A stretch of 64,000 nt of DNA from Urechidicola croceus (GTDB lineage: Bacteria; Bacteroidota; Bacteroidia; Flavobacteriales; Flavobacteriaceae), in NCBI GenBank assembly GCA_905181865.1, contig CAJIZG010000003.1:62001-126000 (forward strand), given 5' to 3'. The position numbers and the translations under genes are program-made. This document shows, one piece after another, positions 1 to 64,000 of the stretch. The notes under the pieces are model-generated. The model searched no databases and was not told the DNA's origin. It was given only the letters and a program-made list of their open reading frames with translations. How positions within the stretch are numbered: the first letter of the stretch is position 1; every line of letters begins with the position of its first letter.

Positions 1-766
1 TGTTTGTATGATAAGGTCCTACCTGTAGGTATGGCAGATCTTTTACTTTTATAATCCAAGCATCATTACCAAACACTATAATATCCAATGTGTCCTTTGG
101 GTAGCGCGTTGTGATTAATTCAGAAAGTGCCATGGCCACCTTTTTCGCCGGCGTAATTCTATCTTCACCATATAAAATCATACTATGGCTAATATCAATC
201 ATTAGTACGGTACTCATTTGAGATTTGTGATTTGTGTCTTCTACTACTAAATCATTTTGAGTTATTTTAAATTCTTCTAAACCATTATTAATTTGAGCAT
301 TCTTTAAACTTTCAGTGATGGAAATATTTTCTAAAGTATCTCCAAACTGGTACGCTCTATAATCACCTGTGCGTTCATCCCCAACTCCACTCCTATTCGT
401 TTTATGATTCCCAAGACCTTTCTTTTTTAATTTTCCAAAAATTTGATTAAGGGCGTTTTTACGAATAGATCGCTCTGTTTTTGCTGTAATTGCCACTTTA
501 GAATTCCCATCAGGCATGATTTTTTCTTGAAGATATCCTTTGTCTTTTAACTCTTGTACAAAATCTTCTAGCGTATAATCCTCATTCGTAAGTTTGTACT
601 CGTCGTCCAAAGTTTTCAACCAGTCTAAAGCTTCATCAAAATCACCAGAAGTATGTGTGATCAACTCTTGAAAAATTTCAAATATTCTTTCAAAAGGTGT
701 TTGCTCCTCTTTCTTATAAGAAGTAAATCTAAAGCCTGTTCTTTGATGTTTAGGTGTTTTCGGCAT
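1..766 (-). CDS. vWA-domain protein, partial (C-terminus beyond left edge)
   Basis: The reading frame opens at an ATG whose complement is at 764-766 and stays open to base 1, so about 255 residues are visible and the C-terminus is missing. Residues 1-170 are a charged, mostly helical region. A von Willebrand factor A domain begins near residue 184 and shows the metal-ion-dependent adhesion site DxSxS as DISHS at 191-195, preceded by a hydrophobic strand. In Bacteroidetes, proteins of this layout usually sit next to a MoxR or Mg-chelatase-like AAA ATPase and may act with it as a metal-insertion or chaperone pair; that partner would lie outside the window. No signal peptide is seen, so a cytoplasmic location is likely. 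The family call is solid; the role is inferred. Confidence 0.8.
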   Translation of the reverse strand, partial: MPKTPKHQRTGFRFTSYKKEEQTPFERIFEIFQELITHTSGDFDEALDWLKTLDDEYKLTNEDYTLEDFVQELKDKGYLQEKIMPDGNSKVAITAKTERSIRKNALNQIFGKLKKKGLGNHKTNRSGVGDERTGDYRAYQFGDTLENISITESLKNAQINNGLEEFKITQNDLVVEDTNHKSQMSTVLMIDISHSMILYGEDRITPAKKVAMALSELITTRYPKDTLDIIVFGNDAWIIKVKDLPYLQVGPYHTN

Positions 767-844
767 TAATATTTTTTACTATATAGATTTAAATTACTTA
801 GTTTTTTATATCATTCGAATATACGTTTAAACTAAATTGAGTTA

Positions 845-1327
845 TTAGCCTATAATTCCAAATAAATCTTTCAGTTTCTCTGATCTAAATTTAAATATTT
901 CTTTGAGTTTAGGTTTTACCATGATTGGATGAAAAATACGACCTAAAAAGCCAAAAGGTACTTTGTAGTCAATAATATCTTCAATTTCAACACCCCCTCC
1001 TATTTCTTTAATAAAATGTTTGTGATGCCATAAGACATAAGGCCCAAAGCGCTGCTCATCTACGAAATATTCGTTTTTAACCAAATGGGTTATCTCTGTT
1101 ACCCATTTGGTTTTTATACCAAATATTGGTGTGACAACATACTGAATTATTTGGCCTGAAAACATGGGTCTATCTCCGCCAGAAACAATATCAAAACTCA
1201 TATATTCTGGCGTGATTTTTTTAAGATTTTTAGGATTCGATAAAAATTCCCAAGCGACTTCAACAGTAATTGGAAAAGTTTGTTTTGAGTATAAATTATA
1301 AATTGTACCATGACTTGAAATAACCAT
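845..1327 (-). CDS. SRPBCC-family protein (START-like fold)
   Basis: A 160-residue protein with no signal peptide. The pattern is typical of single-domain SRPBCC/polyketide-cyclase-like proteins: an N-terminal strand leading to VAWEFLSNPKNL, a middle of alternating strands, an FGPYVLWHHKHF segment, a DYKVPFG segment, and a C-terminal amphipathic helix (residues ~130-157) that closes the hydrophobic cavity. Members bind lipids or other hydrophobic ligands, and the ligand here is unknown. It ends 78 bases upstream of the vWA gene, and its start lies 9 bases downstream of the glutathione peroxidase stop, so it is probably co-transcribed with the peroxidase. Family assignment is good; function is not known. 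Confidence 0.75.
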   Translation of the reverse strand: MVISSHGTIYNLYSKQTFPITVEVAWEFLSNPKNLKKITPEYMSFDIVSGGDRPMFSGQIIQYVVTPIFGIKTKWVTEITHLVKNEYFVDEQRFGPYVLWHHKHFIKEIGGGVEIEDIIDYKVPFGFLGRIFHPIMVKPKLKEIFKFRSEKLKDLFGIIG

Positions 1328-1336
1328 AATAAAAAA

Positions 1337-1903
1337 TTATTTTAAGTGTTTCGTTATTTTAGAACTCATAGGCTTCGTCAATGAATAAAATACATCTATA
1401 TACTTTCCTTTTTCATCAATTAAATACTTTTGAAAATTCCACTTTACAGAAGTGTTTTTTACACCGTTTAACTCTTTATCTGTGAGCCAATCATAAAGAG
1501 GGTGTTTTTGGTCTCCCTTTACTTCAACTTTTTCAGTCATTAAAAAGGTTACTCCAAAGTTTAATTCACAAAAAGATTCAATGTCATTAGCTGTTCCTGG
1601 CTCTTGACTCCCAAATTGATTACAAGGTACTCCAATAACTACTAATTTGTCCCCGTAGGCTTTATGTAACTCTTGCAACCCTTCATATTGTCCTGTAAAT
1701 CCGCATTTCGAGGCGGTATTAACAATTAAAAGTTTTTTTCCTTTAAACTTATTTAAATCAATAGGTTCTCCTGTTAAACTATTAATTGTTATGGTATATA
1801 TGTTTTTCATAGTATTTGGTGGTGTAGCATTCTTCATATTTGTAAAAATAAATAAAAGTGAACTAATTAAAAGTATTGATATTATTAAACGACGAATTTT
1901 CAT
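1337..1903 (-). CDS. Glutathione peroxidase family thiol peroxidase
   Basis: A 188-residue protein with an uncleaved or cleaved N-terminal hydrophobic segment (residues 6-21), placing it in the periplasm or on the inner membrane. The glutathione peroxidase fold is clear: NTASKCGFT carries the peroxidatic cysteine at C67 (cysteine, not selenocysteine), NQFGSQEPG supplies the catalytic Gln at about residue 100, and KWNFQK supplies Trp155 and Asn156. This is the full Cys-Gln-Trp-Asn tetrad. A second cysteine at C94 and one at C112 could be resolving residues; bacterial members of this family usually use thioredoxin rather than glutathione. The gene leads a two-gene unit with the SRPBCC gene. The substrate is probably a lipid or organic hydroperoxide, by family inference. 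Confidence 0.92.
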   Translation of the reverse strand: MKIRRLIISILLISSLLFIFTNMKNATPPNTMKNIYTITINSLTGEPIDLNKFKGKKLLIVNTASKCGFTGQYEGLQELHKAYGDKLVVIGVPCNQFGSQEPGTANDIESFCELNFGVTFLMTEKVEVKGDQKHPLYDWLTDKELNGVKNTSVKWNFQKYLIDEKGKYIDVFYSLTKPMSSKITKHLK

Positions 1904-2141
1904 CTAGCTTATGTTATATATTTCTTAGACAAAAGTAACGAAATAAGCCGTAAGAATTGATAGTAAACTCAGTTATTTCAGTAAAATGATTACAGTTTAA
2001 AAAAAAATTATAGGAACTATTCATTCTTAGCGTAATTTCCAGTAGTTCTAAAATAAATAAGACGTTTGTTTCTTTAAAACCTAACAGCACCTCGGAGCAC
2101 TTAATTGATTTCATTTGAATTCAATGAACCCGTTTTACATT

Positions 2142-2340
2142 TTAAATAATGCTAATTTTGCTATTATTGATGTTTATTTCAAAGACGAACCTATTAATTT
2201 ACTGAATCCTTATGAGAGCAATTATTGTAGATAGAATTTGAGTCTTGAACCCCTCAAAAGACTTAGCATAATTACACCTTATCATAAACTGGTCACTTAC
2301 TTGTGATAACAATGTTTCTATTTTTTTTCTTTTTTCTAAA
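2142..2340 (-). pseudogene. IS982-family transposase, C-terminal remnant
   Basis: The complement reads as the last ~65 codons of an IS982-like transposase: a KRKKIETLLSQVSDQFMI segment, NYAKSFEGFKTQIL, and a terminal INRFVFEINI...KISII before a TAA at 2142-2144. One in-frame stop interrupts the helix just before INRF. The upstream two thirds of the transposase, the DDE residues and any terminal inverted repeats are not recognisable. This is therefore a dead fragment, not a mobile element. It sits at the edge of a zone of broken genes, which suggests that an insertion sequence took part in the decay. The assignment rests on remembered family sequence and not on a search. Confidence 0.6.
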
Positions 2341-2391
2341 AATATGATTGTTAATTATCTTTAATGTAATTAATTTAAATAAAGCTACACT

Positions 2392-2757
2392 TTACTTCCG
2401 TCTATGTAAACTACTGATAAACTCATGATTAAATATTTTATCGTAAATGCCAATCGTCATTTCTTGGGAATAAAAAAGTATATTCCCAATCAGTTTAATT
2501 TCACGCTTAAACATGAACGTTTTTGCTCTCCTTCTCGTACATGGTGATTCAGCAATCCCCCAGTGTGGGTCGTCATGATTAGCGATTAGATTAAATAAAA
2601 TTTCATCGCTAGTATATTCTTCAAATCTTCCTCCTACAAAAACACTTATACCTCTAGGTCTAGAAAAGTACGCATCATTGTGTCATTGTTAGTGTCCCAA
2701 ATCCAATAGCCAGTTTCCCTATATCAGACTTTGCCATTGGCAATTTCTCTAACAATC
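2392..2757 (-). pseudogene. Heme-binding beta-barrel (nitrobindin/THAP4-like) protein remnant
   Basis: The complement contains IVREIANGKV, a TGA stop, then YRETGYWIWDTNNDT, a frameshift, then SRPRGISVFVGGRFEEYTSDE, and a long open tail ending NILFYSQEMTIGIYDKIFNH and a TAA at 2392-2394. The order (conserved GYWxWD, then PRGxxVxxGG, then a terminal YSQ...IYxKxFxH strand) matches the FABP-like heme-binding beta-barrel family. The TGA lies where a TGG Trp would be expected. At least one nonsense change and one frameshift make it non-functional. The N-terminal third of the barrel is gone and is replaced by the DUF302 fragment. Confidence 0.55.
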
Positions 2758-2900
2758 TGACTCTACTTTACCGCAAGTAATTTTTTTAAACCAATTTTCG
2801 TTAAACACGCCAAATCCTTCTTTTTTCAGCTCCGCTATAACCTGCTCAGTCGCTTCATTAAAATAGCGTCTTTTAGTTTTTTATTAAAATAATAGCTCAC
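2758..2900 (-). pseudogene. DUF302-like N-terminal remnant
   Basis: Starting from a GTG (complement of 2898-2900) the complement reads MSYYFNKKLKDA, then after a one-base shift FNEATEQVIAELKKEGFGVFNEN. That is the usual opening of DUF302 proteins (strand, then a helix with ELKKEGFGV). The match fades by residue ~45, and the reading runs on into the nitrobindin-like remnant. The frameshift and loss of the rest of the domain make this a fossil. It could be a deletion join of two old genes; an alternative is a coincidental match over a short length. Confidence 0.45.
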
Positions 2901-2938
2901 AATATAATATTTAATAGTTTATGTTATTCCTATAATTT

Positions 2939-3946
2939 TTACTCCGATAATTTCAAAACATTTTCCCAAACACTCTCACTTACAGGTATTCCATTTTTTT
3001 GGTTTTTAGCCCTGGTTTGCAGCGTGCGTTCTCCTGGATAATAGATTTTATCTCCCGAAACCATAGGTTCTACATCATGTGTATAATCAATAATTTCATT
3101 GAGCAATCTTTCCTGAATCCCCTGATCATTGAATATTTCTGGATAGATACACAAATAAATTTGAGAAAGTCCTGTTTCATATGTGCCCTGACCAACTTTA
3201 TAGGTAGAATTACCCGAAGCCAAAAGGGTCGCTAGCATATCTAATATCATGGAGAGAGCAGATCCTTTCCAATAGCCTATCGGCAATCCCCGCTCTGTAG
3301 TTGTTATTTTTTCTGGATCATTGCTCAGCACATCATTATTATCCCATCCGCCAGGAAAAGGTAATTTCTTACCTCTAATCTTGTAATCGTTAATCTTTCC
3401 AAAGGCAAACTGAGAAATCGCCATATCTAGCACTACGTGACCTTCCTTTCGTGGAATGGACACAATAAACGGATTGTTTCCCAATCGACTGTCCTTACCA
3501 CCCCAAGGTGGCATATTTGCCTGAGTATTTGTAAAAAGAATAGAAATACATCCTGCATCTGCAGCCTGCCAACCATAAGTTCCTCCACGCATCCAATGAT
3601 TTGTGTTCCGCAGCGCCACCATTCCCATACCATAAAGTTTGGCCAATTCAACGGCTCTATTTGTGCATTTCCTCGCATTGATAATACCAGGGCCAAAATT
3701 TCCATCCCATCGCTCTATACTTCCAAATGTTTCTCCCTTTTCGGCTTCTGCATCAATCTTAACAGAACCATTTTTTATGTAGTCTATAAAAAGCGGAACT
3801 CGATTGATGCCATGAGAATTTACACCATCTAACGTATTCTTGGTATACGTTTCTGCCAAGAGTTTCGCTTTTTCACTTGTAAATTTATATTTCAAAAACA
3901 GTTTGTAAAGTACATCCTGCATGTGAATCGCGGAGATTTGTATCAT
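2939..3946 (-). CDS. Ldh/YiaK-family NAD(P)H-dependent reductase (2,3-diketo-L-gulonate reductase-like)
   Basis: A complete 335-residue protein of the malate/L-lactate dehydrogenase family 2 (non-Rossmann fold). The catalytic SHG motif is at residues 44-46 (His45). The segment RNTNHWMRGGTYGWQAADAG (residues ~113-132), MPPWGGKDSRLGNNP, LPIGYWKGSALS and a C-terminal GIPVSESVW follow enterobacterial 2,3-diketo-L-gulonate reductase (YiaK/DlgD) closely, much more than lactate or ureidoglycolate dehydrogenases. The likely reaction is reduction of a 2-oxo or 2,3-dioxo sugar acid in the cytoplasm. It is flanked on both sides by pseudogenes but shows no internal damage itself, so it may have been kept by selection or be a recent survivor of a sugar-acid pathway. 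Confidence 0.85.
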   Translation of the reverse strand: MIQISAIHMQDVLYKLFLKYKFTSEKAKLLAETYTKNTLDGVNSHGINRVPLFIDYIKNGSVKIDAEAEKGETFGSIERWDGNFGPGIINARKCTNRAVELAKLYGMGMVALRNTNHWMRGGTYGWQAADAGCISILFTNTQANMPPWGGKDSRLGNNPFIVSIPRKEGHVVLDMAISQFAFGKINDYKIRGKKLPFPGGWDNNDVLSNDPEKITTTERGLPIGYWKGSALSMILDMLATLLASGNSTYKVGQGTYETGLSQIYLCIYPEIFNDQGIQERLLNEIIDYTHDVEPMVSGDKIYYPGERTLQTRAKNQKNGIPVSESVWENVLKLSE

Positions 3947-3989
3947 TTAATTCAATTTAATTACCATAATTGGTTGTTATTTCTACGAA

Positions 3990-4990
3990 ATGTAAATATA
4001 GAGAATTTGGATTACTATCTTTATAAAAGGAATTTTATTAAAAAGTAACTTTTTATATAATTGATTTTTAAAAAATGAATACGTTGAATACACGAATGCA
4101 TTATGCTGTTTATTCATAAGATTTCCTACGAATCTAGCTGGTTTTTTTTTAATAGAAAAAGCTCTTTCGATATTCTTAGAAATCAGCATATTGAGTTCAT
4201 CATCGTTAAACCCTATAGCTCTGAGCATAGGAAAGAGTGTTTTAAAAAATTGACGTATAAGGAGTTTTCATCTGATTTCCCTACTGTGCGTCAAAACATC
4301 CCGCGCCGCGAGAAATCAAAATAGCATATAAAAAAACATGAGTAGTCGCAAATATAATTTTGTCAATGTAATTTTTGTTTTGAGAATGGACTCAAATAAA
4401 ACCACTTGGCGACACTCCCATTGAGTATATTTAATTAAGACCATAAAGCTTTGACTTCGCCAGTATGTGAAGCAATAGTCAATCCCGTTTTTAAATGGGT
4501 TACTGTAGACGGTTTTACTAACTTTTTATGTATTTCACTTAAATTAGCAGTGTTATTTATACCTATTTTAATAAATCTAGGTTTTATTTTGGTTCCGTCT
4601 ATTCCATAATTAAATTCCTTAATCCATCTTTTTGAAAGTGCTTTAGTCGCACAATTCTCGGCATAAATTGGAAAAAATTTATTATTATATGCACCAGATA
4701 CACCGGTATTGGTAATTATTTTAATATCCGTTTCATTTGCAATTCTCTCAAATAGCAGCAAATCTATTCCCAGATAATTTAGTGAGGTACCAACGAAATA
4801 AGAGATATTAAATTCCTTGAGTTCATGGAAGTATGGTATCATTTTTTTAGTATCGCTGCTCGATGTACCGAATTTGACTGTATTCTAGCTGCTCCAATAA
4901 AATTGACCAAAAGGTATTCATGCGAGCCCCAATTTATCTGGAACCAATTGATTCCTCCCGCTTACATCTTGTACTATGTTGTTTTTTTTT
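3990..4990 (-). pseudogene. Phosphotriesterase-family metal hydrolase, broken
   Basis: The complement carries, in order: HEYLLVNFIGA (the metal-binding HEH region, altered to HEY after a shift), a frameshift, then an open stretch 4842-4435 with ITNTGVSGAYNNKFFP, RWIKEFNYGIDGT, KPRFIKIG and LTIASHTGE, then a break and internal deletion, then SRGAGCFDAQ, PYTSIFKTLFPMLRAIGFND and MLISKNIERAFSI near 4100-4290. These are the N-terminal, central and C-terminal blocks of PHP/phosphotriesterase-like amidohydrolases. At least two frameshifts, one stop and a missing middle make it inactive. It lies just upstream of the diketogulonate-reductase-like gene in transcriptional order and may have been a lactonase in the same sugar-acid pathway (inference). 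Confidence 0.8.
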
Positions 4991-5078
4991 AAAATACACA
5001 TCCGAAAAAAATAAATTCAATTATAAGAGTTCTATTCCTTTTTTCATTTTTTCAAATGAACATACAATGTCTACTTCT

Positions 5079-6735
5079 CTCATTCCGTAATCTCAAACGT
5101 AAAGTTTCCCTCATCTTCAAACCCAAATTCATCCAATGCTCTTACAATGGCAACATGGATTTCAGTGACCAATTTAGGCAATTCATAGTTCCAAATATGA
5201 GAAGAAACCTTTGGCGAACCAAAAGAATCGCTTGTACCTTTATACTTGTTAAATTCACTATCATCATAAGAATCGGTAGGCTCTGTAAACTTCATTGGCG
5301 TTGCTGTTTTTCCATCAATAAAATCGCTATATAATCCCGTTCTCCTCCATCATAAAAATTGACTACAATATTGGTATTGACGAGCTGTATTCCTCTATCA
5401 AGTCACAATGAATCTCTCAAGCAAGACTATCAGGATACTTCAAATGACGATCTAACGTGATTCTTAAGAAATCCTTTCGATCATTGCCAGCAGGAACAAA
5501 TTGAGGTTTTACCTTATGACCATCGAAATGGAAAATATGATAACCATTAGTGTTTCCATCTTCCATAGCAACTCTTACACCTAGTTCGTTTCTTGGCCCC
5601 TAATACCGGCCTCCTCCAAGGGTTTCTGCCAACGTATGTGCAATAAATGGTTGTCCGTGCCAGCCATGAGTATGATCTACTTTTACTTTCCAACTGTTGC
5701 ATGTATCATTTCCAAAAATGGTATAGATATATTGAAAACGTTTTAAAACAGTTAGCAAATCCTTAAAGTTTATCGTATTGATAGAAGCAGGAAAAGTACG
5801 GTTATCTGCATACGTAATCAGCGGTATATGAGTAATAACCATAACCAACTTGTCTTTAGGTACATCTTTAAGATCATTGTTAATCCATTATATTTGATTG
5901 GCATCAATATATCCTCGATACCCTTCTCCTTTGCCTTTATACCCTAAATTATTCAAGGCTAAAAATGTACTTGACCATAGTCAAAGGTGTATTAATCTGG
6001 TCCAAACACACTTTTGTATATCTGTGTCGCATATTCATAGTTTGGAGATTCAGGATTTAAATCATGATTGCCAGGAACATTCCAAATTGGAATATCAATT
6101 TGAGACATTAACCTATTATGGCGCTCATATAGTGCTAAATTGTCATTTACCACATCTCCAGCTACCAATCCAAATTTTGCTTTATATGGATTGCCAAAAA
6201 GCACATCAATAATGTCCTTGCGCATCATATCTAGTTCTTCATTTGTAGTCGTCTGTGGATCTGCAAAGCCCATCGCCTTGAACTCATTAATTTGGATCCC
6301 GTCCAATAATGCAAAATTTATCGTTTTTCACAAGGGGCCGTTAGACTTAATTGTAACCTATTTCCAGTCTGCTATTTTTGGAGTTTCTTCAGGAAAATGG
6401 AGGTAGTAAAATTGAGGCAATTGTACTTTATTTAAAGGCACACTATACTATGTAGGTTTGGAAATAAACAATATACTTTCTGGTGGTAGGTCAATTTTAT
6501 AATTTTCTTTCGCATCTGTTTTTACAACGTCTACACCATTTGAAACCTTTATACCTTCAAGACCCTTTTCTTGTGAATCAAATTGATTATTGACATTACT
6601 ATCGAGAAACACCGTTCCTTTCGCTATATGATCTTGAGAATAGATAGTACTGAACACCGTACTTATTAAGAATCCGAAAATTGAAAGCGTTAATAAATAG
6701 TTGCTTCTTTTCGCTAAGTAATATTTATAATTCAT
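5079..6735 (-). pseudogene. Calcineurin-like metallophosphoesterase (three-domain type), broken
   Basis: The complement starts with a signal peptide (residues 1-34 of the first open block) and a SdrB-like N-terminal domain with KGTVFLDSNVNNQFDSQE (MetallophosN type). After stops at ADWK and NGPL comes the phosphoesterase core: GLVAGDVVND, then VPGNHDLNPES, then after another break KDKLVMVITHIPL, and HTHGWHGQPF. The last block (5295-5080) ends FTFEITE and is the C-terminal MetallophosC domain with VSSHIWNYELPK. Nonsense changes are seen at about 6355, 6330 and 5890, with further frameshifts at 5990 and 5600-5300. All three family domains are present in order, so this was a complete gene that decayed in place. 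Confidence 0.88.
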
Positions 6736-6791
6736 TTAATAGTTTCGTTTAAATTTAAAAACGAATTTTTTCTAAAAGGAAATAAATCCAT

Positions 6792-7661
6792 TTAATTTTC
6801 CGTATCCATAGCAAGAACTTTTCTCAATATATCGTGCATTATTATAGGGTTTACGTTAATTCCTGTCCAATACTTTATTCCTATTACCCCTTGGTTTACT
6901 AGCATTTCAAGTCCGCTTACAGTTTTACAACCCATTACTTTCGCTGCTCGTATAAAATGTGTTTCAGGTGGATTATGAACACCATCAGCAACAACCATAT
7001 CCGATTTTATACTTTTAAAATCAATATTCAATTCTTCTTCTATATTTGGATACAAGCCAATACTAGTCGCATTAATAACAATATCTGTGGTTGCTTTAAT
7101 AAAGTAATTAGTACCCCAAGAATGGTAAACGGCTGTTGTCTCGGTCTTTTTATTTAATAAATCCACTAGGACTTCTGCTCTATCCTCACTCCTATTTACA
7201 ATAATTATAGAAGAGACCCCTGCCAAAGCAAGTTCGACTGCCACTGCACGTGCTGCTCCACCAGCACCAAATAGCGTAATATTTTTTCCTTTTGGAGAAA
7301 TCACTTTCTTCAGTGCTTGCACAAAACCTTGTCCGTCGGTATTTTCCCCAATCCATTGATCGTTTTTTCTTACAACGGTATTTACTGCACCGATAAGCTG
7401 TGCAGATTCACCAAGTCCGTCTAAATATTTAATGATGGACACTTTATGAGGGATAGAACAATTGAAACCAGTCCATCCCATAGCTTTAGCACCTTTTACT
7501 GCTGCTTCCAAATTCTTCGGACTCACTTCACAATTCAAATAGCGAAAATGTAATCCATGATGTTGATATGCCGCTTCCACCATCGCCACGGTTGGATTTT
7601 CAGCAGCAGGTTGTGCAAAAGAACCTGTAATTTGTGGTAAGAAATCTGTAGTTTTTATCAT
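6792..7661 (-). CDS. Shikimate dehydrogenase-like oxidoreductase with altered substrate motif
   Basis: A 289-residue protein. The start at 7661 is preferred because the longer frame would overlap the upstream gene by 35 bases and lacks family similarity there. The AroE/YdiB fold is clear: a substrate domain with catalytic Lys73 (IPHKV), NTDGQGF with Asp109, and an NADP-binding loop GAGGAAR at 132-138. The usual S-x-S-P that holds the shikimate carboxylate is replaced by AENP at 20-23, so the substrate is probably not shikimate. It follows the ThuA gene by 28 bases in a likely operon with sugar-related genes, which supports a role with a polyol or keto-sugar acid (inference). The housekeeping aroE is expected elsewhere. 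Confidence 0.8.
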   Translation of the reverse strand: MIKTTDFLPQITGSFAQPAAENPTVAMVEAAYQHHGLHFRYLNCEVSPKNLEAAVKGAKAMGWTGFNCSIPHKVSIIKYLDGLGESAQLIGAVNTVVRKNDQWIGENTDGQGFVQALKKVISPKGKNITLFGAGGAARAVAVELALAGVSSIIIVNRSEDRAEVLVDLLNKKTETTAVYHSWGTNYFIKATTDIVINATSIGLYPNIEEELNIDFKSIKSDMVVADGVHNPPETHFIRAAKVMGCKTVSGLEMLVNQGVIGIKYWTGINVNPIIMHDILRKVLAMDTEN

Positions 7662-7689
7662 ACTAATAACAATTACTTTATGTTTTTGA

Positions 7690-8595
7690 TTAATCCTGAC
7701 CCAACCATTGACACGCATTGGCAATAATTTGAATTATTTCTGTTTTTTTGAAAATAGGATATGTTTCATGCCCTGGACGAAAATAAAAGATTTTTCCTTT
7801 TGCAAGATTCCAAGTCATACCGCTTCGAAAATATTCTCCTAGTTCCCACTTTTCTTCAAATATAATTTCATTGGGCTCTGGTACATGAAAAGGCGCACTA
7901 TACATTTCAGTCGCCATCAGCTTCATTGTTTTTGGGATTCCCTTTGAAATTGGGTGGTCCTTTGCAACTACATGTAAAGTGCTTGATTTTCCATCGTTTC
8001 GCCAAGCAGGAAAACAACAATTAGGAAGATCTACTCTCACACTGGGTGCTTTTCCAAGTCCTTGTTTGGCATAATAAGCAGGAGTAATCAGAGAATTCGC
8101 TGTAGGGACTATTCGTCCAGGAGGTATGATAAACTCAAATTTCATATCACTTTTCGGATACTTTTTATACGCTTGCTCTTTTGTAACTTCATTCATGGCT
8201 TCCATAAAAGGCGTTGAAAAATGAGCGGAATGCAAAAAAATAACATTCAATGTACCCGCTTTAATACGGTTTATAATTTTCCGTTGTGCCGTTTCTTTTG
8301 AAATTTCATCATGCCGTCTATGCCCCCACCAAATTAAAACATCTGCCCAATCGAGATTTTCATTAGAAAGCCCCTGTTGTGAGTCATTTAGATTTACGGA
8401 ACGTAATTCAAAATTATTGGAAGTTGATTTTAAACGGTTTAAAATTTCATTTCCAAGAAAGTTATCATAGGCTTCTGACTGCAACGGTTGTTGCTCATCC
8501 CATACCAAAACGTGAATGGATTGCGCATTTATAGTGTTGCAAAAAGACATGATACTTATTATAAATCCTATTAAAAAGACATTTGAAATTCTCAT
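7690..8595 (-). CDS. Secreted ThuA-domain protein
   Basis: A 301-residue protein with a Sec signal peptide (residues 1-24, ending NTINAQ). The rest is one ThuA-like (trehalose-utilisation) domain of the class I glutamine amidotransferase-like fold: VLVWDEQQP near the N-terminus, NLDWADVLIWWGH, GTLNVIFLHSAHFS, DHPISKGIPKT, and GKIFYFRPGHETYP at the C-terminus. ThuA proteins are linked to oxidised (3-keto) sugar metabolism but no enzyme mechanism is proven for this secreted branch. It is the first of three ThuA modules in the window (the others are in the giant fusion at 25-28 kb and at 60.8-61.7 kb). It precedes the AroE-like gene in the same direction. Confidence 0.85.
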   Translation of the reverse strand: MRISNVFLIGFIISIMSFCNTINAQSIHVLVWDEQQPLQSEAYDNFLGNEILNRLKSTSNNFELRSVNLNDSQQGLSNENLDWADVLIWWGHRRHDEISKETAQRKIINRIKAGTLNVIFLHSAHFSTPFMEAMNEVTKEQAYKKYPKSDMKFEFIIPPGRIVPTANSLITPAYYAKQGLGKAPSVRVDLPNCCFPAWRNDGKSSTLHVVAKDHPISKGIPKTMKLMATEMYSAPFHVPEPNEIIFEEKWELGEYFRSGMTWNLAKGKIFYFRPGHETYPIFKKTEIIQIIANACQWLGQD

Positions 8596-8722
8596 AGTGT
8601 ATATTATTTACGATTACTTTTTAGTTAAAAATCAAATGCGTCGGGTCTAGCATAATACCCAACCACATCAAATACGCATTTCCCCGCAATAATTTGGTTT
8701 GATTCAATTTTATAGGTGTTTA

Positions 8723-9658
8723 TTACTTTTTTATAGCAACGGCATATATCATTCCTGCCATCATATCTGGGAGCAATAACCGTCCTTTTTCTTCTTCTAG
8801 ATAAAAATCTGCCGCAGATTCTAACCCGTCAATTAAAACAATTGATGCTTCCGTTTTTCCATCTATTTTCCAAACGGTAGCCTGTGACCAACTACTAAGA
8901 TAATAATTTCCATCGCTATCTTGCTCTACAGCATCAGCACCACGGAATATACCTTTCAAAGGTGTTAACTTTCCATTTCTTGTAACTAAAAAATTCCCTC
9001 TAAAAAAAGATCCTACCATCATATTTCCATCATTGTCAATCCCAACCCCATTCGGGTTTGGCATAAGAGGTGATGTATCCTTTGCTATCGTTACCTCTCC
9101 ATTCAATGTTATATGATAAATCCGCCCCGTATTCGGAATAGATTTTGCCTGCTCACTGTCTAAAGGCCACAACTCATTATTCGCATCTCGCATAGTATCT
9201 GTTGCTCCCATATCTACTACATAAATACCCTTTCCATCGGCAGCAACACCAACATCATTTAAATACAAAACTTCTTTGGGGAAATCTTCTTTGTTTATAA
9301 AAACACTCACATTCCCCTCTTTATCCACTTTGTATACCTTCGTTACATCCGAAAAATATAAATGACCTTTTAAATAAACAATCCCCTTTGGTTGATCAAA
9401 TCCTTTGGCAAAAACGTTTACACCATTTTCAGAAATCTCAACAACTTCACCATCGCCATTCTCACTTCCATTCATTACAGTCACATAATAATTTTCATTG
9501 AATCCCTTTGTTATACTTTCTGGCTTCTCACCCACTTTAACCGGAAATTGAATCTCAGGTTGACTACTACAACCATAGGATAAAAATAATGCAACAATGG
9601 CAATTCCTCTAATAATTTGATTCAGACTAATACTGATAATTTGAAATACTTTTTTCAT
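8723..9658 (-). CDS. SMP-30/gluconolactonase-like beta-propeller lipoprotein
   Basis: A 311-residue lipoprotein: lipobox LSYGC with Cys30. The mature part is a six-bladed propeller of the SMP-30/strictosidine-synthase type with repeated blades such as FDQPKGIVYLKGHLYFSD, LYLNDVGVAADGKGIYVVD, NPNGVGIDNDGNMMVGSF and FRGADAVEQDSDGNYYLSS. Acidic and Asn residues at blade tops could bind one divalent metal, as in gluconolactonases. It is likely anchored to the periplasmic side of a membrane. It could hydrolyse an aldonolactone or simply bind a ligand; the sequence does not decide. It is separated from the ThuA gene by 127 bases. Confidence 0.75.
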   Translation of the reverse strand: MKKVFQIISISLNQIIRGIAIVALFLSYGCSSQPEIQFPVKVGEKPESITKGFNENYYVTVMNGSENGDGEVVEISENGVNVFAKGFDQPKGIVYLKGHLYFSDVTKVYKVDKEGNVSVFINKEDFPKEVLYLNDVGVAADGKGIYVVDMGATDTMRDANNELWPLDSEQAKSIPNTGRIYHITLNGEVTIAKDTSPLMPNPNGVGIDNDGNMMVGSFFRGNFLVTRNGKLTPLKGIFRGADAVEQDSDGNYYLSSWSQATVWKIDGKTEASIVLIDGLESAADFYLEEEKGRLLLPDMMAGMIYAVAIKK

Positions 9659-9669
9659 TTTTAATAATT

Positions 9670-10107
9670 TTAATTTATTCTAATATTCATATTGTTATGC
9701 AATACACCCGCTTCTTCAAATTCGTCACCATAAATTTCAAAATTAAGTTTTTGGTAAAACTCAGTTGCATCTGTTCTAGAATGACACATTACTTCTTTCA
9801 ATCCTTCTTGCTTCGCGAAAAGCAGCAATTCTTCAACTAAACGTTTTCCAATTCCTTTTCTTTGATACTTAGTTGCAATTGCCATTTGCATCAATTGAGC
9901 TCTATTGTTTTTAGTATCAAGTGGTGCCAGCACTGCACAACCCACAAGTTGTTTACTCTTTAATGCTACAAAATGCCAGGAAATAGCATCTTTCATTTCC
10001 CAACCATTATCTGGTAATCCAATAGGGCGCAATAACACCGTGTTTCTTAGTTTTCTTTCGAATTCATATAGAGGGTCTAGCATTGATATTCTTTTAACTT
10101 CCATCAT
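9670..10107 (-). CDS. GNAT-family N-acetyltransferase
   Basis: A 145-residue cytoplasmic protein with one GNAT domain. The strand-4/helix-3 acetyl-CoA motif is visible as MAIATKYQRKGIGKRLVEELL, with QRKGIG binding the pyrophosphate; motif B follows at the C-terminus (SRTDATEFYQKLNFEIYGDEF). Residues 1-45 are the family's variable acceptor-binding part. The acceptor is unknown. The stop is 11 bases from the start of the SMP-30-like gene, so the two are probably co-transcribed. Two adjacent ATGs (10107 and 10104) are possible starts. Confidence 0.85.
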   Translation of the reverse strand: MMEVKRISMLDPLYEFERKLRNTVLLRPIGLPDNGWEMKDAISWHFVALKSKQLVGCAVLAPLDTKNNRAQLMQMAIATKYQRKGIGKRLVEELLLFAKQEGLKEVMCHSRTDATEFYQKLNFEIYGDEFEEAGVLHNNMNIRIN

Positions 10108-10142
10108 TTTATTATTTTATCCAAAAAGAAAATACATACTCT

Positions 10143-11228
10143 TTATCCTTTAAAAAAAACGGACTGCCCATTCATTAAAACTTGTGCATTTTTGATTTCT
10201 ACTTTTCTAAACCCAATCTTATGACTTATCGTTTCAGTTGAGCCATCATTAGCCTTTAAATTAAGTATCAGTTTGTACAGATTTGGATCTTCTGTAGACC
10301 AATTTTTCGGATTACGGATCGGAAATTCTTGAGACAAAGTAGATTTATTAAACGTTGTTTCATATTCTAAAATCACTTCATTCATAGCATTCAAGATTAA
10401 AAATTCTACTTCTCCAGCATAACTATGCGCTGTATTTTCAAAAATTATATCAACGCATATCACTACATATTCATAGGCCTCATCAAAGTCAGTCGAGACT
10501 TGAAAATCCTGCATATTTGTAGTTTCTTTTCTTACTAAATATACGTCTCTGTATATACCGCTTAATCTCCAAAAGTCTTGATTTTCGAGATAACTACCAT
10601 CAGACCATCGAATTACTTTGACGACTAATTGATTTTCTCCTGTTTTTATATACTCGGTAATATCAAACTCTGCAGTTGTCATACTGCCCTGACTGTAGCC
10701 GACTTCTTTTCTATTGACCCATATATAAAACGCGGACTGCACAACTGCAAAAGCGAGAATAGTTTTATCTTCTGACCAAGGTTCTGGAATTTTGAATGTC
10801 TGACGATTTAAGTCTATCTCATTACCCTCATTCGGGACATAAGGTGGGTTGGTTTTAAAAGGCATCGATACATGTGGATAAATAGGCATTACATATCCCT
10901 CTGTTTGCCAATTCGATGACACGTTAATTTCAGTCCAATCACTCGCTGCATAATCTATTGAAAAAAAATCTGGAGAGGTATTATCTGGATTATTATACAT
11001 TTTAAAATTCCAGGTGCCATTTAAGGATATATAATGATTTGATCTTTCCGTTTCAAAAGAAAGTGCCTTTTTTTTATTTTGAAAAGGAATGAAATGTTCA
11101 TTTAGTAACAGTTTATTGACCGCAAGGACTTCAGGGTTCTCCCAATCAGAATTTGATTTTTGCCCCCAAAGAACTGGAACAGCACTAATGAAAATAATTA
11201 AAAGAAAGACTATTTTAACTTTAAACAT
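10143..11228 (-). pseudogene. GH2 beta-galactosidase, truncated before the catalytic barrel
   Basis: A 361-codon frame with a signal peptide (residues 1-22), a GH2 sugar-binding jelly roll (~45-230, with SLNGTWNF, YVGYSQGSM-like strand and the family signature DFWRLSGIYRDVYL) and an Ig-like middle domain (~235-345). It ends at NGQSVFFKG followed by TAA, exactly where intact enzymes continue with VNRHEH and the TIM barrel. Neither catalytic Glu is present, so it cannot be a glycosidase. Intact members are near 1000 residues; about 650 are missing and the next gene follows 35 bases later, pointing to a deletion. The remaining frame is open and could still be translated into a secreted binding fragment. 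Confidence 0.85.
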
Positions 11229-11848
11229 CTGTACATTTTTTTAAGCGTAAAAGATGTGAAGTTAATGAATCTTAATGAATACTAAAATTGATATGCTGAA
11301 ACTATTAAAAATAAGCAGAAAGTCTTATATCAAACTAAATTTTTATTCAGGTTATAACAACTATAAGTTTTGTAGTCAACTTGATTGAAAATAATTATTT
11401 CACACAAAATTTTAATTAATATAAATCCTTGAATTATATAAATTTATTTAATTCCGAACGCTGATTTATATTAAAAAAAATCAGATACTAATTGATAAAT
11501 ACAGTACCATAAGACACAGAACTGCTTTTTGATTCCACCTTGATTTCAAAAGTAGAGACCTCTATAATTCTTTCTCCTTCTAACTTTACAAATGAAACTT
11601 AATAACTTTTATTTTTGTTTATTTTTTCCGTAGCATTCATTTTCAACAAAGCACTTTCTGTACCAACATTTGTTGGGCCCAAACCTCACGGGCTTTAAGG
11701 GGCAACAAAAGTAACATAGTTGTAAATATTTTATCAGTTAATTGAGTTTGGCGCAAGAATTTACGCCTAGTTTATAAAGTTTATTGGTACTAAAGAAAAT
11801 TACTATAAAAACAAGATTGATTTCCATTAATTTTTGGCTAGAGGTGTT
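11229..11848. other. 620-base stretch without an intact gene; faint minus-strand coding remnants
   Basis: AT-rich. Between about 11488 and 11690 the complement reads GPTNVGTESALLKMNA, KINKNKSY, a TAA, then VSFVKLEGERIIEVSTFEIKVE and SVSYGTVFIN before a stop at 11488-11490. The texture is that of the last beta-strands of a secreted hydrolase with a nonsense mutation, but the family is not recognised. It may be the lost C-terminal end of some neighbour. The 11229-11480 part holds no feature I can name; it should contain the promoter of the truncated GH2 gene. Confidence 0.4.
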
Positions 11849-12319
11849 TTATCTATTATTTAACTCATACCACTCAATATCTTTTATATTCTCGCGCCTT
11901 CCTTTCTCAACGGGTGGATAATTGGCAACTAGGTAATTCACAATCACTTCTTGATTTTCTCCTAAGTCCCATAAATTTTGAGTTTCCTGCATCCATTTAA
12001 TGGTAGCATTCCAACGGTCTGCATTCATTCTATTTTGAATCACCAATTTTGAGGAATGACAACTGGTGCAGTTCTGAACTACGGTTAGCAATCCTTCAGC
12101 ATCTTTAAAACCCGTACGAACATGAATCCCGTTTTCAATTAAGTCCTCATTCACTTCAGTTATAGTTTGTTCCGTATCTATCGTTTCAAAAGAGAATCCG
12201 TTAGGATTTAGTAATAAAACAATAAACAATATAGAAGCAATGCTTGTAATAATACTTATTATTTTCAATTGACGTCCAATGTCTTCAATCTGTTTGTTAA
12301 AGTTGTCCTTTACAGCCAT
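11849..12319 (-). CDS. Membrane-anchored monoheme cytochrome c (SorB-like)
   Basis: A 156-residue protein with a membrane anchor (residues ~19-38), then a periplasmic cytochrome c domain with heme site CTSCH at 84-88 and a likely axial Met98. Its ATG overlaps the stop of the molybdoenzyme gene by one base (TAATG), so translation is coupled. In sulfite dehydrogenases of the SorAB type, the heme subunit takes electrons from the molybdenum subunit; the pairing and order here fit that. Electrons would go on to the respiratory chain. It is longer than classic SorB (about 80-100 residues) because of the N-terminal anchor. Confidence 0.8.
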   Translation of the reverse strand: MAVKDNFNKQIEDIGRQLKIISIITSIASILFIVLLLNPNGFSFETIDTEQTITEVNEDLIENGIHVRTGFKDAEGLLTVVQNCTSCHSSKLVIQNRMNADRWNATIKWMQETQNLWDLGENQEVIVNYLVANYPPVEKGRRENIKDIEWYELNNR

Positions 12320-13539
12320 TATACTATTTTTACTGCAATCCTATGACATGCATTATTTAAATATCCTTTAGGATTCCATCCAGGAACTAGCATTGGTTGC
12401 GCTACATTTTTTGAATCTGTCGCACGCGCCCATACTTCGTAATATCCTATTTTGGGAAAACTTACGGTTGCAGAAAAATGCTGCCAAGCCAAACGGTTTA
12501 AAGGTTTTTCTAGAGTACATACGTTCCAGGTAGCCCCAAAATCTATAGAGACTTCTAGTTGCTTTACGGACAATTCTCCTGCCCAAGCGTGTCCACGAAT
12601 ACTCAACTTTTGTCCCTCTTTGAGAACGGCTCCAGAACGCGGATATGTTATCAATGATTTTACAGGCATAGATTCTATAATACCCATGTCTTCATCCTTT
12701 ACCACATCTCCGGGCGCCACAGGGTTTTTAGGAACGCGGTAGGCTGTTCCTGTCATTTTAGTACCGTCGTGTTCTTTATCTCGAATGCTAATTCTATTGA
12801 TCCATTTCCCAGAAGTAGACGCTGGCCATCCGCCACAAGCCAATCGCAAGGGATATCCGTGTGCTAATGGAATTTCTTTACCATTCATTTCAAAAGCGAT
12901 CAATGTTTCTTCTTGTAATGCTTTTGACATGGGAACTCCTCTAGAAATAGGTTCTTTACTTGGGTCACCGCTTAGATGTGAATCTGCCGAGTGATAGCCA
13001 ATATAGACGGCATTAGATTTAATCCCTACATCTTCCAATACATCTTTTAATCGAATACCGGTCCATTTTGCGCAATGTACGGCACCAATAGTCCACTGAT
13101 TTCCTTTGGCAGGTGGATCGTATTCACTACGACCATTTCCGCCGCACTCGAGCGTTAACTGATACGTATGGGCCTTAAATTTTGTTTTTAACTCCTGTAG
13201 GCTATAGGTTTTGGATTTTTCTACTGATTCGCCATCAATTGTTAATGTCCAATTCTTTATATCAATGTTTTGAGGAATTAGGCCATTATTTCTAATAAAC
13301 ATATTACTATTAGGAGTAATCTTGTCATCTAATAGATGTGCCTGTGCTTCTATGTTCCATGGCTTCTCATTTAAAACTACCATGTCTTTATTCTTACGAA
13401 ACAAACTGAAAGGATCTCCTTCTTGAAGTGCTATCAGATTATAGCCTTCTGGTAGATTTGAACCAAATACAACTTCAGCACCAATAAGGGTTGCAAAAGA
13501 AGTTAATGAGCTTGTTTTAATAAAATTTCGTCTGTTCAT
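12319..13539 (-). CDS. Sulfite dehydrogenase molybdopterin subunit (SorA/SoxC family)
   Basis: A 406-residue protein with a twin-arginine-type start (NRRNFIKTS) for export. The sulfite-oxidase fold follows: molybdenum-ligand Cys132 in the TLECGGNGR motif, GAVHCAKWTGIRLKDVL, a SADSH segment, SRGVPMSKAL, the pterin-binding HGYPLRLACGGWPA, and a C-terminal Ig-like dimerisation domain (~295-400). Substrate oxidation releases two electrons to the adjoining cytochrome. Sulfite is the likely substrate, and could derive from desulfonation of sulfated sugars or from sulfur amino acids. SoxC-like roles are possible, but no other sox genes are present in the window. Confidence 0.85.
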   Translation of the reverse strand: MNRRNFIKTSSLTSFATLIGAEVVFGSNLPEGYNLIALQEGDPFSLFRKNKDMVVLNEKPWNIEAQAHLLDDKITPNSNMFIRNNGLIPQNIDIKNWTLTIDGESVEKSKTYSLQELKTKFKAHTYQLTLECGGNGRSEYDPPAKGNQWTIGAVHCAKWTGIRLKDVLEDVGIKSNAVYIGYHSADSHLSGDPSKEPISRGVPMSKALQEETLIAFEMNGKEIPLAHGYPLRLACGGWPASTSGKWINRISIRDKEHDGTKMTGTAYRVPKNPVAPGDVVKDEDMGIIESMPVKSLITYPRSGAVLKEGQKLSIRGHAWAGELSVKQLEVSIDFGATWNVCTLEKPLNRLAWQHFSATVSFPKIGYYEVWARATDSKNVAQPMLVPGWNPKGYLNNACHRIAVKIV

Positions 13540-13649
13540 TGTAAAACTATACTTAATTAATATCTATCGAAATTCTTTATTATAATTTTTAAAATTCAAC
13601 TATGATTTTTCAACATAGCTAGATATTTAAATAAGTACTATACGAAGTC

Positions 13650-15458
13650 TTATTTAAATTCCTCGTAAAAAACTTGCATCAACGAAGGTCGAATATTCAG
13701 ATTATATAAGTTTTTATGATCCCTAGTGGGGTTTACCCTATTTGATAAAAATATATAAACCAGTTCATTTTCAGGATCTGCCCAAATATAAGTTCCCGTA
13801 AATCCGCCATGACCAAAGCTTGCTTCACTAACTTGAGGAGCGGGAGACGCCTTTGACAAGGACAAACTAGCATTATTTAATAAAGGCTTGTCAAAGCCTA
13901 AACCTCTTTTATTATCATTCTCTGGAAATTGTACTTTCGTAAATTCTAGCAGCGTACTTTTTTTAATAAATTGTTTGCCTCCATAAGAACCAAATTGCAT
14001 ATACATCTGCATCAATTTTGCCAAATCATTGGCTGTAGCAAATAACCCTGCATTACCGGAAACTCCGCCCATTAAAGCGGCATTTTCATCGTGTACCCAA
14101 TTTTTAATAGTTTTCTTTCTAAAAAAACTATCATACTCTGTTGGAATTATATTCTTTTTCGGATAATAATTCAACGGATTAAATCCAATAGAATGTGCTC
14201 CCAGTGGTGCGTAAATATTCTCTTTTAAAAACGTTTCATAATCACTGCCACTTAACTGTTTCGTTATCTCGGGTGTTAACAAAAAAGTAAGTCCAGAGTA
14301 TTTATATTTCTTTTTCGCTGACACCTCTGATCTATTAATTATACGATACATTTTCTTATGAAAACGCTTATTCAAAAACAAATCTTTGTAAACAGGAATA
14401 CTATATTTATTACTAGCTTTACTCCGCAAAAACCGTTTATTAAACTTGTTATTTTTCATGGTCTCCGAGGCAAATACAATATAGGGAACCAAACCGGCTT
14501 GATGCGCCAAAACTTCACGTACGGTCATATTTTTTTTATCTTTTTTGTGCCTCCATGGTTTCCAATAGTTACTAAAAGGAGAGTCTAACTCCATTTTTCC
14601 TCTATCATGCAGTAGCATTATAGAAGGAAGCGCTGCAGCAATTTTGGTCACTGAAGCCAAATCATACAAATCATTCTTAGAAACTGAGTCCTTATTATCG
14701 TAAGTATGATACCCATATGTTTCATGAAAAACTACGGTATTATTCTTAGCAATTAATAATTGTGCTCCTGGAAAAGCGTTTTCTTTAATCCCTCGCTGCA
14801 TGATGGAATCGATTTTAGCACATACTCGAATACTATCATATCCCTCATTCGTTAAACTTGAATATCGCAGCCGTATTCCACCTTTAATCGAAATACCATC
14901 TCCCTTATGAAATCCTCCAACAGCCTCTACCACCCTTCCTGAAGCACCGACTCCACCAAAAATAAGTTGAGCAACACTATTTTTTTCAAAGGAATCCGCT
15001 TGTTCAAAATTTATAATAACGGGTACTTTATCCAATCCTTTTAAATCGGCAAGAGCCTTTGGAGATTGAAAACTGGTAAGGATTAGTTTTACACCAAGAC
15101 TTTGAACAAAATTTAACATATCTTGCGAATTCTTATTTGATTGAAAGAAACTACAGATAATAACATTAAAGTCCGACACCCTTTTTTTTAGGGTTTCTAT
15201 ATTCTTTAGATCTTGTGAATTCGGAAAATTAAAGTGTTCGATTTTGTCGTAGTTATTCAACATACTTTTAAAACTAATCAACTTATAGGAATCACTTTGT
15301 AAGGAAAGGGTTGCTATTTTTTGTTTTTCAAGATTTTTTATAGGAATTAAATCGGAGTCGTTTTTTAAAACAATTATTTCATTAGGGAATTTATTTTGTG
15401 ACCAACTTACAAAACCAATCATCGATAAAAAAAGCAGTAAACAATGTTTTTTATTCAT
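13650..15458 (-). CDS. Serine hydrolase (beta-lactamase family) with a GH3-C-like N-terminal domain
   Basis: A 602-residue secreted protein (signal peptide 1-20, ending FVSWSQ). Residues ~25-205 resemble the C-terminal alpha/beta domain of GH3 enzymes (IVLKNDSDLIPI, GLDKVPVIINFEQA). Residues ~215-600 are a class C beta-lactamase/PBP4*-like domain: SVTK with nucleophile Ser269 and Lys272, a YSG tyrosine motif near 385, and a late HGG in FGHGGFTG. Bacteroidetes often have a ~1000-residue fusion of GH3, GH3-C and serine hydrolase; here the catalytic GH3 barrel is absent, so this may be a shortened but still active descendant. A role in peptidoglycan recycling or ester/amide hydrolysis is likely. 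It lies just downstream of the carbonic anhydrase terminator. Confidence 0.8.
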   Translation of the reverse strand: MNKKHCLLLFLSMIGFVSWSQNKFPNEIIVLKNDSDLIPIKNLEKQKIATLSLQSDSYKLISFKSMLNNYDKIEHFNFPNSQDLKNIETLKKRVSDFNVIICSFFQSNKNSQDMLNFVQSLGVKLILTSFQSPKALADLKGLDKVPVIINFEQADSFEKNSVAQLIFGGVGASGRVVEAVGGFHKGDGISIKGGIRLRYSSLTNEGYDSIRVCAKIDSIMQRGIKENAFPGAQLLIAKNNTVVFHETYGYHTYDNKDSVSKNDLYDLASVTKIAAALPSIMLLHDRGKMELDSPFSNYWKPWRHKKDKKNMTVREVLAHQAGLVPYIVFASETMKNNKFNKRFLRSKASNKYSIPVYKDLFLNKRFHKKMYRIINRSEVSAKKKYKYSGLTFLLTPEITKQLSGSDYETFLKENIYAPLGAHSIGFNPLNYYPKKNIIPTEYDSFFRKKTIKNWVHDENAALMGGVSGNAGLFATANDLAKLMQMYMQFGSYGGKQFIKKSTLLEFTKVQFPENDNKRGLGFDKPLLNNASLSLSKASPAPQVSEASFGHGGFTGTYIWADPENELVYIFLSNRVNPTRDHKNLYNLNIRPSLMQVFYEEFK

Positions 15459-15502
15459 AAGGTGAAATTACTGCTTTAAGAGAAGGTTACAAAGCTGTTT
15501 AT

Positions 15503-15543
15503 ACTAAAAAAGAAAAACCTCAAAACAAATAATTTTGAGGTTT
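15503..15543 (-). terminator. Rho-independent terminator downstream of the carbonic anhydrase gene
   Basis: On the minus strand an 11-bp perfect stem (15533-15543 with 15515-15525), a 7-base loop, and a T-rich run TTTTTCTTTTTT follow the carbonic anhydrase stop at 15564. It separates this unit from the serine hydrolase gene. Confidence 0.85.
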
Positions 15544-15563
15544 AAATATTTAGTATTCTTCTA

Positions 15564-16175
15564 CTAAATCCAAGTTACTTCGCCACTATGGACATGGTAC
15601 ATAGCGCCAACAATTTTAACTTCTCCCTTGTGTTCCATTTTTTTTAAAATTGGACTTTCTTTTCGGATAGTCTCAATCGCCAATCCCACATTCGTATTTG
15701 AAACAGTTTGTATAGCTTCAGCATTGAACTCTTCTACTGAAGGTCTTACTACATCAACAGCAGGCTGAATCTTACTTAATAATGCCGTAATATTCCCTAG
15801 TTCTACGCCATTACAAGCCGCAGTAACAGCGCCACAATTACTATGTCCTAAAACTATTACTATTTTAGATCCTGCAACAGCACAACCGTATTCAATAGAG
15901 CCTAAAATATCTTCATTTACAATATTTCCTGCTATCCTTACACTAAAAATATCTCCTATTCCTTGGTCAAAAACAAGTTCTGCCGGAACACGAGAATCAA
16001 TACAACTTAGTACGACCGCAAAAGGGTATTGCCCTTCGCTAGTTTCTTCCACTAAATCAAGGTGATTTCTTTGTGTTTTTAGGTTTTTTATAAACCGTTG
16101 ATTTCCTTCTTTTAAAACAGTTAGTGCTGTTTCTGGGGTTAAATTCTCTTGAAATTCTTTTGTATGTGTTTTCAT
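15564..16175 (-). CDS. Beta-class carbonic anhydrase
   Basis: A 203-residue cytoplasmic protein. All zinc ligands and the Asp-Arg dyad are seen: Cys58, Asp60 and Arg62 in SCIDSRVPAE, and His111 and Cys114 in LGHSNCGAV. It interconverts CO2 and bicarbonate. Its start is 89 bases from the stop of the SulP transporter gene upstream, and the pair is a common arrangement in which the transporter moves bicarbonate or sulfate while the enzyme balances the CO2 pool. A strong terminator follows it. Confidence 0.95.
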   Translation of the reverse strand: MKTHTKEFQENLTPETALTVLKEGNQRFIKNLKTQRNHLDLVEETSEGQYPFAVVLSCIDSRVPAELVFDQGIGDIFSVRIAGNIVNEDILGSIEYGCAVAGSKIVIVLGHSNCGAVTAACNGVELGNITALLSKIQPAVDVVRPSVEEFNAEAIQTVSNTNVGLAIETIRKESPILKKMEHKGEVKIVGAMYHVHSGEVTWI

Positions 16176-16264
16176 CTATTTATTATGTTATATAGGTCAC
16201 ATGTTATTCGCTATTAATCATTTCTTTTAAGTGATCGTAATTTCAACATGCTGATTTCACTTTT

Positions 16265-18112
16265 TTAATTTGTTATTAAGTGTTCTTTCACTATGTGCGC
16301 CATAGCCTCTTCAAAATGTTCAAAAATATGATCCCTTGGAATTAAATCTGGAATAATATCGATTCTTTCTAATAGATATCTAGGTTGTTCTAACACATTA
16401 ACCAAAAATACATTTTTTTTATTATTTATTAATTCTTGAACGACATCTTCCATAGCATAAAGTCCGGATTGATCTATATAGGGCATTCTTCCCATTCGAA
16501 TAATTACGTCCGTAGCATTTTCAGGAATTTGTTTTGCTAATTCGTGGAAATCACTAGTAGAACCAAAAAACAAAGGTCCTTTAATATATTTCACATAGAT
16601 TCCTTTCTTTAATTCCTTTGGGATACTTAAATCGTCCTCTGCTCCTTTTTCTACTTTATTATCTAGTACTTGTTTAATGTTTGATCGCTGTGCGGTAAGA
16701 TCTCCCATCTTTTTCATAAACATCAAAGAGGCAATCACCAACCCAATACCAACAGCATATACCAAGTTCCATATAGATGAAAGTACAAGAACCACTAGCA
16801 TAATAATAACTTCTGCCTTAGGCATATAAGGAATTGCTTTTAAACCTTTGTAATCCATTACTCCAATACCAACAGTTATTAAAATACCCGCCAAAACTGC
16901 CGCAGGAATTTTAGATGCTATTGGTCCAAGAGCTAAAAGAATAACGAGCAATAAGAGACCTGCAAACATTCCTGACAAACGGGTTTTACCACCTGCATTA
17001 ATATTTACTACCGTTCTTATAGTTGCGCCTGCACCTGGAATCCCTCCAAATAGGGCGGCTATACTATTTCCGATTCCTTGTCCGACTAACTCTTTATTTG
17101 GCTCATGTTTAGTTTTAGTCATATTATCCGCAACAACAGAAGTCAGCAAAGAATCAATAGCTCCTAACAATGCCAATGTCAAAGCTGTAAATATATATGG
17201 CGAAATTGAACTTAAATTAAATTCCGTAAAAATTCCAAAATTTGGAATAGGTAATCCACTAGGAATTTCTTCAATCGGGCGATAATTTAAACCAAATCCA
17301 ATCGCAATTCCAGACATTACTAATAGCGCAACAAGTGTACTCGGAACAGCAGTTGTAATTCGCTTAAATCCATAAATTATTAGGATCGTACCTAGAGCCA
17401 ATAACAACTCTAACCAATTAATGTTTTGTACTGCCCTTGGCAACACTTTTACAGCACCTAGTACTCCAGACGCATCTTTACTGGCTAAGGTTTGAGATTC
17501 TTTCAGAATTTGAGCATCTGTAATGTGCTCTGCACGGTTAATGGTTTCTTCAAAATCTTCTAATACCAAAATGCCCTCTGCGGCCTCGTCTTTTAAAATA
17601 TTTTCTAAAATAACCTCCTCAGCTTCAGGCTTAAATTGTTCTACAAAGGCCGTGTCTTCCTTCGGATAATAACCTACTGAAGGCATAATCTGAGTTACCA
17701 ATATAATAACACCAATAGCCGTCATAAATCCAGATACTACAGGATACGGTATATATTTTATATACTTACCTATTCCCAAAAGACCTAATACCACTTGCAT
17801 CAATCCTGCTAGCAAAAAAACGGTTAATATGGATGGTAGCGCTTTATTTATATCTCCTTCAAAATTTGCCAGTATACCCGCGATTACTACCATACTTACG
17901 GCTGTCATAGGTGCTGTTGGACCCGATATTTGAGTATTTGTTCCTCCAAAAAGTGCTGCGAAGAAACTCACTAAAATTGCACCATATAATCCAGCACTTG
18001 GTCCTAACCCTGAACTTACTCCAAAGGCCAACGCTAAAGGCAATGCAACAATGCCGGCTGTAACACCTCCAAATAAATCGCTTTTAAAATGTTTGAAATT
18101 GAATATTTTCAT
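16265..18112 (-). CDS. SulP-family anion transporter with STAS domain
   Basis: A 615-residue inner-membrane protein. The first ~480 residues hold the SulP transmembrane helices (opening FKSDLFGGVTAGIVALPLAL, a central GAIDSLLTS motif, and GIPGAGATIRTVVN). An unusually long charged loop lies at about 150-230. The C-terminal STAS domain (~505-600) has IDQSGLYAMEDVV, the site equivalent to the regulated loop of anti-sigma antagonists. It sits directly upstream of the carbonic anhydrase gene, so bicarbonate is the likeliest substrate (BicA-like), although sulfate cannot be excluded; both are sodium-coupled in marine relatives. Confidence 0.9.
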   Translation of the reverse strand: MKIFNFKHFKSDLFGGVTAGIVALPLALAFGVSSGLGPSAGLYGAILVSFFAALFGGTNTQISGPTAPMTAVSMVVIAGILANFEGDINKALPSILTVFLLAGLMQVVLGLLGIGKYIKYIPYPVVSGFMTAIGVIILVTQIMPSVGYYPKEDTAFVEQFKPEAEEVILENILKDEAAEGILVLEDFEETINRAEHITDAQILKESQTLASKDASGVLGAVKVLPRAVQNINWLELLLALGTILIIYGFKRITTAVPSTLVALLVMSGIAIGFGLNYRPIEEIPSGLPIPNFGIFTEFNLSSISPYIFTALTLALLGAIDSLLTSVVADNMTKTKHEPNKELVGQGIGNSIAALFGGIPGAGATIRTVVNINAGGKTRLSGMFAGLLLLVILLALGPIASKIPAAVLAGILITVGIGVMDYKGLKAIPYMPKAEVIIMLVVLVLSSIWNLVYAVGIGLVIASLMFMKKMGDLTAQRSNIKQVLDNKVEKGAEDDLSIPKELKKGIYVKYIKGPLFFGSTSDFHELAKQIPENATDVIIRMGRMPYIDQSGLYAMEDVVQELINNKKNVFLVNVLEQPRYLLERIDIIPDLIPRDHIFEHFEEAMAHIVKEHLITN

Positions 18113-18265
18113 TGATAAAATGTTTTATAACTTTAGTATGAAGAATGTCTTAAATGAGCTCCTTCAACAAATGTTATGTTAATATAATTACGTTTATTTA
18201 AAGCCAGAATTTGACTTTAATTGAAATCATCATACCTTAACTAGATACAATAGTATAGTTATTTT

Positions 18266-18547
18266 TTAAGAAATAGGTGGTGGAATATGGATTTTTTTAC
18301 AAAGGTTTTCAATCTTTTTATTTTTCTTAAACTGTATTGTTTTTTCCTCTTTATTAAAAGCAAGATCATAAGTCAAAATTATTTTTGTAATTTCATCATC
18401 GAATTCAATCTTCTCTTCAACTTCCTTTTCAGAACTAGATTCAGAATCCATGACATCAACAATTTCCATAGTGTCAAACTCTAGATTATCTGAAATAATA
18501 CATAATGAATTGAAGCATAAAACAGCAATTAACAATGCATTTAGCAT
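18266..18547 (-). CDS. Small exported protein of unknown function
   Basis: A 93-residue protein from the ATG at 18547; a GTG at 18580 would add 11 residues but nearly touches the upstream gene. Residues 1-15 are hydrophobic (signal peptide or anchor), followed by a strongly acidic stretch rich in Asp, Glu and Ser (residues ~25-55) and a lysine-rich C-terminal part (~65-85). I recognise no family. It lies 36 bases downstream of the VTT-domain gene in the same direction and may be co-transcribed with it. Confidence 0.5.
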   Translation of the reverse strand: MLNALLIAVLCFNSLCIISDNLEFDTMEIVDVMDSESSSEKEVEEKIEFDDEITKIILTYDLAFNKEEKTIQFKKNKKIENLCKKIHIPPPIS

Positions 18548-18583
18548 TTTTATATTCAATATGTTACTGAAAAATATCACGAA

Positions 18584-19204
18584 TTAGATTACATTAAAAA
18601 TCACTATTGCATATAAATAAAAACGTACAAAACGTAATAGACCAAACAATAAATAATTTCTAAATTTATAGTTTATAATTCCTGCCGCAATACTGATAAT
18701 TGAAAAAGGAATAGGTAATAATGCACCTACCACTATTAAGAATCCACCCCATTTACGAATCATCTTTAAATGTTTTTGCATTTTCACTTCCAAATAGGAA
18801 TATACACTCGGCAATTTGGAAATAGATTTCCCCATAAAAAAAGATACAATTCCTCCTGAATACGATAACAATGCTAAAATAGACAAATAAAAAACAGGCG
18901 TTCCCATTTTCCCCGCCCAAGCTATAAATATTTCTGGTGGAACCAAGCCTAGAAGTGATTCAGAAGCAAAAAACACTAAAAATATTTGAAGTGTTGAAAA
19001 CGTTTCTATTACAATATCAAATAGCTTGCTGAAATCAAATAAATATCTATCTACTAAAAGTATCGCCGCTATAAATAGTACAATAGGAATAATAGACTTT
19101 TTTAAACTATTGTTTACAAAAGAATAGAAACCCGTATATCCGTAATACTGATGTAACAGTTTTACCTTAGATTTCTTTATACTCTTTTTTGCTGTGTTGC
19201 TCAT
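18584..19204 (-). CDS. VTT/DedA-like membrane protein
   Basis: A 206-residue integral membrane protein with about five hydrophobic segments (residues ~33-52, 68-85, 98-118, 150-172, 180-205). The central re-entrant part with GLVPPEIFIAWAGKMGTP resembles the F/Y-x-x-x-R and G-rich core of the VTT (SNARE-associated Golgi, DedA) family, and the basic N-terminus faces the cytoplasm. DedA relatives flip undecaprenyl phosphate or phospholipids. It is shorter and more divergent than classic DedA, so the function is only inferred. It starts a two-gene unit with the small exported protein. Confidence 0.7.
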   Translation of the reverse strand: MSNTAKKSIKKSKVKLLHQYYGYTGFYSFVNNSLKKSIIPIVLFIAAILLVDRYLFDFSKLFDIVIETFSTLQIFLVFFASESLLGLVPPEIFIAWAGKMGTPVFYLSILALLSYSGGIVSFFMGKSISKLPSVYSYLEVKMQKHLKMIRKWGGFLIVVGALLPIPFSIISIAAGIINYKFRNYLLFGLLRFVRFYLYAIVIFNVI

Positions 19205-19630
19205 AGTTCATTTTTTCACTTCGTCGTCTTTTCATAAGAAAATATCAAAAGGAGTGCAAATATAATATATATTAAATATTTTTCTCAAAAAAACAACGCC
19301 TGTTTTGGTTAAAAAAATGTTAATAGAATCCTGTTTTTATTGAGTTGATGTATAGAACGTTGTCTTATTCTAACAAGTAAATATGTGTGGGCACATAATC
19401 CTATTTTAGACTTTGTAATGATGCCGATGTACCCGTTTTATCCTTTAGGCGGATTCATAGGCGCGAAAAAAAGTTGGTACGAATTGATTTTAAACATTTT
19501 AAGCCCTTTTAAAAAGGATAATTCGATATTGGTAAAAATACAATATATTTTCAATAATATAAATCAAGTGTATTGCTTATTCTTCGAGTAATTTTGAGGG
19601 ATTATAATACTTATTAGTTAAATATTAATT
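19205..19630. other. 426-base stretch with no convincing gene
   Basis: The first ~140 bases upstream of the VTT-domain gene should hold its promoter. A plus-strand frame of 68 codons (19385-19591) reads with a few protein-like stretches (PMYPFYPLGGFIGAKK) but has no recognised family, no upstream signal and no partner, so it may be the tail of another decayed gene. The rest is AT-rich with no repeat or hairpin of note. Confidence 0.35.
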
Positions 19631-21762
19631 CATAAAAAAAAGTATACGTTTAGAAGTTGCTATAGGTTTAATTTCTATAGACCTTATAGCACAGGTAGTT
19701 GATGTTCCTTTTAAGCAAGCATCATCTGTAAAATACACCTTGTCTGATAAATTGAAAGGTACAGAATTGAAAAAGGTTGTCGTAGACTACAATGAGATTG
19801 TTATGTATTAACCGATAAAGGGTTGTACAGGGATTATAATGAGAATGAAATATCGAAAGATATGTTCTATCGATTGTTAGCAACAAAGAATCCAGTGGAT
19901 ATTTCAGTTCAAGAAGAAACAGGATATTTGTATTACTTGTATGCTGACGAATTCTTAACCAATGCACATGCAGGTACATTTCCTGATGGAAAGTATCGGA
20001 AGATATTGGTGAACAAAGAGGATCAAGTATTGTTAATAGGAGATAAGGAAGTAGCTCTTTATCAACGCACAAAGAAGGTTGAAGATTTAAAATTACCAAA
20101 GGGGGATTTAATAGAAGCGTATGTATTCAACGGTCAACTTTATTATTTAACATCTGAAGCGATTTATACATTAGAAAACGGTGACTGGAATAAACTTCAT
20201 AGTGGCCAAAACTTAACAGCTATTACGTTCATTCAAAATGAAATATTTATTGGAACTTCTGATGGATATTATTCGATCAACTTATTGAATAGTGCTGTAA
20301 TTTCTGAGAAAAACAACAAATTACCAGTTCCGAATATTACCATGATACAACAGGTTGGAAGTCGGCTTTGGTTTGGTTCTGATACTGGAGCATTTTTAAG
20401 AGAATCTAAAAAATTCAGATATTTTGTTGGACGTCGCTGGTGGGATAACAATAATGTAATAGATATTACAAGCGACGCTAAGGGAGATATATACTTTTTA
20501 ACTTCAACAGGTTTAAATAAAGTAAAATATATCAATCAAACACTTGCTCAAAAAACAGCGAAAATTCAAGATGATATTCGTAAATATCATATGCGTTTTG
20601 GATGGGTTAATGAAATTCGATAAAAAACACCTGGCGATATTAAAACAGCACATTCTAAGGATAACGATAATGATGGTTTATGGACAACATTATATTTAGG
20701 AAGTCTAGCTTTTCGTTATGCTGCCAAGGGTGAACAAATTGTAAGACGCTATGTATGGGAATCTTTTGAATCTTTTGAAAGACTACTAACCGTAAATTCT
20801 TTAAAAGGGTTTCCTTTAAGAACTTTTGAAAGAAGAGGGATCTCAGCGTATGAAGATGCTTGGAGACCGTCGAAAAAAGAAGCAGAATGGGATTGGAAAG
20901 TTACTACAAGTAGCCATGAATATATAGGGTACTTATTTATTGCTTCTGTAATAAATGAATTTGTTGCAGAAAATAAAGACGAGAAAGAACGTATAACCAA
21001 TTTCATTGATGCTAGTATGACGCATATCATTGAAAATGATTATTACTTTTTAGATTGTGATAGAAAACCAACAAAATGGGGTAGATGGAACCTTAAATTT
21101 GACTGGTATCCATTACATGTCTCTGATAGAAAGTTAAATAGTGCAGATTTAATTACAGGATTTCAATTGGCGTATGATTTAACAGAAAAAAATATAAGAA
21201 AGAAGCTTTCAAAATGATGGGTGAGCACGGTTATCTTGAAAACATCATGTACCCTATGAGAGAAATGAAGAAAACGCTAGATTACAATCATATGAGAGAT
21301 AATATGGTTGAATGTTGGAATCATTCTGACGATAAAATGTCATTTATTACTTATTGCGTAATGTACAGACATGCCTTTAATGGTGAACTAAAACAAAAAT
21401 TTGTACGGGGTCACCAACTGAACATTGGTAGATGGAACGACCAGAGAAGGATGGATTATGGGAAATGCTAACGTATGGTTTAAATGGAGATATTGATGCA
21501 ACGATGTTCTTCTTAAAAGAGTTTAATATTGACTGAGATAGATATACAATTAAGAATTCTCATAGAAAATATTTAGAGTTTTTGCTTGCGAATTATAGAG
21601 GTCAAACAACAAAGGAACTATTATCCTGGAGAAAGAGAGATACATAGACACATTACGAATCTTTTCTCTTTAGATTAAGGAAGACGTCAATATAGTAGAT
21701 TGGCAGGAGATGAGTATTTATTGCCTTATTACATGACTCGATATTTTAAAATTATAGAATAA
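19631..21762 (+). pseudogene. Large propeller/helical secreted protein, broken
   Basis: The frame begins with a signal-peptide-like stretch after a lost start codon (ATA where ATG is expected, near 19634), breaks by frameshift near 19800, is open 19823-20623 with beta-propeller blades (for example LTAITFIQNEIFIGTSDG, GSRLWFGSDTGAF and GDIYFLTSTGLNKV), then hits a TAA. It continues in another frame with GLWTTLYLGSLAFRYAAKG, SFERLLTVNSLKGFP and an all-helical enzyme-like domain, frameshifts again near 21200, and shows a TGA at 21535 where Trp would be expected. It ends LAGDEYLLPYYMTRYFKIIE. An intact relative would be about 700 residues: a sensor-like propeller fused to an alpha/alpha domain. 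The family name is not known to me; decay is certain. Confidence 0.75.
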
Positions 21763-21775
21763 ATTAACCTTATTT

Positions 21776-21815
21776 AAAGAGTTTCAATTCAATGAATTGA
21801 AACTCTTTTTTTATA
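21776..21815. terminator. Bidirectional terminator between converging genes
   Basis: A near-perfect inverted repeat: 16-base arms at 21776-21791 and 21793-21808, followed by seven T on the plus strand and by a short T/A-rich run on the minus strand. It lies between the plus-strand propeller pseudogene and the minus-strand Gfo/Idh gene and would stop transcription from both. Confidence 0.85.
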
Positions 21816-21835
21816 ATAATTTGTTCAATAGTCTA

Positions 21836-23212
21836 CTATACGTTTTGAGGAACAATATATGGATAACGATATCTTCTTGTCAACATTTGATCTGCTGCTT
21901 CGTTATCAATGAATTTTTCAAATTCACCATTGAAACGCAACGTCTCACCTGTTCTATATGCAATATTTGCGATTAATGGCAATACCGTAGACTTATGACC
22001 TTCTTCGATGTCACAATTTAAGTCAAATCGATTTCCAGATTTCACACCTGTAATAAAGTTAGCAAAGTGACCTGCACTATCAGGAGCCGTTCTAAATGAT
22101 GTGTCTCCTCCAACTGCTGCGCCAGAACTCATTCCAGAACCAGCAAATGGTTCTTTTTCTTTTTCTCTATACGCTTTCCATGTACTTCCGTTAATTTCTA
22201 ACCAACCTTCTGTACCATAGAAAATATTACCAATTTTAATTCCTGCATTCGATTCAGCATTTGTAAATCGTCCACGAGTTTCAAATTCTAATATTTTACC
22301 ATCGTCGTATTCAAATGTAGAAGTTTGCGTATTTGGAGTTTCTTGAGAACATTCTTGATCTGTAACACCAAATTTACCCCCCATAGATTGCACTTTTATA
22401 GGATGTACATTTTTATTCAATCCCCAACGGGCAACATCAAATTGGTGAGGCCCTTGATTTCCTGTATCCCCGTTTCCTGTAGCCCAATGCCAGTGCCAGT
22501 TATAATGTCCTTTTTTCTCATTGTAAGCTCTGTAATTTGCAGGGCCTAGCCACATGTCATAATTTAACGTTGATGGCGGTGCACTATCAGGTGTAATTCC
22601 GAATGAATTACGCGGCTTGAAACAAGTTCCTCTAGCCATAAACACATCTCCTATTCCACCACCATGCAAAAAATCCATTGCTTGCATTACGTTACTTATC
22701 GATCTGTTTTGGAAACCTACTTGTACAACTCTGTTATATTTTCTTGCTGCTTCAACCATTTTTCTTCCTTCCCAAACATTGTGAGAACTTGGTTTTTCAA
22801 CATAGACGTGCTTCCCTGCTTGGCAAGCCCATATTGAAGTTAATGCATGCCAGTGATTTGGTACAGCTGCAACTACAGCATCAATATCCTGATCTTCAAA
22901 AACTCGTCGCATATCCGTTTCAGTGCCCGGCTTATTTCCTTTTTGATTATCTGCTGATACTTTTACTTTCTCTGCAAAAAACTTTGTATCTACATCACAA
23001 ATTGTTTTGATCCGTACGTTTTTATCATACATTCCAGAGAAGTTTTCCAACAATCCTCCTCCTCTACCTCCAATACCAATTGAAGCCAATACCACACGTT
23101 CATTTGCACCTATAATATTTGCATATGACTTTGCTGAAAACAACGATGAACCTACAGCTATACCCGCTGCACTCATCGTACTTTTTTTAATAAAATCTCT
23201 TCTATTTCCCAT
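21836..23212 (-). CDS. Gfo/Idh/MocA-family oxidoreductase, Tat-exported
   Basis: A 458-residue protein with a twin-arginine-type leader (NRRDFIKKSTMSAAG) indicating folded export with bound cofactor. The Rossmann domain has GIGGRGG (residues ~47-53) and the EKPSSHNVWEG catalytic-lysine motif (~144), followed by VVQVGFQNRS. The C-terminal alpha/beta domain carries NYNWHWHWATGN-like His-rich residues and GPHQFDVARWGLN. Exported Gfo/Idh proteins with tightly held NAD(H) are known as glucoside 3-dehydrogenases or as enzymes that act on sugars by internal redox. It is the last gene of the nine-gene operon and is followed by the bidirectional terminator. A 3-keto-sugar role with the DUF1080 protein is inferred. 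Confidence 0.88.
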   Translation of the reverse strand: MGNRRDFIKKSTMSAAGIAVGSSLFSAKSYANIIGANERVVLASIGIGGRGGGLLENFSGMYDKNVRIKTICDVDTKFFAEKVKVSADNQKGNKPGTETDMRRVFEDQDIDAVVAAVPNHWHALTSIWACQAGKHVYVEKPSSHNVWEGRKMVEAARKYNRVVQVGFQNRSISNVMQAMDFLHGGGIGDVFMARGTCFKPRNSFGITPDSAPPSTLNYDMWLGPANYRAYNEKKGHYNWHWHWATGNGDTGNQGPHQFDVARWGLNKNVHPIKVQSMGGKFGVTDQECSQETPNTQTSTFEYDDGKILEFETRGRFTNAESNAGIKIGNIFYGTEGWLEINGSTWKAYREKEKEPFAGSGMSSGAAVGGDTSFRTAPDSAGHFANFITGVKSGNRFDLNCDIEEGHKSTVLPLIANIAYRTGETLRFNGEFEKFIDNEAADQMLTRRYRYPYIVPQNV

Positions 23213-23245
23213 GATTATTATTTATAGATTTAGTGTTACTTAATA

Positions 23246-24343
23246 TTATTGTTTGGAGAATTGTATAAAGTTAGCATCTAAATCAGCCTTACTTAATTCG
23301 CTACTTGCTACAACTATACGGTGTTTAAACGTAACGCTCTCTCCTTTTTTCAATTGCAAGTTTAATTTCTCTTTTCCCTTGCTAAATACTTCTTGTCCCA
23401 AAGGGTTTGCTGCAAATAGTCCATATCCTCTAGAATGCCAATAAGTAGGGTATCCTGGATTTGCAGAGTGATCTAATATGGCTAATGAAATGTTCTCCTC
23501 ACCAATTGACGAACGTAAATTTATCCAATTAGATCTTATTCCCCATGTATCCAAGCCTTCAATACCTTCACTATTAATGTAATTCCCATTTACACCATCA
23601 TTATTCAATACAGGAACACCCGTTGGGATTCCATTTGCATCTGTAAAGATATCTGGTTTATCTGATGGATGCTCCAAAGCTCTTGTTACTCGAATTCCTA
23701 AAACACCCTCTTTATTATCTTTAAAATTAACATCTTCATTTTGTGCAGTTAACGTTGTGATTCTATCAATTGAATATTCACTTCCTCCTCTAAAAATAAA
23801 AGTCGTGTTCTCCTCCAACAGAATCGTTCCATCAGGAGCTTGCCATTCCATCGTTACTTTTAAACTACCTTCACTATCACCACTTTTCACCTCATTAATT
23901 GTTTGATGTTTAATAGTTCCGTAATGCGCCCTTTTCTCTACTTTTATAGAATCTGAATTGTTCCAAAAGTCCAATCCGTTTACATCACCAAAGTTAAACC
24001 AAACCCCAACATGATGCGGATGATCTACGCGCTCTCCTACTGATGGCTCCAATGGAAATTTTCGTGTAATTTTAGTTCCATTTGGTGTAATTAAAGGATA
24101 TAATACTGGCTTTTTAATATTCGTTGGATACACATAAGAAGTAAACAATTTACCATCAATTAATACGTCTACTTTTCTTTGAGCATCTTTTCTAACAAGT
24201 TCAACTTTATTTGATTTCATTTCATTAGAGATCTCTTCTACTTTTGCCTCAGTTGATTTTGGTTTACAGGATGCAAGCGTTATTATTGCCATAACAAGGC
24301 ATACTGGCAGGATAGATAGTTTCAATTTTTGCTGTTTATTCAT
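23246..24343 (-). CDS. DUF6807 (PmoA-family) lipoprotein
   Basis: A 365-residue lipoprotein (lipobox LASC, Cys26). The mature protein matches the DUF6807/'PmoA' family found beside sugar oxidoreductases: an early VLIDGKLFTSYVYP, KPVLYPLITPNGTKITR, a conserved DHPHHVGVWFNFGDVNG segment (residues ~107-123) with clustered His, and a late HSRGYGLFAANPLGQEVF. It is a beta-rich fold with no established reaction; the His cluster could bind metal or sugar. It lies 8 bases downstream of the DUF1080 gene and 33 upstream of Gfo/Idh, so the three products are probably made together. Confidence 0.85.
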   Translation of the reverse strand: MNKQQKLKLSILPVCLVMAIITLASCKPKSTEAKVEEISNEMKSNKVELVRKDAQRKVDVLIDGKLFTSYVYPTNIKKPVLYPLITPNGTKITRKFPLEPSVGERVDHPHHVGVWFNFGDVNGLDFWNNSDSIKVEKRAHYGTIKHQTINEVKSGDSEGSLKVTMEWQAPDGTILLEENTTFIFRGGSEYSIDRITTLTAQNEDVNFKDNKEGVLGIRVTRALEHPSDKPDIFTDANGIPTGVPVLNNDGVNGNYINSEGIEGLDTWGIRSNWINLRSSIGEENISLAILDHSANPGYPTYWHSRGYGLFAANPLGQEVFSKGKEKLNLQLKKGESVTFKHRIVVASSELSKADLDANFIQFSKQ

Positions 24344-24351
24344 TTCTATGA

Positions 24352-24945
24352 TTATTTTAGTTTACCAATTTTTATATTTCTAAAACTTATATGCATATCT
24401 CTCCCTGGATGCAACTGCAAGCCGATAGGTCCATTTTCAATAACGGTGTCAGAATCGTAATTCATCACCTCTTCTCCATTCATCCAGACAGTGTATTCAC
24501 CTCCGTTCGCTTTTATTTTTATCGTATTCCAATCTTTCAACTTCAAAATTTCTTTCATTCTTTCAGCCTCTACAGGATATCCTTTTCCTGGAATATATGG
24601 GGAACCCGTCATATCTCTTTTTAAAGATCCAGATTCACCTATTTGTATTTGTTGCTTTTCAGTTCTTAGAAAAACACCAGAATCAACTCTCCCCTCTCCC
24701 ATTAAAAAGTCCAACTCAACCACAAAATTAGTATATGATTTTTCCGTCCACAGGATTGTTCCTTTCTTAGTAGGATCACTATTTGCTTCTAATATTTTGT
24801 TATTCACTGTCCACCAAAGATTGCCATCAGGAATAACCCAGCCTTTTAAATCTTTACCATTAAAAGCCTTTTTTAATTTAACATTTTGTGAAAAGCCCTG
24901 TAAGCTGAGAAACAGCAACAATACATATGAAATTTTAGAAGTCAT
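24352..24945 (-). CDS. DUF1080 / 3-keto-disaccharide hydrolase-like secreted protein
   Basis: A 197-residue secreted protein (signal peptide 1-19, ending LQGFSQ). One concanavalin-like jelly roll follows with the family landmarks FNGKDLKGWVIPDGNLWWTV, FVVELDFLMGEGRVDSGVFLR, GEYTVWMNGEEVMNYDSD and GPIGLQLHPGRDMHISFRNI near the C-terminus. Pfam renamed this family for 3-keto-disaccharide hydrolases, which cleave glycosides already oxidised at C3. With the neighbouring Gfo/Idh oxidoreductase this gives the core of an oxidise-then-hydrolyse scheme. It is 108 bases downstream of the giant fusion gene. Confidence 0.88.
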   Translation of the reverse strand: MTSKISYVLLLFLSLQGFSQNVKLKKAFNGKDLKGWVIPDGNLWWTVNNKILEANSDPTKKGTILWTEKSYTNFVVELDFLMGEGRVDSGVFLRTEKQQIQIGESGSLKRDMTGSPYIPGKGYPVEAERMKEILKLKDWNTIKIKANGGEYTVWMNGEEVMNYDSDTVIENGPIGLQLHPGRDMHISFRNIKIGKLK

Positions 24946-24998
24946 TAATCCTTGTCTTTTAAATTAGTTAATAGTTTTAAACGCAAAACAAATTATTT

Positions 24999-25010
24999 GT
25001 GTGCGCACAC
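24999..25010. promoter_or_regulatory. 12-bp palindrome GTGTGCGCACAC, possible operator
   Basis: A perfect GC-rich palindrome in the 108-base gap between the fusion gene and the DUF1080 gene, inside AT-rich DNA. LacI-type operators often have a central CG like this one. Palindromes of this length are expected many times by chance in 64 kb, so the case rests only on location and composition. Confidence 0.25.
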
Positions 25011-25053
25011 GCAAAATTACATCAAATAATTGGAACATTCAAAATAGATTGTT

Positions 25054-28000
25054 TTATTTTAAAATCCAGTGTAGACTATTCAATAAAATTTGTTGGTATG
25101 GTGCTAACGAATGTGCTCGATCATCATGACCAAGGGTGTTTCCAACTATATTTGCCTTCGGATGTTTTACTACCCATACTACCGGGAATTCCTCCCCCGA
25201 CTCTAATCCGCGTCCAACTGCCAACACTTCTATATCAGTACCTTTGGGATCTTTCTTCCAACGGTATAATTCATCTATAATTCTAAAGTTCGGTGGGATT
25301 CCCTTCATAATAGGATGATTTGGCCTAATTACTTTCACTTCAAATTCTTGTAATTTCTCATGTGATTCTGAACCACCTCCTACTAAGGTTTTGTTATATA
25401 TGGGCCAATCCTTCCAATTGTACCAGGTACTTGGATGTAAAATTAACATTCCTTTCCCATTATTTGCATGCTTCAAAACGGTCTCTTTAACACTTTCTGT
25501 ATATGGTTTGTTATTTGTTAACAACAACACATCTGCACTTTCAATTTTTTCTCCGAAAGCATCAATATCGCCTGTAAATTCTACAGAATTTTTTCCATTA
25601 TCACTTAAGATCTTACCATCTGCTATTCCGAAATATTTTAAGAAATCATGAGATCCACCTACTCCAACTGATAGTATTTTAGTGGCCTCTTTGTTTATTG
25701 ATGTATAGGTGCCTTTAGCCTCTACAATCAATACGCCTTGCATCATACGCCAATGTCCTGGGAAAGTACAAATAAATGGATAACGACCTGGCTTATCTGG
25801 CGCTTTAAAGTAGAAGGATCCTATACCATTTGGATCAATCATTTCAGTAGCACCAATTACATATCGTGACTTAGGAATGTAACCGGTAGAAGCTGCTTTT
25901 GGGTTTGATAAATATCCATCAACTAACGTACCAAAATCTTCTAGACTTCCCTGATCAATCAACACCAAATTATGAGGCATTTGATCTTTATTTGTCAATT
26001 TAATTTCTACAAACTGTCCGGTAGTAACGTGTAGTTCTTTTTTGTCAAATTCCATTTTTTGACTTACCGTATTTACATGTAATACTGCGTCAGGTTTTAA
26101 TTCACCTGCGACTCCAATTCCAGCATCTACATATTGATTACCACCTCTATTATTACAATGAATTGCGATTGTATTTTTACCCTTTTTGAATAACTTCTCA
26201 GACTCCTTATCTAGTTTAACATATTTATAAATTGAACTAGAACCTCTTACGTCTCTTACTAATTCTCCATTTACAAATACTTTAGCATTATCATCATGAA
26301 TAATTTTTAAAATTGGCTCACTAAGAGGACCTTCTAGTTGTGCGACTCTTCTTAGCCATATATCAGAAGTTTTCCATTTTGTCTTTAATTGGTTCCTTAT
26401 GACATCTCCATTTCCAAAAACACCTGTTCCAATTGACCATTGAGAATCATCAAAATCTTCTGAAGCCCAATTTTTAGTTGGTTTTGTAGTCGTATATCTC
26501 CATTCTAAAATCTCTTCCTCTGCTGATGGAATAATCATTTCTACTGCATTTGGATTTACAATATCAACATTTTGTTTTCTTGCATAAATATTTAAGGCGG
26601 CTACTAACCATTTATCATTTTGATTCTCTTCTATTTTTGAAATTTCTTCAATTGCATTACTTAATTCCAATGTTTCTGGAAATTCACTAGCTCTTAGTAG
26701 TGCCGATAATCTAACGTGTAAATTAGTACTCTTCAACAAATTTGAAGAAACTATTTCATTACTACTCTTAGAAGAACTAGGCAATAAAGAAAGTGCTGCT
26801 TTCTGAACGGCTGGCGAATTACTTTTAAGCCCTTTTAATAAGAGCGCTTCATCCAAACTATTCAATCCATCCAAAGTATATAATGCGTGCATTGCAGCAC
26901 CATTAAACCCTTGACCATTCGTGTTTTTATTAGATACCAGTTCTTTTAATTGCGAAATAAGTTCCTTCTTTCCACCTTCAACAATCAATCTTTGCGCTGT
27001 CGTTCTCCAAAACATATTATCACTTTTTAAAGCCTTGATAAGTTGATTTGAACCAGCATTCGCTAACGAATTGATATTTGACTTTTTACTATTCTTGATA
27101 CGAACTATATAAATTCTACCATGTCCTTTATCTCGTAATGGATTTAAGTGTGCATTTCCTTTGCCTTTATTTGCGTTCCAAATCTGATTATCCATACCAC
27201 GTTTATCTGGATTATGCTGTATTACAGGATTGTACCAGTCTGCTATCCAAACATTTCCGTCAGGTCCTGTTTCTGCAAAAACCGGGGCTGTCCATTCATC
27301 TGTACTTGCAAATAAATTCCCGCCATCTACTTCTTCATAACCAGCACCTTTTTCTTTGATATTCGCTAAATGCACAATGTGTCCGGTTGGCTCGCACACT
27401 AACATTTGTCCCCAATATTTCTGCGGAAAATTTCTAGCCGTATATAAATTCGCCCCTGCCGCGGCTGTATAACCGCCTCTAACATCTACCTGTTGCAAAG
27501 GGTTCTCCGCAACCGCTGTAATATCATAATGACCTTGGATAAAATCTGAATTGATCGCCCAAGAAGGTCGTTTTTTAGTATCATTTAAATAATTATAATG
27601 ACGTAATGGAATTCCTACATAACAGCAGTGGTTGTTATTCGCTGTAGAACCAAAGATTTCAAAATCTTCTCCAATTCCCATTCCCCAAGTATTATTATTA
27701 AATCTTCCAATAGGTTCAATGAAATCGCCTTTTTTTGAAAATCGATAAACGCCCATAGTAAACTTCACATCCTTCTCATTAAATGTATTTTCAAACCCAG
27801 AATATCCTACCGAACCCCAAATCATATTATCAGGACCATAGTGCAAGTTAGATGGACCGGCATGGGTATCAAACGTTCCAAACCCATCAAAAAGAACGGT
27901 ACGCTTATCCATTTTATCATCTCCATTTGTATCTTGTAAAAACACCATTTCTGGAGCCTGTGCAACAATAGCACCTCCCTTAACAATGGTAATTCCTGTA

Positions 28001-28383
28001 GATAAACTTTGCTCGGTGGCGAAGTCAATAAACGTATCCGCTTTTCCATCATTATTAGTATCCTCACAAATGGTGATGCGATCTCCTCCTACATCATTTG
28101 CCAAACCATGAGGATAATCTGTGGATTGCAATACCCATAAACGACCGCGCTCGTCCCAACTAAAAGCAATAGGATTAATAATGTTGGGCTCAGCAGCAAA
28201 CAATACAGTTTCAAATCCGTCTGGCACTTGAATATGTTTTTGCGAATCCTCTGGGCTTAATGGATTTTGAACTTTCGGTTCATTTCCAGCATAAGTCAAT
28301 GTTGGTTTTTGAGCTTTCATTGAAATAGATAGTAATAAAAGACTACATATCAATGCTTTAAAAAAGCAGTTATTATTTCTCAT
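25054..28383 (-). CDS. Giant secreted fusion: PVC-type propeller, HEAT, sandwich, azurin-like, ThuA
   Basis: 1109 residues from the ATG at 28383, chosen because it gives a good signal peptide (MRNNNCFFKALICSLLLL...) and a 25-base gap; a longer frame would overlap the cupin gene. Domain order: sorbosone/PVC-type membrane-bound-dehydrogenase propeller (~50-430; DERGRLWVL, DGKADTF, ETGPDGNVWIADWYN), HEAT repeats (~440-600), a galactose-binding-like sandwich (~625-765), a type-1 copper domain (~785-890) with His804, Cys872, His877 and Met881 in the azurin pattern (C-x4-H-x3-M), and a ThuA domain (~900-1109). No cytochrome c is present; copper seems to replace heme as the electron carrier. It probably oxidises a sugar in the periplasm. 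It is preceded by the cupin gene and followed by DUF1080. Confidence 0.88.
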   Translation of the reverse strand: MRNNNCFFKALICSLLLLSISMKAQKPTLTYAGNEPKVQNPLSPEDSQKHIQVPDGFETVLFAAEPNIINPIAFSWDERGRLWVLQSTDYPHGLANDVGGDRITICEDTNNDGKADTFIDFATEQSLSTGITIVKGGAIVAQAPEMVFLQDTNGDDKMDKRTVLFDGFGTFDTHAGPSNLHYGPDNMIWGSVGYSGFENTFNEKDVKFTMGVYRFSKKGDFIEPIGRFNNNTWGMGIGEDFEIFGSTANNNHCCYVGIPLRHYNYLNDTKKRPSWAINSDFIQGHYDITAVAENPLQQVDVRGGYTAAAGANLYTARNFPQKYWGQMLVCEPTGHIVHLANIKEKGAGYEEVDGGNLFASTDEWTAPVFAETGPDGNVWIADWYNPVIQHNPDKRGMDNQIWNANKGKGNAHLNPLRDKGHGRIYIVRIKNSKKSNINSLANAGSNQLIKALKSDNMFWRTTAQRLIVEGGKKELISQLKELVSNKNTNGQGFNGAAMHALYTLDGLNSLDEALLLKGLKSNSPAVQKAALSLLPSSSKSSNEIVSSNLLKSTNLHVRLSALLRASEFPETLELSNAIEEISKIEENQNDKWLVAALNIYARKQNVDIVNPNAVEMIIPSAEEEILEWRYTTTKPTKNWASEDFDDSQWSIGTGVFGNGDVIRNQLKTKWKTSDIWLRRVAQLEGPLSEPILKIIHDDNAKVFVNGELVRDVRGSSSIYKYVKLDKESEKLFKKGKNTIAIHCNNRGGNQYVDAGIGVAGELKPDAVLHVNTVSQKMEFDKKELHVTTGQFVEIKLTNKDQMPHNLVLIDQGSLEDFGTLVDGYLSNPKAASTGYIPKSRYVIGATEMIDPNGIGSFYFKAPDKPGRYPFICTFPGHWRMMQGVLIVEAKGTYTSINKEATKILSVGVGGSHDFLKYFGIADGKILSDNGKNSVEFTGDIDAFGEKIESADVLLLTNNKPYTESVKETVLKHANNGKGMLILHPSTWYNWKDWPIYNKTLVGGGSESHEKLQEFEVKVIRPNHPIMKGIPPNFRIIDELYRWKKDPKGTDIEVLAVGRGLESGEEFPVVWVVKHPKANIVGNTLGHDDRAHSLAPYQQILLNSLHWILK

Positions 28384-28408
28384 TATGCGAATTATATTAA
28401 GTGTTATT

Positions 28409-28813
28409 TTACTTTTTATAGGTATTATAGGGTGCATTCATGTACTCGTCAATAGTTCCTGCTTCCCAACCTTTCTCAGGTGATAAAATAGCTAAAAATT
28501 CTAAATCTTCATCTCCAGCATTAAACGTGGCATGTACAATATCTGGATCCATATAAATAGAATCTCCTGAAGTTAAAATTTCACTTTCATCCTCAATCCA
28601 ATGCTCGGCAGTACCTTTTAAAACGTATATAATTTCATTCATTTCAGGGTGTCGATGAAAATCGTGTTTCCCTCCTTTGGGCATCACTACTTTTACCATG
28701 ATAATTCCTGCTCCTTTGGTATGATCTGGAGAATAATGCCAAAAGTGATCTCTTCCGTCAACGGGCTCTATAATTGCATCTTTTCCAAATGTAAATTTAC
28801 TGTATTTCTCCAT
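28409..28813 (-). CDS. Small cupin protein
   Basis: A 134-residue cytoplasmic single-domain cupin. Motif 1 is HDFHRHPEMNEIIYVLKG (His-x-His ... Glu ligands, residues ~52-69) and motif 2 is DPDIVHATFNAGDEDLEFL (His ~94). The metal site looks complete. Its stop is 25 bases from the fusion gene start and its start is 3 bases from the PEP-hydrolase-family stop, so it is tightly coupled with that protein. Cupins often accompany Tm-1-like/PEP-hydrolase pairs; a sugar isomerase or regulator role is possible. Confidence 0.85.
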   Translation of the reverse strand: MEKYSKFTFGKDAIIEPVDGRDHFWHYSPDHTKGAGIIMVKVVMPKGGKHDFHRHPEMNEIIYVLKGTAEHWIEDESEILTSGDSIYMDPDIVHATFNAGDEDLEFLAILSPEKGWEAGTIDEYMNAPYNTYKK

Positions 28814-28816
28814 GAA

Positions 28817-29677
28817 TTAATTCAACTTGAGCTCTTTAAACTTTTTTGTCAAATCAGTTAGTGGTTTTTCAACACCCATTCTTTCTAAAGAAGACGCACC
28901 AACAAATCCGTGCACATCTGTACTATCTAAAATTACGCGAACGTCTTCAGGTGTATTAATAGGGCCACCATGCGCCAAAAATATTATTTCATTATTTACT
29001 TTTCGCGCAGCTTCAATTATTTCTTGCGTTCTTTCAATCGCAAAACCCATATCAACTGTAGCTCCAACGACTCCTATTGAACCTCCTACGGTAGTTCCAA
29101 CATGTGCGATAATTGAATCTGCTCCGGCCTCAGCCATTTGAACTGCCTCTTCTGCAGTTGCCACGTAGACGCATGAAAATAAATCCATTTTTGTAGCCAA
29201 AGCCACCATTTCTACTTCCTTTTGAAAACTCATTCCTGTTTCTTCTAGCACTTGTCTAAAATGTCCATCTATAATTGCATGTGTTGGAAAATTATTGATT
29301 CCAGAGAATCCCATGTCCTTCACTTGCTTTAAAAAATGCCACATTCTTCTTCTCGGATCAGAACCATGTACACCACAAAACACTGGGATTTCTTCCACAA
29401 TTGGAAGTACTTCAAACTCACCAATTTCCATTGCCACAGCATTTGCATCTCCATACGCCATAAGTCCTGCCGTTGATCCATGACCCGCCATTCTAAAACG
29501 TCCTGAGTTGTAAATAATGATAAAATCGGCACCTCCTTTTTCAATAAATTTTGCGCTGATTCCAGTTCCAGCACCTGCACCTATGATCGCTTTCTTTTGA
29601 GTAATAGTCGCTTTTAATCTTTCTCTTACTTCGTCTCTTGTATAGGGGTTTCCCTTACCTGTCCATGGGTTTGGCAT
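28817..29677 (-). CDS. Phosphoenolpyruvate hydrolase-family TIM barrel
   Basis: A 286-residue cytoplasmic protein matching PF09370: early ITQKKAIIGAGAGTGISAKF, then ADFIIIYNSGRFRMAGHGS, PVFCGVHGSDPRRRM, SGINNFPTHAIIDGHFR, ADSIIAHVGTTVGGSIG and FLAHGGPINTPEDV. The layout is a PEP-mutase/isocitrate-lyase-like or IGPS-like barrel, but the catalytic residues of those enzymes are not obvious. In plants and fungi the same domain is fused behind a UPF0261 domain in Tm-1-like proteins; here the two are separate neighbouring genes. The true reaction is unknown. Confidence 0.88.
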   Translation of the reverse strand: MPNPWTGKGNPYTRDEVRERLKATITQKKAIIGAGAGTGISAKFIEKGGADFIIIYNSGRFRMAGHGSTAGLMAYGDANAVAMEIGEFEVLPIVEEIPVFCGVHGSDPRRRMWHFLKQVKDMGFSGINNFPTHAIIDGHFRQVLEETGMSFQKEVEMVALATKMDLFSCVYVATAEEAVQMAEAGADSIIAHVGTTVGGSIGVVGATVDMGFAIERTQEIIEAARKVNNEIIFLAHGGPINTPEDVRVILDSTDVHGFVGASSLERMGVEKPLTDLTKKFKELKLN

Positions 29678-29748
29678 AATTTCTATATTAATTTAATTTA
29701 TTTTTATCTTTAGTATAATCTTCTCAAAATTTATTTTAATCGGTAAAT

Positions 29749-30984
29749 CTAAAGTATTTTAAGGAGGTTCTCTACCAATACATTTGCAAATTCATCATCA
29801 TTTATATTCAAGTCAAATTCTAATACTAAAATTTCAGCTTTTGTTTTTTCCTTTATTGTATCAAGTAAAATACGGTTATAGGTTGGTTGATAAAATATTC
29901 CTCCTTCAGTATCAATCTGTGAAATTCCTTTATTTGGCAAAAGTATGGCTGCGGGCGCCTTTGTTTTATTAATCTTACGCGCTATGACTTCTCCTAGTTT
30001 TCTGTTTTCTTCTGCATTGGTTCTCATCAAGGTTACGTCTGGAGCCCAACTATAAAGTTGTCTGTCTTTGTATTTTTCAGGCAAGGTGTCTATATGTGCA
30101 AAATTTACCATATCCAAGCATCCTGGCGCCACGATTTGAGGAATACCCATTTCAGAAGCCGCAGTCATTCTATCTGGTCCGGCACTACAAATTCCACCAA
30201 ACAATTCATCGGCTAATTCAGTCGTTGTAACATCTAAAACAGCATCAAAACATCCTTCACGTATTAGTGATTCCATCGTTAATCCACCTACACCATTTGC
30301 ATGAAACACCAATGCTTCATAGCCTTTCTCATTCAAGATTTCCTTACATTTATTTACACATTTGGTAGTATTACCGAACATACTAATTGCAATCGTTCCA
30401 TGCGACTTTTCCTTTTCTACTATTGTTACATTCGCCATACCGCAAATAGCGGCAGCAGCCTGTTTAATCAATAATTTACTTATACTATTCAAACCTGCCA
30501 CATCAACAACAGATGACATTAAAGTAATGTCTTTACTTCCAACTTGTCTAGAAACATCTTTCGCCGCCAACGTACTTAAACACAACTTTGGAATTCCAAG
30601 CGGAATTTCTTGCATAGCAGACAAGGCAATATACGTTCCTCCACCACCACCCATTCCAATGGCACCTTTTATTTTATTTTCTAAAACTAATTGAGAAATA
30701 ATTACTGCGGCTCCATTGCCCATGAACTCCACTGCCTTTCCTCTATCTTCAGAATTTCTAATTTCTTGTAGGGTGGCTCCTGCTTTTCGTGCAACTAGGT
30801 CAGCATTATAGTCAATTTTAAAATTGACACTACTCTCCATAACACCTGTATTTATGGTAATTACTTTCTGGCCAACTGCGAGAATATTTTCATATAAATA
30901 AGAAAAGTCTTCTCCTTTGGTATCAAAACAACCCAACATTAAAATATATTTACTAGAATTTGACTTGTTCTTAATTTCTTTCAT
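29749..30984 (-). CDS. Tm-1-like ATP-binding (UPF0261) protein
   Basis: A 411-residue cytoplasmic protein. It opens ILMLGCFDTKGEDFSYLYE, the standard UPF0261 start, and continues with GMGGGGGTYIALSAMQEIPLG, KLCLSTLAAKDVS, MSSVVDVAGLNSIS, FHANGVGGLTMESLIREG and a C-terminal PNKGISQIDTEGG segment. The family binds ATP in the tomato Tm-1 resistance protein; its bacterial role is not known. The gene overlaps the broken FG-GAP gene by ATGA and lies 71 bases upstream of the PEP-hydrolase-family gene. The two together make the split equivalent of the eukaryotic fusion. Confidence 0.9.
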   Translation of the reverse strand: MKEIKNKSNSSKYILMLGCFDTKGEDFSYLYENILAVGQKVITINTGVMESSVNFKIDYNADLVARKAGATLQEIRNSEDRGKAVEFMGNGAAVIISQLVLENKIKGAIGMGGGGGTYIALSAMQEIPLGIPKLCLSTLAAKDVSRQVGSKDITLMSSVVDVAGLNSISKLLIKQAAAAICGMANVTIVEKEKSHGTIAISMFGNTTKCVNKCKEILNEKGYEALVFHANGVGGLTMESLIREGCFDAVLDVTTTELADELFGGICSAGPDRMTAASEMGIPQIVAPGCLDMVNFAHIDTLPEKYKDRQLYSWAPDVTLMRTNAEENRKLGEVIARKINKTKAPAAILLPNKGISQIDTEGGIFYQPTYNRILLDTIKEKTKAEILVLEFDLNINDDEFANVLVENLLKIL

Positions 30985-32173
30985 TTTTGAATAAATACAA
31001 ATACTCCTTTTTTATTTCCTACTACAACATCCATTTTTCCATCTTTATTTAAATCTTCTGAAGAGATTTGGGTACCTACAATAGATTCATTATCAATATT
31101 ATACGGAACAAATCTACCGTTCCATTCACATTTCTTGTCGTTTTAAACCAATACAATACCGCTGGGTCTTCTGCTCCAACATCACGACCATTATACGCAT
31201 AATAGCGCTTTCCTATGATGATATCTTTGATACCGTCATTATCTACATCTATACAAACTATGGCATGCAATTAACTAAAACAAACTCCATAAGGATTGCC
31301 GTTCTTACTAATTTGCTCATGCCATGATAAGCCATACCCATGCGCATTCATAGAAGTAATTACGTCATTATCACCATCGCCATCAATATGATAAGTAAAT
31401 ATTTGCGCACCTCCTTCTTCAAGAGAAAAGGCATACGCATGAAACTTCCACAATGTTTTTTGATTCCAATTCATTGGCTGCTCCCACCATCCTTCTTTTT
31501 CAATAATATCCAATAAACCATCATCATTAATATCTCCTGCACCAAGACCATGTGTGTATTTAGAAAAACGTTCTGGATGATACGGGCTAATTACTAAAGT
31601 CTCCCATTTTGAGCCATTTGTATTGGGAATTCCAATAGTGATAGTTCCTTTACTATAGGCTAGTAATTCTTTTTTCTCATCGCCAATAACATCTACTATT
31701 TGTGGTGATTCATTACAAATATACTCTTGAGCCTTTCGCAATTCTTTACTTTCTGTTTTGTTTGAATTTTTAAAAGGGTTCTGGCCAGAGTTCTTTACCC
31801 AATTTCCATCCAAGCCAGGAACTTTAATTTTTAAAATATCCATCCAATTATCAGAATCAATATACATCGGAAATGTAGAGAAATTTGTTAAATACCCTTC
31901 TAAGCCAGGTCCAGTAATTGGAAATATTTTAACGGGCTCATAAGAAAACGATTTTTTAAAATCAGGCCCTTTCCAACATAATACTCCAGAAACAATGTCT
32001 AAATGTCCATCGTTATCAATATCACCAATAGAAGCACCTTCACTAATGAAGCCATTCAATAACACTAACTTCTCAAACTTAACCGAAGATTCTGGAGGTG
32101 TTTTGAACTGCGCTGCACAGGACAAATGCAAAAATAAAATTAGTATAACAAAATAATTCAATGGCATATACAT
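30981..32173 (-). pseudogene. FG-GAP/VCBS repeat secreted protein, broken
   Basis: The first 300 codons (32173-31271) encode a signal peptide ending CAAQ and calcium-binding FG-GAP repeats of the D-x-D-x-D-G type (IGDIDNDGHLDIVSG, AGDINDDGLLDIIEKE, IDGDGDNDVITSMN). A TAA at 31271-31273 sits where CAA is expected in SFSQLHA; the same frame then continues to KDIIIGKRYYAYNG and PAVLYWFKTTRN. A frameshift near 31110 precedes the true end, with NKDGKMDVVVGNKKGVFVF and a TGA overlapping the next gene by ATGA. One nonsense and one frameshift suggest recent decay. It may have bound sugar or protein partners of the operon. Confidence 0.85.
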
Positions 32174-32200
32174 TTTTTTAAGTCAAATAGAAATCTGAAC

Positions 32201-33040
32201 TTATAATTGTCTTAAAAAATCCATATTATGCTTCATACTTTCAAAAGGGTTTACCGCATATTCCTCTTGCTCAACATACATATATTTGAGTCCAGATTTC
32301 TTTTGGTTCTTTAACATTGTTGGAATATCTAAAGCACCTTTTCCGAATTCCACACTATGTTTCTTCGTTAGATCCATGTCTTTTAAATGCCATAATGGAA
32401 AACGTCCTGTATATTTTTCGAAATAATCTAAAGGATCTTTGCCTGCCATAACAACCCACCCTAAATCTAATTCCATGTGAACATATTTTGGATCGGTATT
32501 ATCCATTAAAACATCATATAATACCTGACCGTTTACCGTATCAAATTCATATTCATGATTATGATAACCAAACTTAACGCCCGCTTTTAACGCTTTTTCA
32601 CCTGCATCATTAAAAGCCTCGGCAACTTTTTTATAATTATCAACCGTTTGTCCTTTACTTGGTAAAGAAGAACAAATTAAATATTCTTGACCAGAGACAA
32701 CAGCCTCCTCTAGAGTTTTATCAAAATTCTCATCTAACGCAACATGACCGCTACTTAACGTCATTCCTAAATCGTTACAAACTTTTTTTATTTCCGTAGC
32801 ACTCAACCCATAATAATGTCCTTTACCACTGCGGGCGGATTCTATTTGTTTAAATCCAAGATCGGCAATTCTTTTTAAAGTACCCTTGGCATCCTTAGCC
32901 ATAGCATCTCTAAATGAATACAATTGCACTCCTACATTTAATGATTTTTCTTTGGTAACTGCAGATACACATGACGGCGCAATACAAGCACCCGCCATAA
33001 GTAATCCAGATTTGATCAAAAATTCTCTTCTGCTTCTCAT
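32201..33040 (-). CDS. Exported sugar phosphate isomerase/epimerase-like TIM barrel
   Basis: A 279-residue protein from the ATG at 33040, chosen for its export leader MRSRREFLIKSGLLMAGACI (twin-arginine-like, with a possible lipidated Cys). The barrel of the AP-endonuclease-2/xylose-isomerase-like family follows: NVGVQLYSFRDAM, LGFKQIESARSG, SSGHVALDENF, FGYHNHEYEFD with His-Glu ligands (~155-162), VHMELDLGWVVMAG, PLWHLKDMD, EFGKGALD and YVEQEEYA. Metal ligands Glu, Asp, His and Glu are all present. It would act in the periplasm on sugars or keto-sugars, not phosphates. It is the first gene of the 21.8-33.0 kb operon; the promoter should lie in 33041-33335. Confidence 0.88.
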   Translation of the reverse strand: MRSRREFLIKSGLLMAGACIAPSCVSAVTKEKSLNVGVQLYSFRDAMAKDAKGTLKRIADLGFKQIESARSGKGHYYGLSATEIKKVCNDLGMTLSSGHVALDENFDKTLEEAVVSGQEYLICSSLPSKGQTVDNYKKVAEAFNDAGEKALKAGVKFGYHNHEYEFDTVNGQVLYDVLMDNTDPKYVHMELDLGWVVMAGKDPLDYFEKYTGRFPLWHLKDMDLTKKHSVEFGKGALDIPTMLKNQKKSGLKYMYVEQEEYAVNPFESMKHNMDFLRQL

Positions 33041-33335
33041 TTGGTTAGTAAAATTTAGAGCACTAATATAGTTAATCATAATTATTTCTATGAAAAAGAT
33101 ACAATAAATTATGATTTGGCAGTAGGAACTGATTTTGTTATTATTGTTTTTTGATTTTTATTGATAACCTAATAATATATGGATCAAAAGTATGCTAGTT
33201 AGGTCGTTTTTTGAACCGAAAATGGGTAAAGCACCTAGATTACTGAATGAATAAAAAAGGAAGAATCTATCTGTACTGTAATCCTTAAAAAATCAATATA
33301 TTATTTGTTTCCTTACTTCACTTTAAAAAACACTT

Positions 33336-34130
33336 ATGCTTACAAAGAATAGATATTCTACTAAGGAAATGCTGCGATGGACACCTAAAGAAACGATCGG
33401 ATATGTACCACTAATGATTCTGATAACAGCGCTAATTGATTTTTTTGATATAACGTTCCTACACGTACCATGGACTCCAGTTGCCATAATTCTTGCTGCT
33501 ATTGGCTTTATAATTAGATTTCAAAACAGTGCTGCTTATGGCAGAGTATCGGAAGTGCGTAAAATTTGGTGTGGGGTCGTGAATAATTCAAAAACGTTCG
33601 CAATGAAATTTATGAACATGGTTACCAAGGAATATGCCGAGGAAGTAATCGCTGAAGATGAACTACATGAATGCAAAAGAACCAAGGATTTATCTGCGAG
33701 TTTTCATTTTAAAATTAAAAAATAATTTGCAAAATATTTTCACCTTACAAGTTAAATCAGAACATATTAAAAATTCCCGATACTCTAGACAATATAGGAC
33801 GTTCGGTTACTTATTCGTTCGAATATTTTTAATACTATTACCCTTTGGATTGATTCCTTCTTTTGATGAAACAGGAACTCTAATTAAAAACCTTTACCCC
33901 AGTATTGGAAGTTGTTTTGTTTGGTTAGCTGTTCCGTTATGCACTGTTATAGCCTGGGTATTTCACACGAAGGAATGTATTGGACATATTGGAAAATATC
34001 TGTTTGAAGGATCTGCCAGCGATGTGCCAATTTCTACCATTTCAAGAGATATTCAAATGATATTCGTTAAATATTAGGAGACGACAATGAAAATATCGAA
34101 ACCATTAATTGAATAATTTAACGTATAAAT
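33336..34130 (+). pseudogene. Bestrophin-family channel, broken
   Basis: The first frame (33336-33725) has the bestrophin start: a membrane helix after RWTPKETIGYVPL, VPWTPVAIILAAIGFIIRFQNSAAYGRV, EVRKIWCGVVNNSKTFAMK. It loses the family near residue 105 and about 50-60 residues of the middle are missing. From ~33730 another frame carries RTFGYLFVRIFLILLPFGLIP, GTLIKNLYPSIG, and the hallmark EGSASDVPISTISRDIQ. After that a frameshift and a TAA where Gln is expected (DIR-stop-ILGDDNEN) kill the C-terminus. Intact members are about 290 residues. It has multiple independent lesions and is surely dead. Confidence 0.85.
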
Positions 34131-34164
34131 GTAATTTTGTATTCGTAATAGAGACTGTGTATCC

Positions 34165-35901
34165 ATGAGTAAACAAAAAGTATCTTTCGCTTGGGCCTTC
34201 AAAGAATTTATTTGGCCTAGAAAAAAAATAGTATTCACTGGTTTAGTATTAATTATTTTAAAAAGCCTATCAGGCTTAGTTTTCCCCTATGCTACCAAAT
34301 ATCTGATAGATGACATCATTCCTTCGAAAGATATGGAAATGCTTAAAATTTTAATACTTGCGGTTGTTGGAGCCATTCTAATACAATCTGTCACCGCTTT
34401 CTCTTTAACCCGATTATTAAGTGTAGAAGCACAACATCTAATTTCGTTATTAAGAGCCAAAGTCCAACGAAAACTACTCAAACTACCCATTAACTTTTTT
34501 GACAATAACAAATCTGGTGCACTCGTATCTCGTGTAATGACTGATGTAGAGGGCGTTCGGAATTTGGTAGGTACTGGATTGGTGCAACTCATTGGCGGAT
34601 CTTTTACAGCAGTAATCTCATTGATTATTTTAATTAAGATTAATGCAACCATGACATTTTTCGTATTAGTCCCTGTCGGAATATTTGCCGTCATCGCTTT
34701 AAAAGCCTTTGGATACATTCGACCTATTTTTAGAAAAAGAGGTGAAATAAATGCCATAGTTACTGGTAGATTAACCGAAACTTTAAACGGAGTCCGAGTA
34801 ATAAAAGGATTTAATGCAGAAGAACAAGAAAACAAAGTGTTTGAAAAAGGAGTAGAACTACTCTATTTAAATGTAAAAAAGAGTTTAACAACAACTGCTT
34901 TAATGACCAGTTCCTCAACACTATTATTAGGATTAGCATCAACGGGTATTATGGGGATTGGAGGTTATTTTATTATGGGAGGTACACTCACTATGGGAGA
35001 TTTCATTGCTTTTACCCTATTCTTAGGATTTATGATTGCCCCGATTGTTCAAATGGGAAATATTGGTAGTCAGTTAACGGAAGCCATGGCTGGTTTAGAT
35101 CGTACAGAAGAACTCATGAATATGCCAGAAGAAGACGATCCTTCAATCAGAACGATTCGATTGAAAGACATTACAGGTAATATGGTATTTGACGACGTCT
35201 CCTTTGCCTATGAAGAAAATAAGGAGGTATTGCATAATATTTCATTTAAAGCACCTAAAGGCTCTGTAACTGCTTTGGTAGGGTCTTCCGGCTCGGGTAA
35301 ATCAACAATTGCAGGTTTGGCCGCTACTTTTTTAAATCCGAATTCTGGAAGTATTATGCTGGATGGAATTGATTTGTCTAAGGTAAATTTAAGTAGTTTT
35401 AGAAGCAACCTAGCTGTAGTATTGCAAGACGATTTTTTATATGAAGGAACCATTCGCGAAAATATATTATTTCCCAGACCCAATGCAACCGAAGATCAAT
35501 TGTTAGAAGCCGTTAAAGGAGCCTATGTAAATGAATTTACCGATCGCTTTGATAACGGGTTAGAAACCGTAATTGGAGAACGTGGAGTAAAATTATCAGG
35601 TGGACAAAGACAACGTATCTCTATTGCACGTGCCTTATTGGCCGATCCTAAAATTATCATTTTAGATGAAGCTACCTCGAATCTAGATACAGAGAGTGAA
35701 TCGTTTATTCAACAAAGCTTACAAGTATTGATGAAAGACCGCACCACTTTTGTAATCGCACATCGTTTGAGTACGATTCAAAAAGCAAATCAAATTTTGG
35801 TCATTGAAGATGGAAATATTGTAGAAAGAGGGCAACATGACGATTTAATTACCAAAAAAGGACGTTATTTTGATCTGTATACCTATCAAAGTAGGATTTA
35901 A
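34165..35901 (+). CDS. ABC exporter, MsbA/MDR type (fused membrane and ATPase domains)
   Basis: A 578-residue half-transporter: six membrane helices in residues ~20-310 and a nucleotide-binding domain ~335-575 with Walker A GSSGSGKST (373-381), Q-loop VVLQDD, signature LSGGQ (477-481), Walker B IIILDEA (~497-503) and the H-loop FVIAHR. It would work as a homodimer in the inner membrane, exporting lipids, drugs or peptides. It has its own start, 35 bases after the bestrophin remnant, and stands alone, followed by a repeat-rich gap. Confidence 0.93.
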   Translation: MSKQKVSFAWAFKEFIWPRKKIVFTGLVLIILKSLSGLVFPYATKYLIDDIIPSKDMEMLKILILAVVGAILIQSVTAFSLTRLLSVEAQHLISLLRAKVQRKLLKLPINFFDNNKSGALVSRVMTDVEGVRNLVGTGLVQLIGGSFTAVISLIILIKINATMTFFVLVPVGIFAVIALKAFGYIRPIFRKRGEINAIVTGRLTETLNGVRVIKGFNAEEQENKVFEKGVELLYLNVKKSLTTTALMTSSSTLLLGLASTGIMGIGGYFIMGGTLTMGDFIAFTLFLGFMIAPIVQMGNIGSQLTEAMAGLDRTEELMNMPEEDDPSIRTIRLKDITGNMVFDDVSFAYEENKEVLHNISFKAPKGSVTALVGSSGSGKSTIAGLAATFLNPNSGSIMLDGIDLSKVNLSSFRSNLAVVLQDDFLYEGTIRENILFPRPNATEDQLLEAVKGAYVNEFTDRFDNGLETVIGERGVKLSGGQRQRISIARALLADPKIIILDEATSNLDTESESFIQQSLQVLMKDRTTFVIAHRLSTIQKANQILVIEDGNIVERGQHDDLITKKGRYFDLYTYQSRI

Positions 35902-35957
35902 AAAACACTCTTCTTTGTCATTCTGGAAAAAAACGAAATAAATAACCTCATCCAACA

Positions 35958-36150
35958 TGTCATTGCGATGCGCCATGAGCGAAGAAGCAATCGGTTTCTA
36001 TCAAATTTTATATCAAAACTTGGTCACTGAGCGGAGTCAATGCGAGAAGAAGTACGAGTTCTATCGTTTTGTTAAAACAGCAATAGCCCACAAGATATCA
36101 CCACGGTTACTTGTCGTTCCTATGCGATCACTGAGCGGAGTCGAAGTGAA
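35958..36150. repeat. Dispersed intergenic repeats (flavobacterial REP-like)
   Basis: Three repeat-like pieces lie between the ABC gene and the radical SAM gene: GTCATTGCGA with a nearby GCGAAGAAGCAATCG at 35958-35996, CACTGAGCGGAGTC at 36025-36038, and CACTGAGCGGAGTCGA at 36129-36144. A third copy of the latter lies reversed at 38534-38549. Elements of this type recur between genes in many flavobacterial genomes. A 98-codon frame crosses them but is not a gene. Confidence 0.6.
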
Positions 36151-36206
36151 GGCAGGAACCTACCACAACTATTACTTAGCAACTGAACTAAATATGCTAA
36201 GGAACA

Positions 36207-38387
36207 TTACAACACCAACAATCCGTGAGCCCTCAATACATTTACTGATTTAGCATACCAAAATAATTCGAAATCTTCAAAATGTATTTCAAAATCCGTC
36301 TTTATTTTTCCAAAACTTAAAGGTTTATTCGTAGGACTTAGTTTTTCTAAAATATCTAAAAGCCATAGACCTTTTTCCTTTTCTGTGCGAATGCGATACG
36401 TTTCTGTAACATCATGAAATGTCAATTCTAATTGTAGCCTTGTGACTCCTCGTTTTGATTTAGAAATTTCTCTTATTGAAGGAATTGTTCCCAACCAAAC
36501 TACTTTTGCGGAAGGTTTAATATTAAATGGAGAATTGCTATTTAAACAGTTCTCTATAAAGTCTGGACTTATTTTTGTCCTTGGAATTTTAAAATCGAAC
36601 CAATCTTGTAATGGAAGTTCAAGGCCTATTCCATGCATAAAATTAAAGAGTGATTTTTTTAATCCAACACTAAATTTTGAATGATCTATCCCTGTTTGAT
36701 CTGTAAAATCGATATCGTTATTGGCAAAAGTGATGTCTTTATAATTGGGTACAACTCCATATTCCTTTGGGTTTAAACCAATAGGGCTATGTGCGGTGAG
36801 TGCAAATTGATGCCAAAAGCCAGATTGTAATACGCCTACTTCAAAAAATTGACGAACCATTTCTAAACTATCAACCGTTTCTTGAATTGTTTGTGTTGGG
36901 TAGCCATACATTAAATAAGAATGTACCATTATACTTGCATCCGTTAAGTTTCTGGTAACCTGAGCGACTTGCGCTACAGACACTCCTTTATCTATCAGTT
37001 TTAGGAGTCTATCTGATGCGACTTCTAATCCACCCGAAATAGCAATACAACCAGACGCTTTTAATAACAAACAAAGGTCTTGCGTAAAGTTTTTCTCAAA
37101 CCGAATATTGGTCCACCAAGTAACCGTTAATCTTCGCTTTATAATTTCAAGTGCCAAGGCTTTCATAAGAGAAGGTGGTGCTGCTTCATCTACAAAGTGA
37201 AATCCGGTCTCCCCAGTCTGTTCAATAAGCGTCTCCATTCTATCTACTAAGATACTGGCGGCAATCGGTTCATATATTTTAATATAATCTAAAGAGATAT
37301 CACAAAAGGTACATTTCCCCCAGTAACATCCATGTGCCATCGTGAGTTTGTTCCATCTACCATCACTCCATAAACTATGCATAGGGTTTGCAATTTCAAT
37401 TACTGAGATATATTGGTCTAGCAATAAATCTGCATAATCTGGTGTACCTACCTCTTGTTGTTTATAGTCTGATTTTGTACAATTATTTTTATATTGAATA
37501 TCCCCATTTTCAAGCAGAAAGGTTCTTTTAAATTGGGTTTCACCTTTCAAAACCGAATTATAAATCAATTCGATAGGCAATTCACCATCATCTAAAGAAA
37601 TAAAATCAAAGAACTCAAAAACGCGGACATCCTTAACACTGCGTAATTCCGTATTTGGAAATCCGCCACCCATGGCAATTTTAATTTTCGGATAATTGGC
37701 TCTAATAAATTGTGCACATCGAAAAGCACTGTATAGATTACCGGGAAATGGTACTGAAAAACACACCAATTTGGGTTGATATTCTTTGAGTTGTTCATTT
37801 AAAATTTTTAGCGTGATCTTATCAATAAAAGTCGTGCTATCTTGCAGTTCTCCATAGAGTTCATCAAAAGAATTGGCACTTTGTCCCAAGCGTTCTGCAT
37901 AACGGCTAAATCCAAAATTAGGATCGATACATGCAATAATAAAGTCCGATAAGTCCTCCAGATATAAAGTCGCCAAATGTTTGGCCTTATCTTGAATTCC
38001 CATTGAGCCAAAAGCCCAATCCATATCATCTAACTGCTCAAAACGTGAACTTTGTGGTAAAAAATTATCAGTACAAATTTGTCTTGCAAAAGTTGGATTC
38101 TTTCCTTGTAAAAATAAAATCACGTCATCTAGTGGCTTTAAATAATATGATTTTAATGCATAGATACGTTTACAATTGTCAGAAACGATACGCTCATTTT
38201 GAAAGGCAATTTCAAAGAGCTCTTGATACGTTTTTTTACTAAACAGCTCCAAAATCACTTCAATCCCTAAATCCATTTGAAACGCAGAAATATCTTTTGT
38301 ATTCAGAAACCCTTTTAAGTATGCTGTAGCAGGATACGGCGTGTTTAATTGTGTAAATGGTGGTGTAATGAGTAAGAGGTCTTTCAA
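36207..38387 (-). CDS. B12-binding-domain radical SAM protein
   Basis: A 726-residue cytoplasmic protein. Residues ~1-300 include a cobalamin-binding-like Rossmann part (PKLVCFSVPFPGNLYSAFR, YPKIKIAMGGGFPNTELR) without the DxHxxG heme-off motif, as in many of this class. The radical SAM core (~340-600) has the cluster site HGCYWGKCTFCD, spaced C354-x4-C359-x2-C362 instead of the usual C-x3-C-x2-C, and GLEVASDRLLKLIDKG plus SYLMYGYPTQT downstream. The C-terminal ~120 residues are extra. It may methylate or rearrange a small molecule; no partner substrate gene adjoins. The stop overlaps the repeat region only at its 3' edge. Confidence 0.85.
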   Translation of the reverse strand: MKDLLLITPPFTQLNTPYPATAYLKGFLNTKDISAFQMDLGIEVILELFSKKTYQELFEIAFQNERIVSDNCKRIYALKSYYLKPLDDVILFLQGKNPTFARQICTDNFLPQSSRFEQLDDMDWAFGSMGIQDKAKHLATLYLEDLSDFIIACIDPNFGFSRYAERLGQSANSFDELYGELQDSTTFIDKITLKILNEQLKEYQPKLVCFSVPFPGNLYSAFRCAQFIRANYPKIKIAMGGGFPNTELRSVKDVRVFEFFDFISLDDGELPIELIYNSVLKGETQFKRTFLLENGDIQYKNNCTKSDYKQQEVGTPDYADLLLDQYISVIEIANPMHSLWSDGRWNKLTMAHGCYWGKCTFCDISLDYIKIYEPIAASILVDRMETLIEQTGETGFHFVDEAAPPSLMKALALEIIKRRLTVTWWTNIRFEKNFTQDLCLLLKASGCIAISGGLEVASDRLLKLIDKGVSVAQVAQVTRNLTDASIMVHSYLMYGYPTQTIQETVDSLEMVRQFFEVGVLQSGFWHQFALTAHSPIGLNPKEYGVVPNYKDITFANNDIDFTDQTGIDHSKFSVGLKKSLFNFMHGIGLELPLQDWFDFKIPRTKISPDFIENCLNSNSPFNIKPSAKVVWLGTIPSIREISKSKRGVTRLQLELTFHDVTETYRIRTEKEKGLWLLDILEKLSPTNKPLSFGKIKTDFEIHFEDFELFWYAKSVNVLRAHGLLVL

Positions 38388-38533
38388 AATGGAGCTTAAA
38401 AATAGATTGGAGCAAATATAACGGAAACAATTAGGACTAAATCTTTACTTCTATACTAATATAATAAGGATTAGAGAATCCTACTATGGAAGGCTGCCTC
38501 ATTTTGGCTTGCTTCGAATCACTTTTACCCAAT

Positions 38534-38549
38534 TCGACTCCGCTCAGTG
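38534..38549 (-). repeat. Third copy of CACTGAGCGGAGTCGA
   Basis: This 16-base copy is identical, on the opposite strand, to that at 36129-36144, so the radical SAM gene is bracketed by the repeat in inverted orientation. It lies just downstream of the Dus stop (38572), a usual intergenic place for such elements. Confidence 0.6.
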
Positions 38550-38571
38550 AGCGACAGCCAATAATTAAAAA

Positions 38572-39516
38572 TCACTCATTCTCTAAAATTTCAGCAACAG
38601 CATCTCTATACTTCTTAGGGTTCCCAGCCTTTTTAATTTTTTTAAAAGTCTTTTGCGGATTAGAAAACGAGTGAGAGAAATATTCCCAGAAGCCCTGCAT
38701 TTTCATTTTAATAGGAGTTGGTCCCGACAAAGCCGCATCGTACTGCTGATATATAGTATCGTGAAACTCAGAAAATAGTTCCCATCTATCTGTAGGGTAT
38801 TCCGTCGTATTGTTTTTAATCATCTTCGGCAAAAACGGATCTGCAATAAGGCCCCTACCAATCATAAAATGGTCAATGCTTGGAAAACGATCTTGCAACT
38901 CTTTAAACTTGGCAACACTTGTAATATCGCCGTTGTAGTACAGTTTGTGTTTTGTGCTTCCAATACAGCGTTCAAAAGCTTCTAGATTAACACCTCCTTT
39001 ATACAATTGCTTTCCTATACGTGCATGGATGGCCACATTTTTAAGTGGATATTTATCTAAAACAGGAAACGTATTTAAAATCTCTTCTGGGTTTTCATAG
39101 CCCATACGCATTTTCATAGAGACTATAATGTCGGTTTCAGCATGAACACGATCTAGAATATGATCTATTTTTTCTGGTTCACAAATCAATCCAGAACCCA
39201 TACCCCGTTTTGTGACCATAGGATACGGACACCCCAAATTCCAGTTCAATTCTTTATAACCTAACTCTTGAATGTATTTTACCACAAAAATAAATTCCTC
39301 AGCGTCATTTGTCATGATTTGAGGAATTACTTCTAGGTCCGTATTATTATCTGGTTTTAAATCTCGCTGATAATTATTTTTTATCACCAACTTTCCATTC
39401 ATTCGAATATAAGGTGCATAAAAAGTATCGATCCCGCCAAAATACTTGTTAAAAGCATTTCTAAAACGAAAATCTGTAAACCCCTGTAATGGAGAAGATA
39501 AAAGCGTTACCGACAT
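38572..39516 (-). CDS. tRNA-dihydrouridine synthase family protein
   Basis: A 314-residue flavoenzyme with the Dus barrel: SSPLQGFTDFRFRNAF at the N-terminus, the catalytic Cys in LNWNLGCPYPMVTKRGMGSGL (~103), SMKMRMGYENP, VAIHARIGKQLYKGG and YNGDITSVAKFKEL, and FMIGRGLIADP. It reduces uridines in the D-loop of tRNA with NADPH. Bacteroidetes often carry this branch near DusB/DusC level. It is 24 bases downstream of the J/KTSC gene and in the same direction, so it probably forms a unit with it. Confidence 0.88.
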   Translation of the reverse strand: MSVTLLSSPLQGFTDFRFRNAFNKYFGGIDTFYAPYIRMNGKLVIKNNYQRDLKPDNNTDLEVIPQIMTNDAEEFIFVVKYIQELGYKELNWNLGCPYPMVTKRGMGSGLICEPEKIDHILDRVHAETDIIVSMKMRMGYENPEEILNTFPVLDKYPLKNVAIHARIGKQLYKGGVNLEAFERCIGSTKHKLYYNGDITSVAKFKELQDRFPSIDHFMIGRGLIADPFLPKMIKNNTTEYPTDRWELFSEFHDTIYQQYDAALSGPTPIKMKMQGFWEYFSHSFSNPQKTFKKIKKAGNPKKYRDAVAEILENE

Positions 39517-39540
39517 GAATGTTTTTTGGTTTAAATCAAA

Positions 39541-39987
39541 TTAAGCCACGATATCAGCTTTCTTGATTTTTCTATAAGTGAACGAATTAAAAATATTTCT
39601 TCTCCCAAAATTATTTAATGACTTGCTTGCTGCAAATTTATTAAATAGTTTATGGTTAACGCCGAAGTACTCATAAGTATTGCCATCCGTAAAAGTAACC
39701 TCCAAACGCATACTTTTATGCTGAAAATCTGCAACTTTTGATTCTGAAATAGTACTCGAATACTCTTCTAAATTCGCTTCTTTAGTTTCTGGAGCAATAC
39801 TCACTAAAAAATGATATCCATCAATAATTTCTAAACTTTTAACGCCTGCTTCTTCCTTTTCTAATTCATCCTGAAATTTATCAGGGTGGTACTCTTTAAC
39901 TAAACCTCTATAGGTTTTTTTAAGATCCTTTAAATTAATAGGACCTTCTACACTAAAAAGTTTTTTGTATTGATTGATGCGCTTCAT
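39541..39987 (-). CDS. J-like N-terminal domain fused to a KTSC domain
   Basis: A 148-residue cytoplasmic protein. The N-terminal ~65 residues resemble a DnaJ domain with HPD at 34-36 in KEYHPDKFQD and a preceding helix LKKTYRGLVK. Residues ~85-142 are a KTSC domain (VADFQHKSMRLEVTFTDGN, YEYFGVNHKLFNKF, SLNNFGRRNIFNSF), a small domain associated with RNA or nucleic acid handling. This fusion is common in Flavobacteriia. A role with Hsp70 on RNA-related clients is inferred. It is directly upstream of the Dus gene, which supports an RNA link. Confidence 0.8.
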   Translation of the reverse strand: MKRINQYKKLFSVEGPINLKDLKKTYRGLVKEYHPDKFQDELEKEEAGVKSLEIIDGYHFLVSIAPETKEANLEEYSSTISESKVADFQHKSMRLEVTFTDGNTYEYFGVNHKLFNKFAASKSLNNFGRRNIFNSFTYRKIKKADIVA

Positions 39988-40202
39988 ATAAATATTTTAA
40001 ATCGGGCGCAAAATTACTGATATTCTATGAATTAATAGTAGCTTATACTTTTTCATATTATAAATACAGAAAATTACTAGCATCCCGTCGAAACAAAGCA
40101 TGAATGAAGAAAAGTCTCCTCTTGTCAATTATTGTAAGGAAACACAAGTGAAGAGTCAATCAAAGAAATAGCCTATCTCACTATTTTAATCGAAAACCTA
40201 TT

Positions 40203-40961
40203 TTAACGCTTATTCCCTTTTGTTACCTGATTTTCTATATTTTTTACAAAAATTAACTTATGTCTACTTTTTGGATTTTCTCGTTGTTCAATTTCAAACA
40301 CACCAATTGATTTAATTAGCGGAGTTAATTTATCAAATCCGTAATTTCTAGAATCAAAGTTGGTCTTTTTTTTCTGTAATAAACTACCAACATCTCCAAG
40401 AAATGCCCAACCATCTTCATCTGATGCATCGCTAATGGTAGTAGATATAAGTTTTATTTCTTTCTTTGTGATCGTATCAACTCCTGATTCTTCGACCTCC
40501 TTATTTTCATTTTTCTCCTCTCGTTGTTTCTTTAAGATTTCGATATACACAAACCTGTCGCAAGCCACAATAAACGGATTCGGCGTCTTTTTTTCTCCTA
40601 TCCCAATCACTTGCATTCCCGCCTCTCTCAATCTCGTTGCCAACCGTGTAAAATCGCTATCACTAGAAACTAAGCAAAATCCGCTTACTTTTCCAGTATA
40701 AAGAATGTCCATAGCATCAATGATCATGGCAGAATCTGTTGCATTTTTTCCAGTGGTGTATCCATATTGCTGTATCGGAGTAATAGCATTTTCTAACAAT
40801 AAATTTTTCCATTTTGTCAAATTAGGCCGTGTCCAATCACCATATATTCTTTTAATTGTTGGATTGCCGTACTTGGCAATTTCTTCCATCATTTCTTTTA
40901 CGTGTGCTGATGGGATATTATCACCGTCTATTAATACGGCTATATTTAAATTTTTATTCAT
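40203..40961 (-). CDS. NYN-domain nuclease-like protein with C-terminal OST-HTH
   Basis: A 252-residue protein from the ATG at 40961; an upstream ATG at 40982 would add seven basic residues. The NYN/PIN-like domain (~5-145) keeps the acidic residues Asp12 and Asp14 in LIDGDN, Asp76 and Asp82 in KNATDSAMIIDAMD, and Asp101 and Asp103 in SSDSDFT, so it probably cleaves RNA with Mg2+. A charged linker (~155-180) leads to an OST-HTH/LOTUS fold (~175-245, DEDGWAFLGDVGSLLQKK) that binds RNA. This LabA-like type is widespread in Bacteroidetes. It stands alone between gaps. Confidence 0.88.
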   Translation of the reverse strand: MNKNLNIAVLIDGDNIPSAHVKEMMEEIAKYGNPTIKRIYGDWTRPNLTKWKNLLLENAITPIQQYGYTTGKNATDSAMIIDAMDILYTGKVSGFCLVSSDSDFTRLATRLREAGMQVIGIGEKKTPNPFIVACDRFVYIEILKKQREEKNENKEVEESGVDTITKKEIKLISTTISDASDEDGWAFLGDVGSLLQKKKTNFDSRNYGFDKLTPLIKSIGVFEIEQRENPKSRHKLIFVKNIENQVTKGNKR

Positions 40962-40982
40962 TTTGTGTTTTTTATACCGCAA

Positions 40983-41303
40983 TTACATACAACTCTTTGT
41001 ATGGCTCGTTACGTCGTTTAACGCTCCTAATTTAATAAATATAAACGAAACAGAAAACTGGTGATGGCTTTCGCAAGCAGGCTTGAATTAGCATTTAATT
41101 TTATACAGGATTAAGAAACGTAATATTTTAGTTCATGAATGATTAATTTTTCTTTAGAATATATCCTTCGAATAGTATGTCCGTTTCTAATTCTAAATCT
41201 ATTGGGGTTACTTCCCAATTATATCCGAGGATTAATAATTAGGTTTTTAGTTGTTTCAATAGCTTGATATTTACAAATCCAAGTCCTAACCACTACCTCG
41301 ATA
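40983..41303. other. 321-base stretch, no intact gene; short minus-strand remnant
   Basis: The complement of about 41145-41240 reads ILGYNWEVTPIDLELETDIL then FEGYILKKN and a stop, a plausible last stretch of a decayed protein. I do not recognise the family. No hairpin with a T-run and no repeat are seen elsewhere in the gap, which should also contain the promoter of the NYN gene. Confidence 0.3.
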
Positions 41304-43457
41304 CTAATGCTCAATTCCCGGAAGCATCTCTGACCAAACCACATCAATTCTGTTACCAATACCAGAGTCTTTGGTAATATCCCAATAGCTTGTTTTTTTG
41401 AGTTTTAAAGCCAGCGTGGTGGTAATAAAACTTTGTGTCCACCCAGTAAGCGTGCCCCAGGCTCCCCAGCCATGATCCGCATTTGAACCGTAGTATTCCC
41501 AGTTTTCATAGTCAAAAGCCCTGAACCAGCAACCATCTAAATCGGCCCTCCCGGAAGAAGTGCTCTGAATACGTACCATAAATTCAGCAAGCTTATCGAC
41601 TGCTTCTATATATCTAGGATTTTGAGTCGCCTCCGCAGCTTCATTTAAAGCGAAAAAAGCAAAGTTACTTGTGCACAGCATATCAGTAATTGGCTCTCCA
41701 TTAGAATGAATTACCGGAGCCCCTGCATGACCATAACTACTATTAGACTTTGGCGCTCCATACCTGCCCTTACTACCTTCACCTAACTCTTCTCTAAGAG
41801 CACCCACCTCAACCTGGTTTTTTAGTAAATTATCGCATATTGTATTTAGCCAACCCCTGTGCTTTTTGGTATCTTCAATCCTTACTAACCATGCTAATGG
41901 TAGGATCATTCGGGTACGTTCTTGCTGTATTCCGTTTGTCCATTTCCAATTCTTTGGGTAATTGGTCATAGTAATTTCAATAGCTTTTTTAGCTTTAACC
42001 AACAATGACCCGTAACCGGTTTTGTCATAAAGCCAGAGGTAGGTCGCCCATAACCAAGATTCATAATGGGGCGCTATATTTTCAAATTCTCCTTCCATCA
42101 ATGTTTGCCACGTTTTTTCATCAATGTCTTTGCCATTTAGTGCTCCTCCACGAAAACCGTTTTTTCCAGAAGTCCGGAAGTTGGCAAGAATCAATTCGAG
42201 AATTTGAACATTCCATGTATTATTTTCCATCACTTGTGAAGAAAGGATGGAACCGAGCAGTATTCTAGCATTGTCGTCGCCATAGTATCTGGAAGGTTTT
42301 GTTGCTGCCCAGCCAATCAAACCATACGACGACATCTTTGCGTCTTTACTACTACTCGTTTTAAAAACATCAGAGTTAAACAAAAAGTCCATGAGGTTTT
42401 CTGCAATTTCTTCCTTCTGCTTGTTTTGCTTTATACCATTTGCCATAGCAAAGGTCATGCTTGTCTCTGCCACGCAATCACCGCGCAACCAATATCGGTA
42501 AGGCTGACTTCCGTCATAATTAATATATGAATAGTGTCCTTCCATAACTCCCAGAGAACCGTCGCCAGAGGGTAGATTAAGATTCATTGGTGGGCCAACG
42601 GGTAGTTGTAAAGTGTCAATACACTCCCATTGATTTTTCCAATCAGGATGAATTAAAAAACGTGCTTTCTTATACCATTCCGCACCGCGTTCTACTGCCA
42701 ATTCATAGGCGTTTTCAGGAAGTGGAACTATAGCATTATAACTTGGTTTTACAATCGGATTCCATGTTACACTTTCAGCTGCCATCTCAATTGACAAGTA
42801 AAATAGAATACCTCCAATAGTACTTTGCCAGGCATTTATTGGCGAATAGCGACTTTTATTAAAATCGCTCAATTTGGTTGTTGAAATCAAAACATTACTA
42901 TCCTCAAAAAGGATGGGCGAACTCTTTGTTTTTTCCAATCCGTACAGTGCTTTGTCGAAACCTGCAACATTAGCCCCTTTCAAATGGCTCTCTCTTTCTG
43001 GTATATCGATATAAAAATATAATCCGGCATCTAAAATACGCATTGGAGAAAGTTCCTCTCCAAAGAAATTTGAGGTAACTACTAAGCGTTCTTTTTTAGT
43101 TGATTTAATTTCTCCCGTAATGTCAGATTCTAAATGATTGGGGAATTCAATATAAGTTTTCAAGTCCTTTTTATTTACACGCTTGTAAAAATCACCTGGA
43201 ATCACAGTTGTTGCCGCCGGGTAATTTTTGGCTAAAATCAGGAGTACTTCATTCTTTTCACAACTTTTAAGTGCAGTGTTAATGTCATCATATCGAATAC
43301 AATTTTCACCATTTGACTTTAGCAATTGATAAAGATCATTGGACTCATTACTATAAACATGTATTCGATTGTTAGTATCAAGTTTACTTTTCTGTCCAAA
43401 TGCGACCATTACAAATAAAAAGGACAAGGCAACTAGAGATAAGGATTTTTGTTTCAT
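41304..43457 (-). CDS. Secreted 717-residue protein, probable alpha/alpha-barrel
   Basis: I do not recognise the family with certainty. It has a signal peptide (1-21, ending MVAFGQ). Residues ~25-240 are an alpha/beta region with possible Rossmann or ThuA-like texture (EVLLILAKNYPAA, RILDAGLYFYIDIP). Residues ~250-700 are helical and aromatic, with repeated hairpin-type motifs such as YNYDGSQPYRYWLRGDCVAET, GRGGALNGKDIDEKTW-like loops, HYESWLWATYLWLYDK, and the late SGRADLDGCWFRAFDYENW and DHGWGAWGTLTGWTQSF. That is the texture of six-hairpin glycosidases or lyases (for example GH88, GH105 or GH127 types). An Asp or Glu pair could be catalytic. It is isolated by gaps on both sides. Confidence 0.6.
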   Translation of the reverse strand: MKQKSLSLVALSFLFVMVAFGQKSKLDTNNRIHVYSNESNDLYQLLKSNGENCIRYDDINTALKSCEKNEVLLILAKNYPAATTVIPGDFYKRVNKKDLKTYIEFPNHLESDITGEIKSTKKERLVVTSNFFGEELSPMRILDAGLYFYIDIPERESHLKGANVAGFDKALYGLEKTKSSPILFEDSNVLISTTKLSDFNKSRYSPINAWQSTIGGILFYLSIEMAAESVTWNPIVKPSYNAIVPLPENAYELAVERGAEWYKKARFLIHPDWKNQWECIDTLQLPVGPPMNLNLPSGDGSLGVMEGHYSYINYDGSQPYRYWLRGDCVAETSMTFAMANGIKQNKQKEEIAENLMDFLFNSDVFKTSSSKDAKMSSYGLIGWAATKPSRYYGDDNARILLGSILSSQVMENNTWNVQILELILANFRTSGKNGFRGGALNGKDIDEKTWQTLMEGEFENIAPHYESWLWATYLWLYDKTGYGSLLVKAKKAIEITMTNYPKNWKWTNGIQQERTRMILPLAWLVRIEDTKKHRGWLNTICDNLLKNQVEVGALREELGEGSKGRYGAPKSNSSYGHAGAPVIHSNGEPITDMLCTSNFAFFALNEAAEATQNPRYIEAVDKLAEFMVRIQSTSSGRADLDGCWFRAFDYENWEYYGSNADHGWGAWGTLTGWTQSFITTTLALKLKKTSYWDITKDSGIGNRIDVVWSEMLPGIEH

Positions 43458-43946
43458 TGGATATCGTATGTTTTTACTTTTAATCGATTCGTTCTTACTG
43501 TTTTCTCTGATATGTGTTAATTAGATACATCTAAGTTTTGTTTTATTCAAAATGCGCTTGAAACGACTTAAGTTTATATTTTATAAATTTAAGGCAGAAA
43601 TAAGAAAGCTCAAAAGAAAGGGTTAAAATTAGTATATCCGTAAAAACTAAGCCTACGTCAATATTGGAAAACCCCTCCCTTTTCTACCTATATTTCGAAT
43701 AGTTGGTTGAGGCTTTTAGCGTTGGCTATTTTTCTGATTTCAGTTTAATTTTTTTAGCAATTTTTTAAAGTTCTCAAAAAAATATTTCAAATCTAAGTAA
43801 ATTTCTACAAGAAACTGCAAAACAAATTATGGATATTAAACCTTTTGTTTTTTAGTACGTAGTGCACTACTTTTCTCGCTAAACTAATCGTTGCGCTATA
43901 TAGCGGCAGTAAATAGATTACTAGTTGTGTTGGAATATGAAGAAAC
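43458..43946. other. 489-base intergenic stretch
   Basis: AT-rich, between the 717-residue protein gene and the giant cytochrome gene, both on the minus strand. I see no coding remnant in six frames of more than about 30 codons, no terminator-like hairpin with T-run, and no repeat. A chance-level 12-bp palindrome lies at 43859-43870. The first ~150 bases should hold the promoter of the 717-residue protein gene. Confidence 0.5.
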
Positions 43947-46900
43947 TTAATTTGCTGCTTTTTGCGCAGACAAAAATGCAATCATATCACGTAGTTCTCT
44001 CTTACTCATAATAGCCCCCATTGGTGGCATGCTAGATGCCATATTTTCTCTTTTGGTAATACTTGAAACCGGCACTGTTAAAGGTACCTCTGAGGTTCTA
44101 ACAATCAATGCTGCTTCTCCTTCTTCTAAAAGTGTCCCTGTAATATTCTTTCCATCTTTTAATGTGAGTGATACCATTCCAAAACCTGGAGAAAGTCTTT
44201 CACTTGGAGCAATAAGAGCTTCTAAGATTTGTTCTCTGGAAAGGATATTTCCAATATTCGCCAAATTTGGACCTACAGTTCCATCCTTTCCGGTAATATT
44301 ATGACATTTAATGCATTGTCCAGAATTGTCTGTTAGAAAATAATTTTCTCCTTTTTTTATATTACCTCCATATAATGTTTCACTGTAGGTCTCAGCGTCA
44401 TAGTTATTCCCCATTAGTGCCTCAAGTTTCACTGTTAACTTCTCAGATTTCGTCTTATGTATCGTTTCTACTAATTCTAATAAAACTCCTGAAGAAAGTT
44501 TTTCTAAAAGCATTTGGTCAATCAGTCCGTCTAATATAACCGATGTGTTCTCTAGAGGCATTTCACCTAGTGCCGTTATTACTTGTTGCTGCTCATTTAA
44601 CGTTCCTTTCTTAAAAATGGGCTCCACAATACTCGGCAAACCTTCTTTAGAGATCTTCAGTTGATTTAAATACTTCAATCCTGTAGTTCTTACCAATACA
44701 CTATTATCACTCATTCCTACTTTGATAATTTCTTCTATATTTTCGTGTTTCAATTCAACCAGTGCATCCAATACAGCAGACTTCACTTTAGAATCTTTAC
44801 TGGTATTCAATAGGTGTACAAGTTGACTATTATAACTTGCTATTTCCAAATTAGACATCATTGCAATGATTGAACTCAAAAGTACTGGATCCTTCTCTTG
44901 CAGCATTGCGCCTAATTCAGCTGCTACGATTTCTTGTATCGGCGCTAAATCTCGCTTTATTACTCCTCGATATCTCCCATCAACCCTATCTAGCAAAGAT
45001 GGGTTTTCCCAAGTTCCGACTGCTGCTAAAGCTTCTTGTCTTAAATCTTTGGATACCGTTGCTCTTTGTGCGAAATCGAGCACTTGTTTTAATGCGGCTT
45101 CTCCTCCTAGTCTCGAACTTGCATTTATGGCTCTTCTGAGTAAAGCTTCTGAAGTAAATCGCTCTTCTTTTAAGAGTGCCGCCAATTGAGGTAGGGCTTC
45201 TTCTATAGACCAGTCATCATTAATAGCACGTGCAGCCTCTGTAACTAAATATTCATCAGAATCATTCAAAAATTGAACAATCCCAGGATGTTGCAATCTT
45301 CTTAAAACCAATATAGCGACAAGTCTCAATGATGTAGTCGTATTCTTTGCTAATGCAATCATTCGTTCTGCATTTCCTATACGTGAAAGTGCTAACACGC
45401 CAGCATGTCTCACATACACATCTTCGTCGTTATTTGCTTTCAGCATCGCTAGAAGAGGATCAATAGCTTCATTGAATTTTATTCTACCCAAAGCCTGTGC
45501 ACCGAAAAATTGAACTCTTGGATGTACATGTGCCAATAAAGGAATTAGATCTCTACCTGCCTTTGTATACCTTACGTCTCCAAAAACTTTTGCCGTTTGT
45601 GCTACAATCTCTGGATCGCTATCTTTTAATAACGGTAGCAAAACTTTGGCGTACGTAAGTTCTTTAGCGGCTAACTGCCCTATCCCCCAAATTGAATGAA
45701 CTCTAGCTAGTTGATTTTCTTTTTGAACTATTTTATCCTGAAATATTATCGCTCCTTTTTTACCTCTTTTTACCAATTCAAATTGTGCTTTTAATCGAAT
45801 CCTTTGATCTCCATAACCAAGTAAGTCGGCAAGTGTTTCTTTTGATTGTTCCTTATAAGACAACTGCATCAATCGCGCTGTTTCTTTTCTCACTACTTTG
45901 AGATCATTTTCACTTTCGGCTACATCTAATTTCCAAACCCTTCCGTAATCTTTGGTGCGCCAACCATTGATCCAGTCAGAGAAATACAAAGCACCATCCG
46001 GTCCAAAGCGCAATCCTGTTGGTAAAACACCACTTACAATATCCTGTTCTGATTTAAACTCAAAAGAAGCCCCAGAAGGTTTTAAATCAAAAGCCCAAAT
46101 ACCAGACTGACTGGGCCCTCCTCTAAATTCAACCAAGAAGAACTTATTCTTCCATTTTGACCCTAACCCTGTTCCTGGGTTATAAGCCATTCCGGTGGGT
46201 CCATTATGAAAGTTTTTAATTGGTGGGATGATATAAGCGGCCTGCCCTTTCCACCTTGGTTTGAATAATTCTTCGTCCATCCAAACTTTATACTTATTGT
46301 TTTTGGGATCTGTGTACTTACCAAATTGCCAATTAATTCTCCAACCAGCATCTGAACCATCAACAATATACACGAGCCGTTCCATTTCTCCTTTGTGATC
46401 ACCATCATTATCTGAAGTGATAATATTTCCATAATCATCAAAAACAAATTCATGAGTATTTCTCAGTCCCCTAGCAAAAACTTCGAAATTACTTCCATCA
46501 GGATTCGCTCTTACTATAATCCCTTGATTTGGATATGCATGATTTACCCCTTCAGCAGTTGTTATGTTTGCTCCGATATCTCCAATTCCCCAATAAATTT
46601 TACCATCAGGCCCTTGAATCACTCCAGACATATTATGCCCCCCAAAACCAATATGAACCACATAGCCATGACTAATACTCTCTTTTTTTTCGAAAACGCC
46701 ATCGCCATTTTCATCCTTTAAGCGCCACATATCTGGCCCTACTCCCATAAAAGCATCATCTTCTCTTACCAATAAAGCTCCGGCGACATCTGTGACTTCT
46801 TCATTAAAATCGTGTAACACCCGTGTAGATACATCTGCCAACCCATCATTATTTGTATCTTCTAATTTCCAAATAGCTTCTTTGAGCACCGTTAAGTCAT

Positions 46901-47351
46901 TCCAGTCATGAAATCCATCCTTGTTATGATCTTTCAACCATTTATTTTGATCGCTCTTTTCTGTTGCTAGTTCTTCTTTTAAAAACCTTCGTCTATCTTC
47001 AATTGATTGAAATCTAATGGAAGCTGTCATCCAATCGCGATGTGCTCTAATATCTATTTCTGAATTTTTACGTCGATTTGTTTGCGTCAAATAAATAGCG
47101 CCAGAATCGTCTATAGACATCGCTACGGGATCTGGTGCCAAGGAATCTGTCGCCCATAATTTTAATGTAAGTCCGTCTACTACTTGAGCGGCTGTATTCT
47201 CGCTAATATTTTTTATCCGTTCTTGGAGTGTTTCTAAATCTTCCCTGACTACCAAAGGTTCTTCCGTCGGAATACTTGGTTTACAAGAAAAAAGGGAACT
47301 ATATACAATCCCTATACATAATAGATTAGAAAACGTTTTTAAAGAATTCAT
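43947..47351 (-). CDS. Giant PVC-type propeller lipoprotein with HEAT repeats and C-terminal cytochrome c
   Basis: A 1134-residue lipoprotein (lipobox LFSC, Cys23). Residues ~60-480 are a membrane-bound-dehydrogenase propeller (KLWATDSLAPDPVAMSIDDSG, NKDGFHDWNDLTVL, GVGPDMWRLKDENGDG, GLRFGPDGALYFSDWING). HEAT-like helical repeats fill ~490-990 (for example HPRVQFFGAQALGRIKFNEA). A C-terminal cytochrome c holds CIKCH at 1013-1017 with a likely Met ligand in MPPMG near 1108-1111. It probably oxidises a sugar or alcohol at the cell surface and passes electrons to the heme. No pyrroloquinoline-quinone motif is certain. It starts 185 bases downstream of the OmpA stop, past that gene's terminator, so it likely has its own promoter. 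Confidence 0.88.
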   Translation of the reverse strand: MNSLKTFSNLLCIGIVYSSLFSCKPSIPTEEPLVVREDLETLQERIKNISENTAAQVVDGLTLKLWATDSLAPDPVAMSIDDSGAIYLTQTNRRKNSEIDIRAHRDWMTASIRFQSIEDRRRFLKEELATEKSDQNKWLKDHNKDGFHDWNDLTVLKEAIWKLEDTNNDGLADVSTRVLHDFNEEVTDVAGALLVREDDAFMGVGPDMWRLKDENGDGVFEKKESISHGYVVHIGFGGHNMSGVIQGPDGKIYWGIGDIGANITTAEGVNHAYPNQGIIVRANPDGSNFEVFARGLRNTHEFVFDDYGNIITSDNDGDHKGEMERLVYIVDGSDAGWRINWQFGKYTDPKNNKYKVWMDEELFKPRWKGQAAYIIPPIKNFHNGPTGMAYNPGTGLGSKWKNKFFLVEFRGGPSQSGIWAFDLKPSGASFEFKSEQDIVSGVLPTGLRFGPDGALYFSDWINGWRTKDYGRVWKLDVAESENDLKVVRKETARLMQLSYKEQSKETLADLLGYGDQRIRLKAQFELVKRGKKGAIIFQDKIVQKENQLARVHSIWGIGQLAAKELTYAKVLLPLLKDSDPEIVAQTAKVFGDVRYTKAGRDLIPLLAHVHPRVQFFGAQALGRIKFNEAIDPLLAMLKANNDEDVYVRHAGVLALSRIGNAERMIALAKNTTTSLRLVAILVLRRLQHPGIVQFLNDSDEYLVTEAARAINDDWSIEEALPQLAALLKEERFTSEALLRRAINASSRLGGEAALKQVLDFAQRATVSKDLRQEALAAVGTWENPSLLDRVDGRYRGVIKRDLAPIQEIVAAELGAMLQEKDPVLLSSIIAMMSNLEIASYNSQLVHLLNTSKDSKVKSAVLDALVELKHENIEEIIKVGMSDNSVLVRTTGLKYLNQLKISKEGLPSIVEPIFKKGTLNEQQQVITALGEMPLENTSVILDGLIDQMLLEKLSSGVLLELVETIHKTKSEKLTVKLEALMGNNYDAETYSETLYGGNIKKGENYFLTDNSGQCIKCHNITGKDGTVGPNLANIGNILSREQILEALIAPSERLSPGFGMVSLTLKDGKNITGTLLEEGEAALIVRTSEVPLTVPVSSITKRENMASSMPPMGAIMSKRELRDMIAFLSAQKAAN

Positions 47352-47478
47352 AGAAGAATTAGATGATTACAAAATGAAGCCCAAATATAGTAGCTTTTAT
47401 TTCAAATCCCCTTTAAAAATAGTTGAATTGAAAAGTGAATAAACAGTAAGATACTCATATCTGAGATAAAAATTTACA

Positions 47479-47516
47479 TAAAAAACTCAAAATAAGCGCT
47501 CTGAGTTTTTTCGAGG
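47479..47516 (-). terminator. Terminator downstream of the OmpA-family gene
   Basis: On the minus strand AAAAAACTCA and TGAGTTTTTT form the stem around a 12-base loop, with the T-run following. It sits 20 bases past the OmpA stop at 47536. Confidence 0.7.
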
Positions 47517-47535
47517 TATCTATTTTCAATTTCCT

Positions 47536-48246
47536 TTATTTTTGACCCGCTTCTTTTTTAGCGTCTTCAATCATTTTCTCATTTGGCAAAATTGCTAAAT
47601 TTACGCGTCTATTTTTGGCTTTTCCTTCCGGTGTGGTATTATCAGCAATCGGCTGATCTTCCCCAAACCAGTTTGTCGTAAAGCGATTTTCTGCGATACC
47701 CATTTGCGCGAAAACATTGGTAACTGCAAGCGCTCTGTTTTTTGACAGCATCATATTGTATTGTGCTGCTCCGGCACTATCCGTATGTCCAACTACAGCA
47801 ACGTGCGTATCTGGATATTCAATTAATACACTTCCAAGTTTATCTAAAAGTGCCTTAGAGTCTGCATTAATAGCATACTTATTTGTGTCAAAGTGAACCC
47901 CACTATTTTGATCAAAAGTAACTACAATACCATCATCTATACGTTCAACTATAGCTCCAGGAATTTCTTCTTCAATTTTTTGTGCTTGCTTATCCATTTT
48001 ATTTCCTATTAGAATACCAGCAGCACCGCCAACTACACCACCAATTACGGCTCCTAATCCACCACCAGATCCTTTTTTACCCGTATTATTTCCAATTATA
48101 GCCCCTAATATAGCACCACCCGCGGCACCAATTACAGTTCCTTTTTGTTTGTTGTTTGCATTTTGCGTTGCAGCACACGCATTAAAAGCTATAATCACAA
48201 AAAACACTAAAGTTACGTTGACTATTTTAACTATATATTTTTTCAT
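47536..48246 (-). CDS. OmpA-family lipoprotein with glycine zipper
   Basis: A 236-residue outer-membrane lipoprotein (Cys24 in the FNAC lipobox). Residues ~38-83 form a glycine-zipper region (GTVIGAAGGAILGAIIGNN, GGLGAVIGGVVGGAAGILIG) that packs in membranes. Residues ~110-225 are a peptidoglycan-binding OmpA C-terminal domain with HTDSAGAAQYNMMLSKNRA (Asp and Arg ligands for diaminopimelate) and NRRVNLAILPN. It ties the outer membrane to the wall. The start shares a base with the lipocalin stop (TAATG), so the two are translationally coupled. Confidence 0.93.
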   Translation of the reverse strand: MKKYIVKIVNVTLVFFVIIAFNACAATQNANNKQKGTVIGAAGGAILGAIIGNNTGKKGSGGGLGAVIGGVVGGAAGILIGNKMDKQAQKIEEEIPGAIVERIDDGIVVTFDQNSGVHFDTNKYAINADSKALLDKLGSVLIEYPDTHVAVVGHTDSAGAAQYNMMLSKNRALAVTNVFAQMGIAENRFTTNWFGEDQPIADNTTPEGKAKNRRVNLAILPNEKMIEDAKKEAGQK

Positions 48247-48725
48247 TATTCGTTTATTTTAGAGAAGTTTAAATTCATAGTAATCGTTTTCCCATCAATA
48301 GAAGCCTTTTGCTGCCATTTCATTTCAGTATCCGACAAATGAGATAGGCCCAGCCTAAATCCTGTGTTATCAAGAGATTTTTCCTTTGCATCCGTAGGTT
48401 TTATCAAGAAATCATAAAGCCCTGTTTCTGGATCAATTTCATCAATTATAAAAATAAAATTTCGAGCTCCTGTAACACAGTTATCACCTGTTATTATATA
48501 TTTTCCTGTATTATTATTCGGTATAAATTTCCAATTACTTCCTTCTAAGCAGGTCTTTGTTACATCGTCAAAAAAAGTAATTCTAAATGTTCCATAGTTA
48601 TCAAACGTAATATCATTTAAAACCCATGCTCCTTTGATAATTTTTTTAGAGGTTCTGACTGTTTTTGAGGTACCACATGAATTTAGCATACCCATAACAA
48701 CCAAAAAAAGTATAATTTTTTTCAT
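48246..48725 (-). CDS. Lipocalin-family lipoprotein
   Basis: A 159-residue lipoprotein (lipobox LNSC, Cys17). The mature part is a small beta-barrel with IIKGAWVLNDITFDNYGTFRITFF at its start (the lipocalin GxW is seen as KGAW), a central NWKFIPNNNTGKYIITGDNC and a C-terminal KWQQKASIDGKTITMNLNF. It resembles Bacteroidetes lipocalin-like proteins that often precede an OmpA partner. It may bind a hydrophobic ligand or act as a structural partner at the outer membrane. It leads the two-gene operon. Confidence 0.85.
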   Translation of the reverse strand: MKKIILFLVVMGMLNSCGTSKTVRTSKKIIKGAWVLNDITFDNYGTFRITFFDDVTKTCLEGSNWKFIPNNNTGKYIITGDNCVTGARNFIFIIDEIDPETGLYDFLIKPTDAKEKSLDNTGFRLGLSHLSDTEMKWQQKASIDGKTITMNLNFSKINE

Positions 48726-48886
48726 AATTTATAATATTAAATTACTCTAGAATTATAATCTCCTAGAGGTACTAATTCTCAATCGAAAGTAAATCATTAA
48801 TACTACTTTAATTTAAAAAAAAACAATAAGCTTTAGAAAAATAATCTGCCGCAAATTCTTACTATCTGCTGTTTAGTCGCAGTCAA

Positions 48887-51799
48887 TTATTTCACTGGTT
48901 TCTTAGTCATTGTGTACCACGTTTCCGTAGACCATAATTTCTGATCACTTTCACTTAAAAATGGTTTTTTTACACGAATATAAACTACCTTTCTGTCTTT
49001 TATTCCATTAGTTGCTAAGAATATCTTCTTGCGATCATCTGATAATTTGACCGCAGTTATTTTAAGTATTTCCACTCCTTTCTTTGGCCCTCCATAATCT
49101 TCTGTCGCCTCATAATAATATTGCTCCATTTCAAAATTTTCGATCTCAACTTCTTCGTTCTTGGCGATTGGTTCTGTCAATTCAATTTCCATCCCTCCTA
49201 CTTTTGCTTTTACCTCTAGCATTTCAAAAGTAGTTTTAGCATTGTAATTAAATCGATGCAGTGCGTACCATTCTCTACCTTCATGTCGCCAGTTTCCGCC
49301 AGAACCAATTCCTCCAGCATATAATTGACCATCTGGCCCCCAAACGGTTCTATTAATACCTGCATCTAATCCTTGAATAAAGCGGAATACAGCACCCTGC
49401 TTCACCCCATCAACTTCATCTATAAATATTCTTTTTATTCCTCCATGCGTGACATCCCCATAAATCATTTGATCTTTATACGGCCCTATATTCAATATAG
49501 CCTGCTGACTCGGTGAATTACTTATTTCAACATGCGGTAACCAAACCAATGGAGGTTGCTCTTCATATTCTTTTACGCGATCCCAATCTGCATGTCTAAA
49601 TCCGTACCATTTTCCTTTTTCTACACGTACAATTTTACTTGTTGGAATCCAATTCCCTTGATTGTCTGAAACATATAATGCTCCGTCTGGTCCCTCAGAA
49701 ATTCCGTTAGGGGTTCTAAAACCTTCCGCTATAAATTCTAATTCACTTCCATCTTTACTAATTCTAACAACTTTACCTCTATGGGGAACATTCTTATATT
49801 GTGATCCTAAATCTGTAGCAAGCGTTGCATAAAAACTTCCCTCTTTATAGACCAATCCAAAAGCAAACTCATGATAATGTGGCGTAACATGCCATGCATC
49901 ACTTACCTTTCTATATTCATCTGTAATCCCATCGCCATCATTGTCGATTAACTTCGTTAACTCTTGTTTTTGTAAAACATAAATCTCTCCATCGACAATT
50001 TTTATTCCTAAGGGCTCTGCCAACCCTTGCGCAATCTGTTTTACTTCTATTTTTGAAGGATCATCCGTATTGTAATTCTTTAAAACATAGACCGCACCTG
50101 TTTCGTCCCATGTACAAATAATCATCTGCTCTTTGTCTATAAAATCAATCCCACCTATTCTCGGATTAAAATCAGCCGGTTTTGCCTGAAACATATCAAA
50201 GGATGGATGCACTGCATCTAATGGCATTTTATCTCCAGGAGATCCTCCAACAAATTTCAATTCATAAGGTAATAATTTTTTAAACGGCTTTGCGTCATGA
50301 TAAAATACGGTTTCTGGAACTACTGTAAATGTTTTATCGTCATCTGACCATTGCAATGAAACCGCAGATCCTCCGCCGCCTTGATGAAATTGTAATTTAA
50401 ATGTATTGTATCCTCTTTTTAAGCTTCCTTTTCCATCCACTGCGATAGCTGCATGACTCCCTTTATTGTCTATAATTTCCTTACCATTTAATTTTAATAT
50501 AGATCCGTCATCACTTACCAGTCTAAAGGTTTTTAGAGCAGCCGCATCCGTTTTGATATATCCATTAAATTCTACATAAAAATTTTCTTTCAATTCACTT
50601 AAACCACCTGCACTTGGCAAATGAATAGCAGAAGCAACACCATTAAAAATAGGCTGTGTACTATTTACTAATTTATCATACATATCGCCACTATCATTGG
50701 CTTGATATAAAACAACGGCAATTCCAGCTTGTTTTTTATTTTTATCTCCTAAAGTTCTATCTATAGCATCTAATGCTACCTCAATACCTTCTGTACTTGC
50801 AAACAGATCAATCTTTTCTTTTATAGGCTCTGGTTCACCATCAAGCGACAATAAATAATACACCATATCTTGCGCTGCTTCTTTTGAAAGATCTGGATGG
50901 GCCGACATCGCTATGTTTCCCCAAGTACCCGTACCTCCTGCTCTGACCTTACCAACCAACAAGTCAATTGTAGGATGATTAAATGAATACCGTTTTGCAA
51001 TAGAATCATAAGCGGGTCCTACTAAATTTTCGTTTTGAAGATGACAAGCAGCACAATCATTTTGAGAAATTAATTTCTTTCCTCTCGCAATTTTACCAGA
51101 TAAATCCAATACAGGTACTTTCCAACCTTCTGGAATTGGCTTGAAATAGGTTTTTACTACACTTTTTTTAGAAATTTCAATTTCATCATTATTTCTAGTA
51201 ATTTCATCTCCATTCATAATTTCTTTATAAACGACATCGTCTTTTAAAGCATATGTAACCAAGGGAACAAGGCCATTCTCGGCTCCTTTAAGAATCGTAA
51301 ATGTTCTAACAAAGCCTGAGTGATTTCCGTATACGTCAAATTCTGGAATCTCACGAACCGTAACCGATTTTCCAGATTTAGCAATTAATTCAAAATCAAT
51401 CCCAACCTGATCTCCAATCATAGTATATCCCAGATAATTAATCTCTGGAATTTCTATACCACCACTCGTTTTTAATTGCCACTGCGTTTCTGTAGAACCA
51501 TCTTCGGCATAGGTATATCCAAAACTAGTTGGCTGAATTCCGTGAGCCGTTGTATAAACTGCCCCATCATAATTAACGCCACCTTTCCAAACTTTGTATA
51601 AGTTCCCGTATTGTAGATTATAACTAGCGTATAAGTCTTTATTTAAAGCCACCGTTAACATTCTAGGCTGCTTATCTATTACCGAACGAAACACCCACGT
51701 GTCTTTTGGACGTTCATAACCGGCAGGTGTACTGCAAGAAATGCATGTTACGAGTACTAATAAAACAATAATTGTTTCTTGAAAGTTTGGAAGTTTCAT
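48887..51799 (-). CDS. Giant PVC-type propeller lipoprotein with N-terminal cytochrome c and PA14
   Basis: 970 residues from the ATG at 51799, chosen because it gives a clean lipobox (CISC, Cys22); a longer frame lacks a signal. Domain order is unusual: a DUF6797-like beta region (~30-235), a cytochrome c with CAACH at 249-253 and a likely Met ligand at 298, a PA14-type carbohydrate-binding barrel (~387-512; NGYIKTDAAALKTFRLVSDDG, LQWSDDDKTF), and a sorbosone-dehydrogenase-like propeller (~530-870; GLAEPLGIKIVDGEIYVLQ, RTPNGISEGPDGALYVSDN, TVWGPDGQLYAGGIGSGG). The heme therefore precedes the propeller, opposite to the other cytochrome fusions here. PA14 suggests direct sugar binding. A divergent operon starts 212 bases away. 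Confidence 0.9.
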   Translation of the reverse strand: MKLPNFQETIIVLLVLVTCISCSTPAGYERPKDTWVFRSVIDKQPRMLTVALNKDLYASYNLQYGNLYKVWKGGVNYDGAVYTTAHGIQPTSFGYTYAEDGSTETQWQLKTSGGIEIPEINYLGYTMIGDQVGIDFELIAKSGKSVTVREIPEFDVYGNHSGFVRTFTILKGAENGLVPLVTYALKDDVVYKEIMNGDEITRNNDEIEISKKSVVKTYFKPIPEGWKVPVLDLSGKIARGKKLISQNDCAACHLQNENLVGPAYDSIAKRYSFNHPTIDLLVGKVRAGGTGTWGNIAMSAHPDLSKEAAQDMVYYLLSLDGEPEPIKEKIDLFASTEGIEVALDAIDRTLGDKNKKQAGIAVVLYQANDSGDMYDKLVNSTQPIFNGVASAIHLPSAGGLSELKENFYVEFNGYIKTDAAALKTFRLVSDDGSILKLNGKEIIDNKGSHAAIAVDGKGSLKRGYNTFKLQFHQGGGGSAVSLQWSDDDKTFTVVPETVFYHDAKPFKKLLPYELKFVGGSPGDKMPLDAVHPSFDMFQAKPADFNPRIGGIDFIDKEQMIICTWDETGAVYVLKNYNTDDPSKIEVKQIAQGLAEPLGIKIVDGEIYVLQKQELTKLIDNDGDGITDEYRKVSDAWHVTPHYHEFAFGLVYKEGSFYATLATDLGSQYKNVPHRGKVVRISKDGSELEFIAEGFRTPNGISEGPDGALYVSDNQGNWIPTSKIVRVEKGKWYGFRHADWDRVKEYEEQPPLVWLPHVEISNSPSQQAILNIGPYKDQMIYGDVTHGGIKRIFIDEVDGVKQGAVFRFIQGLDAGINRTVWGPDGQLYAGGIGSGGNWRHEGREWYALHRFNYNAKTTFEMLEVKAKVGGMEIELTEPIAKNEEVEIENFEMEQYYYEATEDYGGPKKGVEILKITAVKLSDDRKKIFLATNGIKDRKVVYIRVKKPFLSESDQKLWSTETWYTMTKKPVK

Positions 51800-52011
51800 C
51801 TTTAAAAATTTAAAAACGATAAAATTAATCAATATCAAACGGATAGCAAGTTATAATCTAACTTTTAAAGTCATCCATTTTAGTAACTCGATAAGCGATT
51901 TTAAGTTCATAATTAGGGACTGGTTAGTACATTTAAAAATTCATGAGTTAAATATCTTATTTTTTTTCTATCTTGTTCAATTAAATTAACTACTAACCAA
52001 TATATTTATAT

Positions 52012-52224
52012 ATGAATACTAAAATCTGGCGCATTCTAGTGACTCTCGTTGTTCTCATATTTTTAACTTCCTATTTTGTTTTTTTTCAAAATCATCAAAC
52101 AGAACCTTCTTTTATGGGACTTCCCTATATTTTATGGACGGGTATCTTACTCACTATTCTGTTGGTAATTTGTACGTTTATTGGCGCTAAATTTTCTCCC
52201 TTTAAAAACAGTGATAAATCATGA
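52012..52224 (+). CDS. Small two-helix membrane protein (DUF3311-like) ahead of a symporter
   Basis: A 70-residue protein with two transmembrane helices (residues ~8-26 and ~42-62) separated by a short loop with EPSFMGLPYILWTG. Small membrane subunits of this type (DUF3311-like) regularly precede sodium:solute symporter genes and overlap them; here the TGA overlaps the symporter ATG by four bases (ATGA). It probably assists the folding or activity of the symporter. It is the first gene of the plus-strand operon and diverges from the giant PVC gene. Confidence 0.8.
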   Translation: MNTKIWRILVTLVVLIFLTSYFVFFQNHQTEPSFMGLPYILWTGILLTILLVICTFIGAKFSPFKNSDKS

Positions 52225-53627
52225 CAGCTTGGATTATTGTGTTTTTTATCATTTTTTTTATTGCTTTGATCATTGCTTCGGTTAAGTCTTATAGTAAACA
52301 TCGAACCTCTGATGAGTTTATGTTTGCGGGATCAAACATTGGAGCAATTCTTGGATTTTTAACTTTTGCTGCAGCACTTTTTAGCGCATTTACCTTTATG
52401 GGAATGCCAGATTTTTTTAGGACTCACGGTTTAGGTGCATGGATTTTTCTCGCTTTCTCTGATGGCTTAATGGTTTTCTTCTTACTCTGGTTTGGATACA
52501 AACTTAGAAAAAGAGCCACTACTGTCGGATATAAGGGGTTGGCAGGAATGATGTCTAAATGCTACGAAAATAAATGGGCAGGATATCTCATGTTCTTAAG
52601 TGCTTTTATATTTCTTGTTCCTTATGTAGCCATCCAAATAAGAGGGATCTCCATATTTCTAAATGCAGCTTTTCCGGGAGCAGTTCCTGCTTGGGGATGG
52701 TCTCTAGGGCTCGTCATATTAATGTTAATTTATTCAGAAATTGGAGGTCTAAAAGCCATTGTATATAGCGACGCTATTCAGGGTTTATTACTCTTAGTTG
52801 TTATATGGGTTATAGGCGCTTATTGTTTAGATAAGGTTGGTGGGGTACAAGTAATGTTTGATACTGTCGCTGCTACACAGCCCGATTTGCTCTCTATCCC
52901 TGGACCAAAAGGCCTATTTAGTACACAATTTTTAATTGCCAGCGCCATTGCAATTGTCCTGATCCCCGTAAGTCAGCCACAATTTACCACAAGATTGGTC
53001 GTGATGAAAGATTTAAAATCTGTTCATACTATGGCATTTGCCGTTGGTTTTTTTGCAATTTTAGTCATACTACCAACAGCGTTTATTGGTATGTATGGTG
53101 CTATTAAATATCCTGACAGTAGCACTTCAGATTTTCTTACGAACGCTTTGCTATTTGATCAAATCAACCCAGTTGCAGCTCTTGCAGTAGTCGGACTGTT
53201 TGCCGCATGCCTCTCAACTACCAATGCGCAAATTTTTGCTTTGGGAACCGAACTAAGAAGTATGTTGTCTGGAGATGAAAAAAGAGTTATGTTGATTACA
53301 AAACTTTCCTTGGTTGTATTTTCTTTGGTAGTTCTTGTTTTTTCAGTGGTGATGGGTAATCAATTGGCATTACTTGCCAAAGTAAGTTTTACTGGAACCT
53401 CTATGATTGCACCTATAGTTTTTGGCGCTTTGTTATTTGACAAACCACCTAAAATACTGTTGATTACAAGTTTTATCGCATTTGTTGTCTTTCTACTTTC
53501 TATTCTCGGATTGATATCAAATAAATTTGGATCCATGCGATTGGATTTTCTACTCTATTTGGTTCATGGGGGATTAAGCGCTATCATTATTACGATACAT
53601 TCTTTAAAGCAAAAAAAACTTACATAA
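52221..53627 (+). CDS. Sodium:solute symporter (SSS family)
   Basis: A 468-residue inner-membrane protein with about 13 helices of the LeuT-like SSS fold. Landmarks are FAGSNIGAILGFLTFAAALFSAFTFMG near helix 1-2, VPYVAIQIRGISIFL, a central YSEIGGLKAIVYSDAIQ (the SSS family signature region) and AALAVVGLFAACLSTTNAQIFALGTEL late in the protein. The solute is unknown; the following GH88, OYE and SDR genes suggest a sugar acid or an unsaturated oligosaccharide. It is translationally coupled to the small membrane protein and one base ahead of the GH88 gene. Confidence 0.92.
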   Translation: MTAWIIVFFIIFFIALIIASVKSYSKHRTSDEFMFAGSNIGAILGFLTFAAALFSAFTFMGMPDFFRTHGLGAWIFLAFSDGLMVFFLLWFGYKLRKRATTVGYKGLAGMMSKCYENKWAGYLMFLSAFIFLVPYVAIQIRGISIFLNAAFPGAVPAWGWSLGLVILMLIYSEIGGLKAIVYSDAIQGLLLLVVIWVIGAYCLDKVGGVQVMFDTVAATQPDLLSIPGPKGLFSTQFLIASAIAIVLIPVSQPQFTTRLVVMKDLKSVHTMAFAVGFFAILVILPTAFIGMYGAIKYPDSSTSDFLTNALLFDQINPVAALAVVGLFAACLSTTNAQIFALGTELRSMLSGDEKRVMLITKLSLVVFSLVVLVFSVVMGNQLALLAKVSFTGTSMIAPIVFGALLFDKPPKILLITSFIAFVVFLLSILGLISNKFGSMRLDFLLYLVHGGLSAIIITIHSLKQKKLT

Positions 53628-53628
53628 T

Positions 53629-55008
53629 ATGCTTATAAATACTACTCTTCAACCTCAAGATTTAGAAGATAAATTAAATCGTTTTTGGGAATTATCAGGG
53701 CATAAAATTCTTAGTATAGATAAAGAGTTTAAAGAAAAAAGTGCTCCAGTAATAACCGTAAACGGGAAGTATACCGCCCGAGGATGGACAGAATGGACAC
53801 AGGGTTTTCAATTTGGTTCTGCGATACTTCAATATGAAGTTACGGGTGAAGATCAATTTCTCTCCATAGGTAGAAAGAATACAATTTCTAAAATGGCTCC
53901 CCATTTATCACATATAGGAGTCCATGACCATGGGTTTAATAATATTAGTACCTATGGAAATTTGCTACGCCTAATGCATGATGGTAAAATTCCACACAAC
54001 GAATGGGAAAAAAATTATTATGAATTAGCCTTAAAATTGAGTGGTGCAGTTCAAGCAAGTAGATGGACTACTACCAAAGATGGTGGCTATATTTATTCTT
54101 TCAATGGTCCACATTCCTTATTTGTTGATACCCTTCGCTCTTGTCGTATTTTAATGCTTTCACATTTGTTAGGGCATACTTTTATGGCTGAAAATGATCA
54201 AAAGATTAACTTATTCCAACGCGCTATTCAGCATATTATGGTTACTGCTAAATACGCTATTTATTATGGTGAGCATCGAGATCAATATGATGAAAGAGGT
54301 CGGACGGCTCACGAATCAATATTCAATGTGAACGACGGTAATTATAGATGCCCTGGTACGCAACAAGGTTATAGTGGTTTTACGACTTGGACACGTGGAT
54401 TGGCATGGGCTATTTGTGGCTTTTCAGAAGAATTAGAACTACTAGATCAACTTCCTGAAACTGTTTTTGATTTTGGTCATTCCAAAAAAGAAATTATTGA
54501 TATTGTTTTAAAAGCTGCTACAGCAACGGCTGACTTTTATATTAAAAATACGCCTATAGATGGTGTTCCATATTGGGATACGGGTGCGCCTGGATTGGTT
54601 CATTTAGGGAAGTACCTAGAAAAACCCTCCGATCCTTATAATAGTTATGAACCTATCGATAGTTCTGCGGCTGCAATAGCGGCACAAGGTATGCTTCGTT
54701 TGGGGAAATACTTGCAATCAAAACAAGATAAAAAAGGGAATCAATATGTGCAGGCTGGTTTAACAACAGCCTCTTCTCTATTGTCAGAGCCTTATATTTC
54801 TACAGATACTGAGCATCAAGGAATTTTATTACATTCCATTTATCATCAACCGAATCATTGGGATCATGTACCAAAAGGACAATCAATTGCTTGTAATGAA
54901 TCTAGTATGTGGGGAGATTACCATGCTAGAGAATTAGCCTTGTATCTATCAAAGGAAGTTTCCAATGAAAAATATTACACTTTTTTTAACTGTTTAGATA
55001 CGTTATAG
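53629..55008 (+). CDS. GH88 unsaturated glucuronyl hydrolase-like protein, cytoplasmic
   Basis: A 459-residue protein without a signal peptide. It has the alpha6/alpha6 barrel of GH88: Asp100 in VHDHGF and Asp167 in FVDTL correspond in position and motif to the two essential Asp of unsaturated glucuronyl hydrolase, followed by GRTAHESIFNVNDGNY, QQGYSGFTTWTRGLAWAICGF and PIDSSAAAIAAQGML. It would hydrate the double bond of unsaturated uronyl oligosaccharides so that the glycosidic bond falls apart. It is longer than typical members by about 60-70 residues, mainly at the ends. The order symporter-GH88 fits import followed by intracellular cleavage. Confidence 0.88.
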   Translation: MLINTTLQPQDLEDKLNRFWELSGHKILSIDKEFKEKSAPVITVNGKYTARGWTEWTQGFQFGSAILQYEVTGEDQFLSIGRKNTISKMAPHLSHIGVHDHGFNNISTYGNLLRLMHDGKIPHNEWEKNYYELALKLSGAVQASRWTTTKDGGYIYSFNGPHSLFVDTLRSCRILMLSHLLGHTFMAENDQKINLFQRAIQHIMVTAKYAIYYGEHRDQYDERGRTAHESIFNVNDGNYRCPGTQQGYSGFTTWTRGLAWAICGFSEELELLDQLPETVFDFGHSKKEIIDIVLKAATATADFYIKNTPIDGVPYWDTGAPGLVHLGKYLEKPSDPYNSYEPIDSSAAAIAAQGMLRLGKYLQSKQDKKGNQYVQAGLTTASSLLSEPYISTDTEHQGILLHSIYHQPNHWDHVPKGQSIACNESSMWGDYHARELALYLSKEVSNEKYYTFFNCLDTL

Positions 55009-55048
55009 TTCTAGAGAAACGATACTCACTATTTAAGATAATACTATT

Positions 55049-56500
55049 ATGAGCAGTAAATTTAAACCAAAATATAAGAGAATTGCACAATTAAAAACTG
55101 CTAAAGATTTTAATGAATATTTAGAATCTATAAAAGTTAATTTACCTTTTGATAAAGATTTAATTACGGGCGTTGATGCTCCTTATGAAAAGTCTTGGGT
55201 CCTAAAATCAGGACGAACAATTGGTAATCGGTTGTGTATATTACCAATGGAAGGTTGGGATGGCACTGCAGATGGAAGACCTACCGACTATACAAAACGT
55301 CGATGGAAAAATTTTGCAATTAGTGGTGCAAAATTATTATGGGGATGTGAAGCCGTTGCCGTATGCCATGATGGGAAAGCAAATCCCAATCAATTACATA
55401 TCAAAGCGTCTAACTTATCCGATTTTAAAGATTTATTTCAACTCATCATACATGAACATCAAAACGAATTTGACCGTACAGACGATTTAGTTATTGGACT
55501 TCAACTCACGCACTCCGGTCGATTTTCTAAGCCAAACAACAAGACGTCTCGTGAACCAAAAATAGTATACAAGCATCCTATTTTAGATACTAAATTTGGG
55601 ATTGACGCCTTGTATCCCGTTCTAACAGATGAAGATATAGATAGAATTATTCAAGATTATATAAAGGCAGCCAAGCTTGCTCAAAAGGCAGGTTTTCATT
55701 TTGTAGACATTAAGCATTGTCATGGTTATTTGGGTCATGAATTTTTAAGTGCAAAAGATCGAAAAGGTAAATATGGTGGTAGTCTTGAAAATAGAACCTT
55801 ATTCCTGCGATCTATTGTTAAAGGCATTCACAAAGAGGCTCCAGGTCTTGAAATTGCAGTAAGATTAAGTGCCTTTGATTGGATACCCTTTAAGAAAGGA
55901 GAAAACGGTATTGGTGTCCCTGAAAACAAGCATACAAACTATGAGTATGCATTTGGTGGAGACGGCTCTGGGGTCGCCGAAAATAAAAAAGAAATATTCG
56001 ATTTTTTAGCAATAGTACAATCCTTAGGAATTGAACTCATTTGTATAACTGTTGGAAGTCCTTATTACAATCCACATATCCAACGTCCTGCTTTGTTCCC
56101 ACCTTCGGATGGTTATCAACCACCAGAAGATCCATTGGTCGGCGTGGCTCGACAAATTGAAATTACCGCAGAAATAAAGAGGGCTTTTCCAGAATTAGCC
56201 ATTGTAGGTTCTGCTTATTCTTATTTGCAAGAATGGCTGCCCAATGTCGGGCAAAGTGTACTGAAACAAAACCTTGCTGACTTTATTGGACTTGGAAGAA
56301 TGGTGCTATCTTATCCAGATATGCCTACCGATATCCTAAAAGGGGAAGTAATGCTTCGTAAAAAAATATGTAGAACTTTTTCAGATTGTACTACAGGCCC
56401 TAGAAATGGACTAATTTCTGGATGCTATCCATTAGACCCATTTTACAAAGTACTCCCTGAAGCAAAAGAATTAAAAGTTCTAAAGAAATTAGCAAAATGA
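55049..56500 (+). CDS. NADH:flavin oxidoreductase (old yellow enzyme family)
   Basis: A 483-residue protein with an FMN-binding OYE barrel and no second FAD/NAD domain. Key motifs: [13 protein letters not shown] (HSGR at 155-158), [15 protein letters not shown] with the H-x-H-G-Y pocket (~223-228), [15 protein letters not shown], and IVGSAYSY plus [16 protein letters not shown] late. It probably reduces an activated C=C of an enone. The protein is 100 or more residues longer than classic OYEs, mainly by an N-terminal ~40 and inserted loops (~280-320). It follows GH88 and overlaps the SDR gene by ATGA, so one pathway is likely. Confidence 0.88.
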
Positions 56501-57264
56501 AAACAGCATTAGTTACCGGTGGAAGTAGAGGAATTGGTCTTGGTATCGTTGAACAGTTATTGAAGAATGATTATCAAGTTGCTATTAACGGAGTTCGGGA
56601 TCAGAAGAATGTTCAACCATTAATTGACAGCCTAAATATAAATGGAGTAAGAGTCGTTTATTTCCAGGGTAACATTGGAAATAAATCTGATAGACAGCGT
56701 ATTGTTGAAGATATTCAGCAAAAATTAGGACCAATACACGTATTGGTAAACAATGCAGGGGTCGCTCCTAAGAAAAGAAAGGATATTCTTGAAATTGATG
56801 AAGATTCCTATGATTTTGTTATGGATATTAATTTAAAAGGTACTTTTTTCCTATCTCAGTTGGTCGCTAAATCCATGATTGAAAGTAAAATACATTATCC
56901 TAAAGATTCATTTTGTATTATAAACATTACTTCAATATCAGCATCTGTTGCCTCAATTTCGAGAGGTGAATACTGTATCTCTAAGGCAGGTGCATCCATG
57001 CTCACAAAGTTATTTGCTGTTAGAATGGCAGCGGTAGGAATTCCAGTATATGAAATTCAACCCGGTATTATTAGAACAGATATGACTGCCGCGGTTCAAG
57101 AAAAATACGAACAACTTATTAAAGATGGCCTTACCTTAGATAAGAGATTAGGAATCCCTCAGGATATCGGTAAAATAGTAAGCACTTTAGTTCATGGAGA
57201 ACTTCCATATGCAACGGGTCAAATTATCACAGCAGATGGAGGTTTGATGATTAGAAGGTTATAA
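56497..57264 (+). CDS. Short-chain dehydrogenase/reductase (FabG-like)
   Basis: A 255-residue NAD(P)-dependent classical SDR. The cofactor loop [10 protein letters not shown] is at ~7-16, NNAG at ~85-88, catalytic Ser ~148, Tyr159 and Lys163 in EYCISKAG, and a C-terminal [13 protein letters not shown] typical of the 3-oxoacyl-reductase-like branch. In this operon it probably reduces or oxidises a sugar-derived ketone produced after GH88 cleavage and OYE action, not a fatty acyl chain (inference from context). It is the last gene of the plus-strand operon; no strong terminator is seen after it. Confidence 0.88.
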
Positions 57265-57282
57265 AACCTAAAACATGGTCTG

Positions 57283-57870
57283 TTTAAAAGAAATTTTTCG
57301 TGATTCTTTTACCCTTCTTTTTTGATGTTTTAGGAGTAATTTATTGTTTTGCTGCTTTGGAGTAGTATAAAAGAAAAGTTGTTTGTTTTTCCCTGGATGA
57401 TCGGGATACTCCAAATCTAATCTGGATTCTTCGGATGTATGATTTATATTTTTCTTGGGGTTATAAATATTTTTTGGCTAGTTTTTACGGGCATAATCGC
57501 AACGATCCCACAGTTCAATTTGAACAATTATTTTACGTTTGGCAGTTTCTTTTAAAAAGAAATCAAAACGATTTTAGTAGGCTTTATTTAATTGTTCAAA
57601 ATCGTATTTTCCATTTTCAAGTTGAACAAAAGGATAAAGTTCAAAACCTTTATCCCGTCTGGCGCTCATGGTATTCCGAACATAGTTGGCGCCTAAAATC
57701 TAAATAAGGAATCCGTATTCTTTTTGGCCATTGAAAAAGTTGTCATTACTGCTGGCTCCAAGCAACATAATTGGTTTCCCTTGTATTGCCAAAACCAATA
57801 ATTTTTCTGCCATGGTTGGATTCTTTTTTTATCCGTTCTCTTTTGACCATAACAACCCGCAGTTTAAAAA
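57283..57870 (-). pseudogene. DUF4038/apiosidase-like glycoside hydrolase remnant
   Basis: The complement reads GKPIMLLGASSNDNFFN, a stop, [68 protein letters not shown] and YNPKKNINHTSEESRL, broken by stops and shifts about every 30-40 codons. The order (GxSS, YVRNTMS, PF..L..GKYDL.Q.N, KIIVQIELWDR, NPYNP) follows the TIM-barrel family around DUF4038 and apiosidase-like glycoside hydrolases. Only the first third remains; the 3' end stops at about 57283, next to the SDR gene. It is a fossil on the opposite strand to the operon. Plus-strand frames over this DNA are not genes. Confidence 0.65.
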
Positions 57871-57955
57871 AATAGCACTAACCATAGTATCAACAGTTTG
57901 ATTTCTGCTTTTTTTATTTTTATATAACGTAAGTAGCCAAGTTTATTTTTTTATT

Positions 57956-58819
57956 TCACATTTTAAGTTTTACTCTTTTATCATTTTTCGACTTTAACAA
58001 TATGTTTAAAATGAGTACTCCAATAATTAAAGAAATCCCAAGCAAACTCCAAAAAGTATAAATCTCTCCGAATATAAACACGCCAAATAAGAGACTAAAA
58101 ATAACCTCTAAATATTTCATCGGGGCAATCTGACTGGTAGGAGCCATTTGAAATGCTTTTGTCATATTTACTTGTCCGAAAAAACCAAAAACGCCTAAAC
58201 TTGCCAGTAAAACCCACTCTATTCCTACCGGGTTTCTCCAGTTAAAAATAGCTAACACTCCTCCAACAATTGTCGCTATAAACATAAAATAATTCACTAC
58301 AACAACTGGGTGCTCTTGTTTACCAATCTTACCAATAATTATATAAACCAAGCCGCTAAATACAGCCGCGATTAAAACTAAGATTAAACCAAATGAATGA
58401 ACTTGACTATCAACTCCTTTAATAACAAATACACCTAAAAAGGCAACAATAAAAAGCAACCATTGTATCAACTTTATTTTCTCTTTTAAAAAGAATACGG
58501 CAAAAATCCCTGCAAAAATTGGCGCCAAATATCTCAAAGAAACAGCCGTACCAATAGGTAAGTATTTTATGGACATAAAAAAGCAGGTCATAGAAGTTAC
58601 TCCTACTAATCCCCTCAAGACCAAGATTTTTTTATTATTTCCAAAAAAGGAAATCTTATAACTCCATAAAAACGTAGTTGTAATTATTAAAGAACTTACG
58701 GATCTAAAAAATACTATTTGATGCGTATTAATTTCAGATAAATACTTAACAATCAAATTCATACATGCAAATGAAAACGTACTTATAATCATGTATTTTA
58801 TGGCTTTTTTAAGTACCAT
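57956..58819 (-). CDS. DMT-family transporter (EamA)
   Basis: A 287-residue protein with ten predicted transmembrane helices in two EamA halves (residues ~5-135 and ~150-280). The opening half has NLIVKYLSEINTHQIVFFRS and the SLRYLAPIFAGIFAVFFLKEKI hallmark with PxF/A and KE; the second half repeats it as QIAPMKYLEVIFSLLFGVFIFGE. Such proteins export or import small metabolites such as amino acids or nucleotide sugars. It stands alone, with the pseudogene downstream and a terminator upstream belonging to the sulfatase operon. Confidence 0.92.
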   Translation of the reverse strand: MVLKKAIKYMIISTFSFACMNLIVKYLSEINTHQIVFFRSVSSLIITTTFLWSYKISFFGNNKKILVLRGLVGVTSMTCFFMSIKYLPIGTAVSLRYLAPIFAGIFAVFFLKEKIKLIQWLLFIVAFLGVFVIKGVDSQVHSFGLILVLIAAVFSGLVYIIIGKIGKQEHPVVVVNYFMFIATIVGGVLAIFNWRNPVGIEWVLLASLGVFGFFGQVNMTKAFQMAPTSQIAPMKYLEVIFSLLFGVFIFGEIYTFWSLLGISLIIGVLILNILLKSKNDKRVKLKM

Positions 58820-58999
58820 ATTTTGGCATAATACTATACGTCTTTGTAATCATATTTATTAAAATGAAGATGATTCAAATGTACTCAAATAAAAAATGGC
58901 ATATTCCATAAATATATTTGAAATTAAATTTATAACTGTGGTATTACTAAAACTCTATTAAAATTCGATTTATCACGTCTTGTTAATTTAATACCATTA

Positions 59000-59043
59000 A
59001 AAAAATCTCAATACTGTAATTTTTTACAGCATTGAGGTTTTTT
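59000..59043 (-). terminator. Terminator of the sulfatase operon
   Basis: On the minus strand a 13-base-pair hairpin (59024-59036 with 59007-59019, one mismatch) with a 4-base loop is followed by a run of seven T. It lies 20-odd bases past the sulfatase stop at 59062. Confidence 0.85.
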
Positions 59044-59061
59044 ATTTCATTTAGGGAATCT

Positions 59062-60498
59062 TTAATAATCTCCCCCCTTTTCACTCCGCTTACAAGATTC
59101 TACCCATTCTAGTAATTCACTTTTCATACGTACCGTCAATTTTTGATTTGAACTAGCGATGTTTTTTGTTTCGCTTTTATCCTGAATCAAATCATACAAC
59201 TCGTACGTTTTACCGGAATCAGTCGATATCAATTTGTATCGATCTGTAACCCATGCCATACGCTTATGAAATAAAAATCCGATAGCTTCTTTTCTCTTCC
59301 TTTTGCCGGAAATCAACACTTTTTTAAGACTTATTCCATCTATGGGTCTGTCTTTATCTGGATAGGTGATTTTTAAAAAATCATTAATCGTGGGTAAGTA
59401 ATCACTCGTTACTGCTGGAAAATCGATAATTTGATTTCCTTTAATTCCATTTGGCCAAATCACAAAAGCAGGCACTCTTACACCGCCTTCATACAGACTT
59501 CTTTTTCGCTCTCGAAACGGACCTGAAGATCCTGGTGTTCCAACTTCTGGACCGTTGTCACTACAAAACCAAAGCATTGTATTGTCTGCCTTACCGATAG
59601 ATTCTAAATAATCCCAAAGTCTTCCTACTTGTTGGTCCATCATGGTAATTGATGCGTATAACAACTGTTCTTGATAACTAAGATTACGATACTTATTTCT
59701 ATATTCCTCGCTTGCCACCAATGGTAAATGCGGTGTATGAAACCAAATTGTGGAGTAGAATGGCTTCCCCGCATCTGAAGCATTTTTAATAAATGGAATC
59801 ACTCGATCCATAATCACTCTAGAATCATCACCATCCAAATTCTCGTCCTCTCTGACTTCTTCTCCAATCCAATAATTTGTACCATACGATTTCATTCTCC
59901 TCGGATCACTTTTCCCTTCATAAGCAGCCCAACCATAACGTAAACTCTCGCCTCTTTCTTTGTCGAATTTTTCTGGAACAATCATCGGATCATAAGTAGG
60001 TACTTTTGATTCAGAAACAAAATACGTATCGTACCCATTGGCTGCAGGAATTGAATAATGTGAAGTATCTCCAGGCTTTCCTCTGTTTGCATCTTTAATT
60101 TTAGTAGTCAAAGTTCCTAAATGCCATTTTCCGAAATGACCTGTAGCATAGCCTTCATCTCTCAACAATTCTGGAATCGTAATTTCTTCTGGTTTCATAT
60201 GTCCAGAATTTGCAGTTGGAATTCCTATTCTGTTTGAATTTCTTCCAGTTAAGCAACTTGCTCTTGTTGGTGAACAAACAGAACCGGCAGCATAAAATCG
60301 CGTAAAAACAGTTCCGTTAGACGCTAATTTATCCAGATTTGGCGTCTGAATTTTTTCATTTCCATTAAATCCAACATCTCCCCAACCTAGGTCATCACAC
60401 ATAATGAGTATAACATTTGGTTTTGCATTGCTGTTTTTTTGTGCATTCATACTAAATGAACAAAGTATAGTTAATAGCGTAATCGCTGTTGTTTTCAT
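59062..60498 (-). CDS. Secreted type I sulfatase
   Basis: A 478-residue exported enzyme (signal peptide 1-19, ending FSMNAQ). The S1 sulfatase fold is clear: DD metal ligands at 35-36 (NVILIMCDDLGWGD), the formylglycine site CSPTR with Cys75, GRNSNRIG, YATGHFGKWHLG with Lys and His, TPHLPL, and the second metal pair DNGPEVG. Activation needs a formylglycine-generating enzyme coded elsewhere. A sulfated algal sugar is the probable substrate. It is the last gene of the edge operon after the ThuA and cytochrome proteins; a terminator follows. Confidence 0.95.
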   Translation of the reverse strand: MKTTAITLLTILCSFSMNAQKNSNAKPNVILIMCDDLGWGDVGFNGNEKIQTPNLDKLASNGTVFTRFYAAGSVCSPTRASCLTGRNSNRIGIPTANSGHMKPEEITIPELLRDEGYATGHFGKWHLGTLTTKIKDANRGKPGDTSHYSIPAANGYDTYFVSESKVPTYDPMIVPEKFDKERGESLRYGWAAYEGKSDPRRMKSYGTNYWIGEEVREDENLDGDDSRVIMDRVIPFIKNASDAGKPFYSTIWFHTPHLPLVASEEYRNKYRNLSYQEQLLYASITMMDQQVGRLWDYLESIGKADNTMLWFCSDNGPEVGTPGSSGPFRERKRSLYEGGVRVPAFVIWPNGIKGNQIIDFPAVTSDYLPTINDFLKITYPDKDRPIDGISLKKVLISGKRKRKEAIGFLFHKRMAWVTDRYKLISTDSGKTYELYDLIQDKSETKNIASSNQKLTVRMKSELLEWVESCKRSEKGGDY

Positions 60499-60547
60499 AA
60501 ATATATATTTTTTTAAATTTTCGTAAGGGTGTATAATTATTTTCTAC

Positions 60548-60805
60548 TTAGGAAACGTGCACGAAATTTGCTCCCCATGAAAGACCTTCTTTAGTATCTA
60601 TAAATTCAATAAAATTTACCGCCTGTGTTGATCGTTTATCAATTCTAGGTGTTTGGACAATTTGATTGTAATTTCTACTTAATTCAAAATATCTTTGATT
60701 ATCAATGAGAATTACAAGAACATTAGGTTTCTTCTCTTGGATTTCCACTTTCTTAGTACAAGAAAAGAAATATACCGTCGAAATTAACAATATCAAATAC
60801 CTCAT
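60548..60805 (-). pseudogene. Truncated second sulfatase (N-terminal fragment)
   Basis: An 85-codon frame beginning with a lipobox (FFSC, Cys16) and KPNVLVILIDNQRYFELS, then IVQTPRIDKRSTQAVNF, the standard opening of a lipid-anchored sulfatase (DDQGY altered to DNQRY, so one metal Asp is lost). After that it runs into an unrelated ~18 residues and stops before the expected CSPTR site. It is a deletion remnant within an otherwise intact operon, between the ThuA and sulfatase genes. Confidence 0.75.
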
Positions 60806-60815
60806 TTCAGTTTTA

Positions 60816-61733
60816 TTAGTTGGCGTCTGGTGCTTCTAACCCTTCCCAAAGAGTTACAGCTTTTGCATTTGGAAAGTCACTACTTATCGTTTGCGTTACA
60901 TCACCTGTAACTACCCATTCTGCACCTCGTAAAAGTGTGGTAATAAAACCAGCACATTTTACGCTGTTCAAACTGTTTTTACCTGTATGCCCAAGTACGG
61001 AGTGAAACACTCTTCCTTTTCCGTAATTGATAGTCATCAACATTGGTTCTTGTCGTCCTGAACCTCCGCTTTCCTTTTTTTGTGATGCTGTAGCTAATAC
61101 CGTCATATTATTTGCTGGCCCTCTTAAACTATGGTATAATTCGTCTTTTGAATGCATCCACACTGAGGGCAACCCTTTCATGATCGGGTGCTCAGAATTT
61201 CTAGTTCTTACTACAAAATCTTCTTGTTCTCCGTGAGAGCCACCTCTTCCTGGAGAATTGTCTCGTACAAATTCACCATTTTTCCAATATACATAAGGTC
61301 CATCCTTTTCAGTTCTATTACCCCATCCGCCAAGACCAATCATTTCATTAAATTCTTTCCACTTAGGAAACGAATTGTCTGAAGCATGAAAAACAACCAA
61401 TCCACCGCCTTTCTTCACAAACTTTACAAATTTATTTTGTGTTTTATCAGACCAATAATCTCCATTATAATCCAAACATACTAAATCGTACTTTTTAAAT
61501 TTCGGACTAAATTCAGACATGTCTTCTCCTTTTGAAGGCGAAACAATTACCGTTGCATTAAACAGATCGCTATTGTTAAAAGTTTTTGCTACAATTTTAG
61601 AACTTCCTTGCCAATAATGGTTATTTTGACCTGTTACGATAAGTACTTCATATTTTTGTGCTAATGAATTTATACTATTGAAGACTACCAGCAGTATTAG
61701 TAGCATTTTAAATTTTGATTTTACTATTTTCAT
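60816..61733 (-). CDS. Secreted ThuA-domain protein
   Basis: A 305-residue exported protein (signal peptide 1-25, ending INSLAQ). One ThuA domain: YEVLIVTGQNNHYWQGSSKI, YDLVCLDYNGDYWSDKTQ, KFVKKGGGLVVFHASDNSFP, EHPIMKGLPSVWMHSKDELYHSLRG and GKGRVFHSVLGHTGKNS. It is the second stand-alone ThuA protein of the window and closest in context to the cytochrome fusion (6 bases away), matching the pairing of a propeller dehydrogenase and ThuA seen as one fused protein at 25-28 kb. That linkage supports joint action on oxidised sugars. Confidence 0.9.
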   Translation of the reverse strand: MKIVKSKFKMLLILLVVFNSINSLAQKYEVLIVTGQNNHYWQGSSKIVAKTFNNSDLFNATVIVSPSKGEDMSEFSPKFKKYDLVCLDYNGDYWSDKTQNKFVKFVKKGGGLVVFHASDNSFPKWKEFNEMIGLGGWGNRTEKDGPYVYWKNGEFVRDNSPGRGGSHGEQEDFVVRTRNSEHPIMKGLPSVWMHSKDELYHSLRGPANNMTVLATASQKKESGGSGRQEPMLMTINYGKGRVFHSVLGHTGKNSLNSVKCAGFITTLLRGAEWVVTGDVTQTISSDFPNAKAVTLWEGLEAPDAN

Positions 61734-61739
61734 GTTTTA

Positions 61740-63971
61740 CTATTTAAAAAGTTCTTTGGTTGTGTAATATGACTTCTTATCTTCTGTTGTTTCTCTTATC
61801 TCTCTTACTTCTTTTGCTGATACTAAATCTTCATTATTCATAATTCTAATATAACTAAGAACATTTGACACCCAGTTATTATCATTGCTTTCCATTGGCA
61901 TCATAATTCCATAATCCGTTCCCTCAATTGGCCCAGTAAGTCCTTTCAAAAGAATTTTTATAAGTACTTCTTTATTTCCTTTCACTCTAGCTGATCTAAT
62001 TAATGGAGGCGCAATTAATGTGTTTTCTCCAGTAGGCACTCCCATTAAATCAGATCCATGACACGTAGTACATACTTGTTTGTAAATATCATACCCTTTT
62101 AGAGCTCTACTCTTATCTCCGTTTGATTTTGACTTAATTATCTTTTTAAACTTATTTAAGTCCGTATCATTTACTTTTAAACTTGCCGTTGCAGCGTAAC
62201 TTACAATTTCATGAGTTTCATGTTTTTTCTGAATAGATTTCAATAGTTCCATCGCCGCTTTACTAGAACTATGTCGAAGACTCAATGCCAATTGATTGAC
62301 TACATTTATATCCTTATCAATTTTAAAAGGCTCTAAAATCTCTAGGATTGTAGTATCTCTTTCCTTTAAAAAAGTTTCACATAACCGTATTGCTGTTATT
62401 CGAACTCTAGTATCTTCATCTTTTAATTTTTCTACTATTAATTTTCTATCCACCACTCCCAATCCTTCTAAAACCCATAAGGCATGAACTCGTTCTATAC
62501 CGTAATCCGTACTGTTTTTAAAAGTTCGAGTCCAAACTGATTCATTGGATTTAGCAATTTCTTTTAATAACGGAATTACCGATTTGTCATTTTTTAAAAT
62601 AATTAATTTTTGAGCGGTATCTCTATACCAGCCGTTCGCATGCCCCAAATAGGATAATAATTCTGTAGCTGATTTTTCCAATAAATTTGGTCTTCCATCG
62701 GGTTTAATGTCTTCATGTACAATCCGATAAATCCTTCCTCTTCCAAAGTTTTTATCTAAATTTTTCCGAACAATATGTGGCCGTATTTTACTTCCTTCAC
62801 GTGTCCAATTACTCTCTTGAATAATTCCTCTATACATATCTACTATATACAAACAACCGTCTGGACCTGTTTTCGCCTGTACTGGTCTAAAATTCAAATC
62901 TGTAGAAGCCATAAACTCTGCGTTCTCATAAGCATTATACAATACTTTCTTTCCGTTTTCGTTCTTCACTTTAGCTCTACGAATAAGTCTTCCTACAGGT
63001 TCTGGAATAAAAAGATCACCATACGTAGACGGAGGTAGTTTGTTCCCTCGATAAATTTCTTGCCCTGCTATTCCGGTAAATCTATTCAAAGTTCCATCCG
63101 GTTTTAATCTTCGTTCCACTCCACCCTGCACATCTGGAGTTCCAACTATAGGATAAGGAATTTCAAAGTCTTTTGCCAATCTTCCTTTAGGGTCGTAACT
63201 TCCATAATTTGGTGGGTTTTGATACCCATAGGCAGGATTCTCTCCACCCGCTGTAGAGTAGTATATGTGACCTAAATCATCATGGGTTAGTCCCCATTGT
63301 CCTCTCGTATAGCTTTCTAAAGTATCTACTTCCAATTTATTATCTGTAAATCGAAACCTCATAGGATTATAGGTAGTATACACCCAATTATCCAAATTCC
63401 AAATCAAACCGCTTTGTTGATGCTCTAAATTTCCACCACGTTTTTTTGGATGTGTGTATACCGGTATTTTTTCATCTGCAACTCCATCTCCATTCGTATC
63501 CCTATAACTTGTTAAATTATAAGAATATGTTTCATTTACAATTAATCGATCTTCCAATGCTAGAATCATTCTTGGCAAAAGCAAACTATCAATAAAAACA
63601 GAACTTTTATCCATTTTACCATCACCATTTATATCTTCTAATAACATGATACGACTTGTAGGTTCATCTATACCCTCTCCATCAACATTTTGCATATAGG
63701 TTTCCATTTGAGCCACATACATTTTACCATTTCCATCCCAATCAATAGCCACAGGTTCATTAATCATGGGCTCACTCGCAACTAGTTCTAGTTTAAAACC
63801 TTCAGGCAAGTACATTTTTTTCATACTTTCCTCTGGTGACAGAAAATCCGATGGAGCCTCTCTTACTATTTCTGGTTTCTCATATATCTTGTCAATATAT
63901 TCTTTTTTACTACATGCCGAAAACACCATAATTGTTAAAATTACAACACTTAATACATTGGTTTTTTTCAT
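61740..63971 (-). CDS. PVC-type propeller lipoprotein with HEAT repeats and C-terminal cytochrome c
   Basis: A 743-residue lipoprotein (Cys20, FSAC). Residues ~50-420 are the membrane-bound-dehydrogenase propeller (GFKLELVASEPMINEPVAIDW, DINGDGKMDKSSVF, RPVQAKTGPDGCLYIVDMYRG). HEAT repeats occupy ~425-600, and a cytochrome c has CTTCH at 634-638 with a Met cluster near 690-693. This is the compact version of the family. It leads an operon with ThuA, a broken sulfatase and an intact sulfatase. The likely job is oxidation of a desulfated or sulfated sugar outside the cytoplasm. Confidence 0.9.
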   Translation of the reverse strand: MKKTNVLSVVILTIMVFSACSKKEYIDKIYEKPEIVREAPSDFLSPEESMKKMYLPEGFKLELVASEPMINEPVAIDWDGNGKMYVAQMETYMQNVDGEGIDEPTSRIMLLEDINGDGKMDKSSVFIDSLLLPRMILALEDRLIVNETYSYNLTSYRDTNGDGVADEKIPVYTHPKKRGGNLEHQQSGLIWNLDNWVYTTYNPMRFRFTDNKLEVDTLESYTRGQWGLTHDDLGHIYYSTAGGENPAYGYQNPPNYGSYDPKGRLAKDFEIPYPIVGTPDVQGGVERRLKPDGTLNRFTGIAGQEIYRGNKLPPSTYGDLFIPEPVGRLIRRAKVKNENGKKVLYNAYENAEFMASTDLNFRPVQAKTGPDGCLYIVDMYRGIIQESNWTREGSKIRPHIVRKNLDKNFGRGRIYRIVHEDIKPDGRPNLLEKSATELLSYLGHANGWYRDTAQKLIILKNDKSVIPLLKEIAKSNESVWTRTFKNSTDYGIERVHALWVLEGLGVVDRKLIVEKLKDEDTRVRITAIRLCETFLKERDTTILEILEPFKIDKDINVVNQLALSLRHSSSKAAMELLKSIQKKHETHEIVSYAATASLKVNDTDLNKFKKIIKSKSNGDKSRALKGYDIYKQVCTTCHGSDLMGVPTGENTLIAPPLIRSARVKGNKEVLIKILLKGLTGPIEGTDYGIMMPMESNDNNWVSNVLSYIRIMNNEDLVSAKEVREIRETTEDKKSYYTTKELFK

Positions 63972-64000
63972 TTCTATTACTATCGTATTCTAATTGTTAA

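Follow-up and report, generated by a model that had tools for sequence, protein, structure and literature searches.

PVC-type proteins recognised by DUF7133 and TIGR02604 combine a beta-propeller with helical repeats and often with a C-terminal one-electron carrier, cytochrome c. The sGDH and PQQ aldose sugar dehydrogenases (3a9g, 1qbi) and AA12 (6h7t) are likewise built on a propeller, and the auracyanins and azurins are cupredoxins with a His-Cys-His-Met ligand set. In copper nitrite reductases, as described in the passages covered of PMC9358711, the enzyme core is tethered to azurin in one species and to cytochrome c in another. A ThuA-like fold is described, in part of a further paper (PMC7618045), as the levan-binding domain of a glycan-binding protein. 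Among open PMC papers, consulted partly through their best-ranked matches, none was recognised as dealing with a protein uniting azurin, propeller and ThuA, biochemical work on this family was looked for and not found, and the words fused, fusion, ThuA and dehydrogenase do not occur in the passages covered of an azurin survey (PMC8779525).

The window analysed here, a stretch of 64,000 nucleotides from Urechidicola croceus, encodes a large exported bacterial protein that joins a propeller resembling those of sugar dehydrogenases to a blue-copper carrier and a ThuA domain (Table 1). It resembles the PVC-type proteins in propeller family, helical repeats and carrier, but has a copper domain in place of heme. 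With the sugar dehydrogenases and AA12 it shares the propeller fold (Z 21-25), and with the auracyanins and azurins the copper ligands, which here belong to a domain inside a big enzyme. The redox-partner-linked nitrite reductases embody the same tethering idea, although their core is unrelated and electrons flow into it, whereas the flow proposed for the window protein is outward. Two proteins of the same genome (L138 and L139, ThuA-GSDH-PKD-cytochrome c) also have ThuA and a carrier on the same chain as a dehydrogenase-type propeller, but with another propeller family, another ThuA lineage, a cytochrome and PKD.

Table 1 Features of the azurin-propeller gene and its upstream neighbours (positions are those of the window; residues are those of the full-length 1127-residue protein)
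Feature	Residues	Position	Strand	Basis or remark
Whole gene		25054..28437	minus	Single open frame, 1127 aa, ATG at 28437
Sec signal peptide (probable)	19-42	28312..28383	minus	By eye
DUF7133 beta-propeller	61-448	27094..28257	minus	Pfam E 5.5e-105
H192 of DTHAGPSNL	192	27862..27864	minus	Invariant in 47/47 aligned rows
Alpha-helical (HEAT-like) repeats	455-640	26518..27075	minus	Model and HEAT_2 of a relative
Beta-sandwich	about 641-780	26098..26517	minus	All-beta stretch of model
Azurin/auracyanin-like cupredoxin	784-907	25717..26088	minus	Pfam, phmmer, Foldseek
Copper ligand H822	822	25972..25974	minus	Invariant
Copper ligand C890	890	25768..25770	minus	Invariant
Copper ligand H895	895	25753..25755	minus	Invariant
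Copper ligand M899	899	25741..25743	minus	Invariant
ThuA domain	917-1127	25057..25689	minus	Pfam and structural match
Cupin gene		28409..28813	minus	Neighbour in 33/40 clade A loci
PEP_hydrolase (TBST) gene		28817..29677	minus	Neighbour in 39/40 clade A loci
UPF0261 (Tm-1-like) gene		29749..30984	minus	Neighbour in 29/40 clade A loci

The fusion of some 1100 residues described in the first-pass annotation is borne out by the unbroken frame and by the modules seen in Pfam and in the structure model. An in-frame ATG at 28383, the start used in that annotation, lies 18 residues after the first ATG and, judged by eye, is the likelier start, since it yields a cleaner signal peptide and no overlap with the cupin gene. 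No lipobox was found in the window protein by eye or by a rough lipobox pattern, although 32 of 38 proteins from clade A and 31 of 40 from clade B match this pattern. Structure prediction, a check suggested in the first-pass annotation, yielded helices, an all-beta stretch and fold matches for the propeller and ThuA. The HEAT repeats claimed there stand in part: the model has eleven helices between residues 463 and 618 and HEAT_2 scored in one clade B relative, but no HEAT family of Pfam matched the window protein itself at E 0.1. The sandwich domain proposed earlier corresponds to the all-beta stretch; BetaGal_ABD2 scored in a relative, and structural matching of the whole model also brought up chains of GH2 glycosidases.

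The copper domain exceeds the cut-off of Pfam Copper-bind (PF00127; residues 788-906, E 8.3e-9, 36.2 against 21.2 bits), which places the stretch previously numbered 785-890, in a count 18 lower than ours, inside the cupredoxins. It was matched by phmmer to 6kol (E 3.3e-13) and auracyanin A (E 1.5e-12) and by Foldseek with TMt values of 0.82 and 0.86, and the azurin model TIGR02695 remained below its cut-off (34.9 against 105.1 bits); judged by sequence, the domain is closer to auracyanin than to azurin proper. The ligands earlier listed as His804, Cys872, His877 and Met881 are H822, C890, H895 and M899 of the motif M-P-H-N ... C-T-F-P-G-H-W-R-M-M, in which the second M is the axial Met. None of the four varies across 47 aligned rows, comprising the window protein and 46 relatives (26 of 38 from clade A, 20 of 40 from clade B), and they are likewise invariant in a second alignment of 20 chosen rows. 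The motif is complete in all 78 related ORFs that contig ends leave intact; this set excludes L055, L056 and L072, which run off a contig, and keeps L064, whose propeller spans two frames. From this complete ligand set, a type-1 copper site is predicted. The ligand counts, like the lipobox, azurin-type arginine and type-A ThuA counts and the clade A and B neighbour counts, come from the best 80 of 477 relatives, a set that favours azurin because it was ranked against a full-length, azurin-bearing query.

A fairer count of carriers was obtained by searching 296 Bacteroidota genomes with the propeller only (E 1e-90, at most six candidates scored per genome), which gave 34 close propellers and supplied the survey of azurin and cytochrome c exchange that had been suggested earlier. 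Azurin is fused in 28 of them and encoded by a separate gene nearby in four; one (L188) has cytochrome c at azurin's place, and one (L215) has neither, no carrier being found in the stretch read, so that a carrier is attached or nearby in 33 of the 34. The carrier was identified by reading the stretch in 23 cases and by coincidence of coordinates and frame length only in eleven (two in G301, and one each in G210, G001, G305:C8, G428, G222, G255, G336, G332 and G420). The cytochrome c of L188 (PF00034, E 1.7e-10) lies where L187, L189 and L199, to which L188 is 65-67% identical, carry azurin, and PEP_hydrolase, UPF0261 and cupin genes stand upstream in all four, with L199 starting inside the cupin gene. 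A first tree was built from those of 28 chosen loci, out of 80, that had a repeat-region match; removing two long-branch outgroup rows and adding six rows gave a tree in which L188 is sister to L189 (99/92) within a clade of the four (100/99), which suggests a change from azurin to cytochrome in this pair. An orthologous gene cluster differing in that domain is the best demonstration of the earlier claim that a copper carrier stands at the cytochrome's place. Azurin is the prevailing state of the window lineage's clade, which rules out a one-off cytochrome replacement confined to the window protein. Across the family, the carrier swap is real: relatives either encode the copper carrier in a gene of its own nearby or have a cytochrome instead, so that the parts behave like an exchangeable kit. 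With azurin or cytochrome c at one place, in one enzyme and one cluster, this natural pair makes carrier exchange directly testable. The first-pass annotation had also assigned cytochrome c to the window's three other giant propeller proteins; each does exceed the cytochrome c cut-off, two of them just (23.2 and 22.7 against 21.3 bits), but one, with 743 aa, is hardly giant.

PEP_hydrolase searches (E 1e-30) found 19 genes in 18 of the 296 Bacteroidota genomes. Behind 15 of these genes such a propeller comes next in the same orientation; 13 of the propellers have azurin, one (L188) has cytochrome, and one (L193, which is on no tree) is cut by a contig end. The other four genes have no such propeller behind them. 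Adjacency was taken from coordinates together with reading at some of the 19 places. The count does not include a DUF7133-azurin frame that, in one genome (G384), is some 5 kb off and in the opposite orientation. Clade B loci are accompanied by Gfo/Idh/MocA (37/39), TIM-barrel isomerase (36/39) and AraC-type regulator genes (31/39). In Bacteroidota, the two families that make up the plant Tm-1-like protein, UPF0261 and PEP_hydrolase, are tied to a predicted periplasmic copper-linked dehydrogenase.

The best explanation of the whole, in our judgement evenly poised between right and wrong, is an exported, redox-partner-linked dehydrogenase whose carrier is an exchangeable module, present on comparison as azurin, either fused or separate, or as fused cytochrome c. 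The propeller, with its modelled fold and a presumed cofactor, would oxidise a small sugar, a sugar acid or a cyclitol, and the electrons would pass to a type-1 copper site in the tethered cupredoxin, which has all its ligands. From the copper, they might reach a periplasmic cytochrome or a terminal oxidase, while ThuA would bind or convert the keto product. Once imported, this product may be processed by the proteins of the adjoining cupin, UPF0261 and PEP_hydrolase genes, whose cellular place and chemistry are presumed; in some genomes the pathway could lead towards glycerate, as suggested by a glycerate kinase gene close by in 15 of 40 loci. Against this explanation weigh the missing arginine, the PQQ gene result with its weak controls, the closeness of lactonases and DFPase in fold, the one propeller found without a carrier, the four PEP_hydrolase genes with no propeller behind them, the patchy distribution of the gene family and the use of a ThuA-like fold for plain glycan binding.

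The ThuA domain reported earlier scores well above the cut-off of PF06283 (residues 943-1124, E 4.3e-24, 86.4 against 33.4 bits) and matches the structure 4e5v (Z 21.9, rmsd 2.5, 203 residues aligned). Among relatives it occurs as an N-terminal fusion, a C-terminal fusion or a separate gene, and is thus as modular as the carrier. A ThuA tree of chosen rows, with one short own-genome ThuA dropped and with warnings of unsettled bootstrap and long branches meeting, has two lineages associated with DUF7133, the C-terminal or separate type (100/100) and the N-terminal type (93/99); being separate, they rule out a circular permutation as the relation between the C-terminal and the N-terminal ThuA. 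Together with the own-genome ThuA-GSDH-PKD-cytochrome c proteins, the two lineages argue that the triad of propeller, ThuA and carrier was assembled more than once. ThuA may act on the oxidised sugar, as the first-pass annotation supposed. That it is instead a substrate-holding or docking domain and no enzyme appears somewhat unlikely: the levan-binding precedent (PMC7618045, as far as covered) and the shifting of ThuA between both termini and a separate gene speak for it, whereas the many residues of type-A ThuA that are invariant in 16 of 16 rows, including seven His and an Asp-Glu pair, hint at catalysis, although a binding site may be conserved too.

The propeller matches DUF7133 (PF23500) over profile positions 1-384 of 385 (352.3 bits against a cut-off of 27). 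It also exceeds the cut-off of NCBIfam TIGR02604, 'PVC-type heme-binding CxxCH protein' (218.9 against 122.2 bits), yet the window protein has no CxxCH heme motif, so annotation by this model would wrongly call it heme-binding, a case that shows where automatic heme annotation errs. Its best structural match is the PQQ sugar dehydrogenase 3a9g (Z 25.5, rmsd 3.2, 286 residues aligned), with AA12 (6h7t, Z 24.6) and sGDH among the top matches; the model shows the propeller fold of PQQ sugar dehydrogenases, and a sugar is a candidate substrate. Lactonases, SMP30 and DFPase match at Z 20-22, and with propeller lactonases and DFPase so close behind (Z about 21), the fold alone is no proof of oxidation. 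In sequence, the propeller profile had no match in the PDB at E 10; a PDB search with one of the window's cytochrome-type propellers gave 165 matches, of which the 60 listed were calmodulins or a calmodulin-based indicator.

Mapping of the active site is tentative throughout, because the profile alignments are weak or out of register. The azurin-type propeller profile aligns with GSDH in register at the His motif but insignificantly (hhalign probability 2.4, E 0.019), and a broad propeller profile aligns better (probability 92.6, E 4.5e-7) but out of register there; H192 perhaps occupies the place of the catalytic histidine of sGDH. In both alignments, W-x-[AGS]-P-V falls opposite R-x-R-D of GSDH, with a register uncertain by about two residues. 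The F-R-P arginine is kept in 8 of 12 cytochrome-type relatives and missing from four, and all 77 azurin-type proteins that could be read, out of 78 with one unmatched by the pattern, have A, S or G at its position. It is also absent from L188 in its cytochrome form, so the loss follows the clade and not the carrier. Across ten genomes PqqC gave no match, as in the controls, and PqqE never exceeded its cut-off, while in the controls PqqE did match, but below the cut-off (14 of 14); a GSDH-family gene is present in the protein's own genome. The earlier picture of a self-contained sugar-oxidation machine therefore keeps the PQQ sugar dehydrogenase fold in its favour but has against it the absent arginine and, with weak controls, the lack of a PQQ gene above cut-off; its self-contained part is weakened by ThuA and azurin being separate genes in some relatives and by the conserved gene cluster around.

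An ordinary PQQ (or scavenged quinone) sugar dehydrogenase, with azurin as mere acceptor and a rearranged cofactor site, is an unlikely alternative: the best-scoring structures belong to PQQ enzymes and in some cases contain PQQ, and a GSDH-family gene without a PQQ synthesis gene above cut-off makes PQQ uptake conceivable, but the stretch aligned with R-x-R-D has A, S or G at the arginine's place in every protein read, on a weak sGDH mapping. A further reading, distinctly unlikely, makes this clade a new class of propeller oxidoreductases that use a cofactor other than PQQ or none at all, with the tethered blue copper as immediate acceptor and a product that is the substrate of the UPF0261 and TBST (Tm-1) pair; if true, gene order would reveal the ancestral metabolic role of the plant Tm-1-like protein. 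Very improbable is a metal-dependent lactonase, hydrolase or isomerase with a copper domain left over or serving copper binding and not electron transfer tied to catalysis. The lactonase, SMP30 and DFPase matches, the missing arginine and the PQQ gene result (weak controls) speak for it; against it stand a one-electron carrier, azurin or cytochrome, accompanying nearly every propeller, the invariant copper ligands, and a cytochrome at azurin's very place, for which electron transfer is the easiest explanation.

The gene family is patchily distributed: at E 1e-60, matches come from 13 of 149 genomes of Flavobacteriaceae, the window's family, and none from the only further genome of its genus in the sample.

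The first-pass annotation had described the window protein as a modular chain, and this architecture was borne out: Pfam recognizes the propeller, the plastocyanin/azurin domain and ThuA, and an AlphaFold2 model built from 47 sequences (mean pLDDT 83.1, pTM 0.69) contains elements compatible with a propeller, eleven helices, a beta-sandwich, a cupredoxin and an alpha/beta ThuA domain. The frame is stop-free from 28437, and a start at 28383 is more likely. The four copper ligands named earlier are correct (numbering offset 18) and invariant in 47/47 aligned rows; the four-ligand pattern is complete in all 78 related open reading frames (ORFs) without contig-end truncation. Because the nearest sequences are auracyanins (6kol, titled auracyanin, E 3.3e-13; auracyanin A, 1.5e-12) and the domain scores far under the azurin cut-off, "azurin-like" or "auracyanin-like" is the proper name.

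Coordinates of the window fusion, its domains and related features
Feature	Location	Description
Window fusion gene	28437 -> 25054, minus strand	1127 residues
DUF7133 propeller	residues 61-448	Pfam
Eleven helices	residues 463-618	AlphaFold2
Plastocyanin/azurin domain	residues 788-906	Pfam
ThuA	residues 943-1124	Pfam
Cytochrome c of locus L188	874-966	PF00034, E 1.7e-10
Own-genome CxxCH protein	window 48887-51838	DUF7133-matching
ThuA gene and DUF7133-cytochrome c gene	window 60816-63971	6 bases apart
Own-genome CxxCH protein	L137 2808-5801	DUF7133-matching
Distant propeller with C-terminal azurin domain	L137 6035-8005	656 aa
Type-B paralogue, own genome (contig C2)	L032 8987-12492	broken in ThuA part
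ThuA-GSDH-PKD-cytochrome c protein, own genome	L138 3242-6655	1137 aa
ThuA-GSDH-PKD-cytochrome c protein, own genome	L139 1631-4993	1120 aa
N-terminal ThuA fusion and separate type-A ThuA gene, Parapedobacter	L104 9365-13592	adjoining

The proposed survey of exchange between azurin and cytochrome c was carried out with a propeller-only query on 296 genomes of Bacteroidota, since an azurin-bearing query would bias the search toward azurin; places were matched to the hits of an azurin-domain search in these genomes. Among 34 propellers from 26 genomes, with the carriers of 11 assigned by coordinates alone, azurin is fused in 28, encoded by a separate nearby gene in four (L201-L204) and replaced by a fused cytochrome c in one (L188); the remaining locus, L215, showed neither carrier in the stretch read, and there ThuA, too, lies in a frame apart from the propeller. 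The separate azurin gene lies next door in L201, L203 (Copper-bind 4.5e-12) and L204, and about 1.2 kb off in L202, where an ORF on the opposite strand intervenes.

The azurin forms L187, L189 and L199 share 65-67% identity with L188, and the alignment is continuous up to the carrier. Cupin, UPF0261 (Tm-1-like) and PEP_hydrolase (TBST) genes lie in this order upstream of L187, L188 and L189, and likewise in L199 as far as the stretch reaches. A separate type-A ThuA gene precedes the cupin in L187 and L188 and is absent from the L189 stretch; among these four loci, only L188 is followed by an isomerase gene. In the phylogenetic tree, L189 is the sister of L188 (99/92) within the azurin clade. 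Taken together, this comparison demonstrates at the sequence level that the carrier has been exchanged within the family, in this instance seemingly from azurin to cytochrome. Copper nitrite reductases, whose tethered partner is either azurin or cytochrome (PMC9358711), offer the nearest precedent for such an exchangeable carrier.

A scan of a one-genome-per-species collection yielded 477 relatives, and the best 80 loci, which were kept, fall into two types. Type A, including the window protein, has the order propeller-HEAT-sandwich-azurin-ThuA; type B carries ThuA N-terminally and azurin at the other end, and the two ThuA domains belong to different lineages. Within the kept set, ThuA is a separate gene directly downstream in 11 type-A loci, in three an intact fusion is followed by an additional separate ThuA, and no ThuA was found in the type-A locus L059. 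One clade (100/100) unites 16 C-terminal fusions with three separate-ThuA relatives. Since L187 and L188 combine a separate type-A ThuA gene with a type-B fusion in one cluster, their arrangement suggests an origin of the window fusion in which this neighbouring ThuA gene joined the propeller-azurin gene, with loss of the N-terminal ThuA. At E 1e-60, matches occur in 13 of the 149 genomes from the window's taxonomic family, its own among them, and six of these 13 encode a type-A protein, fused or split; the sole other sampled genome of the genus gave no match at that threshold. The type-B fusion L096 of Paraglaciecola (Pseudomonadota) is nested among Bacteroidota rows and was perhaps acquired by horizontal transfer. 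In the own-genome type-B paralogue, stops interrupt ThuA, leaving two open segments that lie in different reading frames; the propeller-to-azurin part is open.

The suggested sugar oxidation fits the fold but is not proven. The top structural matches of the propeller are a PQQ-dependent sugar dehydrogenase (3a9g, Z 25.5), AA12 (24.6) and sGDH (21-22), yet lactonases and DFPase also match at Z ~21. The histidine of D-T-H-A-G-P-S-N-L is invariant (47/47 rows) and may be the catalytic one, the alignment behind this mapping being weak. F-R-P occurs in 8/12 cytochrome-type DUF7133 proteins; its arginine place holds A, S or G in 77/77 azurin-type proteins read (1/78 was unmatched by the pattern). 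As L188 also has S there, the replacement goes with the clade. PqqE matches were all below cut-off in 10 genomes, likewise in 14 control genomes; PqqC had no match in the 10, but none in any control either.

The notion of a self-contained machine was not upheld: ThuA and azurin are separate genes in some relatives, and the gene belongs to a conserved cluster. Near 40 type-A loci, some truncated by contig ends, we found PEP_hydrolase (39/40), cupin (33/40), UPF0261 (29/40) and glycerate kinase (15/40); near 39 type-B loci, Gfo/Idh/MocA (37/39), TIM-barrel isomerase (36/39) and an AraC-type regulator (31/39). Conversely, 15 of 19 PEP_hydrolase genes, from 18/296 genomes, are followed by such a propeller; the four without one are two in genome G396, one in G435 and one in G384. 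UPF0261 of the window matches a solved Tm-1 protein at 2.2e-76. According to one study, UPF0261 and TBST correspond, as separate proteins, to the two halves of plant Tm-1-like, the two co-evolve, and UPF0261 is termed uncharacterized (PMC5028733). DUF1080 is a putative 3-ketoglycoside hydrolase (PMC9007349) and BT2158 a glycoside 3-dehydrogenase (PMC11300592). None of the DUF1080, DUF6807 and Gfo/Idh genes that lie downstream in the window belongs to the neighbours recurring in at least 5/40 type-A loci, so a 3-keto-glycoside reading fits the surroundings of the gene, not surely the fusion enzyme.

The own genome encodes 15 DUF7133-matching proteins, 12 with CxxCH (two tabulated, 10 elsewhere) and three with azurin: the window protein, the type-B paralogue and the distant 656-aa protein, which reaches 19.4 bits against DUF7133 (cut-off 27). 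The latter adjoins a protein that has a cytochrome and a related propeller (28.8% identity, 465 columns), so azurin has also been attached to another, distant line of propellers. Azurin-bearing frames of ~650-730 aa recur in the azurin-domain search of the 296 genomes. The paired ThuA and DUF7133-cytochrome c genes of the window represent an unfused cytochrome counterpart of the azurin fusion.
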